From Candidatus Kaiserbacteria bacterium (GTDB lineage Bacteria > Patescibacteriota > Minisyncoccia > Phycocordibacterales > UBA2100): a stretch of DNA of 44,680 nt. A program made the translations under genes and the position numbers. Shown in pieces: positions 1-44,680 of this stretch (position 1 is its first letter; each line of letters starts with the position of its first letter). Under the pieces are notes generated by a model, which had not been told where the DNA came from, did no database searches, and saw only the letters and a program-made list of their open reading frames with translations. The stretch covers positions 1 to 44,680 of the forward strand of contig JAHFMV010000008.1 of NCBI GenBank assembly GCA_023267655.1, given 5' to 3'.

Positions 1-104
1 AACTGGTGCATGTTGTCAGACGGCTCAACAACCGAGAACGAAAACGCCTCGGCTTTGTGAGTCCGAGGAGCATGTTCTGGCGGAAGCGCAAAGGTTGCAA
101 TTAG
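1..104 (+). CDS. C-terminal fragment of an IS30-family transposase
   Basis: Frame 3 is open from the window edge to a TAG at 102-104 and encodes about 33 residues containing LNNRERKRLGFVSPRSMF. This resembles the end of IS30-family DDE transposases, where an NNRPRK-x-L-x(3)-TP motif closes the catalytic domain. The rest of the gene lies outside the window. Just after the stop, AATTAG and CTAATT (99-104 and 109-114) form a short inverted repeat that could belong to the element's right end, but no complete terminal repeat can be shown here. The family call rests only on this short motif. Confidence 0.6.
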   Translation, partial: LVHVVRRLNNRERKRLGFVSPRSMFWRKRKGCN

Positions 105-156
105 AGTGCTAATTCAGGGATTCCATTTATACGAGAGTTTTCAGATATACATAAAG

Positions 157-190
157 AAAGGGCGCGGCCGTTGAAGCGGCCGCGCCTTTC
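157..190 (-). terminator. Intrinsic terminator of the 192-485 gene
   Basis: GGCGCGGCCG (161-170) and CGGCCGCGCC (177-186) form a perfect 10-bp stem with loop TTGAAG. On the minus strand it is followed by CTTTCTTTAT, and it lies just after the stop of the minus-strand gene. Confidence 0.8.
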
Positions 191-191
191 G

Positions 192-485
192 TCATTCCTT
201 GCTGAACATTGCATCAATTACATCGTATTCCACCGAGTAATGCGTCAGCATGCGCATATAGTCATCGCGCACGACTTGGATCCACTTCTTTTTGGCACCC
301 TTTGTGCGTAGGTCGGCGGTCTTTAATGGTTCGACCAAAACATGCGAGACTCCCGCTTTTTTGAGCCCGATTTTGAACTCTTTGTCGGCAATCCCGTTGT
401 CGATCAGTTTGACCGCGGCATCGTGCGCGTTTCGCACCTCATCAATGTGCCGTCGCACTGAATCAGGCATTTTCCTCTTTGGCAT
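192..485 (-). CDS. Small basic protein, unknown function
   Basis: A 97-residue, lysine-rich soluble protein starting MPKRKMPDSVRRHIDEVRN. I do not recognise the family. It has a mostly helical, charged first half and no signal peptide or membrane segment. An upstream in-frame GTG (507-509) would add eight residues, but GGAAGGA lies about 8 nt before the ATG at 483-485, so that start is preferred. The gene is monocistronic and ends in its own strong intrinsic terminator. It belongs to the class of short orphan genes with Shine-Dalgarno sites seen across this window. Confidence 0.65.
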   Translation of the reverse strand: MPKRKMPDSVRRHIDEVRNAHDAAVKLIDNGIADKEFKIGLKKAGVSHVLVEPLKTADLRTKGAKKKWIQVVRDDYMRMLTHYSVEYDVIDAMFSKE

Positions 486-557
486 TGCGTCGTTCCTTCC
501 GTTAGTCACAGTCTGCCAAGATTTGATACCTTTTTGGGTGGGAAGTCAACTATTATC

Positions 558-585
558 TTGACAAGAAAGATTCGATCAGTATAAT
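558..585 (+). promoter_or_regulatory. Consensus sigma-70 promoter (TTGACA-16-TATAAT)
   Basis: TTGACA at 558-563 and TATAAT at 580-585 are separated by 16 bp. Transcription would start near 592, so the in-frame ATG at 584 cannot be the start of the following gene. Confidence 0.85.
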
Positions 586-622
586 GCACTTTAGGTTTGC
601 GACACTAGCCAGCGAGGGTCAC

Positions 623-943
623 ATGCAAGTGCTAATCACGCTCAATAATGCGCGACTCGCCCTGGGGCGTTTTGTGCGCGGTATCGGTATGTTCATTTTC
701 GGGATCGTTGGGTTGACGGTATTTGCCTTCGTCGCTGCCATCTTTATAGACACGGGATCGGCAATATATTTCGGTATCGGCAAGTCGTTCGGACTCACGT
801 CGTTGTTCTTTTCGCCAACATATGGGCGAAACGATACTGGGCTTGAAGGTTTTGCCGCTGCAATCCTGCTCGGTATCGTTACCGGATTTTCCTTCTGGGG
901 GATCGGCTGGGTCATCGGAATTGGCGACGACAACGAATGGTAG
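623..943 (+). CDS. Small membrane protein, unknown
   Basis: A 106-residue protein with two hydrophobic segments, roughly residues 20-45 (GIGMFIFGIVGLTVFAFVAA) and 75-100 (AAILLGIVTGFSFWGIGWVI). It has a basic N-terminus and an acidic GDDNEW tail. The start at 623 is chosen because the -10 box of the upstream consensus promoter overlaps the earlier ATG, and because GAGGG precedes 623. It is followed by an intrinsic terminator, so it is monocistronic and separate from dnaG. No family is recognised. Confidence 0.65.
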   Translation: MQVLITLNNARLALGRFVRGIGMFIFGIVGLTVFAFVAAIFIDTGSAIYFGIGKSFGLTSLFFSPTYGRNDTGLEGFAAAILLGIVTGFSFWGIGWVIGIGDDNEW

Positions 944-965
944 AAAAAGTCGTAGTGAGGAAATC

Positions 966-997
966 GGGAACCGCTTCACTGGCGGTTCCATTTTTTT
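966..997 (+). terminator. Intrinsic terminator before dnaG
   Basis: GGAACCGC (967-974) pairs with GCGGTTCC (982-989), followed by A and seven T (991-997). It ends the transcript of the membrane-protein gene 70 nt before the dnaG start. Confidence 0.85.
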
Positions 998-1013
998 GCC
1001 GTACCATGTTGTT

Positions 1014-2714
1014 ATGGTCGATACCGTCCAGCAGATCAAAGATAGACTCAACATCACGGATGTCGTTTCGCAGTATGTGAAATTAGATCGTGCTGGGCAG
1101 AATATGCGAGCGCGGTGTCCTTTTCATGCGGAGCGCACGCCTTCGTTTATCGTGTCGCCCGATCGTGGTACCTACCACTGTTTCGGCTGTGGCGTTGGTG
1201 GCGACATGTTTTCTTTCATTGAAGCGATTGAGGGCGTTGATTTCAAGGGGGCACTAAAAATTCTTGCGGAGAAAGCGGGCGTCGAATTGGTGTATTCGCG
1301 TGGTGAGAAAAAAGATGACAAAGATCGGCTGTTTGAAGCGATGGAAGCGGCGACGATTTTCTTCCAGAGCAAACTCTCGAACGAAGCGAAGAAGTACTTG
1401 AAGGACCGCGGAATCGAAGATGGCACGGTCGCCGCATTTCGCCTTGGGTATGCAGGGGACGCGTGGAGTGAGATGTCGGATTTTTTAGTGCGCAAGAAAT
1501 TTTCGGAGAAGGAAGTCATTGATGCCGGGCTCGCGAAAAAAGGCGAGAAAGGCGGCCTCACCGACAAATTCCGCAATCGCATTATGTTTCCGATTGCGGA
1601 CACCGCGGGGCGTATCGTGGCGTTTTCGGGGCGTACGTTTGGCGAAAAAGCGCATCCGGACGCGCCGAAGTACCTGAATTCGCCAGAAACCGCGCTCTAT
1701 CACAAATCACGCATTTTGTACGGATTCGATCGCGCCAAACAGTCGATCAGGAAGCATAATTTTGCGGTTCTCGTGGAAGGACAGGTCGATCTTGTCATGA
1801 GTCATCAGGCCGGATGGGGAAATACAATCGCCGTTTCAGGCACTGCATTTACGGCCGAACACGCTGCGCTTATAAAACGCATGAGCGAAAATCTGGTGAT
1901 CGCGCTCGATCCGGATGAGGCGGGATTCAAGGCGGCATCTCGCGCGGCGCGTGCGGCACTGCAACAAGGTATGCAGGTGAAAGTCGCACAACTACCGAAA
2001 GATCTCGATCCGGCAGATTTGATCGTAAAAGAAGGCTCTGAAGCGTGGCGTACGTGCATTCGTGGTGCCAAAGATATTATTACGTTCCTTCTCGACGTGC
2101 TTGAAGGTCATGCAAAAGATGCGGCGCAGCTCCGTCGATCGATCGAGTCGATCGTCCTGCCATTCTTGATCGATGTACAGAGCCCGATCGCGCGCGAGCA
2201 ATGCGAAAAGGAAATTGCGAAGCGTCTCGGTGTGTCGGAGAGCGCAATACGCGCGGCACAGGCTAAGTTACCTAAAATTCCACGACCCGCCGACCCCATT
2301 AGAGAGCCTACGGCCTCTAACGGGGCAAGTGCACCGAATCGCATCAAACAAGCGTACGGACTGTTACTCTGGCAAGAGTCATTAAAGAAGCCTGATATCG
2401 ACACGGACGAATTCGCAAAAGATTTGGAACAGGCTATTGGGAAAGAGTCGATGAATGAGCTGCGAAAGATGCCGCTCGATGACAAGGAAACGTTGCGGTT
2501 CTTTTCAGAACAGTTGCATGCGAAAAACGGCTCGCTCAAGCGCTCCACAGCAGCGCTGGTGGCCGTCCTTAAGCGAGAACAGCTGCAAGCGGCCTTAAAT
2601 GCTGTTACAGAAGCTATCCGCGAAGCAGAGGACAAGGGCGATGAAAAGGCCGTTGACAGGCTTTCGGAGGAGGCACGTCTGCTTACAGGGCGGATTGCAA
2701 AATTGGCCGATTAA
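1014..2714 (+). CDS. dnaG: DNA primase
   Basis: DnaG synthesises RNA primers at the replication fork. From the ATG at 1014 the protein has 566 residues, near the family length. The CHC2 zinc finger is visible (C35, H38, C56, C59). The catalytic core follows, with TOPRIM motifs VEGQVD and ALDPDEAG. The C-terminal helicase-binding region is divergent. The ORF stays open upstream to 822, but TACCAT (1002-1007) ends six bases before the ATG, right after a terminator, which suggests a leaderless start at 1014. A 35-bp palindrome (2292-2326) sits in frame in the linker before the C-terminal domain and encodes [12 protein letters not shown], which looks like an insertion. The gene is followed by a hairpin and then rpoD, a pairing common in bacteria. 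Confidence 0.96.
2292..2326 (+). repeat. Intragenic palindromic element, copy 1 (in dnaG)
   Basis: The 35-bp unit starts GACCCCATTAGAGAGCC and ends GGCCTCTAACGGGGC, forming a hairpin with a 3-nt tip. It is read in frame as [12 protein letters not shown]. Related copies lie at 8375-8412 (inside the DUF1697 gene) and 40263-40297 (inside the CAP gene). Confidence 0.85.
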
Positions 2715-2736
2715 TGGTATATTGCCCCTGTTTAAG

Positions 2737-2770
2737 CATCGCATAGCCGTCCTTGGCTGCGATGTGTTTT
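2737..2770 (+). terminator. Probable terminator between dnaG and rpoD
   Basis: CATCGCA (2737-2743) and TGCGATG (2758-2764) close a hairpin that also pairs GCC with GGC. It is followed by TGTTTTGTG. The T-run is short, so termination may be partial. Confidence 0.5.
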
Positions 2771-2799
2771 GTGTTCACTCGTTTTCATACAAAATCCAC

Positions 2800-4044
2800 A
2801 TGGCAAAGAAAAAGATTAAAAAAATGAAAAAAGCGAAATCAAAAGCACACACACGCTCGAAGCGGGTGGTGAAAGAACGCGCGCAGGCAAAAGGAAAGAA
2901 AGGTTCGAAGAACGATAAAAAGATTGCAAAGAGCGACAGTCGTACGCCGGCAAAAGGCACCGCAAAAAACAAAGAAGAGACGCGCGTACAGGCGCTCATC
3001 ACGCTCGGCCGCGATCGCGGTTACATTACGTATGACGAAATCATGCGCGAGTTTCCGCAGATTGAAGACGACGTCCTCCTCTTGGAAGAAATGTATGAGA
3101 AATTCTCGACCGCGGGCATCGATGTCCTCGAGGGCGGTGGAATGCTCGAAGATACGTCAGCGCAAGATGTGCTCGAAAAGAAAAAATTGCAGAACCGTCG
3201 CTCGGATTCTTCGTACGACAGCGTGCAGATGTATTTGCGTGAAATCGGTCAGTATCCGCTTTTGAATGCGATGAATGAACGCGACCTCGCGAAGCGCATT
3301 CTTCTTGGCGACGAAGAAGCACGCTCGATCCTCGCGCGCTCAAACCTTCGCCTCGTCGTTTCGATTGCAAAGAAATACGTAAACCGCTCTCCCGACCTCA
3401 CGCTCCTCGATTTAATTCAAGAAGGGAACCTCGGCCTTTTTAAGGCCGTTGATAAATTCGACCACACCAAGGGTTACAAATTCTCGACCTATGCGACGTG
3501 GTGGATTCGCCAGGCGATCACCCGTGCGCTCGCCGACCAGTCGCGCACCATCCGTATTCCGGTCCACATGGTGGAAACGATCGCAAAATACAAGCAAAAA
3601 GTGCGCGAACTCTCGCAGCACCTCGGCCGTGATCCGCTGCCCGAAGAAATCGCCGCAGAAATGGGCATTGAAGTTGAGAAAATTTATACTATTCAGAAGA
3701 TCAATCAGGATACCGTCTCCTTGGAATCGCCTGTTGGTGACGATGATGACGAGCGCTCGACCCTCGGTTCGTTTATCGCGGACGAGACCATTTCATCGCC
3801 GGATCAAGACGCCTCACGCCGCATCCTTGCCGAACAAATGGGTGCCATCCTCGAAGAACTTTCACCAAAAGAGCGCAAAATCCTCGAAATGCGCAACGGC
3901 CTCACTGATGAAGGCATCTGCTTCACCCTGGAGGAGGTAGGCCGCGAATTCGGCGTCACTCGCGAGCGCATTCGTCAGATTGAAGCGAAGGCACTGGAGC
4001 GTATTAGGTTCCACGAACGAGCTAAGCAGCTGAAATCGTACTAG
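2800..4044 (+). CDS. rpoD: Primary sigma factor (sigma-70, RpoD)
   Basis: The housekeeping sigma factor directs RNA polymerase to -35/-10 promoters. From the ATG at 2800 the protein has 414 residues. The first about 60 are very rich in Lys. A region 1.1-like domain follows ([13 protein letters not shown]), then region 1.2 ([18 protein letters not shown]), region 2 ([20 protein letters not shown] through [20 protein letters not shown]), region 3, and region 4 with its helix-turn-helix and [15 protein letters not shown]. The longer ORF back to 2599 runs into dnaG and is rejected. TACAAA (2788-2793) ends six bases before the ATG, so a leaderless start is likely. A hairpin element starts 2 nt after the stop. 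Confidence 0.96.
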
Positions 4045-4046
4045 AA

Positions 4047-4162
4047 ACTTCCAGATTTGGCGCATTTCGTCGTTGCAGAGCCTCGGCGTCGCTTTCACCG
4101 TACTAAATGTACGGCTCAAGCGCCGCATCTCCGCGCCTAGAACTGCATCCAAATCTGAAAGT
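4047..4162 (+). repeat. Hairpin repeat family gamma, copy 1
   Basis: This 116-nt element starts 2 nt after the rpoD stop. Outer arms ACTTCCAGATTTGG (4047-4060) and CCAAATCTGAAAGT (4149-4162) pair over nearly all of 14 bp. The apex is CCGTAC-TAAAT-GTACGG (4098-4114). The core (TCGTTGCAGAGCCTCGGCG and CGCATCTCCGCGCCTAG) matches the reverse complement of 22515-22640, but the outer arms do not. There is no T-run, so it is not an ordinary terminator. Confidence 0.8.
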
Positions 4163-4204
4163 CGCAACTCGCCCAAATCGTTAAATATGTTACAATGGGT
4201 CAAT

Positions 4205-4447
4205 ATGGCGTCTTTACAACAAGAGTTAGATTTCTTTAAGAAAAACCAGAAAGATCTCGTTCAAAAATACGAGGGCAAGTTTCTTGTGATTAAAGATCGG
4301 AAGGTGCAAGGCGTCTATGATTCGGAAATGGAAGCGTACACAGATGCACAAAAGCAATTCCAGCTCGGAACCTTTCTAATACAAGAAAGCTCACCGGGGC
4401 AAGAGAGTTATACTCAAACTTTCCACTCACGTGTAGTAATTTCTTAA
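4205..4447 (+). CDS. Small DUF5678-like protein paired with a retropepsin
   Basis: An 80-residue protein. The N-terminus is helical (ELDFFKKNQKDLVQKYEGKF) and is followed by a short beta-rich stretch (FLVIKDRKVQGVYDSE). This pattern resembles the small DUF5678-like domain; that assignment is from memory and not certain. TACAAT lies 8 nt before the ATG at 4205, so the transcript would have almost no leader. The retropepsin gene starts 12 nt after the stop, so the two form an operon. The pairing suggests that this protein is a partner or substrate of the protease. Confidence 0.6.
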   Translation: MASLQQELDFFKKNQKDLVQKYEGKFLVIKDRKVQGVYDSEMEAYTDAQKQFQLGTFLIQESSPGQESYTQTFHSRVVIS

Positions 4448-4459
4448 CACCTCTTTCAA

Positions 4460-5020
4460 ATGCGACACCACGCTTTTACAATGCGTTATAAAGGACGCAC
4501 ACGAGTAATTTTTACGAAGGTCGGAGTTTGCTTACCTTTCACGACGGAGCAAGCGCGAAACGGAGAAGTTAAATTAAAGGAGTTCACCGCCATATGGGAT
4601 ACTGGTGCAACCAATTCTTGCATTACGAAGAAAGTTGCAAGCGAACTAGGTCTATTGCCCACAGGTATTGCCGAAGTACGTCACGCTGACGGGAAGTCGT
4701 CAGTTAATACATATCTGGTGAATATTTCTCTGCCAAATAAGATTATGGTTGGTCAAGTGCGAGTGACCGAAGTGCAACTCATATCTGATGCAAATATTCC
4801 TGATGATAATCAACCGCAACTTCTAATAGGGATGGATATTATTGGAATGGGGGATTTTGTCGTGACACATGCGAATGGAAACACAACGTTTTCATTCCGA
4901 GTTCCTTCTGTAAAAGAGATTGATTTTGTTCCTGAGTCGGATGACATTAATCTTCGGGATACGGGTGCGAACCGACACCAACGACGTGCGATGAAATCGA
5001 AATTCAAGAAAGGTTACTAA
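4460..5020 (+). CDS. Retropepsin-like aspartic protease
   Basis: A 186-residue protein with the retropepsin signature WDTGATNSCI (catalytic Asp in DTGA, about residue 50) and a later hydrophobic LLIGMDIIGMGDF segment matching the second conserved element of single-domain retropepsins. Such proteases act as homodimers, each chain giving one Asp. There is no signal peptide, so it is probably cytosolic. The C-terminus is basic (NRHQRRAMKSKFKKGY). It lies 12 nt after the small protein at 4205-4447 and is probably translated from the same transcript; no Shine-Dalgarno is visible. The start could also be the Met 7 codons downstream. The physiological substrate is unknown. Confidence 0.8.
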   Translation: MRHHAFTMRYKGRTRVIFTKVGVCLPFTTEQARNGEVKLKEFTAIWDTGATNSCITKKVASELGLLPTGIAEVRHADGKSSVNTYLVNISLPNKIMVGQVRVTEVQLISDANIPDDNQPQLLIGMDIIGMGDFVVTHANGNTTFSFRVPSVKEIDFVPESDDINLRDTGANRHQRRAMKSKFKKGY

Positions 5021-5263
5021 AATTAAGTCAACCTTCAGCTAAGCGGCCTTGCCGGATTTCGTTGGCGTGGACGAATGTACGACGCATGCTACCATAAGGA
5101 CTTGAGATGGCCTTCGGGCTTGCCCTGCCAACCAGCGAGGAGAATGGTAAACGGCCCAAATGGTGTATTTGGGCCGTTAGGGTCTGATGAAATCCCGACT
5201 AGACTTGATTGTAAGAGTGTAGTATAAATCCTGCGGACAGAAACGGCATAGGGAGCTGTTGCT
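5021..5263. other. Intergenic region with an 11-bp perfect hairpin
   Basis: No convincing gene is present. ACGGCCCAAAT (5151-5161) and ATTTGGGCCGT (5167-5177) form a perfect 11-bp stem with a 5-nt loop but no T-run on either strand. TATAAA near 5223 could be a -10 box for the next gene, but no good -35 is seen. Confidence 0.5.
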
Positions 5264-5488
5264 ATGTCAGCGCAAATGACCCTGAAATTCACCGCAAGTG
5301 CGGAATGGGTAACGGATAAGGCGTGCAGCGACGTGGAAAACAGAACACGAGCGAAAGCAAAGGCCAATCGGAATAACCGCAATAATAGTGGCACTCTTGT
5401 GCTCACTGCAGAGACGCGAGATGCACTTGAGGCCGCACATCGCTTTCTGATGGCAGATCCGGTGTACAAGCATCACTTCACAACATAG
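5264..5488 (+). CDS. Small orphan protein
   Basis: A 74-residue soluble protein, MSAQMTLKFTASAEW..., rich in Asn, Arg and Ala, with a helical C-terminal half (ETRDALEAAHRFLMADPVY). No family is recognised. AGGGAG lies upstream of the ATG at slightly long spacing. It is followed by another small gene 8 nt downstream with a strong ribosome-binding site, so the two are probably cotranscribed and end at the terminator at 5776-5798. Confidence 0.6.
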   Translation: MSAQMTLKFTASAEWVTDKACSDVENRTRAKAKANRNNRNNSGTLVLTAETRDALEAAHRFLMADPVYKHHFTT

Positions 5489-5496
5489 GAGGAAGC

Positions 5497-5766
5497 ATGG
5501 CAGACCCACGGTTTTTGGAACCTAACGAAGCGCTCGCGTTTGTCGATTTGGCACGAGACCTGCATCGGGGCACGTTGAAGCCCTCGCCGGACATCGTCAG
5601 AAAAAAACAAGAGATTGAGCTTGCGACGCGTAATCTCGAACAGTTTTTTGCACGGACGGGAGAAGTCAACGTGGGTATGGTGCGTTCTATCACCACCATG
5701 AAGATGGAACTCGATGCATTGTGGATCGTGTGGGCGAGAAGTCACGCGCCCGGCATCATTGGCTGA
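5497..5766 (+). CDS. Small orphan protein with strong Shine-Dalgarno
   Basis: An 89-residue, mainly helical soluble protein (MADPRFLEPNEALAFVDLAR...). No family is recognised. AGGAGG is placed 5 nt before the ATG, the strongest ribosome-binding site in the window. It is the second gene of a two-gene unit and is followed directly by an intrinsic terminator. It ends in TGA, which helps to show that TGA is a stop codon in this genome. Confidence 0.7.
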   Translation: MADPRFLEPNEALAFVDLARDLHRGTLKPSPDIVRKKQEIELATRNLEQFFARTGEVNVGMVRSITTMKMELDALWIVWARSHAPGIIG

Positions 5767-5775
5767 ATTCAGCCG

Positions 5776-5798
5776 ACCCTCCTTCTCGGAGGGTTTTT
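5776..5798 (+). terminator. Intrinsic terminator of the 5264-5766 unit
   Basis: ACCCTCC (5776-5782) pairs with GGAGGGT (5788-5794) around the loop TTCTC, followed by five T. It lies 10 nt after the stop of the second small gene. Confidence 0.9.
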
Positions 5799-5800
5799 CT

Positions 5801-6340
5801 TTAAGGTTTTACCACAAACCAAACACCACCGACATTTTGGCCCTTGACGTCACCTGAGGCTTTGTCTTGCATGTAGAAGTAGAGGGGGTGGCCGTTGTAC
5901 GTGACTTGGATGCCGCCGTCAGTGCGAATGATGGTGTCGACTTTGCCGTTTACGCCTGCTTTCAGTTGTTGGACGTTGTCTTCGGCGCCGACGAGATAGG
6001 GAGGCCAGACGTCTCTGCTCAAAATTTCTTGTCGACCGGTATATTGATAGACGGTCATGCCGTTGTAGGCGATGAGGTAGGTGCCGAGAGCTGCGCTTGC
6101 GTTGGTGCCGAGTGCGAGATTGCTGCCAATTATGGAACCTTCTGCGCCGTCGGCGCCGGGCTGTTGCACCGTACCATTGTCGGGCTGTCCCATGTTGCCC
6201 TGATTAGGCGAGCCGTTAATGCCTGCCGTGCCCGAAGGCATTGGCGTTGTGTCTGCCATCGGCGTTGCGCTGTTTTGCATATACCACCACGCGCCACCTG
6301 CAAGAATAATGACCACCAGAACCGCGATGAATGTTTTCAT
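5801..6340 (-). CDS. Exported Yx(FWY)xxD-repeat protein (COG4315-like)
   Basis: A 179-residue protein with an N-terminal hydrophobic anchor or signal (MKTFIAVLVVIILAGGAWWY) and a Pro/Gly/Asn-rich linker to about residue 75. The rest matches the secreted-repeat family called predicted lipoprotein with Yx(FWY)xxD motif: YLIAYNGMTVYQYTG, WPPYLV, VTYNGHPLYFYMQD, GDVKGQNVGGVWFVV. No lipobox Cys is present, so it is more likely membrane-anchored by its N-terminal helix. Its function is unknown in the family. TATAGT (complement of 6348-6353) ends 7 nt before the ATG, implying a leaderless mRNA. Confidence 0.8.
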   Translation of the reverse strand: MKTFIAVLVVIILAGGAWWYMQNSATPMADTTPMPSGTAGINGSPNQGNMGQPDNGTVQQPGADGAEGSIIGSNLALGTNASAALGTYLIAYNGMTVYQYTGRQEILSRDVWPPYLVGAEDNVQQLKAGVNGKVDTIIRTDGGIQVTYNGHPLYFYMQDKASGDVKGQNVGGVWFVVKP

Positions 6341-6411
6341 GACGGTAACTATACACGAGAACTATCCACTTTCCGAATAGTATCGGTCACAAAACATGCG
6401 AAAATGGAGCT

Positions 6412-8148
6412 ATGGTCCGGCAAGGAAACGGCAACGGGGAGAAAATAAAGACACCGCTTGAATTGGAAAAAGAGGAACTGCGGCGCTTGATCCGCGATTT
6501 TCATCCGGATAAATTCATGCAAGCCTCCCCCGAGGACAGGAAACGCGTGGAAAACATGATCAAGGTGCTGAATGCCTTAAGCGAAATCCACGAGCACAAA
6601 AAACTCATTTCGGAGAACGGATGGCCGAAAGGGACACCGCCGCCAAAAGAGATTCCGTTGGTAGCGGTCGCTCCCGATGGGGCGTTGATCCGCATCAATT
6701 CAACACTCAACGGCGATGCGTTTTCTCCGGCGGCATATTTTGAGAAAGTGAAGGAATTTCATAAAGACCCGGCTGCATTCCTTGCGGCCGTCCGCGAGAG
6801 AAACCAAGCGCAAACCACGCAAACTCGCTCTAGACGAACTTCGCGTACCGACGATTGGTTAAATGATATTATGCGCAATTCGCGTGAATATCACGAACGA
6901 CACGAGGCCGGCGAGCGTACGCGGCAATCGGCCGCGCGAGCTGCCGAACAGCAACGAGCGCATGAAGAAGAGCAACGTCGGCGCAGATATCGAGAGGATT
7001 TTGAACGGGCGGAAGCTGCTCGAAGAGCCGCCGCGGAAGAAGAGCGGGCGCGTCGCGAACAAGCGCAAAAAGAGGCGGCAGAAAGGGCCGCTGAAGCTCG
7101 CAAGCGCGAGGAAGAGGAGTTCAAACGTACCGTTGCGGAGCATGAACAACTCATCAAATCGCTCGGCGATCAATTTGGTCTGCGCACGACAAAATTCGAT
7201 CCCAAATATTTCCCAAACGACACCGTCGCTTCGCAAAACGAATATTTAAAGCATGCCACTACTATCTTGCGACAGATTGGACCCGGCGTATCGTATGTGC
7301 GCGGGTTTTCGCTTCTCATACCGATGAACGAGACACGGGTCCACGGAAATCTAAAACGTATTGAAATAAATCCCCGGGAAGATCAAAAAATAACGATTGA
7401 GAAAATTCTTCGAGGCATCCAAGAAATTCAACATACGAGAGAAGCTGAAGAAAAACACAAAAACGCGGTCAATTCGCTCAAAGAACTCAAGCCGTTGCAG
7501 GTTATCGAGTCGCAATTCGCGAAGCGTACTCCGGAACAGATCGCCGGTTTCAAAGATCGTGTGCAATCTGCTATTGATCAAGCCGAACACGGGTGGATAT
7601 TGAAATCCGCTTTAGTACACCATGCAGCGATACACCTTTCAGTCGTAGATGATATGAATGTGCGCTATCGGCTCTCGGAGGCCGATGCTTCTAAAACAAG
7701 CGGCGTTGTCCTTGAGATAGGCATTGCAGCGAGCCAACCTGCGCTCGTCGGCCTTATGAATACCGTCGGAGCGGAAATCGAAAAACGATATCCGGCTGCG
7801 ACACTTGCACCGCACAAAGTACCGATCCTCGGAGAGCAGATGGAAGATCGTCTTGGAATACGATTTTCAGGGCTGGATAGCAACTCCAAGATTCTCACGC
7901 CGGAACGCAAGTTACAGTTTTTGGAACGTTTTCGATCGGCATACGATAAAATTGATACGAAAGATCGCGTCTGGCTCAGCAATATGACGGTCAATCCGCC
8001 GAACGAGGGGGCGCAGCTCCTAGGAAGAAATGTGGGGTCGCGACGCGCGTGGGTAGCCCGGAACGAATTTCATGCGCCGTTTGATGTAAGTGAAGAAAGC
8101 ATCCTCGATGCACTCCAAGCCGAAATCCGGAAAAAGAAAGATGCTTAA
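6412..8148 (+). CDS. J-domain-like protein with long coiled coil
   Basis: A 578-residue protein. Residues about 10-65 look like a J domain: EELRRLIRDFHPDKF carries the HPD tripeptide needed to stimulate DnaK. A long, highly charged Glu/Arg/Ala coiled coil follows at about 145-245 (EEQRRRRYREDFERAEAARR), then about 300 residues of unrecognised mixed structure. It lacks the Gly/Phe and zinc-finger regions of DnaJ, so it is not the general co-chaperone and may recruit DnaK to a specific client. No DnaK gene lies nearby. GGAG precedes the ATG closely. It converges on the DUF1697 gene, and the two 3' ends overlap by 4 nt. Confidence 0.65.
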   Translation: MVRQGNGNGEKIKTPLELEKEELRRLIRDFHPDKFMQASPEDRKRVENMIKVLNALSEIHEHKKLISENGWPKGTPPPKEIPLVAVAPDGALIRINSTLNGDAFSPAAYFEKVKEFHKDPAAFLAAVRERNQAQTTQTRSRRTSRTDDWLNDIMRNSREYHERHEAGERTRQSAARAAEQQRAHEEEQRRRRYREDFERAEAARRAAAEEERARREQAQKEAAERAAEARKREEEEFKRTVAEHEQLIKSLGDQFGLRTTKFDPKYFPNDTVASQNEYLKHATTILRQIGPGVSYVRGFSLLIPMNETRVHGNLKRIEINPREDQKITIEKILRGIQEIQHTREAEEKHKNAVNSLKELKPLQVIESQFAKRTPEQIAGFKDRVQSAIDQAEHGWILKSALVHHAAIHLSVVDDMNVRYRLSEADASKTSGVVLEIGIAASQPALVGLMNTVGAEIEKRYPAATLAPHKVPILGEQMEDRLGIRFSGLDSNSKILTPERKLQFLERFRSAYDKIDTKDRVWLSNMTVNPPNEGAQLLGRNVGSRRAWVARNEFHAPFDVSEESILDALQAEIRKKKDA

Positions 8149-8708
8149 GCTTTGAGGATTTTTTGGACGGTGTTCCAGTTGCGGGTTGTGACGAGTTTGC
8201 CGTAGTGCTTTTCGAGCGCAGCCATGAGATCGATAGTGCTTCGATCGGGGGTGAGAATGAGGACGCTGCATATCGCAGTATCGGACTTCTTTGTGAGATA
8301 GAACACTTTGGACGGTGCGAGTTTGAGATGCGATTTCGGCTTTTCGTACAAGAAGGTGACATAGAGGCGCGCCTGCCCCGTTAGAGGTCGCTTGCGACTC
8401 TCTAATGGGGTCTCAGGCGTCACTTTGATACCTTTGAACGGCTGGGTTGCATCGAGTTTTTTCAAGTCATCTATTGAGAGCACAATGACCGCGATATCGC
8501 GCATATATTTTTTCTTGAGGACGGCCTCGATTTTTGTCGCGATCTTTTTTGCATCGCCCCTTGGCGCATCAAAGACGACATTGCCGCTCGCGAGCAGTGT
8601 TTTTACCTCTTTGAATCCTGTCGCTTCCATCAGCCTCTTCAAATCCGTCATTTTAACGAGCGCATTTCCACCAACGTTAATACCGCGCAAAAAGGCTGCA
8701 TATTTCAT
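8145..8708 (-). CDS. DUF1697 family protein
   Basis: A 187-residue protein with the DUF1697 start MKYAAFLRGINVGG, then LKRLMEATGFKEVKTLLASG and NVVF, and a C-terminal TTRNWNTVQKI motif. The family is widespread, small and of unknown function. The middle contains PLESRKRPLTG, encoded by a 38-bp palindromic element (8375-8412) of the kind also found in dnaG and the CAP gene, here read in another frame. TATTAT (complement of 8716-8721) ends 7 nt before the ATG, implying leaderless expression. Confidence 0.9.
   Translation of the reverse strand: MKYAAFLRGINVGGNALVKMTDLKRLMEATGFKEVKTLLASGNVVFDAPRGDAKKIATKIEAVLKKKYMRDIAVIVLSIDDLKKLDATQPFKGIKVTPETPLESRKRPLTGQARLYVTFLYEKPKSHLKLAPSKVFYLTKKSDTAICSVLILTPDRSTIDLMAALEKHYGKLVTTRNWNTVQKILKA
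8375..8412 (-). repeat. Intragenic palindromic element, copy 2 (in DUF1697 gene)
   Basis: Read on the minus strand, it begins GACCCCATTAGAGAG and ends CCTCTAACGGGGC, as in the other two copies, but the tip is GTCGC-AA-GCGAC instead of GCC-TRC-GGC. It is in frame with the host gene but in a different reading frame from copies 1 and 3, giving PLESRKRPLTG. Confidence 0.85.
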
Positions 8709-8726
8709 GAGGGGAATAATACCAAC

Positions 8727-8755
8727 TTGAAGAGTATCGGCTACTTTGATATGAT
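8727..8755 (+). promoter_or_regulatory. Promoter of hicB, leaderless
   Basis: TTGAAG (8727-8732) and TATGAT (8750-8755) are 17 bp apart. The hicB ATG follows 6 nt after the -10 box, so the transcript would begin at the start codon. Confidence 0.8.
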
Positions 8756-8761
8756 GTTGAC

Positions 8762-8980
8762 ATGAAGCATATTGTGCAGTTCAACATCACGAAAGAAGGG
8801 AAATGGTATACGGCCGAGAGTACGAGCATCCCGGTCGTCACGCAGGCTAAAACGCTCCAGGAATTGAACAAGAATATCCGTGAGGTGGTTGAGCTGTATC
8901 TCGAAGATGAGGACCCGAAAGAAACAGGAATTATCGAATTTCCCTCCGTGCTCGTCCAATACGAGCTCGCCAATGTCTAA
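8762..8980 (+). CDS. hicB: HicB-like antitoxin
   Basis: A 72-residue protein with the HicB partial RNase-H-like fold: MKHIVQFNITKEGKWYTAES, then PVVTQAKTLQELNKNIREVVELYLED. HicB binds and neutralises HicA. No C-terminal DNA-binding domain is present, so autoregulation by this protein alone is unlikely. The gene overlaps hicA by 8 nt, so the pair is translationally coupled. The antitoxin comes first, the reverse of the common hicA-hicB order. It starts 6 nt after a good promoter. Confidence 0.85.
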   Translation: MKHIVQFNITKEGKWYTAESTSIPVVTQAKTLQELNKNIREVVELYLEDEDPKETGIIEFPSVLVQYELANV

Positions 8981-9230
8981 GAAAAAGAAATTTAAGAACC
9001 TTTCCGGTTCGGAGATTGTTAGAATCTTTGAACGATTCGGCTTTGTGGTCGTGCATCAGCGCGGGAGCCACATCAAATTGCAGCGTATTCTGCCGAACGG
9101 CACGAAACAAGCATTGGGTCTTCCGAATCACAAGACGATCGCCAAGGGGACACTGGCTGCTATTTATAATCAAGCTTCCCGATATATCAGCGAGTCGGAG
9201 TTGGATAGGTACTTTCGTCCCAAAAAATAA
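8973..9230 (+). CDS. hicA: HicA-like mRNA interferase toxin
   Basis: From the ATG at 8973 it has 85 residues with the HicA double-stranded-RNA-binding-like fold: NLSGSEIVRIFERFGFVVVH, QRGSHIKLQR (the catalytic His in GSH) and LPNHKTIAKGTLAAIYNQA. HicA cleaves mRNA when free of HicB. The start at 8973 overlaps the end of hicB; the longer ORF back to 8880 lies inside hicB and is rejected. The rRNA methyltransferase gene begins 2 nt after its stop, so all three genes form one operon. Confidence 0.87.
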   Translation: MSKKKKFKNLSGSEIVRIFERFGFVVVHQRGSHIKLQRILPNGTKQALGLPNHKTIAKGTLAAIYNQASRYISESELDRYFRPKK

Positions 9231-9232
9231 GT

Positions 9233-9970
9233 ATGCAATCTACCTACATCTACGGTCGCCATGCGGTGAAAGAGCTCATACAGAACCATTCGGATCGAAT
9301 ACAGGGGGTATTTGTCTCTATAGGCGCGGAGAAGGAATTCACCGAGCTTGCGCGGCGAGCGCATATTCGCGTTGAGCCGCTAGCTGATCACGATTTCCGC
9401 AAAGAGCTCGACGGCGCGGTGCATCAGGGGGTCGTGGCGAAAGTCGCGATGGATGGAGTGGTGCAGGATTACGAAACGTTCATGCGCTCGTTTACGCCGG
9501 ATGCGTCTACGTCGCTGGTGCTTTTAAATGAAATTACCGATCCGCACAATGTCGGCGCGATCATTCGATCGGCCGCGGCGTTTGGTGCAACAGCAGTTTT
9601 GATCCCGACACACAATCAAGCGCCGATTACCGGAGCCGTTGCGAAAGCTTCGGCGGGGATGGTCTTTGCAATGCCGATCGTCGCGATCAATAACGAAAAT
9701 CAGACGATCGAAGATTTGAAGAAACGCCGTTTCTGGATTTACGGCCTCGCGGGAGAAGGGAAGAATGAAATTTATAAAGAGAAATTCGACGCAGCGGCAT
9801 GTTTCGTCGTTGGCTCCGAAGGCGAGGGTCTCCGTGCAAAAACCCGCGAACATTGCGACATCCTTCTGCGCGTCCCGATGCATGCACGTACTGAATCCCT
9901 GAACGCCTCGGTCTCTGCGGCAGTCGTCCTTGCCGAATGGTCCAAACAGCACCCGGAGGCGATACAATAG
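9233..9970 (+). CDS. rlmB: TrmH/RlmB-family rRNA 2'-O-methyltransferase
   Basis: A 245-residue SPOUT methyltransferase. The N-terminal substrate-binding domain (YIYGRHAVKELI) is followed by the knotted SAM-binding domain: LLNEITDPHNVGAIIRSAAA (motif 1), GSEGEGLR (motif 2) and IPM-type RVPMHARTESLNASVSAAV (motif 3). Length and order fit RlmB, which methylates G2251 of 23S rRNA; another TrmH-family target is possible. It begins 2 nt after hicA, and translation probably depends on coupling because no Shine-Dalgarno is seen. Confidence 0.9.
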   Translation: MQSTYIYGRHAVKELIQNHSDRIQGVFVSIGAEKEFTELARRAHIRVEPLADHDFRKELDGAVHQGVVAKVAMDGVVQDYETFMRSFTPDASTSLVLLNEITDPHNVGAIIRSAAAFGATAVLIPTHNQAPITGAVAKASAGMVFAMPIVAINNENQTIEDLKKRRFWIYGLAGEGKNEIYKEKFDAAACFVVGSEGEGLRAKTREHCDILLRVPMHARTESLNASVSAAVVLAEWSKQHPEAIQ

Positions 9971-10048
9971 AGCTCAAGAAAGCTTTGAAGGGCTTAGACC
10001 CCACATTCTCGCGGCACGTGTATCGAAATTCGACAGAGGGCTTTCTGA

Positions 10049-11887
10049 CTATGATGATCTATATGCAATCTCGTGGTAGGTCTTTTCGTGCGGTCCAAAA
10101 AAAACTTTTGCAAAGAGCCGCATCACACAGATCCCGGAAAGCACATACCCAAGAGCAAAGATAGCCACCAGCGCACCGTGGTCGACAGGGATCGAACGTA
10201 AGAGTATTTCTTCGCCGATAAAGGACGGTGTGATCGGAAACACCATCATCGCGAGACAGGTGATGAAAAACACGTTGCCGAGTATGGGATGCTCATACAT
10301 GTACCCATGATAGTCCATCAAATTGAGCCGCGAGGTGCGATCAAGGAGCTTGAGGCACAGGACTCCCGAGAGGTACGCCGCTAGTATGCCGGTCAGATAG
10401 AACAGGATCGTGTGTACGTCTGCGCCAGCACGTGCGCTCAAGAACACACTTGCAAAAATCTGCCCAAAGAAAATCTGGGTCCAACACGTGAGAGCGGTGC
10501 CGGTATTCGCGTAGGCGCGCACGAAGAGGAGTATGCTAAGAATCGCGCTCACCCAGGTCACCCCATCCACCATCCCGTGAGGCACGTTCGCTCCGTAGGC
10601 ACCATAGGCGGGAAGGACCACGAGTGCCACACCAGTGAGGGCTGCCGGCATCCTATCCAAAAACTGCAACCACTGTCCGGCAGATTTCAGCGGTTGCCAG
10701 ATAAGGCGCGTCATCGCGCTATCCATATTCCACTCCTTCAGCCCCAGGATAAAGAGCGTAGCGCGAATCTTCCCGAGAAAACCGTTTTGAATCTTTTGAG
10801 CTGGCGGCACAAAGGTGTAGAACTGATAGTGAACCAGATAACTCACGATGGAGGGAGAAATGAGCAATTGATACGTGCGCAGAAATGCGTTGCTCACAAA
10901 ATGGAACAAGACGAGAGAGTGGAGCCCTGCAGCAAGTTCTATAAACATAATACCAATCTGGGTTATCGATGCGTACGCAATCTGCGTTTTGGCCGACGAT
11001 TGTACGCGAGTGATAGAGGTCGCAATGAGCGCCGAGAGAAGTCCCAGTATCGCGATGAGCGCACGAAGCGCTGTGCTGCCTTCCCAGAAGGGAGAGGTGC
11101 GAAGCAACAGGAACAATCCAATATGCACCGACAGCGCGCCGTAAAAGATCGCACTGGAGGTAGTCGGTCCCTCCATGGCGCGAGGAAGCCAGTAGGAGAA
11201 GGGAAACTGGGCGGATTTGATCATGGCTACCACTAAGAAGAGCGCGCCAAGAATCACGAGCGAATTCCCGTGCTCGTTAATCAGCGATGTGAATTCTGTA
11301 AACTGTACGTTCTTTTCAAAAAGGTGATGAGCATACCACAGAGCAACAATAAAGAGTGCGTCGGCAATGCGGTACAGCGCAAACACCTTGAGACTGTTTT
11401 TGGTGGGGAGGTATCGATCGCGGTAAAAAGAAATAAGCAGGAACGAGCTAATGCCGATGCATTCCCACCCCACGAAAAGCATCTCAAAATTTCCGGAACA
11501 AATAACGAGGGCGAGACCGGCAAAAAAGAACAAAATCGTCAGGTGAAAGCGCCGAAATCCCGGATCACGATGCATGTAGTACTTGCTAAAGAGCAGCACT
11601 AAGATGGTAAGTAAGCAGGTAATCCCAAAAAACACTATCGAGGCGGCGTCCATATAGAAATTCACCGCGAATACGTAGTCAGCACTCGAAAAGAGGGTGA
11701 ATCCTGTGTAAGAAAGAGGCACAAATCCTCCGCGGATCCAGAATACGAGAGTCCAGGCGAACATCAGTAAGACGAAAAGAACAGACGTAAGCGCAATACC
11801 TGAAATGCTTCTCTCGAAGTGCTTGGGGAGAAAGCACAAGAGCGCAAAGGCGAGAAGCGGCAGGAGAACGAAAAGCGGTAGCAGCAT
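10049..11887 (-). CDS. dabB: DabB-like proton-channel subunit (NuoL/ND5 family)
   Basis: A 612-residue polytopic membrane protein of the NADH-quinone-oxidoreductase chain 5/antiporter family. It has more than ten hydrophobic helices and the family core MFVGWECIGISSFLLISFYR and IKSAQFPFSYWLPRAMEGPT, with the conserved Glu and Lys of the proton path. No other complex I genes are present. It starts 5 nt after the end of the DUF2309 gene on the same strand, which identifies it as DabB of a DAB inorganic-carbon transporter, where DabB couples ion flow to DabA. Expression is probably coupled to dabA. Confidence 0.87.
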   Translation of the reverse strand: MLLPLFVLLPLLAFALLCFLPKHFERSISGIALTSVLFVLLMFAWTLVFWIRGGFVPLSYTGFTLFSSADYVFAVNFYMDAASIVFFGITCLLTILVLLFSKYYMHRDPGFRRFHLTILFFFAGLALVICSGNFEMLFVGWECIGISSFLLISFYRDRYLPTKNSLKVFALYRIADALFIVALWYAHHLFEKNVQFTEFTSLINEHGNSLVILGALFLVVAMIKSAQFPFSYWLPRAMEGPTTSSAIFYGALSVHIGLFLLLRTSPFWEGSTALRALIAILGLLSALIATSITRVQSSAKTQIAYASITQIGIMFIELAAGLHSLVLFHFVSNAFLRTYQLLISPSIVSYLVHYQFYTFVPPAQKIQNGFLGKIRATLFILGLKEWNMDSAMTRLIWQPLKSAGQWLQFLDRMPAALTGVALVVLPAYGAYGANVPHGMVDGVTWVSAILSILLFVRAYANTGTALTCWTQIFFGQIFASVFLSARAGADVHTILFYLTGILAAYLSGVLCLKLLDRTSRLNLMDYHGYMYEHPILGNVFFITCLAMMVFPITPSFIGEEILLRSIPVDHGALVAIFALGYVLSGICVMRLFAKVFFGPHEKTYHEIAYRSS

Positions 11888-11892
11888 GGTGG

Positions 11893-14424
11893 TTAGTGGG
11901 AAAGGATTTGAACGGGCATATTTTCCCGCGTTGCGTCAAGAATATCGTTGCTCTTCATTTTGGCTGCGGATTCAATCACTTTAAGGAAATCTTCTTTGAG
12001 GACACTCACGAGAGTTGTCGACGGCTCGTAGCGCACAAACTCACCTTTTTTAAAGAGATACAGTTTTTTTTCTGTTGGATGCAGGACTGCCAAATGTATC
12101 CACTCTTTACTAAACCATTTGTAGAGGGCGGGGGACGCCGAAATCACATGCAGTACGACCTGCGGATCATGTTCGATGATCATCAAAAGTCGGATGGGAT
12201 CATGTACCTCGACCATTTGGAGAGGAAGTCCCGCACGGAGGTCTCCGTCGCTACTATTGGCAACCCCGATGAGCCCCATCACATTGTGCGGCAGCTTCGT
12301 ACCCGCTCCCAGTTTCGAATTATCCATGCGCGAGAAATAGTACTCGAGGTTGATGCCCCCGCACACTATGGGAAGCGGTGCAATGACACTCCCGAGGAAT
12401 GTGCCGTCGGAGTCCGTGCGGTAGTCATAGGAATTCATGAAGGCACGCCTATCGAGAAAGAGGTTGCGCGTAAGTGCGCGGTTTCCCACGATACAGAGCG
12501 CGTTGGTCCCGTGGCCAAGTTCCGGACGAGGTTCAAAGTAGGAGACCGATCGCTGCTTGATTGCACGCCTAATTTTTTTGAGCGACTGCTTTGTATTGAT
12601 GGACATAAAGCGCCGCGAGCGCTCTTTTGCGTTGAGGTCTAATGCATGCTCGAATCTCTTTTTATTCTGCGCATGGAGTTTGTGCAGTTCGGTGGATAAC
12701 TTTTTCTCGTCATAGAACTCAATTTCGTCGCTGGCAGTGTCATGGAGTCCTCCTACAAATTGTGTTGAGACTGGAATCTCGAGTCCGCGCTGCGTAAGCT
12801 CCTCACGCACCGACGGGTGATTTGCCATGCTCGCAAATACGCGTGCATTCACCGAACCGGGACGTCCGCTGCAGGCGCCGCAATCATGCGCGCCGTGATG
12901 CGGGTTGTTGGCGCTCGATGAGCCGTGACCGATGAGATACACGAGGCGAGAAAAATCTGTAACGAGTCCGATGCCGCGCAGCAATTTCTCAACGCGGTCC
13001 GCCATTTGAATCACGGTAAATCCAATCTGGAGGTTTCGCGTTTCATCTCGTTTGCCCTCATACACAATGGTGAGTTCATATCCGTCATGCATATGCCCAA
13101 ACGCATCCGCGATCGCCGAGCTCATGGCGGGCGAGAAGAGGTTGAATACCAGCTTAATGAGCGAAGGGATCCCTAAGATATACGAGGCCACCGTCCCCCG
13201 CAGCAGCGTATGAGATTCTTTGCTGTAGAAAATTTCCCGCGCAGGCGTATGTTTTTTCGACGAAGGAATCTCCTGAATCAAAAACGTGGGCGTGACCGGG
13301 GCGGGACACAATTTGTCATAAAACTTTGCATGCGCTGGATGAAAATAAAATTCCACGCCGAAGAAGCCTGGTGCTCCGAGTGTCTCGCAGTTGCCGGCAC
13401 TCTCGATGTGGCGACGGATTGAGCCCTCGCGTTCATCAATGCAAAATATCGCTTGAAACGTCTTTGCCGCTTCATTCTTTTCGGGTGCCTGTGCTGCGAT
13501 GGTGAGTACCGCACAGAGCGCCTCATCGTAGTAACTCCACTCAAAAGCGTCGTGCCATATTTTAATGACTTCGTAAATTTCTTTTGCTTCAATGTCCGCA
13601 AAGATATCCATGGGTGCGCGGTCAGTGGTTTCGCCAAGCGGTTTCCACGCGGTGCCGAGCGCCGCGTCCAGCGCGTCGATTTCCATGAGGCACTCCAAGA
13701 GAACGAGATCCTTGAGCGCGATTTTCTTGGGATATAGGAGTGTTTCCGGTCGGTCTTCCAACGTGGAAACGATGCCGGACCACCCGCGGTGCGCAAATTG
13801 CTGATCGTACACATATTCTTCAAAAAACTCTTTTTTGCCGACCAGGATCGTGAGTAGTGTTTCTAGCGAGAGGTGTGGGTCGTGGAGGAGTGTGCGTGCT
13901 CGTTCTGTTTTGAAAAAATGTACCAGGCTGTTTTTCTCCAAGGTTCGTAGTGCGTTCAAAAGCCCCGTGTTTTCGAAAGGAAACGGGGTAATGGCGATTC
14001 CTTGGTCGAGATAACTGCACAGGATGCGGAATAACAAGGGATGTACCGCGTTGTTAAGATCCAGCGGGTAGTGCTCGCGCCATCCGTAGCGAAGAAAGCG
14101 TATGCGTGCATCAAGCGTGCCGCCGTACGGTGCATGCATAACCTTGTGATACCACTCCTCAAAATGCTCAACGCCTTTACGTTCACGAATAACGCGCTCA
14201 AGGATCGTTGCATGAATACGCCCGATCCGATAGAGGTTGCGATACTCGTCGAGGGAAAAGGTCACCTTGTAGCCAAAGATTTTTGATGCCTTGAAAATCG
14301 CGTCATAAAACTGCATGTCCTGAAAGGCATGCAGGCTGTTGTGATGTACGAAATCCTTCAAGGGACCCTGCGACGGGAGGTAGTGTTTAAGCGTATGCAA
14401 CACCTGTTCTTCATTGAAAGTCAT
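11893..14424 (-). CDS. dabA: DabA-like inorganic-carbon transporter subunit (DUF2309)
   Basis: An 843-residue DUF2309/UPF0753 protein. DabA is a beta-carbonic-anhydrase-like zinc protein that works with DabB to take up inorganic carbon. The active-site elements are present: FCIDEREGS (C328 and D330) and IGHGSSSANNPHHGAHDCGAC (H500 and C515). The His-to-Cys spacing of 15 and Cys-to-His spacing of 172 agree with the residues recalled from Halothiobacillus DabA (C351, D353, H524, C539). The protein looks intact. dabB follows after 5 nt. No leaderless -10 box is found before the start, unlike many neighbours, which would fit horizontal acquisition. Confidence 0.9.
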   Translation of the reverse strand: MTFNEEQVLHTLKHYLPSQGPLKDFVHHNSLHAFQDMQFYDAIFKASKIFGYKVTFSLDEYRNLYRIGRIHATILERVIRERKGVEHFEEWYHKVMHAPYGGTLDARIRFLRYGWREHYPLDLNNAVHPLLFRILCSYLDQGIAITPFPFENTGLLNALRTLEKNSLVHFFKTERARTLLHDPHLSLETLLTILVGKKEFFEEYVYDQQFAHRGWSGIVSTLEDRPETLLYPKKIALKDLVLLECLMEIDALDAALGTAWKPLGETTDRAPMDIFADIEAKEIYEVIKIWHDAFEWSYYDEALCAVLTIAAQAPEKNEAAKTFQAIFCIDEREGSIRRHIESAGNCETLGAPGFFGVEFYFHPAHAKFYDKLCPAPVTPTFLIQEIPSSKKHTPAREIFYSKESHTLLRGTVASYILGIPSLIKLVFNLFSPAMSSAIADAFGHMHDGYELTIVYEGKRDETRNLQIGFTVIQMADRVEKLLRGIGLVTDFSRLVYLIGHGSSSANNPHHGAHDCGACSGRPGSVNARVFASMANHPSVREELTQRGLEIPVSTQFVGGLHDTASDEIEFYDEKKLSTELHKLHAQNKKRFEHALDLNAKERSRRFMSINTKQSLKKIRRAIKQRSVSYFEPRPELGHGTNALCIVGNRALTRNLFLDRRAFMNSYDYRTDSDGTFLGSVIAPLPIVCGGINLEYYFSRMDNSKLGAGTKLPHNVMGLIGVANSSDGDLRAGLPLQMVEVHDPIRLLMIIEHDPQVVLHVISASPALYKWFSKEWIHLAVLHPTEKKLYLFKKGEFVRYEPSTTLVSVLKEDFLKVIESAAKMKSNDILDATRENMPVQILSH

Positions 14425-14657
14425 ACGCGCAACAGAAATACAGCGTGGACGGTTTTGAGAGACTGCTCCATAGGGGATCCTGCAGAACTCGCATTGTTAG
14501 CCCTGATACGGGCGAGCAAGGCAAATGCTCCAGAACCGGCTCATCGTACTCTTCTTTTGGTTGGTTGCAAGTAGATCCCTGGGGACGGTGTGCAACATCG
14601 AGCCCGACTTTTCTCTTGTGCAACAAGAGTCTCAATCTTTCGTATTCGGGGACGGAT
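14425..14657. other. Intergenic region upstream of dabA
   Basis: No gene or RNA is recognised here. The region should hold the dabA promoter on the minus strand, but no convincing -35/-10 pair is visible. Confidence 0.4.
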
Positions 14658-14695
14658 TTGTAGAAAAAGACCTGCCACAGCGTAGCAGGTCTTCA
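14658..14695 (-). terminator. Intrinsic terminator of the 14712-15293 gene
   Basis: AAGACCTGC (14667-14675) and GCAGGTCTT (14685-14693) form a 9-bp stem. On the minus strand it runs into TTTTTCTAC. Confidence 0.85.
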
Positions 14696-14711
14696 TGGCA
14701 CGATTATTCGG

Positions 14712-15293
14712 TTACGCGGCGAGCTTTTTGTGCGTCGCGAGCATCTTTAGCTTTACGAGCATGATGTGATGCACTTCTTTACATTGGTCCGCAATTGAAT
14801 TCGCGTGCAAATAGCGGATTTTTTGTTTCGGGTCTTTGCCGAAGTAATCTAGGTCGGCGCGTACCATGCGCTCATCGGTCGGTTTCTTGACGATGTATAC
14901 CGGGGGCGGAACTCCCTGCCCTATGACGCGTGACTCGACGAGGCCTTTGTGAAAGTGAAGGACTTGCTCGCAATCCATGTACTTGATTGCATAGTGGTAT
15001 GCTTCGCGACCAAATTTGCAGACGAGCACGACATCATTCGCTGGGTTTTCCAGCGCAGGTTTTACGTCTCGCTCGGTCTTTTCGTTCATCAAGACCCAGC
15101 GCCACAGGAGTCGCGACGTGGGTAGCATGTTGCCTTTCTGTCCTGGTCGCCATCGCGACCAGTCGGAGAAGGTATCATCGAGAAACGCAAATTTCAGTGC
15201 CGGATGTTGCTCCGGCAACCAAGTGCTGAGTTTCTTAAAGAGTTCCAGGCTTTCGACCGAGTAGAAAAGAGCATGTCCTTTTTGCGGCTTCAT
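14712..15293 (-). CDS. Uncharacterised protein, possibly degenerate thymidylate-kinase-like
   Basis: A 193-residue soluble protein starting MKPQKGHALFYSVESLELF. The stretch SRLLWRWVLMNEKTERDVKP followed by ALENPANDVVLVCKFG loosely recalls the helix-strand after the substrate-binding region of thymidylate kinases, but there is no P-loop, so a kinase activity cannot be claimed. AAGGGG lies about 8 nt before the ATG at 15291-15293; the ORF continues 13 codons further upstream without support. It has its own consensus promoter and terminator. Confidence 0.6.
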   Translation of the reverse strand: MKPQKGHALFYSVESLELFKKLSTWLPEQHPALKFAFLDDTFSDWSRWRPGQKGNMLPTSRLLWRWVLMNEKTERDVKPALENPANDVVLVCKFGREAYHYAIKYMDCEQVLHFHKGLVESRVIGQGVPPPVYIVKKPTDERMVRADLDYFGKDPKQKIRYLHANSIADQCKEVHHIMLVKLKMLATHKKLAA

Positions 15294-15330
15294 TGGTACC
15301 CCTTGTGGTTGTCGCAAGAAAGATCTGGAC

Positions 15331-15358
15331 ATCCTATGCCACTTTGAATCATTGTCAA
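15331..15358 (-). promoter_or_regulatory. Consensus promoter TTGACA-16-TAGGAT
   Basis: On the minus strand TTGACA (15353-15358) and TAGGAT (15331-15336) are 16 bp apart, upstream of the gene that starts at 15293. Confidence 0.8.
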
Positions 15359-15370
15359 TTCATGAATCCA

Positions 15371-15406
15371 CAAAAAAATCGCCAGGGCACGGTGCCGCTG
15401 GCGATA
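15371..15406 (-). terminator. Intrinsic terminator of the 35-aa gene
   Basis: ATCGCCAG (15378-15385) and CTGGCGAT (15398-15405) form an 8-bp stem, followed on the minus strand by seven T. Confidence 0.9.
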
Positions 15407-15425
15407 ATGCGTTGTGAACGAGCGG

Positions 15426-15533
15426 TCAGCCCCGTGCGCATGCGAGGGCAGCCACCATTAGGACGGCCATGACAACGATTATTCCATCGGTGATTCTTAG
15501 GAACCGTTTCCACGATCGTGTTTTCTTGTCCAT
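15426..15533 (-). CDS. 35-residue single-span membrane protein
   Basis: A short ORF with basic N-terminus MDKKTRSWKRFLRITDG and one hydrophobic helix IIVVMAVLMVAALACA, ending in TGA. Three independent signals support it: AGGAG 8 nt before the ATG, a TTGCCT-17-CATAAT promoter at 15562-15590, and a strong terminator at 15371-15406. The Lys/Arg-rich start followed by one helix suggests an inner-membrane miniprotein. The function is unknown. Its promoter region overlaps that of the divergent nuclease gene at 15609. Confidence 0.75.
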   Translation of the reverse strand: MDKKTRSWKRFLRITDGIIVVMAVLMVAALACARG

Positions 15534-15561
15534 GTCGATGCTCCTGTTAATGCCGTGGTGG

Positions 15562-15590
15562 ATTATGCCATAGATCACCCCAACAGGCAA
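15562..15590 (-). promoter_or_regulatory. Promoter of the 35-aa gene (TTGCCT-17-CATAAT)
   Basis: On the minus strand TTGCCT (15585-15590) and CATAAT (15562-15567) are 17 bp apart. It lies back to back with the -10 box TATAGT (15597-15602) of the divergent gene. Confidence 0.75.
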
Positions 15591-15608
15591 TTTTGGTATA
15601 GTTCGCTG

Positions 15609-16556
15609 ATGAGAAAGATGAGCACAAGAGAAATTCCCATCGGGACCGACCAGAAGTCAGCGACGGGGTATCCTTCGTACGAGGGCGATAGTGAGGCGAT
15701 AGAGGCGGCGGATTGGCCGTTTGAAGAGACGGAAGTGCAGATGGATTTGCCCGAGGTTCCTATCAAGTATTGGAGCCATTCGTCGTTGATGTCGTATTTA
15801 AGAAATCCTCTCGCGTGGTACAAGCGTTATGTGGAGAAAATCTACGACATGCCTTCGGGGCCGGCGGCGATCATCGGGCGTGCGGGGCATGTAGCGCTCC
15901 AGCATTTTTATGGCGGCCTCAAAAAAGAAGGTGCGGTGGAGTTGGGAATGGAATATTTGCGTGCAGTGCCGGATTTCGAGATCAATTTTGGGATCGCGAA
16001 GACGCGAAAGGCGCAGAAAGAGAAGCGCCTCGCGATGGAGCACGATTATCTGCAAGCGGTCGGATTTTATCTCGCACGACCGCCGAAATACGACGTGGTG
16101 GGAATTGAAGTGAAAGCGACGGCGAAAGTTGAGGGCGTCATGCTTCCTATTAAAGCGGTGTCGGACTTGGTGGTGCAATCAAAAATCGATCCAAAAGCAC
16201 TCGACATTGTCGACCATAAGTTTGTAGATTCATTCTCGGCACATGGGCGACACAAAACGCTCTTTATCGTCCAAGCGCTCTTTAATTACTACACGGTGAA
16301 AGAAATGTACAAAAAGAAGGTAGCGCGGTTTATCTTGCACGAATGCAAGAAGCGCAAGAATCGTGACGGCGGAGCGCAGATGCGTAAATATGTGATCGAA
16401 TACAAGGATTGCGCGGAGCAGATCGTGGTATTCAAGCGGCTTTTAAATGATGCAACGCAAGAAATCGCGGCGCGTAAAGTGTATTTGCCGAATCCAAGCG
16501 ATATGTTTGAAGGGGAGAACTCGTTTGATATTTATCGCCTCGGGCTTATGGAGTAA
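15609..16556 (+). CDS. PD-(D/E)XK nuclease, RecB/Cas4-like
   Basis: A 315-residue protein with the RecB-family nuclease layout: a WSHSSLMSYLRNPLAWYKRY entry motif, GRAGHVALQHFYGG, then VSDLV and ALDIVDHKFVDSF carrying the catalytic Asp and D-x-K, and the QALFNYY helix. This resembles PDDEXK_1 exonucleases. No helicase domain, Cas genes or CRISPR array are near, and the four Cys of Cas4 are not seen, so it is a stand-alone nuclease of unknown role. The start at 15609 is chosen because TATAGT ends 6 nt upstream, so the mRNA is probably leaderless. Confidence 0.8.
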   Translation: MRKMSTREIPIGTDQKSATGYPSYEGDSEAIEAADWPFEETEVQMDLPEVPIKYWSHSSLMSYLRNPLAWYKRYVEKIYDMPSGPAAIIGRAGHVALQHFYGGLKKEGAVELGMEYLRAVPDFEINFGIAKTRKAQKEKRLAMEHDYLQAVGFYLARPPKYDVVGIEVKATAKVEGVMLPIKAVSDLVVQSKIDPKALDIVDHKFVDSFSAHGRHKTLFIVQALFNYYTVKEMYKKKVARFILHECKKRKNRDGGAQMRKYVIEYKDCAEQIVVFKRLLNDATQEIAARKVYLPNPSDMFEGENSFDIYRLGLME

Positions 16557-16568
16557 GCGTTAGAGAAT

Positions 16569-16597
16569 TTGCTGTTATCAGCTATGTGTTGTATAGT
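16569..16597 (+). promoter_or_regulatory. Promoter TTGCTG-17-TATAGT
   Basis: TTGCTG (16569-16574) and TATAGT (16592-16597) lie 17 bp apart, about 45 nt before the ATG at 16642, leaving room for a leader with a GGAGG site. Confidence 0.8.
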
Positions 16598-16641
16598 AGA
16601 TGTGGACTACTCGCCTGTAAACAGAATGAACGGAGGACACG

Positions 16642-16890
16642 ATGTTTAGAGCACAGTTAGAGTACACGGAATCTGATCTGAAAGAATGGCGTGTGAATGT
16701 TGCGTATGGGGTCTATCTCATGCTGACAGGTGCCAGCGTCGCGGCAATCTTGTACTTCGTCGGCGTCAAGACGTTTTGGTTTGGAGTCGCTCTGTTCGGC
16801 CTCGGCCTTGTTCTAGCTCTTTGGAGCGGACAAGCAACGCAAAGGATAAGGCGTAACCTCGGCAAGCCGATACTGCGTCGGGTTTCGTAA
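16642..16890 (+). CDS. Small two-helix membrane protein
   Basis: An 82-residue protein with hydrophobic segments at about 20-42 (VYLMLTGASVAAILYFVG) and 46-66 (FWFGVALFGLGLVLALWSG) and a basic tail. No family is recognised. It has GGAGG before the ATG, a good promoter and a terminator at 16895-16918, so it is a complete monocistronic unit. Confidence 0.7.
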   Translation: MFRAQLEYTESDLKEWRVNVAYGVYLMLTGASVAAILYFVGVKTFWFGVALFGLGLVLALWSGQATQRIRRNLGKPILRRVS

Positions 16891-16892
16891 GA

Positions 16893-16930
16893 CAAGGGCG
16901 CGCCGCAATGCGCGCCCTCTGCTTTTGTTT
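16893..16930 (+). terminator. Intrinsic terminator, possibly bidirectional
   Basis: AGGGCGCG (16895-16902) and CGCGCCCT (16911-16918) form an 8-bp stem followed by CTGCTTTTGTTT. It lies between the convergent ends of the 16642 gene and the DsbA-like gene. Confidence 0.7.
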
Positions 16931-17696
16931 ACTTTAACAGCGTATCAATCATCCCTTTAACCGTCTCCAGCGGTTGCGCACCGTCGAGCGGGATTTGGTT
17001 GCCGCCGGAGATAATGACTGACGTCGGTGTGCCTTGCGCGCCCGATGCGATGGCTTCGTTTGCGTCGGTCTCGACTCGTGCGGCATAGGTCGCATTTTTG
17101 AGGCAGCTTTCGAATTTTGTGACATCGAGCCCTAATTCCTTTGCAAAATCAGAAAGTTGACCCGCATCTGTTGCGGAGCGCGGCGCGTTTTGCGTGTATG
17201 CGGGCTTGCCGTCGGGACCAAGCGGGATTTGCGCAGGGGTATTGTAAATGCCGTCGTCGAGGGAATTGTTTGAATTTGTCGTGCGGTAAATTTTGTCCGT
17301 AAATTTCCAAAACATTCCGCTTCCGCCTTGTTCGGCGGCACACTCGAGCGCTTCGGCCTCCTTCGGCGCCTTCGGGTGAAGTTGCGCGATGGGGAAATGG
17401 CGGTAGACCCACGCGACATCGCCTGTGGCACCGTACTGCGCGATGATCGCGTGCATCGTCTCGTGAAAATTTTTGCAAAACGGGCATTCGGGATCGGAAT
17501 ATTCAACGATCACGACTTTTGCATTCGGATTGCCGAGGACGTGGTCGTCTTTTTGTACGCCGCGGATGTCTTGTGCGACGACTCCCGGCTGTGCGCCGGC
17601 GGATGGTTTTGAATTAACAAGATACAGCGCGACGGCGATCATACCGCCGGCGATAATGATGGCGACCGGCACGGCGAGTTTTTGGAGAGTTTCCAT
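16929..17696 (-). CDS. DsbA-like thiol oxidoreductase (membrane-anchored)
   Basis: A 255-residue protein with an N-terminal anchor (VPVAIIIAGGMIAVALYLV) and a DsbA/thioredoxin_4 domain from about residue 55. The active site is CPFC in SDPECPFCKNFH; the cis-Pro loop is GTPTSV. It probably introduces disulfides into exported proteins. The Met at 17694-17696 is chosen because the signal anchor begins there; the ORF extends seven codons upstream without support. Together with the second DsbA, the thioredoxin-like protein and DsbB further on, it makes an oxidative folding set. Confidence 0.9.
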   Translation of the reverse strand: METLQKLAVPVAIIIAGGMIAVALYLVNSKPSAGAQPGVVAQDIRGVQKDDHVLGNPNAKVVIVEYSDPECPFCKNFHETMHAIIAQYGATGDVAWVYRHFPIAQLHPKAPKEAEALECAAEQGGSGMFWKFTDKIYRTTNSNNSLDDGIYNTPAQIPLGPDGKPAYTQNAPRSATDAGQLSDFAKELGLDVTKFESCLKNATYAARVETDANEAIASGAQGTPTSVIISGGNQIPLDGAQPLETVKGMIDTLLK

Positions 17697-17700
17697 GCAC

Positions 17701-17735
17701 GTATAGCCACTAGCCACTTGGGTTTAGCCACTAGG
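17701..17735. repeat. TAGCCACTAG word tract
   Basis: The intergenic stretch is built from repeats of AGCCACTAG (TAGCCACTAGCCACTTG, then TTTAGCCACTAGGG). A related tract lies at 33652-33681 before the 990-aa surface protein. CTAG makes the word partly self-complementary. Confidence 0.55.
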
Positions 17736-17765
17736 GTGAGGGGAAGTATACCATCGGAGTCTCGC

Positions 17766-17805
17766 GAAAAAGAAAAGGGCAGGCTGCTTGGTAGCGCCTG
17801 CCCTC
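17766..17805 (-). terminator. Intrinsic terminator of the 55-aa gene
   Basis: GGGCAGGC (17777-17784) and GCCTGCCC (17796-17803) form the stem, followed on the minus strand by TTTTCTTTTTC. Confidence 0.9.
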
Positions 17806-17825
17806 GATATGTCCGTCGCGTGAGC

Positions 17826-17993
17826 CTACGCAGCCTTTGAGACTTGCTGCAGCTTCGAAATCGGAAACGCTTCTGCCAAAGCCTTCGCTTCTTGTGACGG
17901 ATGCGCGACGCTCCGGTCGAAGTCGACCTGCAACTTCTCATCCCAATCAGCCCTACGCTTCATCGCATTTCGACGTTGTGCCTGTGATTGCAT
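17826..17993 (-). CDS. 55-residue soluble orphan protein
   Basis: It starts MQSQAQRRNAMKRRADWDEK and ends SKLQQVSKAA; it is basic at the front and acidic/helical later. No family is recognised. AGGAG lies 8 nt before the ATG, a consensus TTGACA-17-CATAGT promoter lies at 18025-18053, and a strong terminator follows. The longer ORF back to 18053 would begin inside the promoter and is rejected. Confidence 0.75.
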   Translation of the reverse strand: MQSQAQRRNAMKRRADWDEKLQVDFDRSVAHPSQEAKALAEAFPISKLQQVSKAA

Positions 17994-18024
17994 GTGCTTG
18001 CTCCTGTAGCGCGTCGATACAGCA

Positions 18025-18053
18025 ACTATGCCCCTAATTTGATGAAGTGTCAA
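18025..18053 (-). promoter_or_regulatory. Consensus promoter TTGACA-17-CATAGT
   Basis: On the minus strand TTGACA (18048-18053) and CATAGT (18025-18030) are 17 bp apart. It reads out of the end of the exonuclease gene into the 55-aa gene. Confidence 0.85.
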
Positions 18054-18629
18054 TTAAAATCCGAGCGTCTTGGTGAGCATTGGCGCTGCAGACTGTACGA
18101 GCCATTTGGAGGTGTTGAGCTTTACTTCTTTTTTAATACCAAGCTCTTTGAATTTGAGCATGCCGTTTTGCAGCGCATAATCGAAAATGCCTTTCGTGAC
18201 CTCGACATCCTTGAGGCAATAGTCGCGCAGCTTTTTAATATTGCCTTCTTTCCACCATTGCATCGCCTGCAATCCGGAGCCACTTTTCTTTTTGCCGAGC
18301 GTGCCTTCTGCGACGGCATCAAGCCGCACGCGGCGGCCGAGCACGTCGGAAATTTCTTTCAAAATATCGATGGAGCGGATTTTGGTGAGGTCGCCGGGGT
18401 AGTATTTGTTCAAAATAGGGATGTCGAAATGGTCGGAATTGTAGCCAACAAGTGCGTCGGTGTGCTCAAAGATTTTCCAGAGGCGCGGCAAATCCTCTTT
18501 GAGGAACGAATCATATGAATCTGTCTCGGAATCGTGGATGCAGCAAATGGTCATTTCCACATTGTCATACGCGTGAGAGCCGCTGCCGAAATTACCGATC
18601 GTTTCGATGTCGAAGGTTACGATTCGCAT
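18054..18629 (-). CDS. DEDDy 3'-5' exonuclease (DnaQ/RNase-H-like)
   Basis: A 191-residue nuclease. Exo I is FDIET (Asp and Glu), Exo II is VGYNSDHFDIPIL, and Exo III is YCLKDVEVTK, giving the Y-x3-D spacing of the DEDDy subgroup. It resembles the YprB-type ribonuclease-H-like domain. It is probably a stand-alone exonuclease in DNA or RNA turnover. The start is the ATG at 18627-18629: TATAAT lies 9 nt upstream, so the leader would be only 2-3 nt, and the TTG two codons earlier would fall inside the transcription start. Confidence 0.82.
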   Translation of the reverse strand: MRIVTFDIETIGNFGSGSHAYDNVEMTICCIHDSETDSYDSFLKEDLPRLWKIFEHTDALVGYNSDHFDIPILNKYYPGDLTKIRSIDILKEISDVLGRRVRLDAVAEGTLGKKKSGSGLQAMQWWKEGNIKKLRDYCLKDVEVTKGIFDYALQNGMLKFKELGIKKEVKLNTSKWLVQSAAPMLTKTLGF

Positions 18630-18694
18630 GGACAAGCGATTATACCATTCACCCGTTCACATGTGCTCATTTCCGAGCATGGTATAGTGACGCA

Positions 18695-19003
18695 ATGAAG
18701 AAGCAGAAGAAGCTAGCGCGACGGAAGGACAATGTGTTGGAAATCGTCAATTTCATTAAGGATCGCATGGCTACGAAAGGTGACCTTGAAGAGCTGCGAA
18801 AGGAAATGCAAAAAGATATCCATGCGGCGACCGATCCTATCAAGAAATCTGTTGAGGCATTGAATGGCAAAATGTCCGGTACAAATGCGCGCCTCGATTT
18901 GGAAGCCATGCAGCGGGATAGATTGCAACTGCCTCGTCGAGTCAGCGACCTTGAAGTTAAGAAATTCGGCGCTTCGAAACATCCGAAAGAAGTTCCGCTT
19001 TGA
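18695..19003 (+). CDS. Small coiled-coil protein
   Basis: A 102-residue highly charged protein: KKQKKLARRKDNVLEIVNF, then MATKGDLEELRKEMQKDI and a coiled-coil tail. Similar ATKEDLEEL-type proteins are common, poorly characterised and often seen in phages and CPR genomes. TATAGT (18683-18688) ends 6 nt before the ATG, so leaderless expression is likely. The inverted repeat GGCCACC/GGGTGGCC (about 19008-19027) follows the stop but lacks a direct T-run. Confidence 0.65.
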   Translation: MKKQKKLARRKDNVLEIVNFIKDRMATKGDLEELRKEMQKDIHAATDPIKKSVEALNGKMSGTNARLDLEAMQRDRLQLPRRVSDLEVKKFGASKHPKEVPL

Positions 19004-19034
19004 AAGGAATGGCCACCGCGAGGGTGGCCGATGC

Positions 19035-19307
19035 TCATCGGACATTCTTTTTTACGACTTCGATAAGAGCCTGAAGCTTGTCGAGAAACGGCGCTACGCT
19101 CTGGTAGTTCGGGTCAACATCCCACATTACACCAGGAGTTTCTCGTTCAGCGAAAAGAACGCGCGTACAGTTCTTATCAAGGTGTAGCTTCGTTTTCAGG
19201 TTATTTTCGTCCGTCCACTCTATGTACCGCGTTTCGCGCCGTATGCGCTCCTCTTCGCGCGCTGCCATCTCTGGTGTCACCGGATATATTTCATTCTTTA
19301 CGACCAC
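19035..19307 (-). CDS. Small orphan protein downstream of hisS
   Basis: A predicted 90-residue protein, strongly charged (PEMAAREEERIRRETRYIEW), with no recognised family. The ORF continues upstream into hisS, so the start must be internal. GTG at 19305-19307 with GGAG about 7 nt before it is the best candidate. It begins 37 nt after the hisS stop and may be cotranscribed, although TACGAT upstream could act as its own -10 box. Confidence 0.5.
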   Translation of the reverse strand: MVVKNEIYPVTPEMAAREEERIRRETRYIEWTDENNLKTKLHLDKNCTRVLFAERETPGVMWDVDPNYQSVAPFLDKLQALIEVVKKNVR

Positions 19308-19344
19308 GACACACTCCGTTGTTGTGCAAGCTCTCCCAATCGTA

Positions 19345-20601
19345 TCACCCCATCGCAGAAAACAAATGATCTGCAATTTTGTCCGCTGATGTCGTGAGTT
19401 CGTGACCCGTTGCGAGGTTTTTGATGGTGTATTGGCCTGAATTTCGCTCTTGTTCGCCGACCGCAATGATATAAGCGATTTTCATTTTGTCGGCTTGACG
19501 AATCTGGTCGCCGATTTTTTTGCCGGAGAAATTCACCGCAACAGATACGTCGTCGAGGCGCAGATCATGCGCGAGCTTGGTTGCATGGCTCATGGCGCTC
19601 GCATCGACGACGCAGAGCATGAGTTCGGTCGTCGGGACGTAAGAAGGCATCAGATTGTGGGTCTCGAGGTAATCGCGCATCGTGACATCGCCCATGCCGA
19701 AGCCGACTGCGGGAATGGCTTCGCCGCCGAACATTTGCGTCAGATTGTCATAACGGCCGCCGCCAAAAAGCGAACGACGATTCTCGCCGGAGGTGTCGAA
19801 GACTTCAAAAACCATGCCGGTGTAATAGTCGAAGCCGCGGGCGATTTTTGTATCGACGATCATATTGCCGACACCGATTGCGTTCAATTGCGAGCGCAAC
19901 TGTTCGAGGTAAGCCGTTGATGTCGTGCTATCGAGCATGTCGACGAGGCGTTGTGCATTGTTTCCGATTACCTTCGCGAGCTTCCCGTCGAAATCTTCCA
20001 TTTTGTCGCGCTTGTCGAGTAGGCGCGTCACATCGGCGCGCGCATCTGCGTCAATGCCGATTGCATCGTACGCGGCGTCGAGGAGACGGCGATCGGACAC
20101 GCGGATTTCAAAATTGCGTTCGTCGGCGCCAAACGAACGCATGATCGCATGTGCGAGCGCGATGATTTCTGCATCAGCTTCGATTGACGAGACGCCGAGG
20201 AGGTCGGCATTAAGCTGCCAGAATTCACGCAAGCGGCCTTTTTGTGTGCGTTCGTACCGAAAGCAATTGGGAATCGAATACCAGCGGGCTGGAAACGGGA
20301 TGTCACGGCTTTTCCCCGCGATCATACGGGCGAGTGTTGGCGTCATCTCGGGGCGCAGCGTGACCGAGCGTTCGCCACGGTCGGAAAAGGTGTAGCTCTG
20401 ATCGTTGATGATTTCAGAAGATGTCTTGGAGAGATACAAATCGGTCGGTTCCATCACTGAAGCGTTGTATTCTTCGTAGCCAAACAGTTCGCACGTTCGT
20501 GACATGTGCTCGAAAATGTACGACTGAATGAATTGGTCGGCCGGATAGAAATCGCGGACGCCTTTGTAGGGATCTGTTGACAACTGGTGGTCTTTGTTCA
20601 T
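19345..20601 (-). CDS. hisS: Histidyl-tRNA synthetase
   Basis: A 418-residue class II synthetase that charges tRNA-His. Visible elements are GVRDFYPADQF and the EYNASVMEPTDLY of motif 1, RPEMTPTLARM, motif 2 (FRYERTQKGRLREFWQLNAD), the histidine-binding ARGFDYYTGMVFEV, GGGRYDNL and motif 3 (AVGFGMGDVTM). The C-terminal anticodon-binding domain is present (LRLDDVSVAVNF). The promoter is TTGATT-16-TATACT on the minus strand, and the ATG follows 6 nt after the -10 box, so it is probably leaderless. Confidence 0.96.
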   Translation of the reverse strand: MNKDHQLSTDPYKGVRDFYPADQFIQSYIFEHMSRTCELFGYEEYNASVMEPTDLYLSKTSSEIINDQSYTFSDRGERSVTLRPEMTPTLARMIAGKSRDIPFPARWYSIPNCFRYERTQKGRLREFWQLNADLLGVSSIEADAEIIALAHAIMRSFGADERNFEIRVSDRRLLDAAYDAIGIDADARADVTRLLDKRDKMEDFDGKLAKVIGNNAQRLVDMLDSTTSTAYLEQLRSQLNAIGVGNMIVDTKIARGFDYYTGMVFEVFDTSGENRRSLFGGGRYDNLTQMFGGEAIPAVGFGMGDVTMRDYLETHNLMPSYVPTTELMLCVVDASAMSHATKLAHDLRLDDVSVAVNFSGKKIGDQIRQADKMKIAYIIAVGEQERNSGQYTIKNLATGHELTTSADKIADHLFSAMG

Positions 20602-20607
20602 GAGCGA

Positions 20608-20635
20608 AGTATAGGGATAAATGTTGAATAATCAA
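20608..20635 (-). promoter_or_regulatory. hisS promoter (TTGATT-16-TATACT), leaderless
   Basis: On the minus strand TTGATT (20630-20635) and TATACT (20608-20613) are 16 bp apart; the hisS ATG begins 6 nt after the -10 box. Confidence 0.8.
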
Positions 20636-20644
20636 CCGCCGTAA

Positions 20645-20766
20645 TTTTCAAGTATCAATTTGCAATTTTCAATCACATCCCAATGAATCAATTTTCAAAC
20701 CGAATTCCTTTGATGCTTGGAACATTGAAAATTCATTGAAAATTGAGAATGGTAAATTGAAAATTC
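20645..20766. repeat. AATTTTCAAT quasi-palindromic tract
   Basis: This AT-rich spacer is composed of the word CAATTTTCAAT and its reverse complement ATTGAAAATTG. Left copies at about 20659 and 20690 can pair with right copies at about 20725-20760, giving a long imperfect hairpin between the PH-domain gene end and hisS. Confidence 0.65.
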
Positions 20767-20771
20767 TTCCG

Positions 20772-21299
20772 CTACGTCGAAATTGTTGATTTCTTCGCCT
20801 GCTGATCCATGATTACTCTTCGTACGCTCTCTGGCCCCGGTATTCCTTCCATCGTTGCGTCGCCATCCGTAGGGCTGGCAGTCTCGATATCGAGTTTTCC
20901 GTAATGGAAGAATGCTTGCATAAAATTTTCTTCTTTCACAATGATTTCTTGGATGCGGTCGTGCGAGAGTGTTGTCACTTTGCGGTTAAAGAGGGAAATT
21001 TGGTCGACAGAAATGATGCGTTTGTCCGTGACGATCCACAGGTCGAGGTAGTAATCGGTCCAGATGACCGCGAGCGCCATCCAGATCACGAGCAGCCAGA
21101 GTGTCGTTACAAATGACATGTACGCGAGATAGCCATTGAAGCTGACATACTGCGGTGCAAAAATCTGGAGGACTGCGAGAAGGAGGAATGGCAGGAACGC
21201 GAGGATGATAGTGCCGATTGTGTCGCGCAGGAGGATGATCCAGTGTTTGCGGAGCTTGAGGACTACTTTTTCGCCGGGGAGAAATCGGATGTCGTTCAT
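20772..21299 (-). CDS. Membrane protein with bacterial PH domain
   Basis: A 175-residue protein. Two hydrophobic helices lie at about 25-50 and 60-85; a bPH2-like domain follows (WIVTDKRIISVDQISLFNRK, then TTLSHDRIQEIIVKEENF, a YdbS/YdbT-like pattern). The role in the family is unknown, probably envelope-associated. Its ATG overlaps the stop of the upstream membrane-protein gene (ATGA), so the two are translationally coupled. Confidence 0.75.
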   Translation of the reverse strand: MNDIRFLPGEKVVLKLRKHWIILLRDTIGTIILAFLPFLLLAVLQIFAPQYVSFNGYLAYMSFVTTLWLLVIWMALAVIWTDYYLDLWIVTDKRIISVDQISLFNRKVTTLSHDRIQEIIVKEENFMQAFFHYGKLDIETASPTDGDATMEGIPGPESVRRVIMDQQAKKSTIST

Positions 21300-21520
21300 A
21301 TCGTAGCAAGTACGGCGATCGTGGCCGCGAGAAGGCTAATCAAGAGAAAAGATGTGATGCCGAAATAGACGATGGAGGCGGTTACGGACATTGCGCGGTT
21401 CATCGCGTAGCGGAACCAGTGATAGGCAAGCAGGCCGCCGAGGGCGAGGGAAAGTGCCGCAGCCCCGGCAAAAATGGCCATTACGAGAGTGGGCAGCGAG
21501 GCGGCTACGTCGGGATCCAT
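21296..21520 (-). CDS. Small two-helix membrane protein
   Basis: A 74-residue protein, MDPDVAASLPTLVMAIFAG..., with two long hydrophobic segments (about 12-35 and 48-72). It is unrecognised. CATACT ends 6 nt before the chosen ATG, while the longer ORF (to 21589) has no start signal. It is coupled to the PH-domain gene by a 4-nt overlap and ends in TGA, so the pair probably works together in the membrane. Confidence 0.7.
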   Translation of the reverse strand: MDPDVAASLPTLVMAIFAGAAALSLALGGLLAYHWFRYAMNRAMSVTASIVYFGITSFLLISLLAATIAVLATI

Positions 21521-21680
21521 CGGGTAAGTATGACCGAAAATTCGAGCTATATACTGACTTTTCCACCTTTTGCAAATGTTCCTTGTCACTGACGGTCGTC
21601 ACACGCAAGGAACATCATCAAAACGCACGGAGCAACATATTTGTTGTTGTGGGAATAGTATGGTATTTAGTATCCTTGTT

Positions 21681-22118
21681 ATGCGCACGATGATAGACCC
21701 TATAGATAACGACCGCTTTGCGGTCAAGAACTCGCGCCCGGGGACGGGCTTGGGGCTCTTTGCAACCACGGCCATCAAGAAAAGGGATTTTATCCTGGAA
21801 TACACGGGCGAACGTATTCCGACGAGGATCGCTGACGAACTTGCAACCAAATATCTTTTTGAAATCGATAGCGAATGGACTATCGATGGCGCTTCGCGCT
21901 CCAACACGGCGCGCTACGTCAACCACGATTGTCATCCGAATACCGAAGCAGAAATCGACGAAGACGATCGCATCATGATCAGCGCGATACGCGACATCGC
22001 CGCGGGCGAAGAATTAACTATCGACTACGGCGACGAGTATTTTAATGAATTCATCCGCCCCAGCGGGTGTAAGTGTGCTTCATGCGAGCGGGGACTGCCG
22101 TCACCGCATGTGAAATAG
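21681..22118 (+). CDS. SET-domain lysine methyltransferase-like protein
   Basis: A 145-residue protein consisting almost only of a SET domain: GTGLGLFATTAIKKRDFILE, ARYVNHDCHPNTEAE (NHxCxPN), GEELTIDYGDEYF, and a post-SET-like GCKCASC that could bind zinc. SET enzymes transfer a methyl group from SAM to lysine side chains; in bacteria some are effectors and some act on endogenous proteins. There is no signal peptide. TAGTAT (21668-21673) ends 7 nt before this ATG, with TTGTTG 18 bp further up, so this start is preferred over the upstream ORF start at 21570. Confidence 0.87.
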   Translation: MRTMIDPIDNDRFAVKNSRPGTGLGLFATTAIKKRDFILEYTGERIPTRIADELATKYLFEIDSEWTIDGASRSNTARYVNHDCHPNTEAEIDEDDRIMISAIRDIAAGEELTIDYGDEYFNEFIRPSGCKCASCERGLPSPHVK

Positions 22119-22209
22119 CCGCTTTATAAGCCGGAGTTCGTGAGTACATGTCAAGATTAACTTATGCTATTGTCACTCGAGACTTCCATTGAATCGTAAG
22201 GAGGAGAAG

Positions 22210-22467
22210 ATGGAATATCTGTTTACGTATCGTGCTGCGTTTACGCACGGCGGAGACGACTGTGAAGGAAATAGCCGAAATGGCGTGGAGATGTCGGACT
22301 GTGCAAAACGATTCGAAGCTCAATCAAATGAAGAAGCCGTCCAAACGGTGATCGGCGTGATGCAAAACGAATCGCGCACATATTTCGGGAAGAACTATCC
22401 TGTTGAAGCGATTGCGCTACATCAAGTTGTAGATATTTCATTTCTGCATCGCGGCAACGCAGCGTAA
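22210..22467 (+). CDS. Small orphan protein with strong Shine-Dalgarno
   Basis: An 85-residue soluble protein, MEYLFTYRAAFTHGGDDCEG..., unrecognised. GGAGG lies about 6 nt before the ATG at 22210; the longer ORF from 22189 would put the Shine-Dalgarno inside the coding region. A terminator hairpin follows. Confidence 0.65.
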   Translation: MEYLFTYRAAFTHGGDDCEGNSRNGVEMSDCAKRFEAQSNEEAVQTVIGVMQNESRTYFGKNYPVEAIALHQVVDISFLHRGNAA

Positions 22468-22478
22468 AACAGAACCAA

Positions 22479-22515
22479 CCGGCCAGTGTGTTCAACTCTG
22501 GCCGGATTTGTATTG
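22479..22515 (+). terminator. Intrinsic terminator-like hairpin
   Basis: CCGGCCAG (22479-22486) and CTGGCCGG (22498-22505) form an 8-bp stem, followed by ATTTGTATT. The T-run is interrupted, so efficiency may be moderate. Confidence 0.65.
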
Positions 22516-22640
22516 GAGTTTGAGGAAAAATCGATGAGATGCTAGGCGCGGAGAATGCGGTGCCCGAGCCGTATCGAGCATACGGTGAGGACGACGCAGA
22601 GGCTCCGCAACAACGCAGCTCGCGATTTTTACCAAACTCC
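22515..22640 (-). repeat. Hairpin repeat family gamma, copy 2
   Basis: This 126-nt element abuts the stop of the second DsbA gene. Outer arms GGAGTTTG..AAAAATCG (22515-22533) and CGATTTTT..AAACTCC (22623-22640) pair. The apex is CCGTAT-CGAGC-ATACGG (22569-22585). On the minus strand its core (GTTGCGGAGCCTCTGCGTCG and GCATTCTCCGCGCCTAG) matches copy 1, but the outer arms are unrelated in sequence. Both copies lie in the same orientation relative to the gene they follow. Confidence 0.8.
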
Positions 22641-23381
22641 CTATTTCAGCTGTGAATCAATGGCTTGCTTGAACGCGGCAAGTTCTTGCGCGCCGTCGAT
22701 GGACTGTTTGCCGATGATGAAGCCGGGGGTGCCTTGAATGCCGAATTTGCCGCCTTCTTGTGTGCTTGATTGGATATCTGCATCGTACGCGGCTTTGTTT
22801 GCCGCGACGTCGGCTTTAATTTTTGCCACGTCGAATCCGCCTAATTTTTTGATGAGCGTATCGATCGATGCGGCATCGCCAAAGCCCTTGTCGCCTTCGT
22901 CATCTTGTGCCTTGTACATCGCTTCGCGCCACGAATAGAATTTGTCCGGATACAATTTCCAGATCGCGTGTTCGTATTCGGCGGCCGTCGTTGAATCTTC
23001 GCCGAGGAAGACGAAATCTTTGAAGACGATTTTCAATTTGCCGGTATCAACATAGTCTTTGATCAAGGTCGGGATCGATGGCGCGATTGGAATCTGCGGA
23101 ATGCCGCCGACTTCGACAGCTTTACAGAATGGGCACTGATAATCGGACCAGTAGGCCATGACGAGTTTTGCATCTGCTTTGCCGATAAATGGTTCGCCGT
23201 CGGTTTTAACATCTTTCACATTTACGGCTTGCGGCTGGCCGTTTGCAGCGGGCGCTGTGCCTTTTGCGGCGAGGCCGAAATAAAGTCCACCGGCAATTAA
23301 AACTCCGGCAACGATAACGGCGACCGGCATGTACATTTTTGAATAATCTTTGGCGGCCGAGCCGCTCTCGTTTGTTGGCAT
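22641..23381 (-). CDS. DsbA-like thiol oxidoreductase (second copy)
   Basis: A 246-residue protein with a soluble N-terminal stretch MPTNESGSAAKDYSKMY, an anchor (PVAVIVAGVLIAGGLYFGL) and a DsbA-type domain with active site CPFC (SDYQCPFCKAVE) and cis-Pro loop GTPGFI. It is probably another oxidant or isomerase of exported proteins. The long ORF back to 23552 runs through a repeat element and is rejected: TACAAT (complement of 23388-23393) ends 6 nt before the ATG at 23379-23381, a leaderless start. Its stop touches hairpin element gamma copy 2. Confidence 0.9.
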   Translation of the reverse strand: MPTNESGSAAKDYSKMYMPVAVIVAGVLIAGGLYFGLAAKGTAPAANGQPQAVNVKDVKTDGEPFIGKADAKLVMAYWSDYQCPFCKAVEVGGIPQIPIAPSIPTLIKDYVDTGKLKIVFKDFVFLGEDSTTAAEYEHAIWKLYPDKFYSWREAMYKAQDDEGDKGFGDAASIDTLIKKLGGFDVAKIKADVAANKAAYDADIQSSTQEGGKFGIQGTPGFIIGKQSIDGAQELAAFKQAIDSQLK

Positions 23382-23470
23382 GGAGGTATTGTACAGTGTT
23401 TGGCAAAAATGCAAATACACGCTGATTGCGCGATAGCCTGAAGCTCGTAAGGCACAAAATACCAGAGCTT

Positions 23471-23610
23471 GCGCCGCTACGGGGCGTGCCTCCCACCCGA
23501 ACGCGAACTGATCGGATTTTATAACGTCACATCTACTACGGTATGACATCACGCTTTAGTATTTGCTGCGCGATGTTCTCTGGGAAGCACGCCCCCTATC
23601 GCCGTCTCGC
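23471..23610 (+). repeat. Hairpin repeat family alpha, copy A
   Basis: Left arm CTACGGGGCGTGCCTCCCA and right arm TGGGAAGCACGCCCCCTA are complementary with few mismatches. They enclose an about 85-nt core starting CCCGAACGCGAACTGATC and ending TTGCTGCGCGATGTTCTC, shared with copies at 31.9, 32.1, 36.7 and 41.8 kb. Confidence 0.85.
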
Positions 23611-23650
23611 TCATACGTGCCCCTACGAGCTTCTGACTATCGCTCCTACC

Positions 23651-23989
23651 CTAAACGCCGACGCCAACTTTCCAAGCCATCTCCACAATTGAAATATTAA
23701 TGGGGATTTCTATCCCTTTTTCTGCTTTAAACTTTTTTATCTCGGTTATGATAGTCTCCAGCATTTTTTGCTTGTCGCCTTCCGGAATCGCACCCAAACC
23801 GGCATTGATATATATCTCCATCGGTGCAGCATTGATCGTGATTTGGTTTGAATTCGCAAAAACAGAGACATCAGTAAGAGGTAAATTGCTCGCACGCGAA
23901 ACAACCTGATGCAATTCCTCACCTCATGAACGAATGATATCGTCCGGAAATTTCTTTGAGTCGTAGTCTATCTTAACAACGGGTGCCAT
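23651..23989 (-). pseudogene. Gene with an in-frame TGA at codon 22
   Basis: An intact leaderless-type start exists at 23987-23989 (TACCAT ends 7 nt upstream). It encodes MAPVVKIDYDSKKFPDDIIR-S, then TGA at 23924-23926, and the same frame continues as GEELHQVVSRASNLPL to a stop at 23651. The joined protein would have about 112 residues, of a small alpha/beta type with a tautomerase-like feel (KIDYDSKKFP, IPINISIVEMAW); the family is uncertain. No frameshift or other stop is present. The simplest reading is a recent nonsense mutation. Selenocysteine insertion or sequencing error are alternatives; TGA clearly works as a stop elsewhere in the window. Confidence 0.65.
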
Positions 23990-24031
23990 GCGGCGGATGG
24001 TAGCACGAAGGAACACGGTTTTGAAGCGAGA

Positions 24032-24193
24032 CAGCAGCTTTCGTTTTAAAAATCAGAAACGACGGCGGGAAGGTGTTTGAAGGGGTCTCTCGCAGGCTGA
24101 CGAGCCGAGAGTGAGCGCTGCGCGAGCACGCGCAGACAGCGACCCCTGAGAACACTTCCCGGCGGCGTCGGTTTTTAAAACGATTACTGCTGC
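24032..24193 (+). repeat. Hairpin repeat family beta, copy 1
   Basis: This about 160-nt imperfect palindrome has outer arms CAGCAGCTTTCGTTTTAAAA / TTTTAAAACGATTACTGCTG, inner arms GGCGGGAAGGTGTTTGAAGG and CTGAGAACACTTCCCGGCGG next to GGTC/GACC, and apex CTGCGCG-AGCA-CGCGCAG (24118-24135). The second copy is at 42499-42660. Confidence 0.85.
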
Positions 24194-24204
24194 GAGCGCT
24201 ACTT

Positions 24205-24714
24205 CTATGCGCTTCCTATCAATAACCCTGCAGCCAATACGAGGCCGCCGCCGAAGATAACTTGGACGACCGAGAGCCAGAACGAGAGTTTGAAATAATG
24301 GAAGCGGATGTAGGAAATCGCGATAAGCTCGAGGCCGACGACGATGTACGCGATGTAGAGCGCGACGTCGAGGTGTGCGAGGAGAAATGGCAGCGTGTGG
24401 AGGATGCCGCCGAGGAAGGTCATCGCGCCGACGATAACGCCGCGGATGATCGGGTGACCGCGGCCGGTCTGCGCGCCGGTATCCGAGAGCGCTTCCGCAA
24501 ACGCCATCGAGATCGCAGCGCCGACTGCCGCCGATGCGCCGATAAGAAAGGCGATGTGCGGCTTGCCGGTTGCATAGGCTGCGGCGAAAAGCGGCGCGAG
24601 CGTTGAAATCGAGCCGTCCATCAGCCCCAAGAGTCCCGGTTGCACAACTTGGAGGAGAAAGTCGCGCTCGGTTTGCGGACGAGCCAGCGCTGGGGATTGC
24701 CCTTGTTCAACCAT
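24205..24714 (-). CDS. VIT1/CCC1-family membrane transporter-like protein
   Basis: A 169-residue protein with about five hydrophobic helices and the family-like motifs QPGLLGLMDGSISTLAPLF and SMAFAEALSDTG. VIT1/CCC1 proteins move Fe2+ or Mn2+ across membranes. The length is near the lower end for the family. The start at MVEQGQSPAL (24712-24714) is preferred; an in-frame upstream Met would overlap the divergent gene. The two genes share a very short divergent promoter region. Confidence 0.8.
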   Translation of the reverse strand: MVEQGQSPALARPQTERDFLLQVVQPGLLGLMDGSISTLAPLFAAAYATGKPHIAFLIGASAAVGAAISMAFAEALSDTGAQTGRGHPIIRGVIVGAMTFLGGILHTLPFLLAHLDVALYIAYIVVGLELIAISYIRFHYFKLSFWLSVVQVIFGGGLVLAAGLLIGSA

Positions 24715-24739
24715 TCCTGCATATGCTACTATCTCTCGC

Positions 24740-25123
24740 ATGAAAGGCAAAGGCGTTATGGTGTTTTGGATCGTGCTTGCGGTCTTGATTGTCGGCGGAT
24801 TCGGCGCATCGCTCTATATGAAAACGCTGCCGGGCAAGTACGACGGCCTCGCACAGTGCCTTAAAGACAAAGGGGTGATTTTCTACGGCGCATTCTGGTG
24901 CCCGCATTGCCAAGCGACGAAGAAACAATTTGGTAATTCCGCGCCGCTTTTGCCGTATGTTGAATGTTCGGAGCCAGACCAGAAGACACAGACGCCGATT
25001 TGTATCGAAAAGAAGATTGTGCAATACCCGACGTGGGTGCGTCCGCAGGATGATCAGCGTTTGAGTGGGGAACATACTCTGCAGGAGATTGCTGATTTTG
25101 GAGGGTGTACGCTACCACAATAG
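24740..25123 (+). CDS. Membrane-anchored thioredoxin-like protein
   Basis: A 127-residue protein with an N-terminal helix (VFWIVLAVLIVGGFGASLYM) and a thioredoxin-like fold with active site CPHC (GAFWCPHCQATKKQFG) and cis-Pro region VQYPTWV. Similar domains are often fused to VKOR-type oxidases; here the partner is the DsbB-like gene downstream. It probably carries electrons between DsbB and exported proteins. TACTAT (24727-24732) ends 7 nt before the ATG, so it is leaderless. The gap to dsbB holds a quasi-palindromic tract. Confidence 0.87.
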   Translation: MKGKGVMVFWIVLAVLIVGGFGASLYMKTLPGKYDGLAQCLKDKGVIFYGAFWCPHCQATKKQFGNSAPLLPYVECSEPDQKTQTPICIEKKIVQYPTWVRPQDDQRLSGEHTLQEIADFGGCTLPQ

Positions 25124-25126
25124 GTG

Positions 25127-25209
25127 ACAGGTTCTAGGTGTCAGGTGCCAGGGAAATGCGATATGAATTTAGACCCAACCTGTAACCTTGAACCTAGCAC
25201 CTGGAACCT
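25127..25209. repeat. AGGTTC/AGGTG quasi-palindromic tract
   Basis: Left AGGTTCTAGGTGTCAGG (about 25130) and right CCTAGCACCTGGAACCT (25192-25208) are inverted repeats matching at about 14 of 17 positions. The right arm ends at the dsbB start codon, so the folded RNA would hide it. Confidence 0.65.
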
Positions 25210-25755
25210 ATGAATGTCGCCGACTTAAATTACTTTCTCGCCACCGCAACAATCGGTTTGCAGCTCGTTACCGTCATCCTGCTTTTTGTTTTTTTAATGA
25301 GAAAAAGAGTGCCTTCGTTTAACGATATTGCGCAAAGTGTGGGCGAGAAGGGATTGTGGATTGGTTTTGGCGCCGCAGCCGTGGGAACAGTGATGGCCGT
25401 TTATTATTCCGACATCCTTGGTTTTGATCCGTGCTACTGGTGCTACTGGCAGCGAATCTTTCTGTTCCCGCAAGCGGTTCTTCTTGGAATGGCCGCGTGG
25501 AATAAAGACATTCGCATAGCGAATTATTCCCTTGTACTCTCCGCACTCGGAGCGCTTGTTGCGCTCTATCACCATTTGGAACAGACCGTAGGCGAAGGTG
25601 TATTGCCGTGTCCTGCGACTGGTGGAGTTAGTTGTGCGCACCGTGTTATCTTCGAATACGGCTACATTACGTTCCCGCTGATGGCGTTTACAACGTTTGC
25701 GTTTTTGATCGTGGTGATGTTTATCGTGCGCTCCAAAAGAGCACTTGACGCATAG
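25210..25755 (+). CDS. dsbB: DsbB-like disulfide oxidoreductase
   Basis: A 181-residue membrane protein with four to five helices. It has the two DsbB/BdbC cysteine pairs: CYWC in PCYWCYWQRIFLFPQ and CPATGGVSC in the second external loop. DsbB reoxidises DsbA and passes electrons to a quinone or another acceptor. It lies 86 nt after the thioredoxin-like gene on the same strand and completes a disulfide-forming set with the two DsbA genes at 17 and 23 kb. Confidence 0.92.
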   Translation: MNVADLNYFLATATIGLQLVTVILLFVFLMRKRVPSFNDIAQSVGEKGLWIGFGAAAVGTVMAVYYSDILGFDPCYWCYWQRIFLFPQAVLLGMAAWNKDIRIANYSLVLSALGALVALYHHLEQTVGEGVLPCPATGGVSCAHRVIFEYGYITFPLMAFTTFAFLIVVMFIVRSKRALDA

Positions 25756-25834
25756 TATAAGGAATGGTACTGTGCCCTCGGCGGGTTTCGACCCCCAAAT
25801 AGTCCTGAAATAGGCTCAAATTGGGAGATCCCAA

Positions 25835-26278
25835 ATGAAGCGTTTTGCAATGGCTACTGCAGCTGCCGCAATCTTCGCCAGCGCGTTTTCAACGTCGAGT
25901 TTGGCGCAAGAGCTGGACACGATTTGTTCAAGGCTCGGTAAAGTGCCGCGTCACCACCTCGTCGCCAATGAGGAGGATAAGATCCCCACGCTCAAGTATC
26001 AGATGGTGCCGGAGAAGACCGAGTGCGTCACCGGCAAAGCAGAGCACAAGATCGCGGGCGCTCAAAAGCCGCTCGACACCATCAAAGACGCGATGGCCGT
26101 CGTCAATGCGGTTCGAGACCTCGTCCGGACCGGGTTCACGGATTCGGAGGATCTCAAGAAGGTGATCGAGTACGTGGCAGAGGTCGAGAAGAAAGACGCT
26201 GCTCGGCCCAAGAAGAAGGTTGCAGGACATGGGAGCGATTCATTCTCCGCGATCTTTAAGGAGGAAGCGAAGAAGTAG
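25835..26278 (+). CDS. Small exported protein, unknown
   Basis: A 147-residue protein with a clear signal peptide (MKRFAMATAAAAIFASAFST, cleavage probably after SSLAQ). The mature part has two Cys (TICSRLG and ECVTG), fitting disulfide formation by the nearby Dsb system, and a charged helical tail (KKKVAGHGSDSF). No family is recognised. The start codon directly follows TTGGG-AGAT-CCCAA, a small hairpin that contains the Shine-Dalgarno-like GGGAG. An intrinsic terminator follows. Confidence 0.7.
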   Translation: MKRFAMATAAAAIFASAFSTSSLAQELDTICSRLGKVPRHHLVANEEDKIPTLKYQMVPEKTECVTGKAEHKIAGAQKPLDTIKDAMAVVNAVRDLVRTGFTDSEDLKKVIEYVAEVEKKDAARPKKKVAGHGSDSFSAIFKEEAKK

Positions 26279-26298
26279 GCCAGCGGCCTCAATGAATG

Positions 26299-26337
26299 GC
26301 CCGGTGCGCAAGTGCGTGCCGGGCTTTTATTTTTTTA
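26299..26337 (+). terminator. Intrinsic terminator of the exported-protein gene
   Basis: GCCCGG (26299-26304) and CCGGGC (26319-26324), with inner TGC/GCA pairing, form the stem, followed by TTTTATTTTTTTA. Confidence 0.9.
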
Positions 26338-26863
26338 TATGTTCCGAAAGCGCTGCGAGGAATTTTTTGAAAACGTCGGTCGTTTTTGGATCGACTAAAT
26401 TCATTTCCGCGTCGAATTCGCCGTCTTCGTCGTTGCCGCAGTAAAATTCTGGCTGACCCATCGTGCGGGCGTTGAAGTAGCTCATGATGCGGCGGACGTC
26501 GTATTGTGCGAATGAGGCGCCTCGCGGCCCCGACGAGGCGCCCACGATGCCGACCGGCTTTTGATTCCAGAGTTTGTAATCAGGCCGCGATAGCCAGTCA
26601 ATGAGATTCTTTAGTGATCCCGCCGGTGTGCGGTTGAATTCGGGAACGGCGAAAAGTACGGCATCAGCAACAGTGATCTTCCCGCGAATATCGGTCACGA
26701 CCTCTGGATACGCGCTTTCTTCAACATCCTGATTGAATATCGGCACAGCGCTATAATCCAGAATCTCAATCCCCATCTCCGGCGCCAATTTCTGCGCAGC
26801 CCGCAAAAGCGCGGTGTTGTAAGATTTTTTTCGTAAGCTTCCAGAAATAGCGAGAACGTTCAT
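26327..26863 (-). CDS. NAD(P)H-dependent FMN reductase
   Basis: A 178-residue flavodoxin-like protein with the FMN phosphate loop ISGSLRKKSYN and the family motif PEFNRTPAGSLKNLIDWLS, then IVGASSGPRGA. It matches NADPH-dependent FMN reductases (ChrR/YieF-like), which reduce FMN, quinones or metals. The ATG at 26861-26863 is preceded 6 nt upstream by TATACT (complement of 26870-26875), so leaderless; the ORF's extra five codons overlap this -10 box. Confidence 0.92.
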   Translation of the reverse strand: MNVLAISGSLRKKSYNTALLRAAQKLAPEMGIEILDYSAVPIFNQDVEESAYPEVVTDIRGKITVADAVLFAVPEFNRTPAGSLKNLIDWLSRPDYKLWNQKPVGIVGASSGPRGASFAQYDVRRIMSYFNARTMGQPEFYCGNDEDGEFDAEMNLVDPKTTDVFKKFLAALSEHIKK

Positions 26864-26890
26864 TGCAGTAGTATACACACAGTAGCAAAA

Positions 26891-26913
26891 TCCCGACAGT
26901 CAGACTGTCGGGA
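26891..26913. repeat. 23-bp palindrome upstream of the RAYT gene
   Basis: TCCCGACAGTC and GACTGTCGGGA flank a single A (26891-26913). It shares its arms with the 50-bp palindrome at 27615-27664 and lies at the -35 position of the transposase promoter. Confidence 0.9.
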
Positions 26914-26933
26914 CTTTGGCGTATTATTCTAGT

Positions 26934-27617
26934 ATGCGTGTCGAGCCTTATGCGGTGGGGTCATATCTCCATATTGTCAAACGTGGCGCAAGGGGGATGG
27001 CGATAACGAGCGACGTTAGCGATCAATTTCGATTTCTTCGGCTCCTCTATTTTATGAATGATCAATTTTTTAACGAAGATTGGGAATTACAGGTTGAGGG
27101 TAAGCATTTTGGGTACCGTCCCGATACGTGGCCGGAGCGCGAGCCATTGGTAAGCATTCTTTCCTATACTCTTATGCCAAATCATTTTCATCTTCTCATT
27201 AAAGAAATACAGGAAGGAGGAGTGTCTGCATTTATGCAGAAATTGGGGCAAAGTATGACGGTGCATTTCAATTTAAAATATGATCAACGCGGAAGCATCT
27301 TTCAAGGTTCATACCGCAGCCGCACGATTTCAAACGATACGTATTTACAGTATGTTGTTGCGTATATTAGCGTTAAGAACACGTTTGAGTTGTATCCCCA
27401 TGGCGGCCTAAAGGGTGCAATGGATGATTTTGAAAAAGCATGGAAATGGGCAATGACATATCCGTTTTCAAGTCTCGGCACATATGCACAGAACTCAATA
27501 GATCCGTTAGTCGATCTAGCGGCGTGTAACGAAGTCATTCAGGCACCGAAAGAGTTTAAAGTATTCGCAAAAGACGTGATCCTTGGAGGTAAATGGACGG
27601 AGGGAGAATTTGAGTAA
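26934..27617 (+). CDS. REP-associated tyrosine transposase (Y1/HUH, IS200-like)
   Basis: A 227-residue TnpA_REP-type protein. The HUH metal-binding motif is in LMPNHFHLLI and the likely catalytic Tyr is in DTYLQYVVAYISVKN; GSIFQGSYRSR is also typical. Such enzymes cut and join single-stranded DNA at hairpins and are linked to REP/BIME spread. TATTAT (26922-26927) ends 6 nt before the ATG, so it is leaderless, like the housekeeping genes. The stop codon is part of a perfect 50-bp palindrome, and a related 23-bp palindrome lies upstream, so gene and palindromes form a unit at 26891-27664. Confidence 0.9.
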   Translation: MRVEPYAVGSYLHIVKRGARGMAITSDVSDQFRFLRLLYFMNDQFFNEDWELQVEGKHFGYRPDTWPEREPLVSILSYTLMPNHFHLLIKEIQEGGVSAFMQKLGQSMTVHFNLKYDQRGSIFQGSYRSRTISNDTYLQYVVAYISVKNTFELYPHGGLKGAMDDFEKAWKWAMTYPFSSLGTYAQNSIDPLVDLAACNEVIQAPKEFKVFAKDVILGGKWTEGEFE

Positions 27618-27664
27618 TCCCGACAGTCTGACTATCGGTACCGATAGTCAGACTGTCGGGATTA
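27615..27664. repeat. Perfect 50-bp palindrome at the RAYT stop codon
   Basis: The left half is TAATCCCGACAGTCTGACTA plus TCGGT; the right half is its exact reverse complement, with no loop. The first three bases are the transposase stop codon. The arms contain the same CCCGACAGTC as the upstream palindrome. Confidence 0.92.
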
Positions 27665-27677
27665 GATTTGTGTGCTT

Positions 27678-28724
27678 TTAAAGCGTGGGTTCGTGCATTC
27701 CTTTGTAGCGCATCCGCATGAGGCCAAACTGGAGTGTGTACTTATCGTAGCCGTGCATAAAGATCGCGATTGCGGCGCCTGCGAGGATAATGTGCGGCCA
27801 GACTGCTTCGCCAAAATAGAGCAGCGAGAGCGTGAGCCAGAAGAGGAGGAAGAGCGACGCGAAACGGACTTCAATGCCAAAAACAAAGAAAAGTCCGAGG
27901 AGGAGTTCGATGCAGAATGCGCCAAGCACGATGAATCCGGGATCGAAGGGGAAATAATTGGTGAGGTTGTAACGAGTCACGGTATCGATCGCGAGCTGCG
28001 CGTGGATTAATTTGGCATACATCGATGCATAGATGAGCGAGGAGCCAAACGCGACGCGCAGAAGGAGAAAGCTGTGCTTTTCGAGCCACGCGACGATATT
28101 GTGTATCATGTGTGGATAAAGATGGTGGAAATATTTATCGAGCGCGAAGGTGGCGTTGCCGACGATGAGCGTAATCGTCATTTCGCCAAAGTAATTGAGA
28201 TACGTCAGCATGTACGTGCCGTAGTGTTGCCACATCATGAGATAAAAGAGCATGAGAATCGCGGCCGAAATGCGGGTAAAAAGCCCGGCGGTAATGAGCG
28301 TGCCGCAGACGATAAGAAGGATCGTCGCTGCGTGCGCAGACACTGGATGCAGGAAGTCTGCAAGCGGGAGTTCTGGTCCAAAGAGTGCACCAAAATAGCC
28401 AGATGCGGTGATCGCGACACCTAGTGTGAGGCGCGCGACGAGCGGCGCATACGGCTTGAGGCGATCCAAAAGCGGACTTATGTGCCGTTCGATCGGCTTT
28501 GAAATTGAAATCGCGAGGATCGTAAAGATCGCCCACATGCAGATGAACATCCAGAAGAAAAACTGCCCCGTATGCGCGGTTATGATGTCAAAGACTTGCA
28601 GTGGCGGCATGGTGAGATCATGTGCGATGACGTCTTTGGGAAGCACGTAGACTTCGTGTGCGAGCGCAATCGCAGGCACGAGTAATGCCGCAAGCGAAAG
28701 AGGAAGGAGACGGAGGAATCGCAT
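27678..28724 (-). CDS. DoxX-like polytopic membrane protein
   Basis: A 348-residue protein with a signal-like first segment (LRLLPLSLAALLVPAIALAH), then about eight hydrophobic helices. Two halves have a DoxX-like look: VARLTLGVAITASGYFGALF... and LLRVAFGSSLIYASMYAKLI. DoxX-type proteins are often partners of oxidoreductases. It starts 10 nt after the FAD dehydrogenase gene, but TAGAAT also ends 7 nt before its ATG, so it may have its own leaderless promoter inside the end of that gene. It may pass electrons or anchor the dehydrogenase; this is inference. Confidence 0.7.
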   Translation of the reverse strand: MRFLRLLPLSLAALLVPAIALAHEVYVLPKDVIAHDLTMPPLQVFDIITAHTGQFFFWMFICMWAIFTILAISISKPIERHISPLLDRLKPYAPLVARLTLGVAITASGYFGALFGPELPLADFLHPVSAHAATILLIVCGTLITAGLFTRISAAILMLFYLMMWQHYGTYMLTYLNYFGEMTITLIVGNATFALDKYFHHLYPHMIHNIVAWLEKHSFLLLRVAFGSSLIYASMYAKLIHAQLAIDTVTRYNLTNYFPFDPGFIVLGAFCIELLLGLFFVFGIEVRFASLFLLFWLTLSLLYFGEAVWPHIILAGAAIAIFMHGYDKYTLQFGLMRMRYKGMHEPTL

Positions 28725-28734
28725 ACCGCGTATT

Positions 28735-30381
28735 CTACTGCTTTTTCAGCATGTATTTTTCGATATCCCCTACGGTGCCACCGACTTTTTTGCACGGATT
28801 CAGAATGTTCAGTGGATCAAAGATGCGTTTTACCTCGGCAAAAAGCGCGACCATCTTCGCGCCAAACATCTTCTCGAGGTACGGTGTGCGGATGATGCCG
28901 TCATTGTGCTCACCCGTTGATGAGCCGCCGAATTTGAACACGAGATCGTAGACTTTTGGCGTGAGTTCAAGAATCGTCGCGCGCGCTTTCGCGTCGCCGA
29001 GGTTCATGAGGGGGATGATGTGAAAGTTGCCGTTCCCGATATGACCTTGGATGGTGTAAATCAAGTCGTACTCGGCGAGAAGTTTGCTCAATGCAGGGAT
29101 GAATTCCGGGTAACTTTCAATAGGGACGACAAGATCGTCGATAAAGGGTGACGCGTACAAGCCGCGAAGATTTTTTCGGAGGAGAGAAAACGCCTCGCGG
29201 CGGATAATCCAGTATTTCTTTGCATCCATCTCGCCGTGTGTCAGTTTCGTTTTTACCGGCAGATCCGCGAGAGAGAGCCGTGCTTCGCGCGCCTTCTCGC
29301 GCGCCATCTCGGGCGTATCCTCCGCAAATTCAGCCATGAGGATGAGTTTCGGGACGCCGCCGGTGAGCACCATCCACAACTCGGGGAGAAACGCGAAACC
29401 GAGGCGCATCATCAGCGTAAATCCGAAGTGTCCGATGATTTGCGGCATAAATCGTACTGCGAGCTTGAAGGTCTGATCGTCGTAGCTCTCGAACGATTCT
29501 GGGCTGTGCTTCATGACGCGACGCACAATTTCCGGAAGTTCGTGGATGTCCCGCACAAAAATGACCACCATCGCACGGTGCTTTTTGAGCATCATAAGCT
29601 TGAGGCGAGCCCTTGTAACAATCCCAAGCGTTCCTTGGGAGCCGACGATGAGTTTTGAAAGATCGAACATGCCCGTTTTGTCGTCCCACACGTCCCAGAG
29701 CGCGTAACCGGCAGAGTTTTTGCTTACGTGTGGCCTCGCCGCTTCGATGACATCGTGATTCTCGACGATAAGATCGTGAACTCCACGATAGATGGATCCT
29801 TCAAAGGATTGCTGCGCCTGCTTTTGTGCAACTTCGGATTGTGAAAGTGAGCGGAAGGTCGTTTGTGAGCCGTCAGAGAGGACGATATCGAGCTCTTCAA
29901 CATAATTGGCGGTTTTGCCGTAGCGCAGCGTAAGCTCTCCGCCCGAGTTGTTGCCGATCATGCCGCCGAGGGCGCAGAGCTCACGGGAGGCCGGATAGGA
30001 GGGAATTAGTGCTCCGACTTTCGCAAGCGTTTCTTTTTCAAGGTCGCGATAAAACACGCCAGGCTCTGTAACGACATACGCCGGCGTGACCTCCCATATT
30101 TTATGCATCTGTTCCGTAAACGAGAGGGAAATCGAATCAGTGAGCGGGCCTCCCGTCATGTCAGTACCGGCTGCACGAGCGGCTATTGAAATCTTCTCGC
30201 CAGAGGCAGCCTTTTCGTGCACAAGGGCGACGACTGTTGCCACGTCCGAGGCATTTTTGGGGTATACCACGATCTGGGGACGCTTCTCAAAAATACTCGT
30301 ATCGTGCGAGTGCTTTTTGAGTACATCCGGAGCATCGGACACATCAATCCCTTGTGCTTGAAGATCTTCGCAAAGCGACAT
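28735..30381 (-). CDS. FAD-linked dehydrogenase, D-lactate/glycolate type
   Basis: A 548-residue protein of the GlcD/Dld family. The FAD_binding_4 (PCMH) domain is at about 30-220 (PKNASDVATVVALV, RAAGTDMTGGPLTDSISLSF, GALGGMIGNNSGGE-like CALGGMIGNNSGGELTLRYG). The FAD-oxidase C domain follows with GHIGNGNFHIIPLMN and GEHNDGIIRTPYLEKMFG. Such enzymes oxidise D-lactate or related hydroxy acids. No Fe-S domain is present, so this is the short form. TATACT (complement of 30389-30394) ends 7 nt before the ATG, so leaderless. It is followed at once by the DoxX-like gene. Confidence 0.9.
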   Translation of the reverse strand: MSLCEDLQAQGIDVSDAPDVLKKHSHDTSIFEKRPQIVVYPKNASDVATVVALVHEKAASGEKISIAARAAGTDMTGGPLTDSISLSFTEQMHKIWEVTPAYVVTEPGVFYRDLEKETLAKVGALIPSYPASRELCALGGMIGNNSGGELTLRYGKTANYVEELDIVLSDGSQTTFRSLSQSEVAQKQAQQSFEGSIYRGVHDLIVENHDVIEAARPHVSKNSAGYALWDVWDDKTGMFDLSKLIVGSQGTLGIVTRARLKLMMLKKHRAMVVIFVRDIHELPEIVRRVMKHSPESFESYDDQTFKLAVRFMPQIIGHFGFTLMMRLGFAFLPELWMVLTGGVPKLILMAEFAEDTPEMAREKAREARLSLADLPVKTKLTHGEMDAKKYWIIRREAFSLLRKNLRGLYASPFIDDLVVPIESYPEFIPALSKLLAEYDLIYTIQGHIGNGNFHIIPLMNLGDAKARATILELTPKVYDLVFKFGGSSTGEHNDGIIRTPYLEKMFGAKMVALFAEVKRIFDPLNILNPCKKVGGTVGDIEKYMLKKQ

Positions 30382-30762
30382 TCAGATTAGTATACCCGAT
30401 AAAAAACAAACCTCTCGTCTCGTCAAGTTGTGGTTAAAAGCTCATTTAAGAAGCAGCACACAAGAGAGAAGTCGTATAGGACGTTAATAAACGTAAAGGA
30501 CGTCCTATACGTATATATGCAGGTGAGCGGTATTTGTATAAGACATACAAAAGGTGTGTATCAATACGGACATATCTACATGAGGAGATAAAAGACGTAT
30601 CGATAAATTGCTACAACACGGCTCTAGAGTATCGGTCAAATTTTAACGTTAGGGCATGGATTCCACCTGCTGACTAGATTGACCGGCGCAGTGTTCAATA
30701 TACTCTTCTCGCCAGGCAGAGTTTTTGTCTTTAAAAATCTTTAGTATTTAGCGAGAATTTGT
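30382..30762. other. 380-nt intergenic region with a 12-bp dyad
   Basis: No ORF is convincing. CGTATAGGACGT (30473-30484) and ACGTCCTATACG (30500-30511) form a perfect 12-bp inverted repeat around 15 nt, without a T-run. The 3' part is AT-rich (CTTTAGTATTTAGCG) and probably holds the promoter and leader of the surface-protein gene at 30763. Confidence 0.55.
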
Positions 30763-31797
30763 ATGAAATTAAATCGCATTGAATTTTCAGGAATGGCGGC
30801 GGCACTCGTGCTTGTCGTTTTCAGTATTGTGTTCGTTACGGGGAGCGTTGCGCACGCAGATGCTTCCGGACAGCAAATCAACAATAACGTCTACAACCAA
30901 CTCTGTCAGGTTGGTATTGGTATTTTTGCAGCATGTAGTGGCTCGAATTCTGGCGGAGGTTCCGGCGGTTCAAGTAATCCGCCCGTAGATCCCTGCACGA
31001 TTTTTGACCAGCACGGCAACTTGCCGCCGAACTGCTCGCACACGGGAAGCGGCGGTAGCGGAGGAGGCACGGGTGGTGGTACTGGTGGTGATACCGGAGG
31101 TGGTACAACCGGTGGTGGCACGAGAGGCGATACAGGTGGCACCGGTGGCGTTTCAGCTGCGGATACGGGAAGCGCGGGAGGAGGCGGTGGTGGGGGCGGT
31201 GGTTCCTGGGGTGGCGAACGTGATTCGCAGGGCTACTTTATTCTCCCTGGCGCAACGACGAGCGGCACCGTTCTTGGCGAAGCAACTACAACTGACGCAA
31301 GCACCACTACACCGGAGAGTCTCTCGTGTGACATGTACATAACCGCATTCATGAAATTTGGTGTTCAAAACGATCCGGAGCAGGTTATGCACTTGCAGCA
31401 TGTTCTCAAGAACTTTGAAGGCGCAAATGTCGACGAAAATGGCGTCTTTGGTACCAGCACACTCGACGCGGTCAATGCATTCCAGACGAAGTATGCGTCG
31501 GAGATCCTTACGCCATGGGACATCGCGAAGTCGACGGGGTATGTGTACCTCACGACGCGTAAGAAGTTGAACGAAGTCTACTGCGACCATGGTATTGTCT
31601 TCCCGCTTACGGCTGACGAGACAAAGTTGATCGAGAAGGCGAAGGTAGCAGCGAAGCCGGTGTCGGTAAAGCCAGTTACGACGACGCAGCCAACGGAAGT
31701 GCCAGCGATGACGAATACACCTACGGAAGTACCGACGACGCCAGCTTCAAATACGAATCCGGTCCGCAGTTTCTTCCAGCGGTTGTTCGGGCGGTAG
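30763..31797 (+). CDS. Surface protein with Gly-rich linker and peptidoglycan-binding domain
   Basis: A 344-residue exported protein. The signal peptide is MKLNRIEFSGMAAALVLVVF..., cleaved around VAHADA. A Gly/Ser/Thr-rich linker (about 60-155, many GGT and GGG) leads to the VLGEA motif and then a PG_binding_1-like domain (DPEQVMHLQHVLKNFEGANV, then GVFGTSTLDAVNAFQTKYA). A Pro/Thr-rich spacer ends in SFFQRLFGR. The domain is about 60% identical by eye to that of the 990-aa protein at 33751. It is probably held at the cell wall. It ends in a large-loop terminator. Confidence 0.8.
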   Translation: MKLNRIEFSGMAAALVLVVFSIVFVTGSVAHADASGQQINNNVYNQLCQVGIGIFAACSGSNSGGGSGGSSNPPVDPCTIFDQHGNLPPNCSHTGSGGSGGGTGGGTGGDTGGGTTGGGTRGDTGGTGGVSAADTGSAGGGGGGGGGSWGGERDSQGYFILPGATTSGTVLGEATTTDASTTTPESLSCDMYITAFMKFGVQNDPEQVMHLQHVLKNFEGANVDENGVFGTSTLDAVNAFQTKYASEILTPWDIAKSTGYVYLTTRKKLNEVYCDHGIVFPLTADETKLIEKAKVAAKPVSVKPVTTTQPTEVPAMTNTPTEVPTTPASNTNPVRSFFQRLFGR

Positions 31798-31821
31798 GTT
31801 TGTAGATTGATCTTTGGAAAG

Positions 31822-31898
31822 GGAGTCGGATGGGGTCCGTGGCAGACAGCTTTACGCTGGTTTCCCTACTGTCATGGGCCCCATCCGGCTCCTTTTTA
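31822..31898 (+). terminator. Large-loop intrinsic terminator
   Basis: GGAGTCGGATGGGG (31822-31835) pairs with CCCCATCCGGCTCC (31879-31892), with one mismatch and a 43-nt loop, followed by TTTTT. Confidence 0.75.
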
Positions 31899-31900
31899 GT

Positions 31901-32057
31901 TGAGAGGCGTTTCCGGCACCCCGTGCCGTGCGCCTCGACCCGAACGCGAACTGATCAACGGATCGAATATAACATCTACTACTGTATGACATCACGCTTT
32001 GGTATCTGCTGCGCGATGTTCTCTCGAGGAGCACGGCACGGGGGGGCCGACGCCTCA
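31901..32057 (+). repeat. Hairpin repeat family alpha, copy B
   Basis: The arms are GCACCCCGTGCCGTGCGCCT on the left and AGGAGCACGGCACGGGG on the right, flanked by outer TGAGAGGCG/CGCCTCA. The arm sequence is unlike copies A, C or E, yet still self-complementary. The core matches the family (CCCGAACGCGAACTGATC to TGCTGCGCGATGTTCTCT). Confidence 0.85.
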
Positions 32058-32120
32058 CAGTTTTGTTGCGTGGCTCCTTTCACCCACCCCCGACAATATC
32101 TCTGTAACCAACGAACGTAG

Positions 32121-32262
32121 CGAGACGACGATAGGCGGTATTCCTCCCAGAGAACATCGCGCAGCAAATACAAATACGTGTAGACATACAGTAGTAGATG
32201 TGACTTCATGAAATCCGATTAGTTCGTGTTCGGGTGGGAGGAATACCGCCTAGCGTCGCGAG
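32121..32262 (-). repeat. Hairpin repeat family alpha, copy C (inverted)
   Basis: This copy is in reverse orientation, 63 nt after copy B. Arms TAGGCGGTATTCCTCCCA and TGGGAGGAATACCGCCTA are perfectly complementary. The core is the most divergent of the five. Confidence 0.85.
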
Positions 32263-32323
32263 AGGGCACACTTGACGAAGTGGTTTTGTCATATCCCTCT
32301 CGTTATCCACACCACAAAATGCA

Positions 32324-32351
32324 TTGACTCTTGTGTGGGCAGTGCGATAAT
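32324..32351 (+). promoter_or_regulatory. Promoter of the Gly-rich protein (TTGACT-16-GATAAT)
   Basis: TTGACT (32324-32329) and GATAAT (32346-32351) are 16 bp apart. Transcription would begin near 32358, giving a leader of about 330 nt before the ATG at 32687. Confidence 0.75.
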
Positions 32352-32686
32352 TCGCGCAATCATAACGGGAAGGGAAACTCGTTACGAGAAATAAAGGGAA
32401 CCAGCGAAAGGGAAACCAGCACTAGTGTAGTGCATGGTTTATTTTATTTCTCACTCAACGGTAAATGCCGCACGTCGCGGTAGTTTTGCGTTTGCGGAAA
32501 AAAAAGGAATCGCGTGAAGTCTGCGGCGCGATTCCTCCCCCGAGGGATCGCGCCGTGAACTGCACAAACAAGCGAAAGCTTGCGAGGTAGGTTCACTTAA
32601 AAGGTCGATTCTGACATTACGCCGTCCGTACGGGGGCGGAATGGCAGCTTTATCAGGTTATAAGGGAATAACTTCTCAAAAAAAAT
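32352..32686 (+). ncRNA. Long structured 5' leader, candidate regulatory RNA
   Basis: Three stable folds are visible. (1) GAGAAATAA (32386-32394) pairs with TTATTTCTC (32444-32452), enclosing AAACCA-G-CACTA / TAGTG-CA-TGGTTT. (2) GGAATCGCG (32506-32514) pairs with CGCGATTCC (32527-32535). (3) GTGAAC...GTTCAC encloses CAAGC-GAAA-GCTTG, a GNRA tetraloop. GGGAA occurs several times near the 5' end. No known riboswitch is recognised. Fold 2 on the minus strand is followed by eight T, so an antisense terminator is also possible. Confidence 0.55.
32498..32535 (-). terminator. Antisense intrinsic terminator inside the leader
   Basis: On the minus strand the 9-bp stem GGAATCGCG/CGCGATTCC is followed by TTTTTTTT. 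No minus-strand gene ends here, so it may end an antisense RNA; TTGAGA and TGATAA near 32650-32680 could be its promoter. Confidence 0.5.
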
Positions 32687-33574
32687 ATGACAAAGACAAT
32701 GAATTACGGTGCAGCAGCTGCGACGATCGCAGCTCTCACGATGTCGGTCTTTGCTGCGCTCCCAGCTTCTGCATTCGCATGCGGCGGCTACTGTGGCGGC
32801 AACAACGACACGAACATCAACAACAATGTCACGATCAACGTTTCGAATTCCGGAACAGTTGTGAGCAACACGGAGGCAAAGTCTTCGACCGGCGGCAACT
32901 ACGCTGCAGGTTCGACCGGCGGCGACGCAGGTAAAGGTGGTAGCGGTGGCGCAGGCGGAGACGCAGATGCCAACGACACACATCACTGTGATTGCGATCC
33001 TTCAGTAGGCAACGCAACGGGCGGCAACGGCGGTGATGCAGGTAACGGCGGCAACGGTGGTGCAGGCGGTCCTGGTGGACTCGTTGATACCGGCGATGCA
33101 ACAGCAAATGCAGGATCACTCAACACGTTGAACTCGACTGAAATCGACGTTCAGGCAGCTGATTGTGGTTGCGGAACAACGCAGCAGCATCAGTACAGCG
33201 GATGGGGCCGACGCGGCGAGACGAATGTCGACAATAGCGTCGATGTAAATGTCTCGAACGACGGCGACATCGTCAGCAACACTGAAGCAAAGGCCAGGAC
33301 TGGCGAAAACAGCGCAGACGGTTCAACCGGCGGCGATGGTGCCAAGGGCGGCAAGGGCGGCAGTGGCGGTGATGCAGAATCTGGCAGCGGCGCCCTTAAC
33401 TGGGACGGCAATGCAACCGGCGGTGACGCATACGGCGGCAACGGCGGTATGGGTGGATCTGGCGGTGATGGAGGTCGCGGCGATGTCGGCGGAACAATCC
33501 GCACGGGCGCAGCAGATTCCAACTCAGGCTCGATCAACCTGATGAACTCAGCGATCGTTCGCGTAACACGCTAG
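32687..33574 (+). CDS. Exported Gly/Asn-rich repeat protein
   Basis: A 295-residue protein with a signal peptide (AAAATIAALTMSVFAALPAS-AFA). The mature protein is two tandem copies of one module of about 125 residues: INVSNSGTVVSNTEAKSSTG, then GGxGGxGG-rich runs around GNATGG, and a closing GDATANAGSLNTLNSTEIDV. The periodic N, T and G suggest a beta-solenoid with Gly-rich loops. It has two small Cys clusters (CGGYCGG, HHCDCD) and ends with a short tail. It probably lies on the cell surface. A long structured leader precedes it. Confidence 0.75.
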   Translation: MTKTMNYGAAAATIAALTMSVFAALPASAFACGGYCGGNNDTNINNNVTINVSNSGTVVSNTEAKSSTGGNYAAGSTGGDAGKGGSGGAGGDADANDTHHCDCDPSVGNATGGNGGDAGNGGNGGAGGPGGLVDTGDATANAGSLNTLNSTEIDVQAADCGCGTTQQHQYSGWGRRGETNVDNSVDVNVSNDGDIVSNTEAKARTGENSADGSTGGDGAKGGKGGSGGDAESGSGALNWDGNATGGDAYGGNGGMGGSGGDGGRGDVGGTIRTGAADSNSGSINLMNSAIVRVTR

Positions 33575-33750
33575 CGGTTACTTGTTCTGAGAAAGGCAGG
33601 GAGGAGGAAACTTTTCCCTCCTTCTCATGGGAATCGGAATTATGGGACCGAGCGACTAGCCACTAGCGACTAGCCACTAGGGAAATACACATTCGGGTTT
33701 CCAGAGAAGGTAGGCCAATTAATAGGGAACAATATTTAATAAAAAACAAC
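33575..33750. other. Intergenic spacer with imperfect hairpin and TAGCCACTAG tract
   Basis: GGAGGAGGAA and TTCCCTCC (about 33611-33633) form an imperfect hairpin after the stop of the Gly-rich gene, with no T-run. CGACTAGCCACTAG is repeated at 33652-33681. The leader of the next gene has TATTTAAT at about 33733 as a possible -10. Confidence 0.5.
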
Positions 33751-36723
33751 ATGCAAACTTTACAAACAATCCGAATCGCGAGTGCGATGACCATCGTGTC
33801 GCTCATGCTCACGATCTCAATGCCGATCATTTCCTACGCGCAAGCAGTAGACGGAACAGCGGGGAATCCAAATCCCGACACACAGACGCTTCCGCCTTCG
33901 ACGGACGGCCAAAGTGGCGATCCGAGCCAGAGCGGACAGACAGGATCTGGTGGCCTTAACGGTGGACAACAAGCGCCGGCCATCAATGGCGATGGCACGC
34001 AAGGCGGCGCGTCGCAGACTCCCGCGACCGTGAATACTGGCGATGCAAATTCGTCGACAAATTCAGGCACACAGACGAATACCAACACAGTGACGACCGA
34101 TCCGAATGCGGGAACGACTTCGGGCGGCACGACACAGACGGGCGGTTGGTACCAAAAGTGGCACGATGAAATGTGTCGGCGACACCCAATCGGCGATCCA
34201 AAACGTCCGCACGATTGCCCGATTCCGACGACAACTATTACAACTGGCAACACCGCGACCGTAGATGCGCAGGCAACGACAACCGCCGGAACGGGCGGCA
34301 ATGTGGCCGATGCATCGAGCGGCGTCGGCGCGGGAGGGAATGCCCTCATTAATACCGGGGACGCGACTGCCTTTGGCAACGCGATCAATGTGGTGAACAC
34401 GAACATCATCAACTCGAGCGGCATGCTCCTCTTTTTGAACTTACTCCTCGGAGGTTCGACTGACTTGCGCAACCTCGACTTAAGTTACTTCTTCGGCGGC
34501 GGCGGAACGCAAAGTGGCTGCTCGCTCACCGGTTGCGGATCCAATCTGAATGTGAACGCGGATAACACGGCGACCGTGACCAACTCGCTCGTCGTGCGCG
34601 CCGATACGGGCGCAAATGCAGCGGACGCCAACGGCGATGCGACCATCAATACGGGGAATGCCTATGCTGCTGGAAATGCGGTCAACCTCGTCAATACGAA
34701 CATCATTGATTCGAATTATCTTCTCGTCACAATGAACAGCTTCGGCAATCTCGGGCAAGACATTACGCTTCCGGGTGCGGATTTCTTCTCGAAACTCCTT
34801 GCGATGCAGGGCGGCGGCGTGGGCGGCGGTGGCGGTAGCCTTGGCGTGAATGCGAATAACACGGCGACGGTGGGAGATGGCACGAATGCAACTGCCTCGT
34901 CCGGTTCAAACGGCGCCTCGACCGGCGACGGCACGACGGCAATTAATTCCGGGAACGCCATCTCGAGCGCGACGAGCTTCAATCAAGTGAATACGAATCT
35001 CATCGGCGGCACGCAGGTATTTATGCTCTTCCGCATCTGGGGCGACTGGAGCGGCAACATTCAGGGTCTGCCGGCCGGCATGAAATGGGAACAGACGCCC
35101 TTTGGCATCGTGCTTGAAAATGCGGACGGCTCGCCGGCTTCAACGGGCGCACTTAAAGGCGCATGCACCGTCTCGTGCAACAACGGATCAACGAACGTGA
35201 ATGCCACAAATACGGCGGCTCTCGGTAACAACGTGAACGTGTTTGCGCTCACGGGTGCAAACGAGGTGAATTCGGCATCCGGAACGGCCGCGATCAACAC
35301 CGGCAACGCGTACGCATCGGCCAACTCGGTGAACATGGTCAACACGAACCTCATCGGCCAGAACTGGATCTTCATGATCTTTAACATCTTCGGCAATTTC
35401 TCGGGCAATATTTCGTTCGGTCATCCTGACCTGTGGATCGGCGCGTCCGCAGAGACGGGAAATCCGACAGTTCCCGGATCCGACGTCACCTATCACTTCA
35501 CGGTCGCGAACCGTGGGGATAGCGACGCAACGAACGTGCGCCTTGACGCGAAATTCGCCCGCGACCTTCTACACTTCGCCGACGGCGTTCCGACGTCGGA
35601 CGGCATGGCGTTCAGCCTCGGAAATATTCCACACGGTTCAACACGCGAATTCATCTACCGCGCGACGGCCGGCAACGTTCCGGACGGAGTTTCCGCAGCC
35701 GCTACACTTGAGGCGAGCGTCTCGTCCGCGGAAACAGACAACAATCCGGCGGACAACACCGAGCATCTCGATCTTGTGATTCAGAAACCGGCAGGGCAGA
35801 TGTTCTACTCAAAGAGCGTTACTGCGGGCGGCTATGAGCCGAAAATTACGATGACCAAGACAGCCAATGTGACGTCGACGTCAACACCGGCGATGGTGGA
35901 TTATGTGCTCGAGATTAAGAATGACGGCGGCGACGCATCGAGCGTGCACGTGAATGATACCTTGCGCGGCCCGACGGGCGGATTCGTGGGCGACCAGGAA
36001 TGGGATCTCGGCACTGTAAAAGCAAACGAAGACATCAAGATAACGTACACGGTGCGCTTCGGGAAGGACATCGCGCTCGGCACGTACACGAATACTGCGC
36101 GACTCACGGGCAGACGAGGTCTTGCTATTGCCATTGATGACGTCGTGACAACGAACGTGATCAAGATTATTGCGGCGGACTCGAGCACTGTATTGGGTGC
36201 GGCAGATGTAAAAGAGTGTTCGCCGTACCTCACGCAGTATTTGAAGCAGGGAGGCAGCAATGACCCGGCGGAGGTGACGAAGCTGCAGCACTTCCTCGCG
36301 ACAAACGAAGGCGCTAATGTGGAAGAGAGCGGCGTGTTCGACACGACAACGCTCGATGCGGTGAAGGCGTTCCAAGCGAAGCACGCGGACGAGATCCTCA
36401 CGCCATGGGGCATGACGAGGCCGAGCGGCAGCGTGTACCTCACGACAGAGAAAGCGATCAATCAACAAATGTGCGCAGCGGGCGATTACAATCTGTCGCC
36501 GGATCAACTCAACGAGATCAATAGTTTCAAAGCGGCGCCGCCGTCGGTGCAGGATGCGACGGTGCGAAGTGGCAACGTCGGCACGACCAAGAAAAAGAAT
36601 GTGCTGATGCCGGGGAATGTGACGGTACCGGTCTTCACGCTACCGAAGGCGCCGACGCCAACAAACGGCCTCGGGCAGCAAATCAAGAGTTTGACGTCGT
36701 GGCTACTCTCCGCTTCTCGCTAA
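33751..36723 (+). CDS. Large surface protein: repeats, DUF11-like domains, peptidoglycan-binding domain
   Basis: A 990-residue exported protein. After a signal peptide (MTIVSLMLTISMPIISYAQA) comes a Gly/Thr/Gln-rich stretch (30-135). Then follow about four repeats built on NTATV, TGxNxA and INTGNAxAxxNxVNxVNTNxI (about 160-560), possibly a beta-solenoid. Two Ig-like DUF11/CARDB-type domains follow (DVTYHFTVANRGDSDATNVR; YVLEIKNDGGDASSVHVNDT). A VLGAA motif precedes a PG_binding_1-like domain (EVTKLQHFLATNEGANVEES). The tail ends in TSWLLSASR. It is probably a cell-wall-attached adhesin or coat protein. Repeat alpha copy D follows the stop. Confidence 0.82.
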   Translation: MQTLQTIRIASAMTIVSLMLTISMPIISYAQAVDGTAGNPNPDTQTLPPSTDGQSGDPSQSGQTGSGGLNGGQQAPAINGDGTQGGASQTPATVNTGDANSSTNSGTQTNTNTVTTDPNAGTTSGGTTQTGGWYQKWHDEMCRRHPIGDPKRPHDCPIPTTTITTGNTATVDAQATTTAGTGGNVADASSGVGAGGNALINTGDATAFGNAINVVNTNIINSSGMLLFLNLLLGGSTDLRNLDLSYFFGGGGTQSGCSLTGCGSNLNVNADNTATVTNSLVVRADTGANAADANGDATINTGNAYAAGNAVNLVNTNIIDSNYLLVTMNSFGNLGQDITLPGADFFSKLLAMQGGGVGGGGGSLGVNANNTATVGDGTNATASSGSNGASTGDGTTAINSGNAISSATSFNQVNTNLIGGTQVFMLFRIWGDWSGNIQGLPAGMKWEQTPFGIVLENADGSPASTGALKGACTVSCNNGSTNVNATNTAALGNNVNVFALTGANEVNSASGTAAINTGNAYASANSVNMVNTNLIGQNWIFMIFNIFGNFSGNISFGHPDLWIGASAETGNPTVPGSDVTYHFTVANRGDSDATNVRLDAKFARDLLHFADGVPTSDGMAFSLGNIPHGSTREFIYRATAGNVPDGVSAAATLEASVSSAETDNNPADNTEHLDLVIQKPAGQMFYSKSVTAGGYEPKITMTKTANVTSTSTPAMVDYVLEIKNDGGDASSVHVNDTLRGPTGGFVGDQEWDLGTVKANEDIKITYTVRFGKDIALGTYTNTARLTGRRGLAIAIDDVVTTNVIKIIAADSSTVLGAADVKECSPYLTQYLKQGGSNDPAEVTKLQHFLATNEGANVEESGVFDTTTLDAVKAFQAKHADEILTPWGMTRPSGSVYLTTEKAINQQMCAAGDYNLSPDQLNEINSFKAAPPSVQDATVRSGNVGTTKKKNVLMPGNVTVPVFTLPKAPTPTNGLGQQIKSLTSWLLSASR

Positions 36724-36740
36724 GCTAAAAAGGCGGCGAG

Positions 36741-36872
36741 GAGGCGGTGTGCCGCATGCCTCTCTCGAACGCGAACTAATCAACGGATCGCTTATCACAT
36801 CTACTGCTGTATGACATCACGTATTAAAATTTGCTGCGCGATGTTCTCACGAGGCATACGGCACACCGCCTC
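36741..36872 (+). repeat. Hairpin repeat family alpha, copy D
   Basis: The left arm GGCGGTGTGCCGCATGCCTC and right arm GAGGCATACGGCACACCGCC are complementary with a single G-T type mismatch. The arms differ entirely from those of copies C and E. The core has the family ends CGAACGCGAACTAATC and TTGCTGCGCGATGTTCTC. Confidence 0.88.
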
Positions 36873-36887
36873 CCTTAGTGGGAAAAT

Positions 36888-37436
36888 ATGAAATCACTCA
36901 TCACCACCCTCCTCGCCATCGGCATTATCATGCCCGCGTCTTCGGCGTATGCGATGTCGGTCAGTGACATCATCGACATGGCGAAAGCGGGGAATGGCGT
37001 TTCTGTGGAGAGCCACGCGTCCGCAAATTCCGGCGGGCAGGTGGTGACGGGCGGGCAAACGGTGACGACGGGGGATTCGAGTGCGTCGACGTATACCGAG
37101 ACGCACATCAATGACGGCCAATCGGGCGGCAGCGCGCACGTAAAAGTCGAGACGACAGAAAATGGCGAGACGAAAACGCAGGAATATACGAAGCCGATCG
37201 AAAAAGGCGAAGGTGCGAAAGTAGAAGTTAATGCGTCGTCGAATAACGGTGTGTCGACATCAAGTGTGCGGGTAAATGACAAAGACGTGGAAACGAAAGC
37301 CGACGTTGAGACCGCGGCCTCGACGTCGGCCCAGACCGCAGCAGCTTCCACAGCGGCATCAAAATTCTCTTCGTTCTTTTCCGTCAAAATCCAAAGCGTC
37401 TTCAAGAAAGTATTTGCGTTCTTCTGGCGATTTTAG
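36888..37436 (+). CDS. Exported low-complexity protein with aromatic C-terminal tail
   Basis: A 182-residue protein with a signal peptide (MKSLITTLLAIGIIMPASSA-YA). The mature part is Ser/Thr/Val-rich with regular NSGGQVVTGGQTVTTGDSSA and KVETTENGETKTQ strands, followed by an Ala/Ser-rich stretch. It ends in SVFKKVFAFFWRF, an amphipathic aromatic/basic tail like SFFQRLFGR in the 30763 gene product. The tail may bind the membrane or serve as a sorting signal. No family is recognised. The start lies 15 nt after repeat alpha copy D. Confidence 0.7.
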   Translation: MKSLITTLLAIGIIMPASSAYAMSVSDIIDMAKAGNGVSVESHASANSGGQVVTGGQTVTTGDSSASTYTETHINDGQSGGSAHVKVETTENGETKTQEYTKPIEKGEGAKVEVNASSNNGVSTSSVRVNDKDVETKADVETAASTSAQTAAASTAASKFSSFFSVKIQSVFKKVFAFFWRF

Positions 37437-37476
37437 GAGGTTGCGGTTTTTATTCCTAACGGTACACTGTATATAT

Positions 37477-38790
37477 ATGGTACGGAAGCTCTGGCTCATC
37501 GCAGTTCCCGCTGCCCTGATTACCGCATCGGTGTTGCTTTTTGCATCGCCGCATGAGGCGCGTGCCGGTGATGTCGTCCCGGGCCAATACATTGTGGTGT
37601 TCAAAGATTCTGTGGCGGACGTGGATAGTCTTGAGTCGCGCCTCGCGGTACACGCCGTCCGCCTCGCCTCATTTCGCAATGCGATGAAAGGATTTGCCGC
37701 ACAGATGAGTGCGTCGGATGCCGAAAATCTCCAACGCGATCCTAATGTGGCGTACGTGGCGGAAGATCGCCTTGTTTCGATCGCTGACTCGGGTGCGACG
37801 CGTGACGAAATCAGAAATGCCCCACTGTCGGCAACCGCGCGCCGCGACGTCGGCACGACCGCTCTCACCGTCGCACAAAAAATCCCGACCGGCGTCGACC
37901 GCATCAATGCGGAAAATAAATCAAACACCGGCGCAGGCGTGAATGTCGCGGTCATTGATACGGGCATCCTCACAACGCATCCCGATCTCAAAGATACTAT
38001 CGTGGGCGGCAAGAGCTGCGTTTCCGGCACGTCGAGTTACATCGATCAAAACGGTCACGGCACGCACGTCGCGGGCACGATTGCTGCACAAAATAATACG
38101 CAAGGCGTTGTCGGCGTTGCACCCGGCGTTAAGTTGTGGGCGGTGCGTGTCCTTGATCGATGGGGGAACGGTACGTGGTCGTCCGTGATTTGTGGCATTG
38201 ATTATGTGACTGCGCATGCGCCCGCAAATGGCGGACCGATCAAAGTTGCAAATTTGAGTCTCGGCGGCGGCGGCTCCAGCGACAACAATTGCGGAAAGAC
38301 GAATAATGATCCTCTGCATGCAGCGATCTGTCGCGCGCGCGATGCAGGAGTCACGATAGTCGCCGCCGCAGGAAATTCAAATGCAAACGCGTCAGGATTC
38401 GTCCCAGCCGCGTATGATGATGCAGTCATTGCGGTTTCTGCGCTCGCTGATAGCGACGGCAAGCCAGGTGGCACGGGCGCATCGACCGGCTATGGTGCCG
38501 ACGACACCTTTGCGACGTTCAGTAATTATGGCTCTACGGTGGATATCGGTGCACCGGGCGTGAATATTTACTCGACGTGGCTCAATAATTCGTACGCGAC
38601 AATCAGCGGCACCTCGATGGCGTCTCCCCATGTCGCTGGCGCGGCAGCACTCTACCTCGCAATGCATCCATCCGCGGTGTGGAGTGAAGTAAAATCCGCT
38701 CTCCAATCCGTCGGAGAATCAGCAGGCAGCGGACATAGCGACCCATCAGGCAAGCATCCCGAACCCGTCTTGCGTGTGGATACTCTATAG
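37477..38790 (+). CDS. Secreted subtilisin-like serine protease (S8)
   Basis: A 437-residue protease with a signal peptide (LWLIAVPAALITASVLLFAS), an inhibitor I9 propeptide (about 35-105, GQYIVVFKDS... NLQRDPNVAYVAEDR) and a peptidase S8 domain. The triad is complete: Asp in AVIDTGI, His in NGHGTHVAGT and Ser in GTSMASPHVAGAA; the oxyanion Asn is in AAAGNSN. It may process surface proteins or host material. TACACT lies 8 nt before the ATG, so the leader would be nearly absent. The ORF upstream of 37477 overlaps the preceding gene and is rejected. Confidence 0.95.
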   Translation: MVRKLWLIAVPAALITASVLLFASPHEARAGDVVPGQYIVVFKDSVADVDSLESRLAVHAVRLASFRNAMKGFAAQMSASDAENLQRDPNVAYVAEDRLVSIADSGATRDEIRNAPLSATARRDVGTTALTVAQKIPTGVDRINAENKSNTGAGVNVAVIDTGILTTHPDLKDTIVGGKSCVSGTSSYIDQNGHGTHVAGTIAAQNNTQGVVGVAPGVKLWAVRVLDRWGNGTWSSVICGIDYVTAHAPANGGPIKVANLSLGGGGSSDNNCGKTNNDPLHAAICRARDAGVTIVAAAGNSNANASGFVPAAYDDAVIAVSALADSDGKPGGTGASTGYGADDTFATFSNYGSTVDIGAPGVNIYSTWLNNSYATISGTSMASPHVAGAAALYLAMHPSAVWSEVKSALQSVGESAGSGHSDPSGKHPEPVLRVDTL

Positions 38791-38842
38791 ACAGAGCATC
38801 TACATGATAAAATACGGATATTAATCATAACCATACATTAAT

Positions 38843-39466
38843 ATGGGATTTCTAGACGGTTGGAAAAATCGCGCGAAAGACGTCGCAAAAGCGGTAAAAG
38901 ATGATGTGACTGGTCAGGCTGGGATCGATCGAAAGAAGAGAAACATGGAGGAATTTGATGCTCGGATGAATGCTCAGAATGAGGGCCTGCGGGAAACCGT
39001 AGATCGGCACAGTCCGGAGATTACAAAGGCACTTGATGAGGGGAAAATATACAGAAAAGTAGGCGAAATAAAAGCGGAGGTCGCGACCGAAGCGACGAAA
39101 GTCCGCACCATTATTGCCGGTGGGAAGGAGACAGACAACACGGCAGAGCCAGGTGATTATATTGTTACGAATCTCTGGTCTCCTTCAAGAGAGCGATATA
39201 TGATCAAGGCACAGCAATTTCCGGATCTTTATGATCTGAAAGAAGGAGAAACCGATGTGTATAAGCCCAAGGCCTATGTTCGGGCTGGACGGAATCCATA
39301 TGGTAAAGGGATCCGTATGATGGCACAGTGGGGCGACATGCAAAATGGAGACGAGGACTGCATGCTCGCCGATACGTACGATCAGAAAACAGGCAAAAGA
39401 GAAGGTGAACCTCGAATTGTGGCGCGCAGTGCATTTGAGACAACTTACGAATTAGTCGAGGGTTAA
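38843..39466 (+). CDS. Uncharacterised soluble protein
   Basis: A 207-residue protein. The N-terminal half is helical and highly charged (GFLDGWKNRAKDVAKAVKDD, KKRNMEEFDARMNAQ). The C-terminal half is compact (PGDYIVTNLWSPSRERYMIK, AYVRAGRNPYGKGIRMMAQW). There is no signal peptide, unlike its neighbours. I do not recognise the family. No Shine-Dalgarno or clear -10 box is seen at fixed distance from the ATG. Confidence 0.7.
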   Translation: MGFLDGWKNRAKDVAKAVKDDVTGQAGIDRKKRNMEEFDARMNAQNEGLRETVDRHSPEITKALDEGKIYRKVGEIKAEVATEATKVRTIIAGGKETDNTAEPGDYIVTNLWSPSRERYMIKAQQFPDLYDLKEGETDVYKPKAYVRAGRNPYGKGIRMMAQWGDMQNGDEDCMLADTYDQKTGKREGEPRIVARSAFETTYELVEG

Positions 39467-39578
39467 TTTCTTTTTCGCACAAAGATGTGGGTCCCCAACA
39501 AATATGCCGTTTTGCGGTTGAGCGCAGGTTACGTGCATATCTTCATTTTTCGCCGTAATCGCGTGAGATAATGGGGAA

Positions 39579-40574
39579 ATGGTGAAGCGCCGCGGTAAGA
39601 AGCGGAAAGGTATTGATGTTGGGAAATTTGGCTGGACGCCGCGGTATTTGACGACCGCGACGTACTTTTCTATCGGGGCATTGGTGGTATGTCTTTTTAT
39701 GGGCGCGGGGGTTGTCGATCGGTACATCCAATCGAGCGGATCACCCTTTGTCGCAGCGGTGATTTCGGCACTATTGGTGGATTATGCCAATCAGGATCGC
39801 GTGGCTGATCAATTGAATGGTTTGAAAATAAATCCGAAGCTCGCAGCCGCGGCGCAGGCGAAGGCCGACGATATGGCGGCAAAAGGCTATTTCTCGCACA
39901 CGACGCCCGAAGGCTACGATTCGTGGCATTGGTTCAGGCTCGTTGGGTACGACTATTCGTATGCGGGGGAAAATCTTGCCGTGGATTTTTCTGAATCGAG
40001 TGACGTCGAAAAAGCGTGGATGGCGTCGCCAACGCATCGCGAGAACATTTTGAATGCGCATTATACGGAGATCGGCATCGCGACGGCGAAGGGGACGTAC
40101 AAGGGCCACGAGGCGATTTTTGCGGTGCAAATGTTTGGAAGGCCGAGTGCGGTCGAGGTCGCGCGCGCTGTAGGGGCGCCGCCGGCTGCTCCGCAGCCGG
40201 CGGCTATCGCTGCGTCAACAGTGCAGCCTTCGCAAGTTCTCGGCGAGGCATCAAAATCCGGTGACCCCATTAGAGAGCCTGCGGCCTCTAACGGGGCGAG
40301 CGCCGCGATCATGACTCCGGCACAAGTTCCGTGGTGGGCATGGCTCGCCGTCCAGCCGAAACAAACGCTACGCTACGCGTACCTCATCATCGGTCTCCTT
40401 ATTCTTTTCGCACTCTTTGGCGATATGGAATGGGAAATCAAACAGCATCACATCAGGCACGCCATGAAAGCCGGCGTCGCGCTTGCAACAATGTCGATGC
40501 TCTTTATCGTTGCTGACTGGGTCTTCTTCGCGCAACCGATTTTGGCCGCGGTAGGTACGTTGATTGGGAATTGA
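39579..40574 (+). CDS. Membrane-anchored CAP/SCP-domain protein
   Basis: A 331-residue protein. A basic N-terminus leads to an anchor helix (YFSIGALVVCLFMGAGVV). The CAP domain is at about 60-185: INPKLAAAAQAKADDMAAKG, YFSHTTPEGYDSWHW, AGENLAVDF and SPTHRENILN-AHYTEIGIA, with the conserved His and Glu residues. A VLGEA motif and a linker follow, then two hydrophobic helices (about 255-325). The linker contains DPIREPAASNGASA, encoded by a 35-bp palindromic element. GATAAT ends 6 nt before the ATG. CPR CAP proteins are probably envelope-associated. Confidence 0.88.
   Translation: MVKRRGKKRKGIDVGKFGWTPRYLTTATYFSIGALVVCLFMGAGVVDRYIQSSGSPFVAAVISALLVDYANQDRVADQLNGLKINPKLAAAAQAKADDMAAKGYFSHTTPEGYDSWHWFRLVGYDYSYAGENLAVDFSESSDVEKAWMASPTHRENILNAHYTEIGIATAKGTYKGHEAIFAVQMFGRPSAVEVARAVGAPPAAPQPAAIAASTVQPSQVLGEASKSGDPIREPAASNGASAAIMTPAQVPWWAWLAVQPKQTLRYAYLIIGLLILFALFGDMEWEIKQHHIRHAMKAGVALATMSMLFIVADWVFFAQPILAAVGTLIGN
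40263..40297 (+). repeat. Intragenic palindromic element, copy 3 (in CAP gene)
   Basis: This copy is identical to copy 1 in dnaG except at the tip (TGC instead of TAC), and is read in the same frame (DPIREPAASNGA). It lies in the linker between the CAP domain and the C-terminal membrane helices. Confidence 0.88.
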
Positions 40575-40595
40575 TATTCTCCAGGCTTGGCTCTA

Positions 40596-40635
40596 CTTGT
40601 TTATAAACATACGACCGTATGTTTATAAACAAGTC
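40596..40635. promoter_or_regulatory. Perfect 19-bp inverted repeat, candidate operator
   Basis: ACTTGTTTATAAACATACG (40596-40614) and CGTATGTTTATAAACAAGT (40617-40635) are exact reverse complements around AC. Each arm also contains TTTATAAA. There is no T-run. It lies between the CAP gene and the nuclease gene, about 58 bp before the latter's -10 box. Confidence 0.7.
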
Positions 40636-40704
40636 ATATATTTAGTAAAATAATTATCCACTCCGACGCCTTTGCTTCATGAAGGTAGGAGATACAATCG
40701 CTGC

Positions 40705-41703
40705 ATGGTGATCGGTGTTAAACACATCGTCAGCTTTCTCCTTGCTGTTGCCGTTTTGATTGGCGGGGCGTTTGCGCTTGGTTCCAGATTGAATGCAAAA
40801 ACGGGTACGACCGCGGAAACGGCCGCGGCCGTTTCTGCGCTCGACCCTTCCGATGCATCTTCCACCGAAGAAACTTCCGCGCCGACAAGCGCGTCGCTCT
40901 ACAAAGTCCTGCGCATCGTCGACGGCGACACGATTGCCGTCGAGATCGACGGGAAATCAGAAAGTGTCCGCATGATCGGCATCGACACGCCGGAAATAAA
41001 TGACTCGCGCACGGGGGTGCAATGCTTTGGTAAAGAAGCATCGGAAGAAACGAAATCGCTCCTCACGGGCGCCAAAGTGCGCCTTGAAAAAGACGACTCG
41101 CAAGGCGAGCGTGATAAATACAAGCGACTTCTCGCGTACGTCTTTCGCGAAGATGGCGTATTTATTACGAAGAAATTAGTGGCGGATGGCTACGCGCACG
41201 AATATACGTACGATCTTCCGTACAAATACCAAGTACAATTTAAAGCAGCAGAAACGGCCGCGCGGGAAGGTGAGAAGGGCTTGTGGTCGCCGGCAGCTTG
41301 TCCGACGCCGCCGCCCGAGCGCAACGGGAAAAGCGCGTCTACAAAGACGACCTCAAATACGAACGCGAATCAGGCGGCAGCCGCTGCGGCGGCTGCCGCC
41401 CCCGTATCCCAGCCCGTACAGCAGTTAGTGCAGCCGCCGGTTCAACAACCACAGCCCGCGCCCATGCCGCAAAAGCAACCTGATCCCGAGCCAACACAGC
41501 CGCCAAAGCAGGAACCGCCACCCGCGACCTCAAGCTCCTTCGACGTCTCCGCTTACACCTGCTCCGCCAATACCTACAATTGCTCCGATTTCAAAACCCA
41601 ACAGCAAGCTCAAGCTGTCTACGACAAGTGCGGCGGGGTAGCGAATGACGTCCATAAGTTGGATAAAAATAAAGACGGCCACCCGTGTGATAGTTTGCCC
41701 TAG
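40705..41703 (+). CDS. Exported thermonuclease-like protein with Excalibur domain
   Basis: A 332-residue protein with a signal or anchor (HIVSFLLAVAVLIGGAFALG). The SNase domain is at about 68-195 (KVLRIVDGDTIAVEIDGKSE, RMIGIDTPEI, YKRLLAYVF with catalytic Arg and Glu positions, LVADGYAHEYT). A Pro/Gln-rich linker follows and then a C-terminal Excalibur domain ending DKNKDGHPCD, a calcium-binding D-x-D-x-D-G-x-x-C. It probably degrades extracellular nucleic acid, which suits a nucleotide-scavenging lifestyle. TACAAT (40693-40698) ends 6 nt before the ATG, so the longer ORF from 40672 is rejected. Confidence 0.92.
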   Translation: MVIGVKHIVSFLLAVAVLIGGAFALGSRLNAKTGTTAETAAAVSALDPSDASSTEETSAPTSASLYKVLRIVDGDTIAVEIDGKSESVRMIGIDTPEINDSRTGVQCFGKEASEETKSLLTGAKVRLEKDDSQGERDKYKRLLAYVFREDGVFITKKLVADGYAHEYTYDLPYKYQVQFKAAETAAREGEKGLWSPAACPTPPPERNGKSASTKTTSNTNANQAAAAAAAAAPVSQPVQQLVQPPVQQPQPAPMPQKQPDPEPTQPPKQEPPPATSSSFDVSAYTCSANTYNCSDFKTQQQAQAVYDKCGGVANDVHKLDKNKDGHPCDSLP

Positions 41704-41848
41704 CATAAGGACTATTCTCCACTCAATACGTAAAGCCTCGATGAAGAGGTCAGCAAGTCGGTAATTCCGTGCGGTTTCCATATGTCTATTCGGACGCCGT
41801 ATACGACGCTTTCTTACAGTTTTTCGTTAGTTTTCCAACCGCCCGCTC
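41704..41848. other. Intergenic region without recognised features
   Basis: No gene, terminator or RNA is recognised between the nuclease stop and repeat alpha copy E. A short CCTC/GAGG dyad near 41736 is too small to interpret. Confidence 0.4.
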
Positions 41849-41987
41849 GCGACGCTAGGCGGTATTCCTCCCACCCGAACGCGAACTGATCAACGGATCG
41901 AATATCACATCTACTGCTGTATGTCTCTCCGCATTGCTATTCGCTGCGCGATGTTCTCTGGGAGGAACACCCCCTATCGCCGTCTCG
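41849..41987 (+). repeat. Hairpin repeat family alpha, copy E
   Basis: The left arm CTAGGCGGTATTCCTCCCA and right arm TGGGAGGAACACCCCCTA pair with two mismatches. The core begins CCCGAACGCGAACTGATC and ends TCGCTGCGCGATGTTCTC. The arms resemble those of copy C. Confidence 0.87.
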
Positions 41988-41994
41988 CTACCCT

Positions 41995-42468
41995 CTATAA
42001 CTTCTTGAACAGAATTCTCTGCCTGTCCGTGTAACCGATATGTTCGTAGAAATCGAGAGTATTTTTGTTGAAAGAAGAACAGGACAACTTGATATCAGTC
42101 AATCCTTTCGATTTAGAATAAGCCTCAGCTGCTTCCATAAGAGCTTTTCCCGCACCCTGACCTCGCGCCTCGTTAGACACGTACAATTCGATAACGAGAC
42201 CGAATTTTTTGATATTCGTGTCGAAATACGATTCCTCATCCCCTGTAAACGTTACAAAGCCGAGAATATTTTCTTCGTGTTTCGCAATTAATATGTGTGG
42301 CATGTCATCACGAATTGCACCAAGTAGATGTGACTCGAAATCTTGCCTCAGTTCTTCCGAGAAAGGAACGTAGTACACGCTATCAATGTTGTGATGGTAC
42401 TCGTACTGTTTTCGCCATAACTCAAGCAGCGCCGATATATCCGTAAGCGTAGGTTTAATGATCTCCAT
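41995..42468 (-). CDS. GNAT-family N-acetyltransferase
   Basis: A 157-residue GNAT protein. The acetyl-CoA-binding motif A is VIELYVSNEARGQGAGKALM (R-G-x-G-x-G/A form), motif D is GFVTFTGDE, and motif B is DFYEHIGYTDR. The substrate is unknown. TAAGAT (complement of 42475-42480) ends 6 nt before the ATG, so it is leaderless. Its stop lies 7 nt from repeat alpha copy E, and repeat beta copy 2 lies just upstream of its promoter. Confidence 0.92.
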   Translation of the reverse strand: MEIIKPTLTDISALLELWRKQYEYHHNIDSVYYVPFSEELRQDFESHLLGAIRDDMPHILIAKHEENILGFVTFTGDEESYFDTNIKKFGLVIELYVSNEARGQGAGKALMEAAEAYSKSKGLTDIKLSCSSFNKNTLDFYEHIGYTDRQRILFKKL

Positions 42469-42498
42469 GTCGGCATCTTACCACTCTACGAGTGAGCC

Positions 42499-42660
42499 AC
42501 CAGCTTTCGGTTTAAAAACCAGAAACGACGACGGGAAGGTGTTTGAAGGGGTCTGCGCAGGAGCGACGGCGACGAGCCCGAGCGCTGCCGTAGCAACGGC
42601 AGATAGCGATCCCTGAGAACACTTCCCGGCGGCGTCGGTTTTTAAAATGATTGCTGGTGC
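42499..42660 (+). repeat. Hairpin repeat family beta, copy 2
   Basis: Outer arms CACCAGCTTTCGGTTTAAAA / TTTTAAAATGATTGCTGGTG differ from copy 1 by paired changes (CAGCAG/CTGCTG to CACCAG/CTGGTG). The apex is CTGCCGT-AGCA-ACGGCAG (42585-42602), against CTGCGCG-AGCA-CGCGCAG in copy 1: the loop is kept and the stem covaries. Confidence 0.87.
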
Positions 42661-42708
42661 GAGCGCTACATTTCCTAATTACACCACAACGCGCTAAGAT
42701 ACGCCGCA

Positions 42709-42840
42709 ATGAGTCCGCTCTGGAGAAACCTCAATCATGCGAAAAATGGCGCCGAACATGCCCAGGTCGCCAATTTTGGCATACGTTTTTTTGCGAAACC
42801 GTTAATGGGTAGGGTAATTGTCCAATATCACACCATATGA
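42709..42840 (+). CDS. 43-residue upstream ORF coupled to murJ
   Basis: An ORF starting MSPLWRNLNHAKNGAEHAQV and ending IVQYHTI. Its TGA overlaps the murJ ATG (ATGA), the classic layout for translational coupling. TAAGAT (42695-42700) lies 8 nt before its ATG and is the best -10 box in the region, so ribosomes reaching murJ would first translate this ORF. It is not a membrane protein. It could be a regulatory leader peptide or a real small protein; no family is recognised. Confidence 0.55.
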   Translation: MSPLWRNLNHAKNGAEHAQVANFGIRFFAKPLMGRVIVQYHTI

Positions 42841-44555
42841 TGATGCGCTTCTTCCGGTCGGGACAGACCACGTTTCGCAATGCCAAAATTGGTGCGGGGT
42901 GGGCCTTTTCTTTTTTGACGACAGAAGTGCGGGGGCTGCATGCCGCCGCTTATATTTTGGCACTTTCGTCGCTTACTTCATCCGTCCTTGCGCTTCTGCG
43001 CGATCGATTACTTGCGCACCTCTTTGGCGCGGGGCCACAGCTCGATTTGTATTATGCCGCGTTTCGAATTCCTGATGCGGTCTTTATCGGGATTGGCGCA
43101 CTCGTTTCCGCATACATGCTCATTCCCGAAATCGCGCGGCGTGATGAGGAAGGGCAGAAAAGATATTTGGATTCGATTGTCGTGGGGTATTCGGTGTTGG
43201 TCGCGATCGTGGCTGCGGGCGCGGCGGTAGCCGCGCCCGCCGTCCTCACGCGCTTCTTTCCGCTTCTTGTCGCAGGACACCTCACCGAACTCACGCATCT
43301 TTCGCGTATACTCCTCCTCCAATCCGCACTTCTCGGATTCTCAAACATCGCCGCCGCGATCACGCAGTACAAACATCGCTACACACTCTATGCAATCTCG
43401 CCGATAGTCTACAACCTTGGCATCATGTTCGGCGCACTTGCACTCTACCCACACTTCGGGCTTGCGGGGTTGATCTGGGGCGTCGTGATCGGCGCAGCAC
43501 TGCATGTTGGCATTCAAATCCCCTCAATACTCGGCGACGGCTTCTTCCGTATCCCGCGCTTTTTCGACATGCGAGAATTTTTTGAAACCGTTCGCCTTTC
43601 ACTCCCGCGTGCCCTCGCGCTCTCAATGAATCAGATCGCGTTTTTCGGCCTCCTCTCGCTCGCTGGCACGCTTTCTGTCGGCTCGATTTCCATTTTCGTC
43701 TTTGCGTACAACTTGCAAGGCGTCCCGCTCGCGATCATCGGAGCCAGCTACGCAACCGCCGCATTTCCGACGCTCGCGTACGCGTTTTCCCGCGGCGAAT
43801 CGAAGGAATATTTGATGCATGTGGGCATTGCTGCGCGGCAGATCCTCTTTTGGTCGCTGCCGGTTATTTCGCTCACAATCGTCTTGCGTGCACACATCGT
43901 GCGCGCGATCCTCGGCTCGGGTGCATTCGATTGGACCGATACGCGCCTCACCGCCGCGGGCCTCGCGCTTTTTATCATCTCACTCGCATCCCAAGGTCTC
44001 ACACTGCTTCTCATCCGCGCGATGTACGCAGCGGGGAAGACGATCATTCCGTTTATCGTGACTACTCTTACGGCCGCACTTACGATTATTTTTGGCGTCT
44101 GGTTTCTCACGATCCTCTCCAATCCCGCAAATGGCGATATCCTCGAAGCGCTTCTGCGCGTGCAGGATGTCGGCGGGACGAATGTCCTCGCGCTTTCGCT
44201 CGCGTATTCCATTTCATCGCTTATTGGCGCGGTGGTGCTCTGCCTGTATTTTGCCGGTCGTTTTGGACGATTCTTTTTTGAAGTCGGACGCTCGTGGTGG
44301 GAAGCGCTCACCGCTGCACTTGCCGCAGGACTCGTGGCGTATGGCACGCTGGTTGTGATCGGAAATATCACGCTCGCTTCGACGCTCGGATCGGTGCTCC
44401 TTCGAGGCGGCGCAGCCGGCATAGCCGGCTGCGCCGCCGCCGCCCTCACGTACTATCTCTTAGGCAACCGCGAATTCGCCGAAAATTACGCTGCACTGCG
44501 CAAGCGGATTTGGTCAGACGCCGAACCGGTGGTCAGTGCGGAGCAATCGGCCTAG
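42837..44555 (+). CDS. murJ: MurJ/MviN lipid II flippase
   Basis: A 572-residue polytopic protein (about 14 helices) of the MOP superfamily. MurJ moves lipid II across the membrane for peptidoglycan synthesis. Family features include SSLTSSVLALLRDRLLAHLF, GAGPQLDLYYAAFRIPDAVF and LMHVGIAARQILFWSLPV. ATG occurs three times in a row at the start. The gene is coupled to the 43-aa ORF by a 4-nt overlap, and a long inverted repeat encloses the start codon. A strong terminator follows the stop. Confidence 0.92.
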   Translation: MMMRFFRSGQTTFRNAKIGAGWAFSFLTTEVRGLHAAAYILALSSLTSSVLALLRDRLLAHLFGAGPQLDLYYAAFRIPDAVFIGIGALVSAYMLIPEIARRDEEGQKRYLDSIVVGYSVLVAIVAAGAAVAAPAVLTRFFPLLVAGHLTELTHLSRILLLQSALLGFSNIAAAITQYKHRYTLYAISPIVYNLGIMFGALALYPHFGLAGLIWGVVIGAALHVGIQIPSILGDGFFRIPRFFDMREFFETVRLSLPRALALSMNQIAFFGLLSLAGTLSVGSISIFVFAYNLQGVPLAIIGASYATAAFPTLAYAFSRGESKEYLMHVGIAARQILFWSLPVISLTIVLRAHIVRAILGSGAFDWTDTRLTAAGLALFIISLASQGLTLLLIRAMYAAGKTIIPFIVTTLTAALTIIFGVWFLTILSNPANGDILEALLRVQDVGGTNVLALSLAYSISSLIGAVVLCLYFAGRFGRFFFEVGRSWWEALTAALAAGLVAYGTLVVIGNITLASTLGSVLLRGGAAGIAGCAAAALTYYLLGNREFAENYAALRKRIWSDAEPVVSAEQSA

Positions 44556-44584
44556 AAAGCTGAAGAAGATGAGACACATCGGTG

Positions 44585-44617
44585 ACACCTCAGAAGGCGA
44601 CTTCTGAGGTGTTTTTT
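44585..44617 (+). terminator. Intrinsic terminator of murJ
   Basis: ACACCTCAGAAG (44585-44596) and CTTCTGAGGTGT (44601-44612) form a perfect 12-bp stem with loop GCGA, followed by TTTTT. Confidence 0.93.
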
Positions 44618-44680
44618 CACACAATGGCGGCATGTCATTAGCCGCTAGCCTCATATGTATGATGCGATACCCCGTGAAGA

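Follow-up and report, generated by a model that had tools for sequence, protein, structure and literature searches.

A short imperfect palindrome lies in frame inside the primase gene of a Candidatus Kaiserbacteria genome and inside two unrelated genes of the same contig (C1, the window, 44,680 nucleotides in length), which raises the question of whether it is a mobile unit that proteins tolerate, an RNA structure retained for its own sake, or a chance likeness between peptides. We find that it is very probably a non-autonomous mobile palindrome that inserts between an A and a pyrimidine (A^Y) without target duplication and is tolerated in loops, turns and linkers; it is presumably selfish.

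Structure of the element and its copies in the window

The window holds exactly three occurrences of the sequence GACCCCATTAGAGAG, at 2292 and 40263 on the forward strand and at 8398-8412 on the reverse strand, and each of them sits in an imperfect palindrome within a coding frame, as the first-pass annotation of this DNA had observed. Copy 1 (2294..2329, forward strand, 36 nt; palindrome 2294-2325 plus tail CAAG) lies in dnaG (1014..2714, forward strand; Pfam DNAG_N, Zn_ribbon_DnaG and Toprim), where it encodes 11 residues between (D) and (S); the unit had been drawn at 2292-2326, which we correct to 2294-2329, a palindrome with a CRRG tail between a host A and a pyrimidine. Its placement in the linker ahead of the helicase-binding domain was right: the insert comprises residues about 427-439, after the catalytic core and ahead of the C-terminal helical domain, and in the AlphaFold model of DnaG (pLDDT 82) it falls in a coil (418-442) preceding the C-terminal helices, with pLDDT<50 at 425-440. 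Copy 2 (8372..8410, reverse strand, 39 nt; palindrome 8376-8410 plus tail CAGG) encodes TPLESRKRPLTGQ in a DUF1697 protein (8145..8708, reverse strand) whose Pfam match, residues 1-94 of 187, ends at the insert. Copy 3 (40265..40300, forward strand, 36 nt; palindrome 40265-40296 plus tail CGAG) encodes DPIREPAASNGA in a CAP-domain protein (39579..40574, forward strand), where it follows the CAP domain (residues 68-186) and precedes the hydrophobic segments of the C-terminus. A single unit length for all three, as originally proposed, does not hold, since the palindrome of the DUF1697 copy is 35 nt long (a 39-nt insert) and that of the others 32 nt.

The consensus layout is CCCCATTAGAGAG-apex-CCTCTAACGGGG-CRRG, in which the hairpin arms, CCCC-A-TTAGAG and CTCTAA-C-GGGG, contain a conserved A-C mismatch and a bulged A and enclose a short variable apex; as RNA the hairpin has a stability of -15 to -21 kcal/mol. 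The tail is CAGG, CAAG, CGGG or CGAG in 89/99 matches from the genus (CYYG on the opposite strand), and among the same 99 matches neither a GTAG tetranucleotide at one foot nor CGTC (or TGTC/CCTC) at one end defines the element. The host base to the left of the insert is A in 80/91 copies and that to the right a pyrimidine in 79/91, with little else conserved; the insertion point could equally be placed one base rightward (AC^), with identical results. No Rfam family matched anywhere in the window at gathering score.

Stem pairing is maintained by compensatory change. In 37 ungapped copies 96.8% of cells are paired, 51 cells are changed on both sides against 14.9 in shuffles, and the covariation score is 0.316, against 0.093 when shuffled and at most 0.058 with slid partners; relatedness of the copies inflates these counts, and the slid controls retain that relatedness. 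The first stem pair, for example, varies as C-G, G-C and T-A.

The window also contains longer repeats: a MITE-like dispersed repeat of ~100-150 bp (23468-23611, 31941-32039, 32117-32267, 36740-36873 and 41845-41991), with copies 74-94% alike, in both orientations and mostly between genes, and an intergenic pair of ~180 bp (24025-24202 and 42491-42669) that is 86-91% identical.

Empty sites and copies across the genome and the genus

Evidence of insertion comes from relatives in which the site is empty. Clean gaps of 36 or 39 nt are present at six sites, in IF-2, transketolase, TyrRS, TopA, RecJ and DUF1697, and the net gain is exactly the palindrome plus four nucleotides, with no target duplication. 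In IF-2, for instance, the relatives G028 and G036 read VVH-EREGK and VEH-EREGK where the Kaiserbacteria protein reads VVH-PIREASPSNGAG-TREGK, and the gene is longer by exactly 36 nt. Compared with one to six orthologues each, the gain is 36 nt in transketolase (with an extra length difference of 6-9 nt a few codons downstream of the element), TyrRS and TopA, and 39 nt in RecJ. The DUF1697 gene is exactly 39 nt longer than four orthologues; its target is A^CG of a Thr codon, and the flanking bases when joined restore this ACG, which is present in three of the four. Thioredoxin reductase shows a gain that fits 36 nt between diverged flanks, while the total gain in AtpD, 51 nt, exceeds the element alone. 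DnaG orthologues have a different, length-variable linker at the site, so that an exact gap cannot be drawn, and the element motif was found in none of those compared. Loci related through DnaG, at 34-50% identity, came solely from unclassified or Patescibacteria MAGs, one of them labelled Dormiibacterota, and together with the small genome they place the organism in Patescibacteria. Alignment thus bears out the expectation that homologues lack the inserted residues, for DnaG as well as for the six proteins with clean gaps.

The genome (1.09 Mb in 27 contigs, 98.9% complete) was searched with a covariance model and with patterns, and the further copies anticipated from the window were found. 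The exact two-arm pattern has 10 copies, and a reversed control pattern none; the ten lie in ten different genes, all in frame, namely DnaG, DUF1697, CAP, a long hypothetical protein, the N-terminal transketolase subunit, RecJ, TyrRS, a succinyl-CoA-synthetase-like (SucC-like) protein (antisense), IF-2 and TopA, where the names beyond the first three are our interpretation of the translations. The covariance model detects ~26 distinct loci at E<0.01 and one more at 0.02, hence ~27 copies, rather than the hundreds per genome that had been extrapolated from the window, which is unusually rich in copies relative to the genome. Of these loci 18 are intragenic and in frame (hosts also include AtpD and thioredoxin reductase); of the other nine, eight lie between genes and one extends over the end of a gene. 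The claim that the unit always has the orientation of its gene is true of the window but not of the genome, where four copies are antisense (SucC-like, G6PD and two others) and sense copies use two reading frames.

Within the genus, 32/52 genomes have model matches at E<=0.01, as does 1/18 of the other genomes of the family, and with a broader model 20/380 genomes across the phylum, the Kaiserbacteria genome included, match weakly; most of these distant copies retain CCCC-R-TTAGA//TCTAAC-GGGG-YRR, some of them likewise lying in frame. By gene calls from a small dicodon script, of which a few are doubtful (L043, called partly intergenic, is inside a long antisense open reading frame), 47/99 genus matches are intragenic. 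At every site compared in the closest relatives, G028 and G036 (IF-2, transketolase, TopA, RecJ and TrxB), the insert is absent, and G028 has one model match against 25 in the Kaiserbacteria genome under identical filters, which argues that the burst in the latter is recent. The same gene can be entered at different sites in different species, as in RecJ (the Kaiserbacteria genome and G023) and TopA (the Kaiserbacteria genome and G025). In other congeners the IF-2 turn holds other inserts, some with palindromic ends and a CRRG foot, and looks like a permissive hot spot. A divergent hairpin in the same turn of the G022 protein, CACCCCGTAAAACCGCC-TGA-GGGCGGTCACGGGGCAGGT (L162), was missed by the R1 model; the family is therefore wider than that model.

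Intergenic copies recur in leaders. Several lie 7-15 nt upstream of start codons, including that of dnaG in four further species (L145, L147, L068 and L121), in contrast to the Kaiserbacteria dnaG with its copy in the coding linker; others occupy the leaders of typA, fusA and ruvB-like genes. At six loci (L034, L052, L134, L154, L128 and L136) short leader open reading frames carry the hairpin ahead of the true start codon and begin with codons similar to the opening ones of the gene that follows (RNHCP-like, typA); L052 and L034 have the hairpin at different points of the leader.

Reading frame and translation

Length is divisible by three in 38/45 clearly intragenic copies and in 14/52 others (Fisher p=1.4e-8), and three of the seven intragenic exceptions represent a single orthologous site, in CapA. 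Because the rule holds within genes and not between them, the insert is, as far as sequence can tell, translated, as ~12 added residues. With same-site duplicates removed, sense copies use two frames only (27 and 8) and seven copies are antisense; the third sense frame contains TAG and is never used by intragenic copies. The excess of sense over antisense among intragenic copies (35 to 7, p=1.5e-5) has no counterpart in the orientation of intergenic copies toward neighbouring genes, and so appears to reflect selection on the peptide rather than a preference at insertion. In a model of IF-2 (pLDDT 76) the insert is a low-confidence loop between the adjacent strands 52-60 and 77-84. Other inserts fall in short segments, e.g. 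RMD-GK and YEN-VEVY, which we take from general knowledge of folds to be turns. The earlier suggestion of an insert tolerated as a peptide, in the manner of Rickettsia palindromic elements (RPEs), is thereby supported, both by homologues without the residues and by the further copies.

The comparison of copies with one another is harder to interpret. Among eight equal-length copies of the Kaiserbacteria genome, differences per site are 0 in the arms, 0.29 in the apex and 0.21 in the foot, and across the ten recent copies the arms are identical and the apices hypervariable yet mostly still paired. This is puzzling, as a recent burst should have copied the apex too, and we cannot explain it well. 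Four sites are occupied in two species each (transketolase, UvrB, a dehydrogenase-like protein and a linker protein), and within these elements 44/44 codons for the same amino acid are identical, against 33-54% in the flanks; near-identical elements in diverged genes require parallel insertion, homogenisation or local constraint. On the transketolase gene tree the carriers G000 and G023 are not sisters and are separated by non-carriers, for which reason we prefer to see two recent insertions into a single permissive NAY codon, although the likeness at shared sites may come from local constraint or homogenisation. At the CapA site (G000, G019 and G027) the copies are 37 nt long, amino acids change while pairs are kept, and the stems differ among the three species.

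Movement, rival explanations and known palindrome families

The unit, an imperfect palindrome of 32-35 nt with a one-sided CRRG foot on the top strand, is inserted at an A^Y dinucleotide; its insertion, size, target, frame rule, covariation and differing sites among species are all seen in the sequences. On the reading we favour, coding copies survive only if their length is a multiple of three, the frame stays open and the site is at a turn or linker, where the ribosome reads through and adds 11-13 residues, and intergenic copies are exempt from the frame rule. Movement may involve single-stranded DNA, with the hairpin as substrate of an enzyme supplied in trans; such an enzyme would recognise the foot, the arms and the conserved A-C mismatch, much as TnpA/RAYT enzymes recognise REPs. 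This single-strand route is at most an even bet. The mobile-palindrome reading as a whole is weakened by the failure to tie a transposase to the element, by the intragenic position of all 10 recent copies, which is more than blind insertion and survival would readily produce, by the near-identity of elements at shared sites in diverged genes, and by the 37-nt CapA copies with their altered amino acids and retained pairs. That a Y1/RAYT transposase of the genome moves the element, which would then be an ordinary REP family, is possible but doubtful: such proteins are common (in 45/52 congeners, with six in the Kaiserbacteria genome, one of them in the window) and a four-base foot adjoining an imperfect hairpin is REP-like, but the element is absent from all 55 Y1/RAYT loci tested (30 + 5 + 20; 0 model matches), many of which carry unrelated palindromes of their own, and its foot is CRRG/CYYG and not GTAG. 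An undescribed, non-RAYT enzyme that recognises only the arms, with the apex and two foot purines rewritten at each move, would explain why the arms are identical and the apices different but mostly paired; we consider it quite unlikely. If true, the element would be a small source of peptide diversity, supplying essential proteins with varied inserts in loops that tolerate them. The window RAYT/Y1 gene (26916-27617, PF01797) lies within 26886-27664 and is flanked by palindromes of its own, CCCGACAGTC-n-GACTGTCGGG, at 26886-26918 and 27615-27664, which are unrelated to the coding element.

A further reading regards the hairpin as a functional RNA kept by selection, acting in translation regulation or in mRNA stability or processing, for which the coding position would be secondary: the stem covaries strongly, synonymous identity is complete at the four shared sites, compensatory changes in CapA preserve the stems while altering residues, and intergenic copies return to 5' leaders, those of dnaG in four species among them. 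Most orthologues, the closest relatives included, nevertheless lack the element, its sites, strands and frames vary between genes and species, and the non-sister transketolase carriers, whose nearest relatives are empty, favour parallel recent insertion, so that we judge this account unlikely. A hairpin this stable as RNA might instead be passed over during translation, by byp-like bypassing, or excised by splicing, leaving no peptide; since skipping would be indifferent to length and stops, the frame rule and the avoidance of the TAG-containing frame make this very improbable. Chance likeness of a low-complexity or conserved peptide, which has nothing in its favour beyond the shortness of the element, is practically negligible given that the control pattern had no match in the genome and that the same DNA encodes unrelated peptides in several frames and on both strands. 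Other candidates were rejected: ~27 copies per Mb are far too few for a DNA-uptake sequence; an attC-like reading of GTTAGA/TCTAAC has, on inspection, the box order reversed; and three IMG/VR contigs matching the core pattern represent one phage locus without the CRRG foot, judged coincidental, with no match to the element in annotated phages.

Returning to the mobile palindrome, MITEs usually show target duplications, and the empty sites here show none, contrary to the MITE pattern of terminal inverted repeats with target-site duplication. The element resembles IS200/IS605 derivatives as a non-autonomous hairpin with a dinucleotide-scale target and no target duplication; it differs from these and from MITEs in that no autonomous parent was found. 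GTAG/CGTC REPs are palindromes of 20-40 nt with a tetranucleotide at one foot (Di Nocera 2013, PMC3733652), sometimes intragenic, including in uvrB, uvrD, dnaE and tRNA synthetases, although most are intergenic (PMC3733652). Our element is likewise a short palindrome with a four-base foot, intragenic in similar kinds of genes (UvrB, tRNA synthetase), but its foot is CRRG, it was not found beside RAYT genes and it is mostly intragenic (18/27). CGTC REPs sit in genes, many of which serve DNA synthesis and repair (PMC3733652), and have no known dedicated transposase (PMC3733652, PMC2229807); the present element too sits in genes with no dedicated transposase found. RPEs are palindromes found in frame in unrelated conserved proteins and between genes, with the peptide tolerated, and RPE-4 and RPE-6 correspond to the CGTC-4 and CGTC-1 REPs (PMC3733652, PMC2229807); intragenic REPs are reported from several bacteria besides Rickettsia (PMC3733652). 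The element shares the in-frame position in unrelated conserved proteins and the intergenic copies, but is 36 nt long where 105-146 nt is reported for RPEs, has another sequence and no CGTC tag, belongs to another phylum, and has a target dinucleotide and exact empty sites that are defined here. By its tags the element stands outside GTAG/CGTC; it constitutes a new family of protein-coding palindromes, one that works like RPEs and intragenic REPs. Our literature search found no report of palindromic elements in Patescibacteria, CPR or Parcubacteria, to which the family extends such palindromes.

These genomes thus offer a natural experiment of many independent 12-residue insertions in essential enzymes, for which close relatives supply the empty sites, and make testable how new peptide segments enter proteins, which loops accept them, and how a parasite with no known transposase spreads in a 1 Mb genome. 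For annotation, the inserted residues should not be taken for conserved parts of the proteins. The genus has a second in-frame palindrome, ACCCTTCGAC-nnn-GCTCAGGG-CRRG (L271-L298, 14/52 congeners), which has the same A...CRRG-Y ends and in-frame copies but another stem, and is absent from the Kaiserbacteria genome by exact pattern; it encodes PSTSSGQA or PSTSLRAS in GatB, enolase, transketolase, IF-2-like and other proteins.
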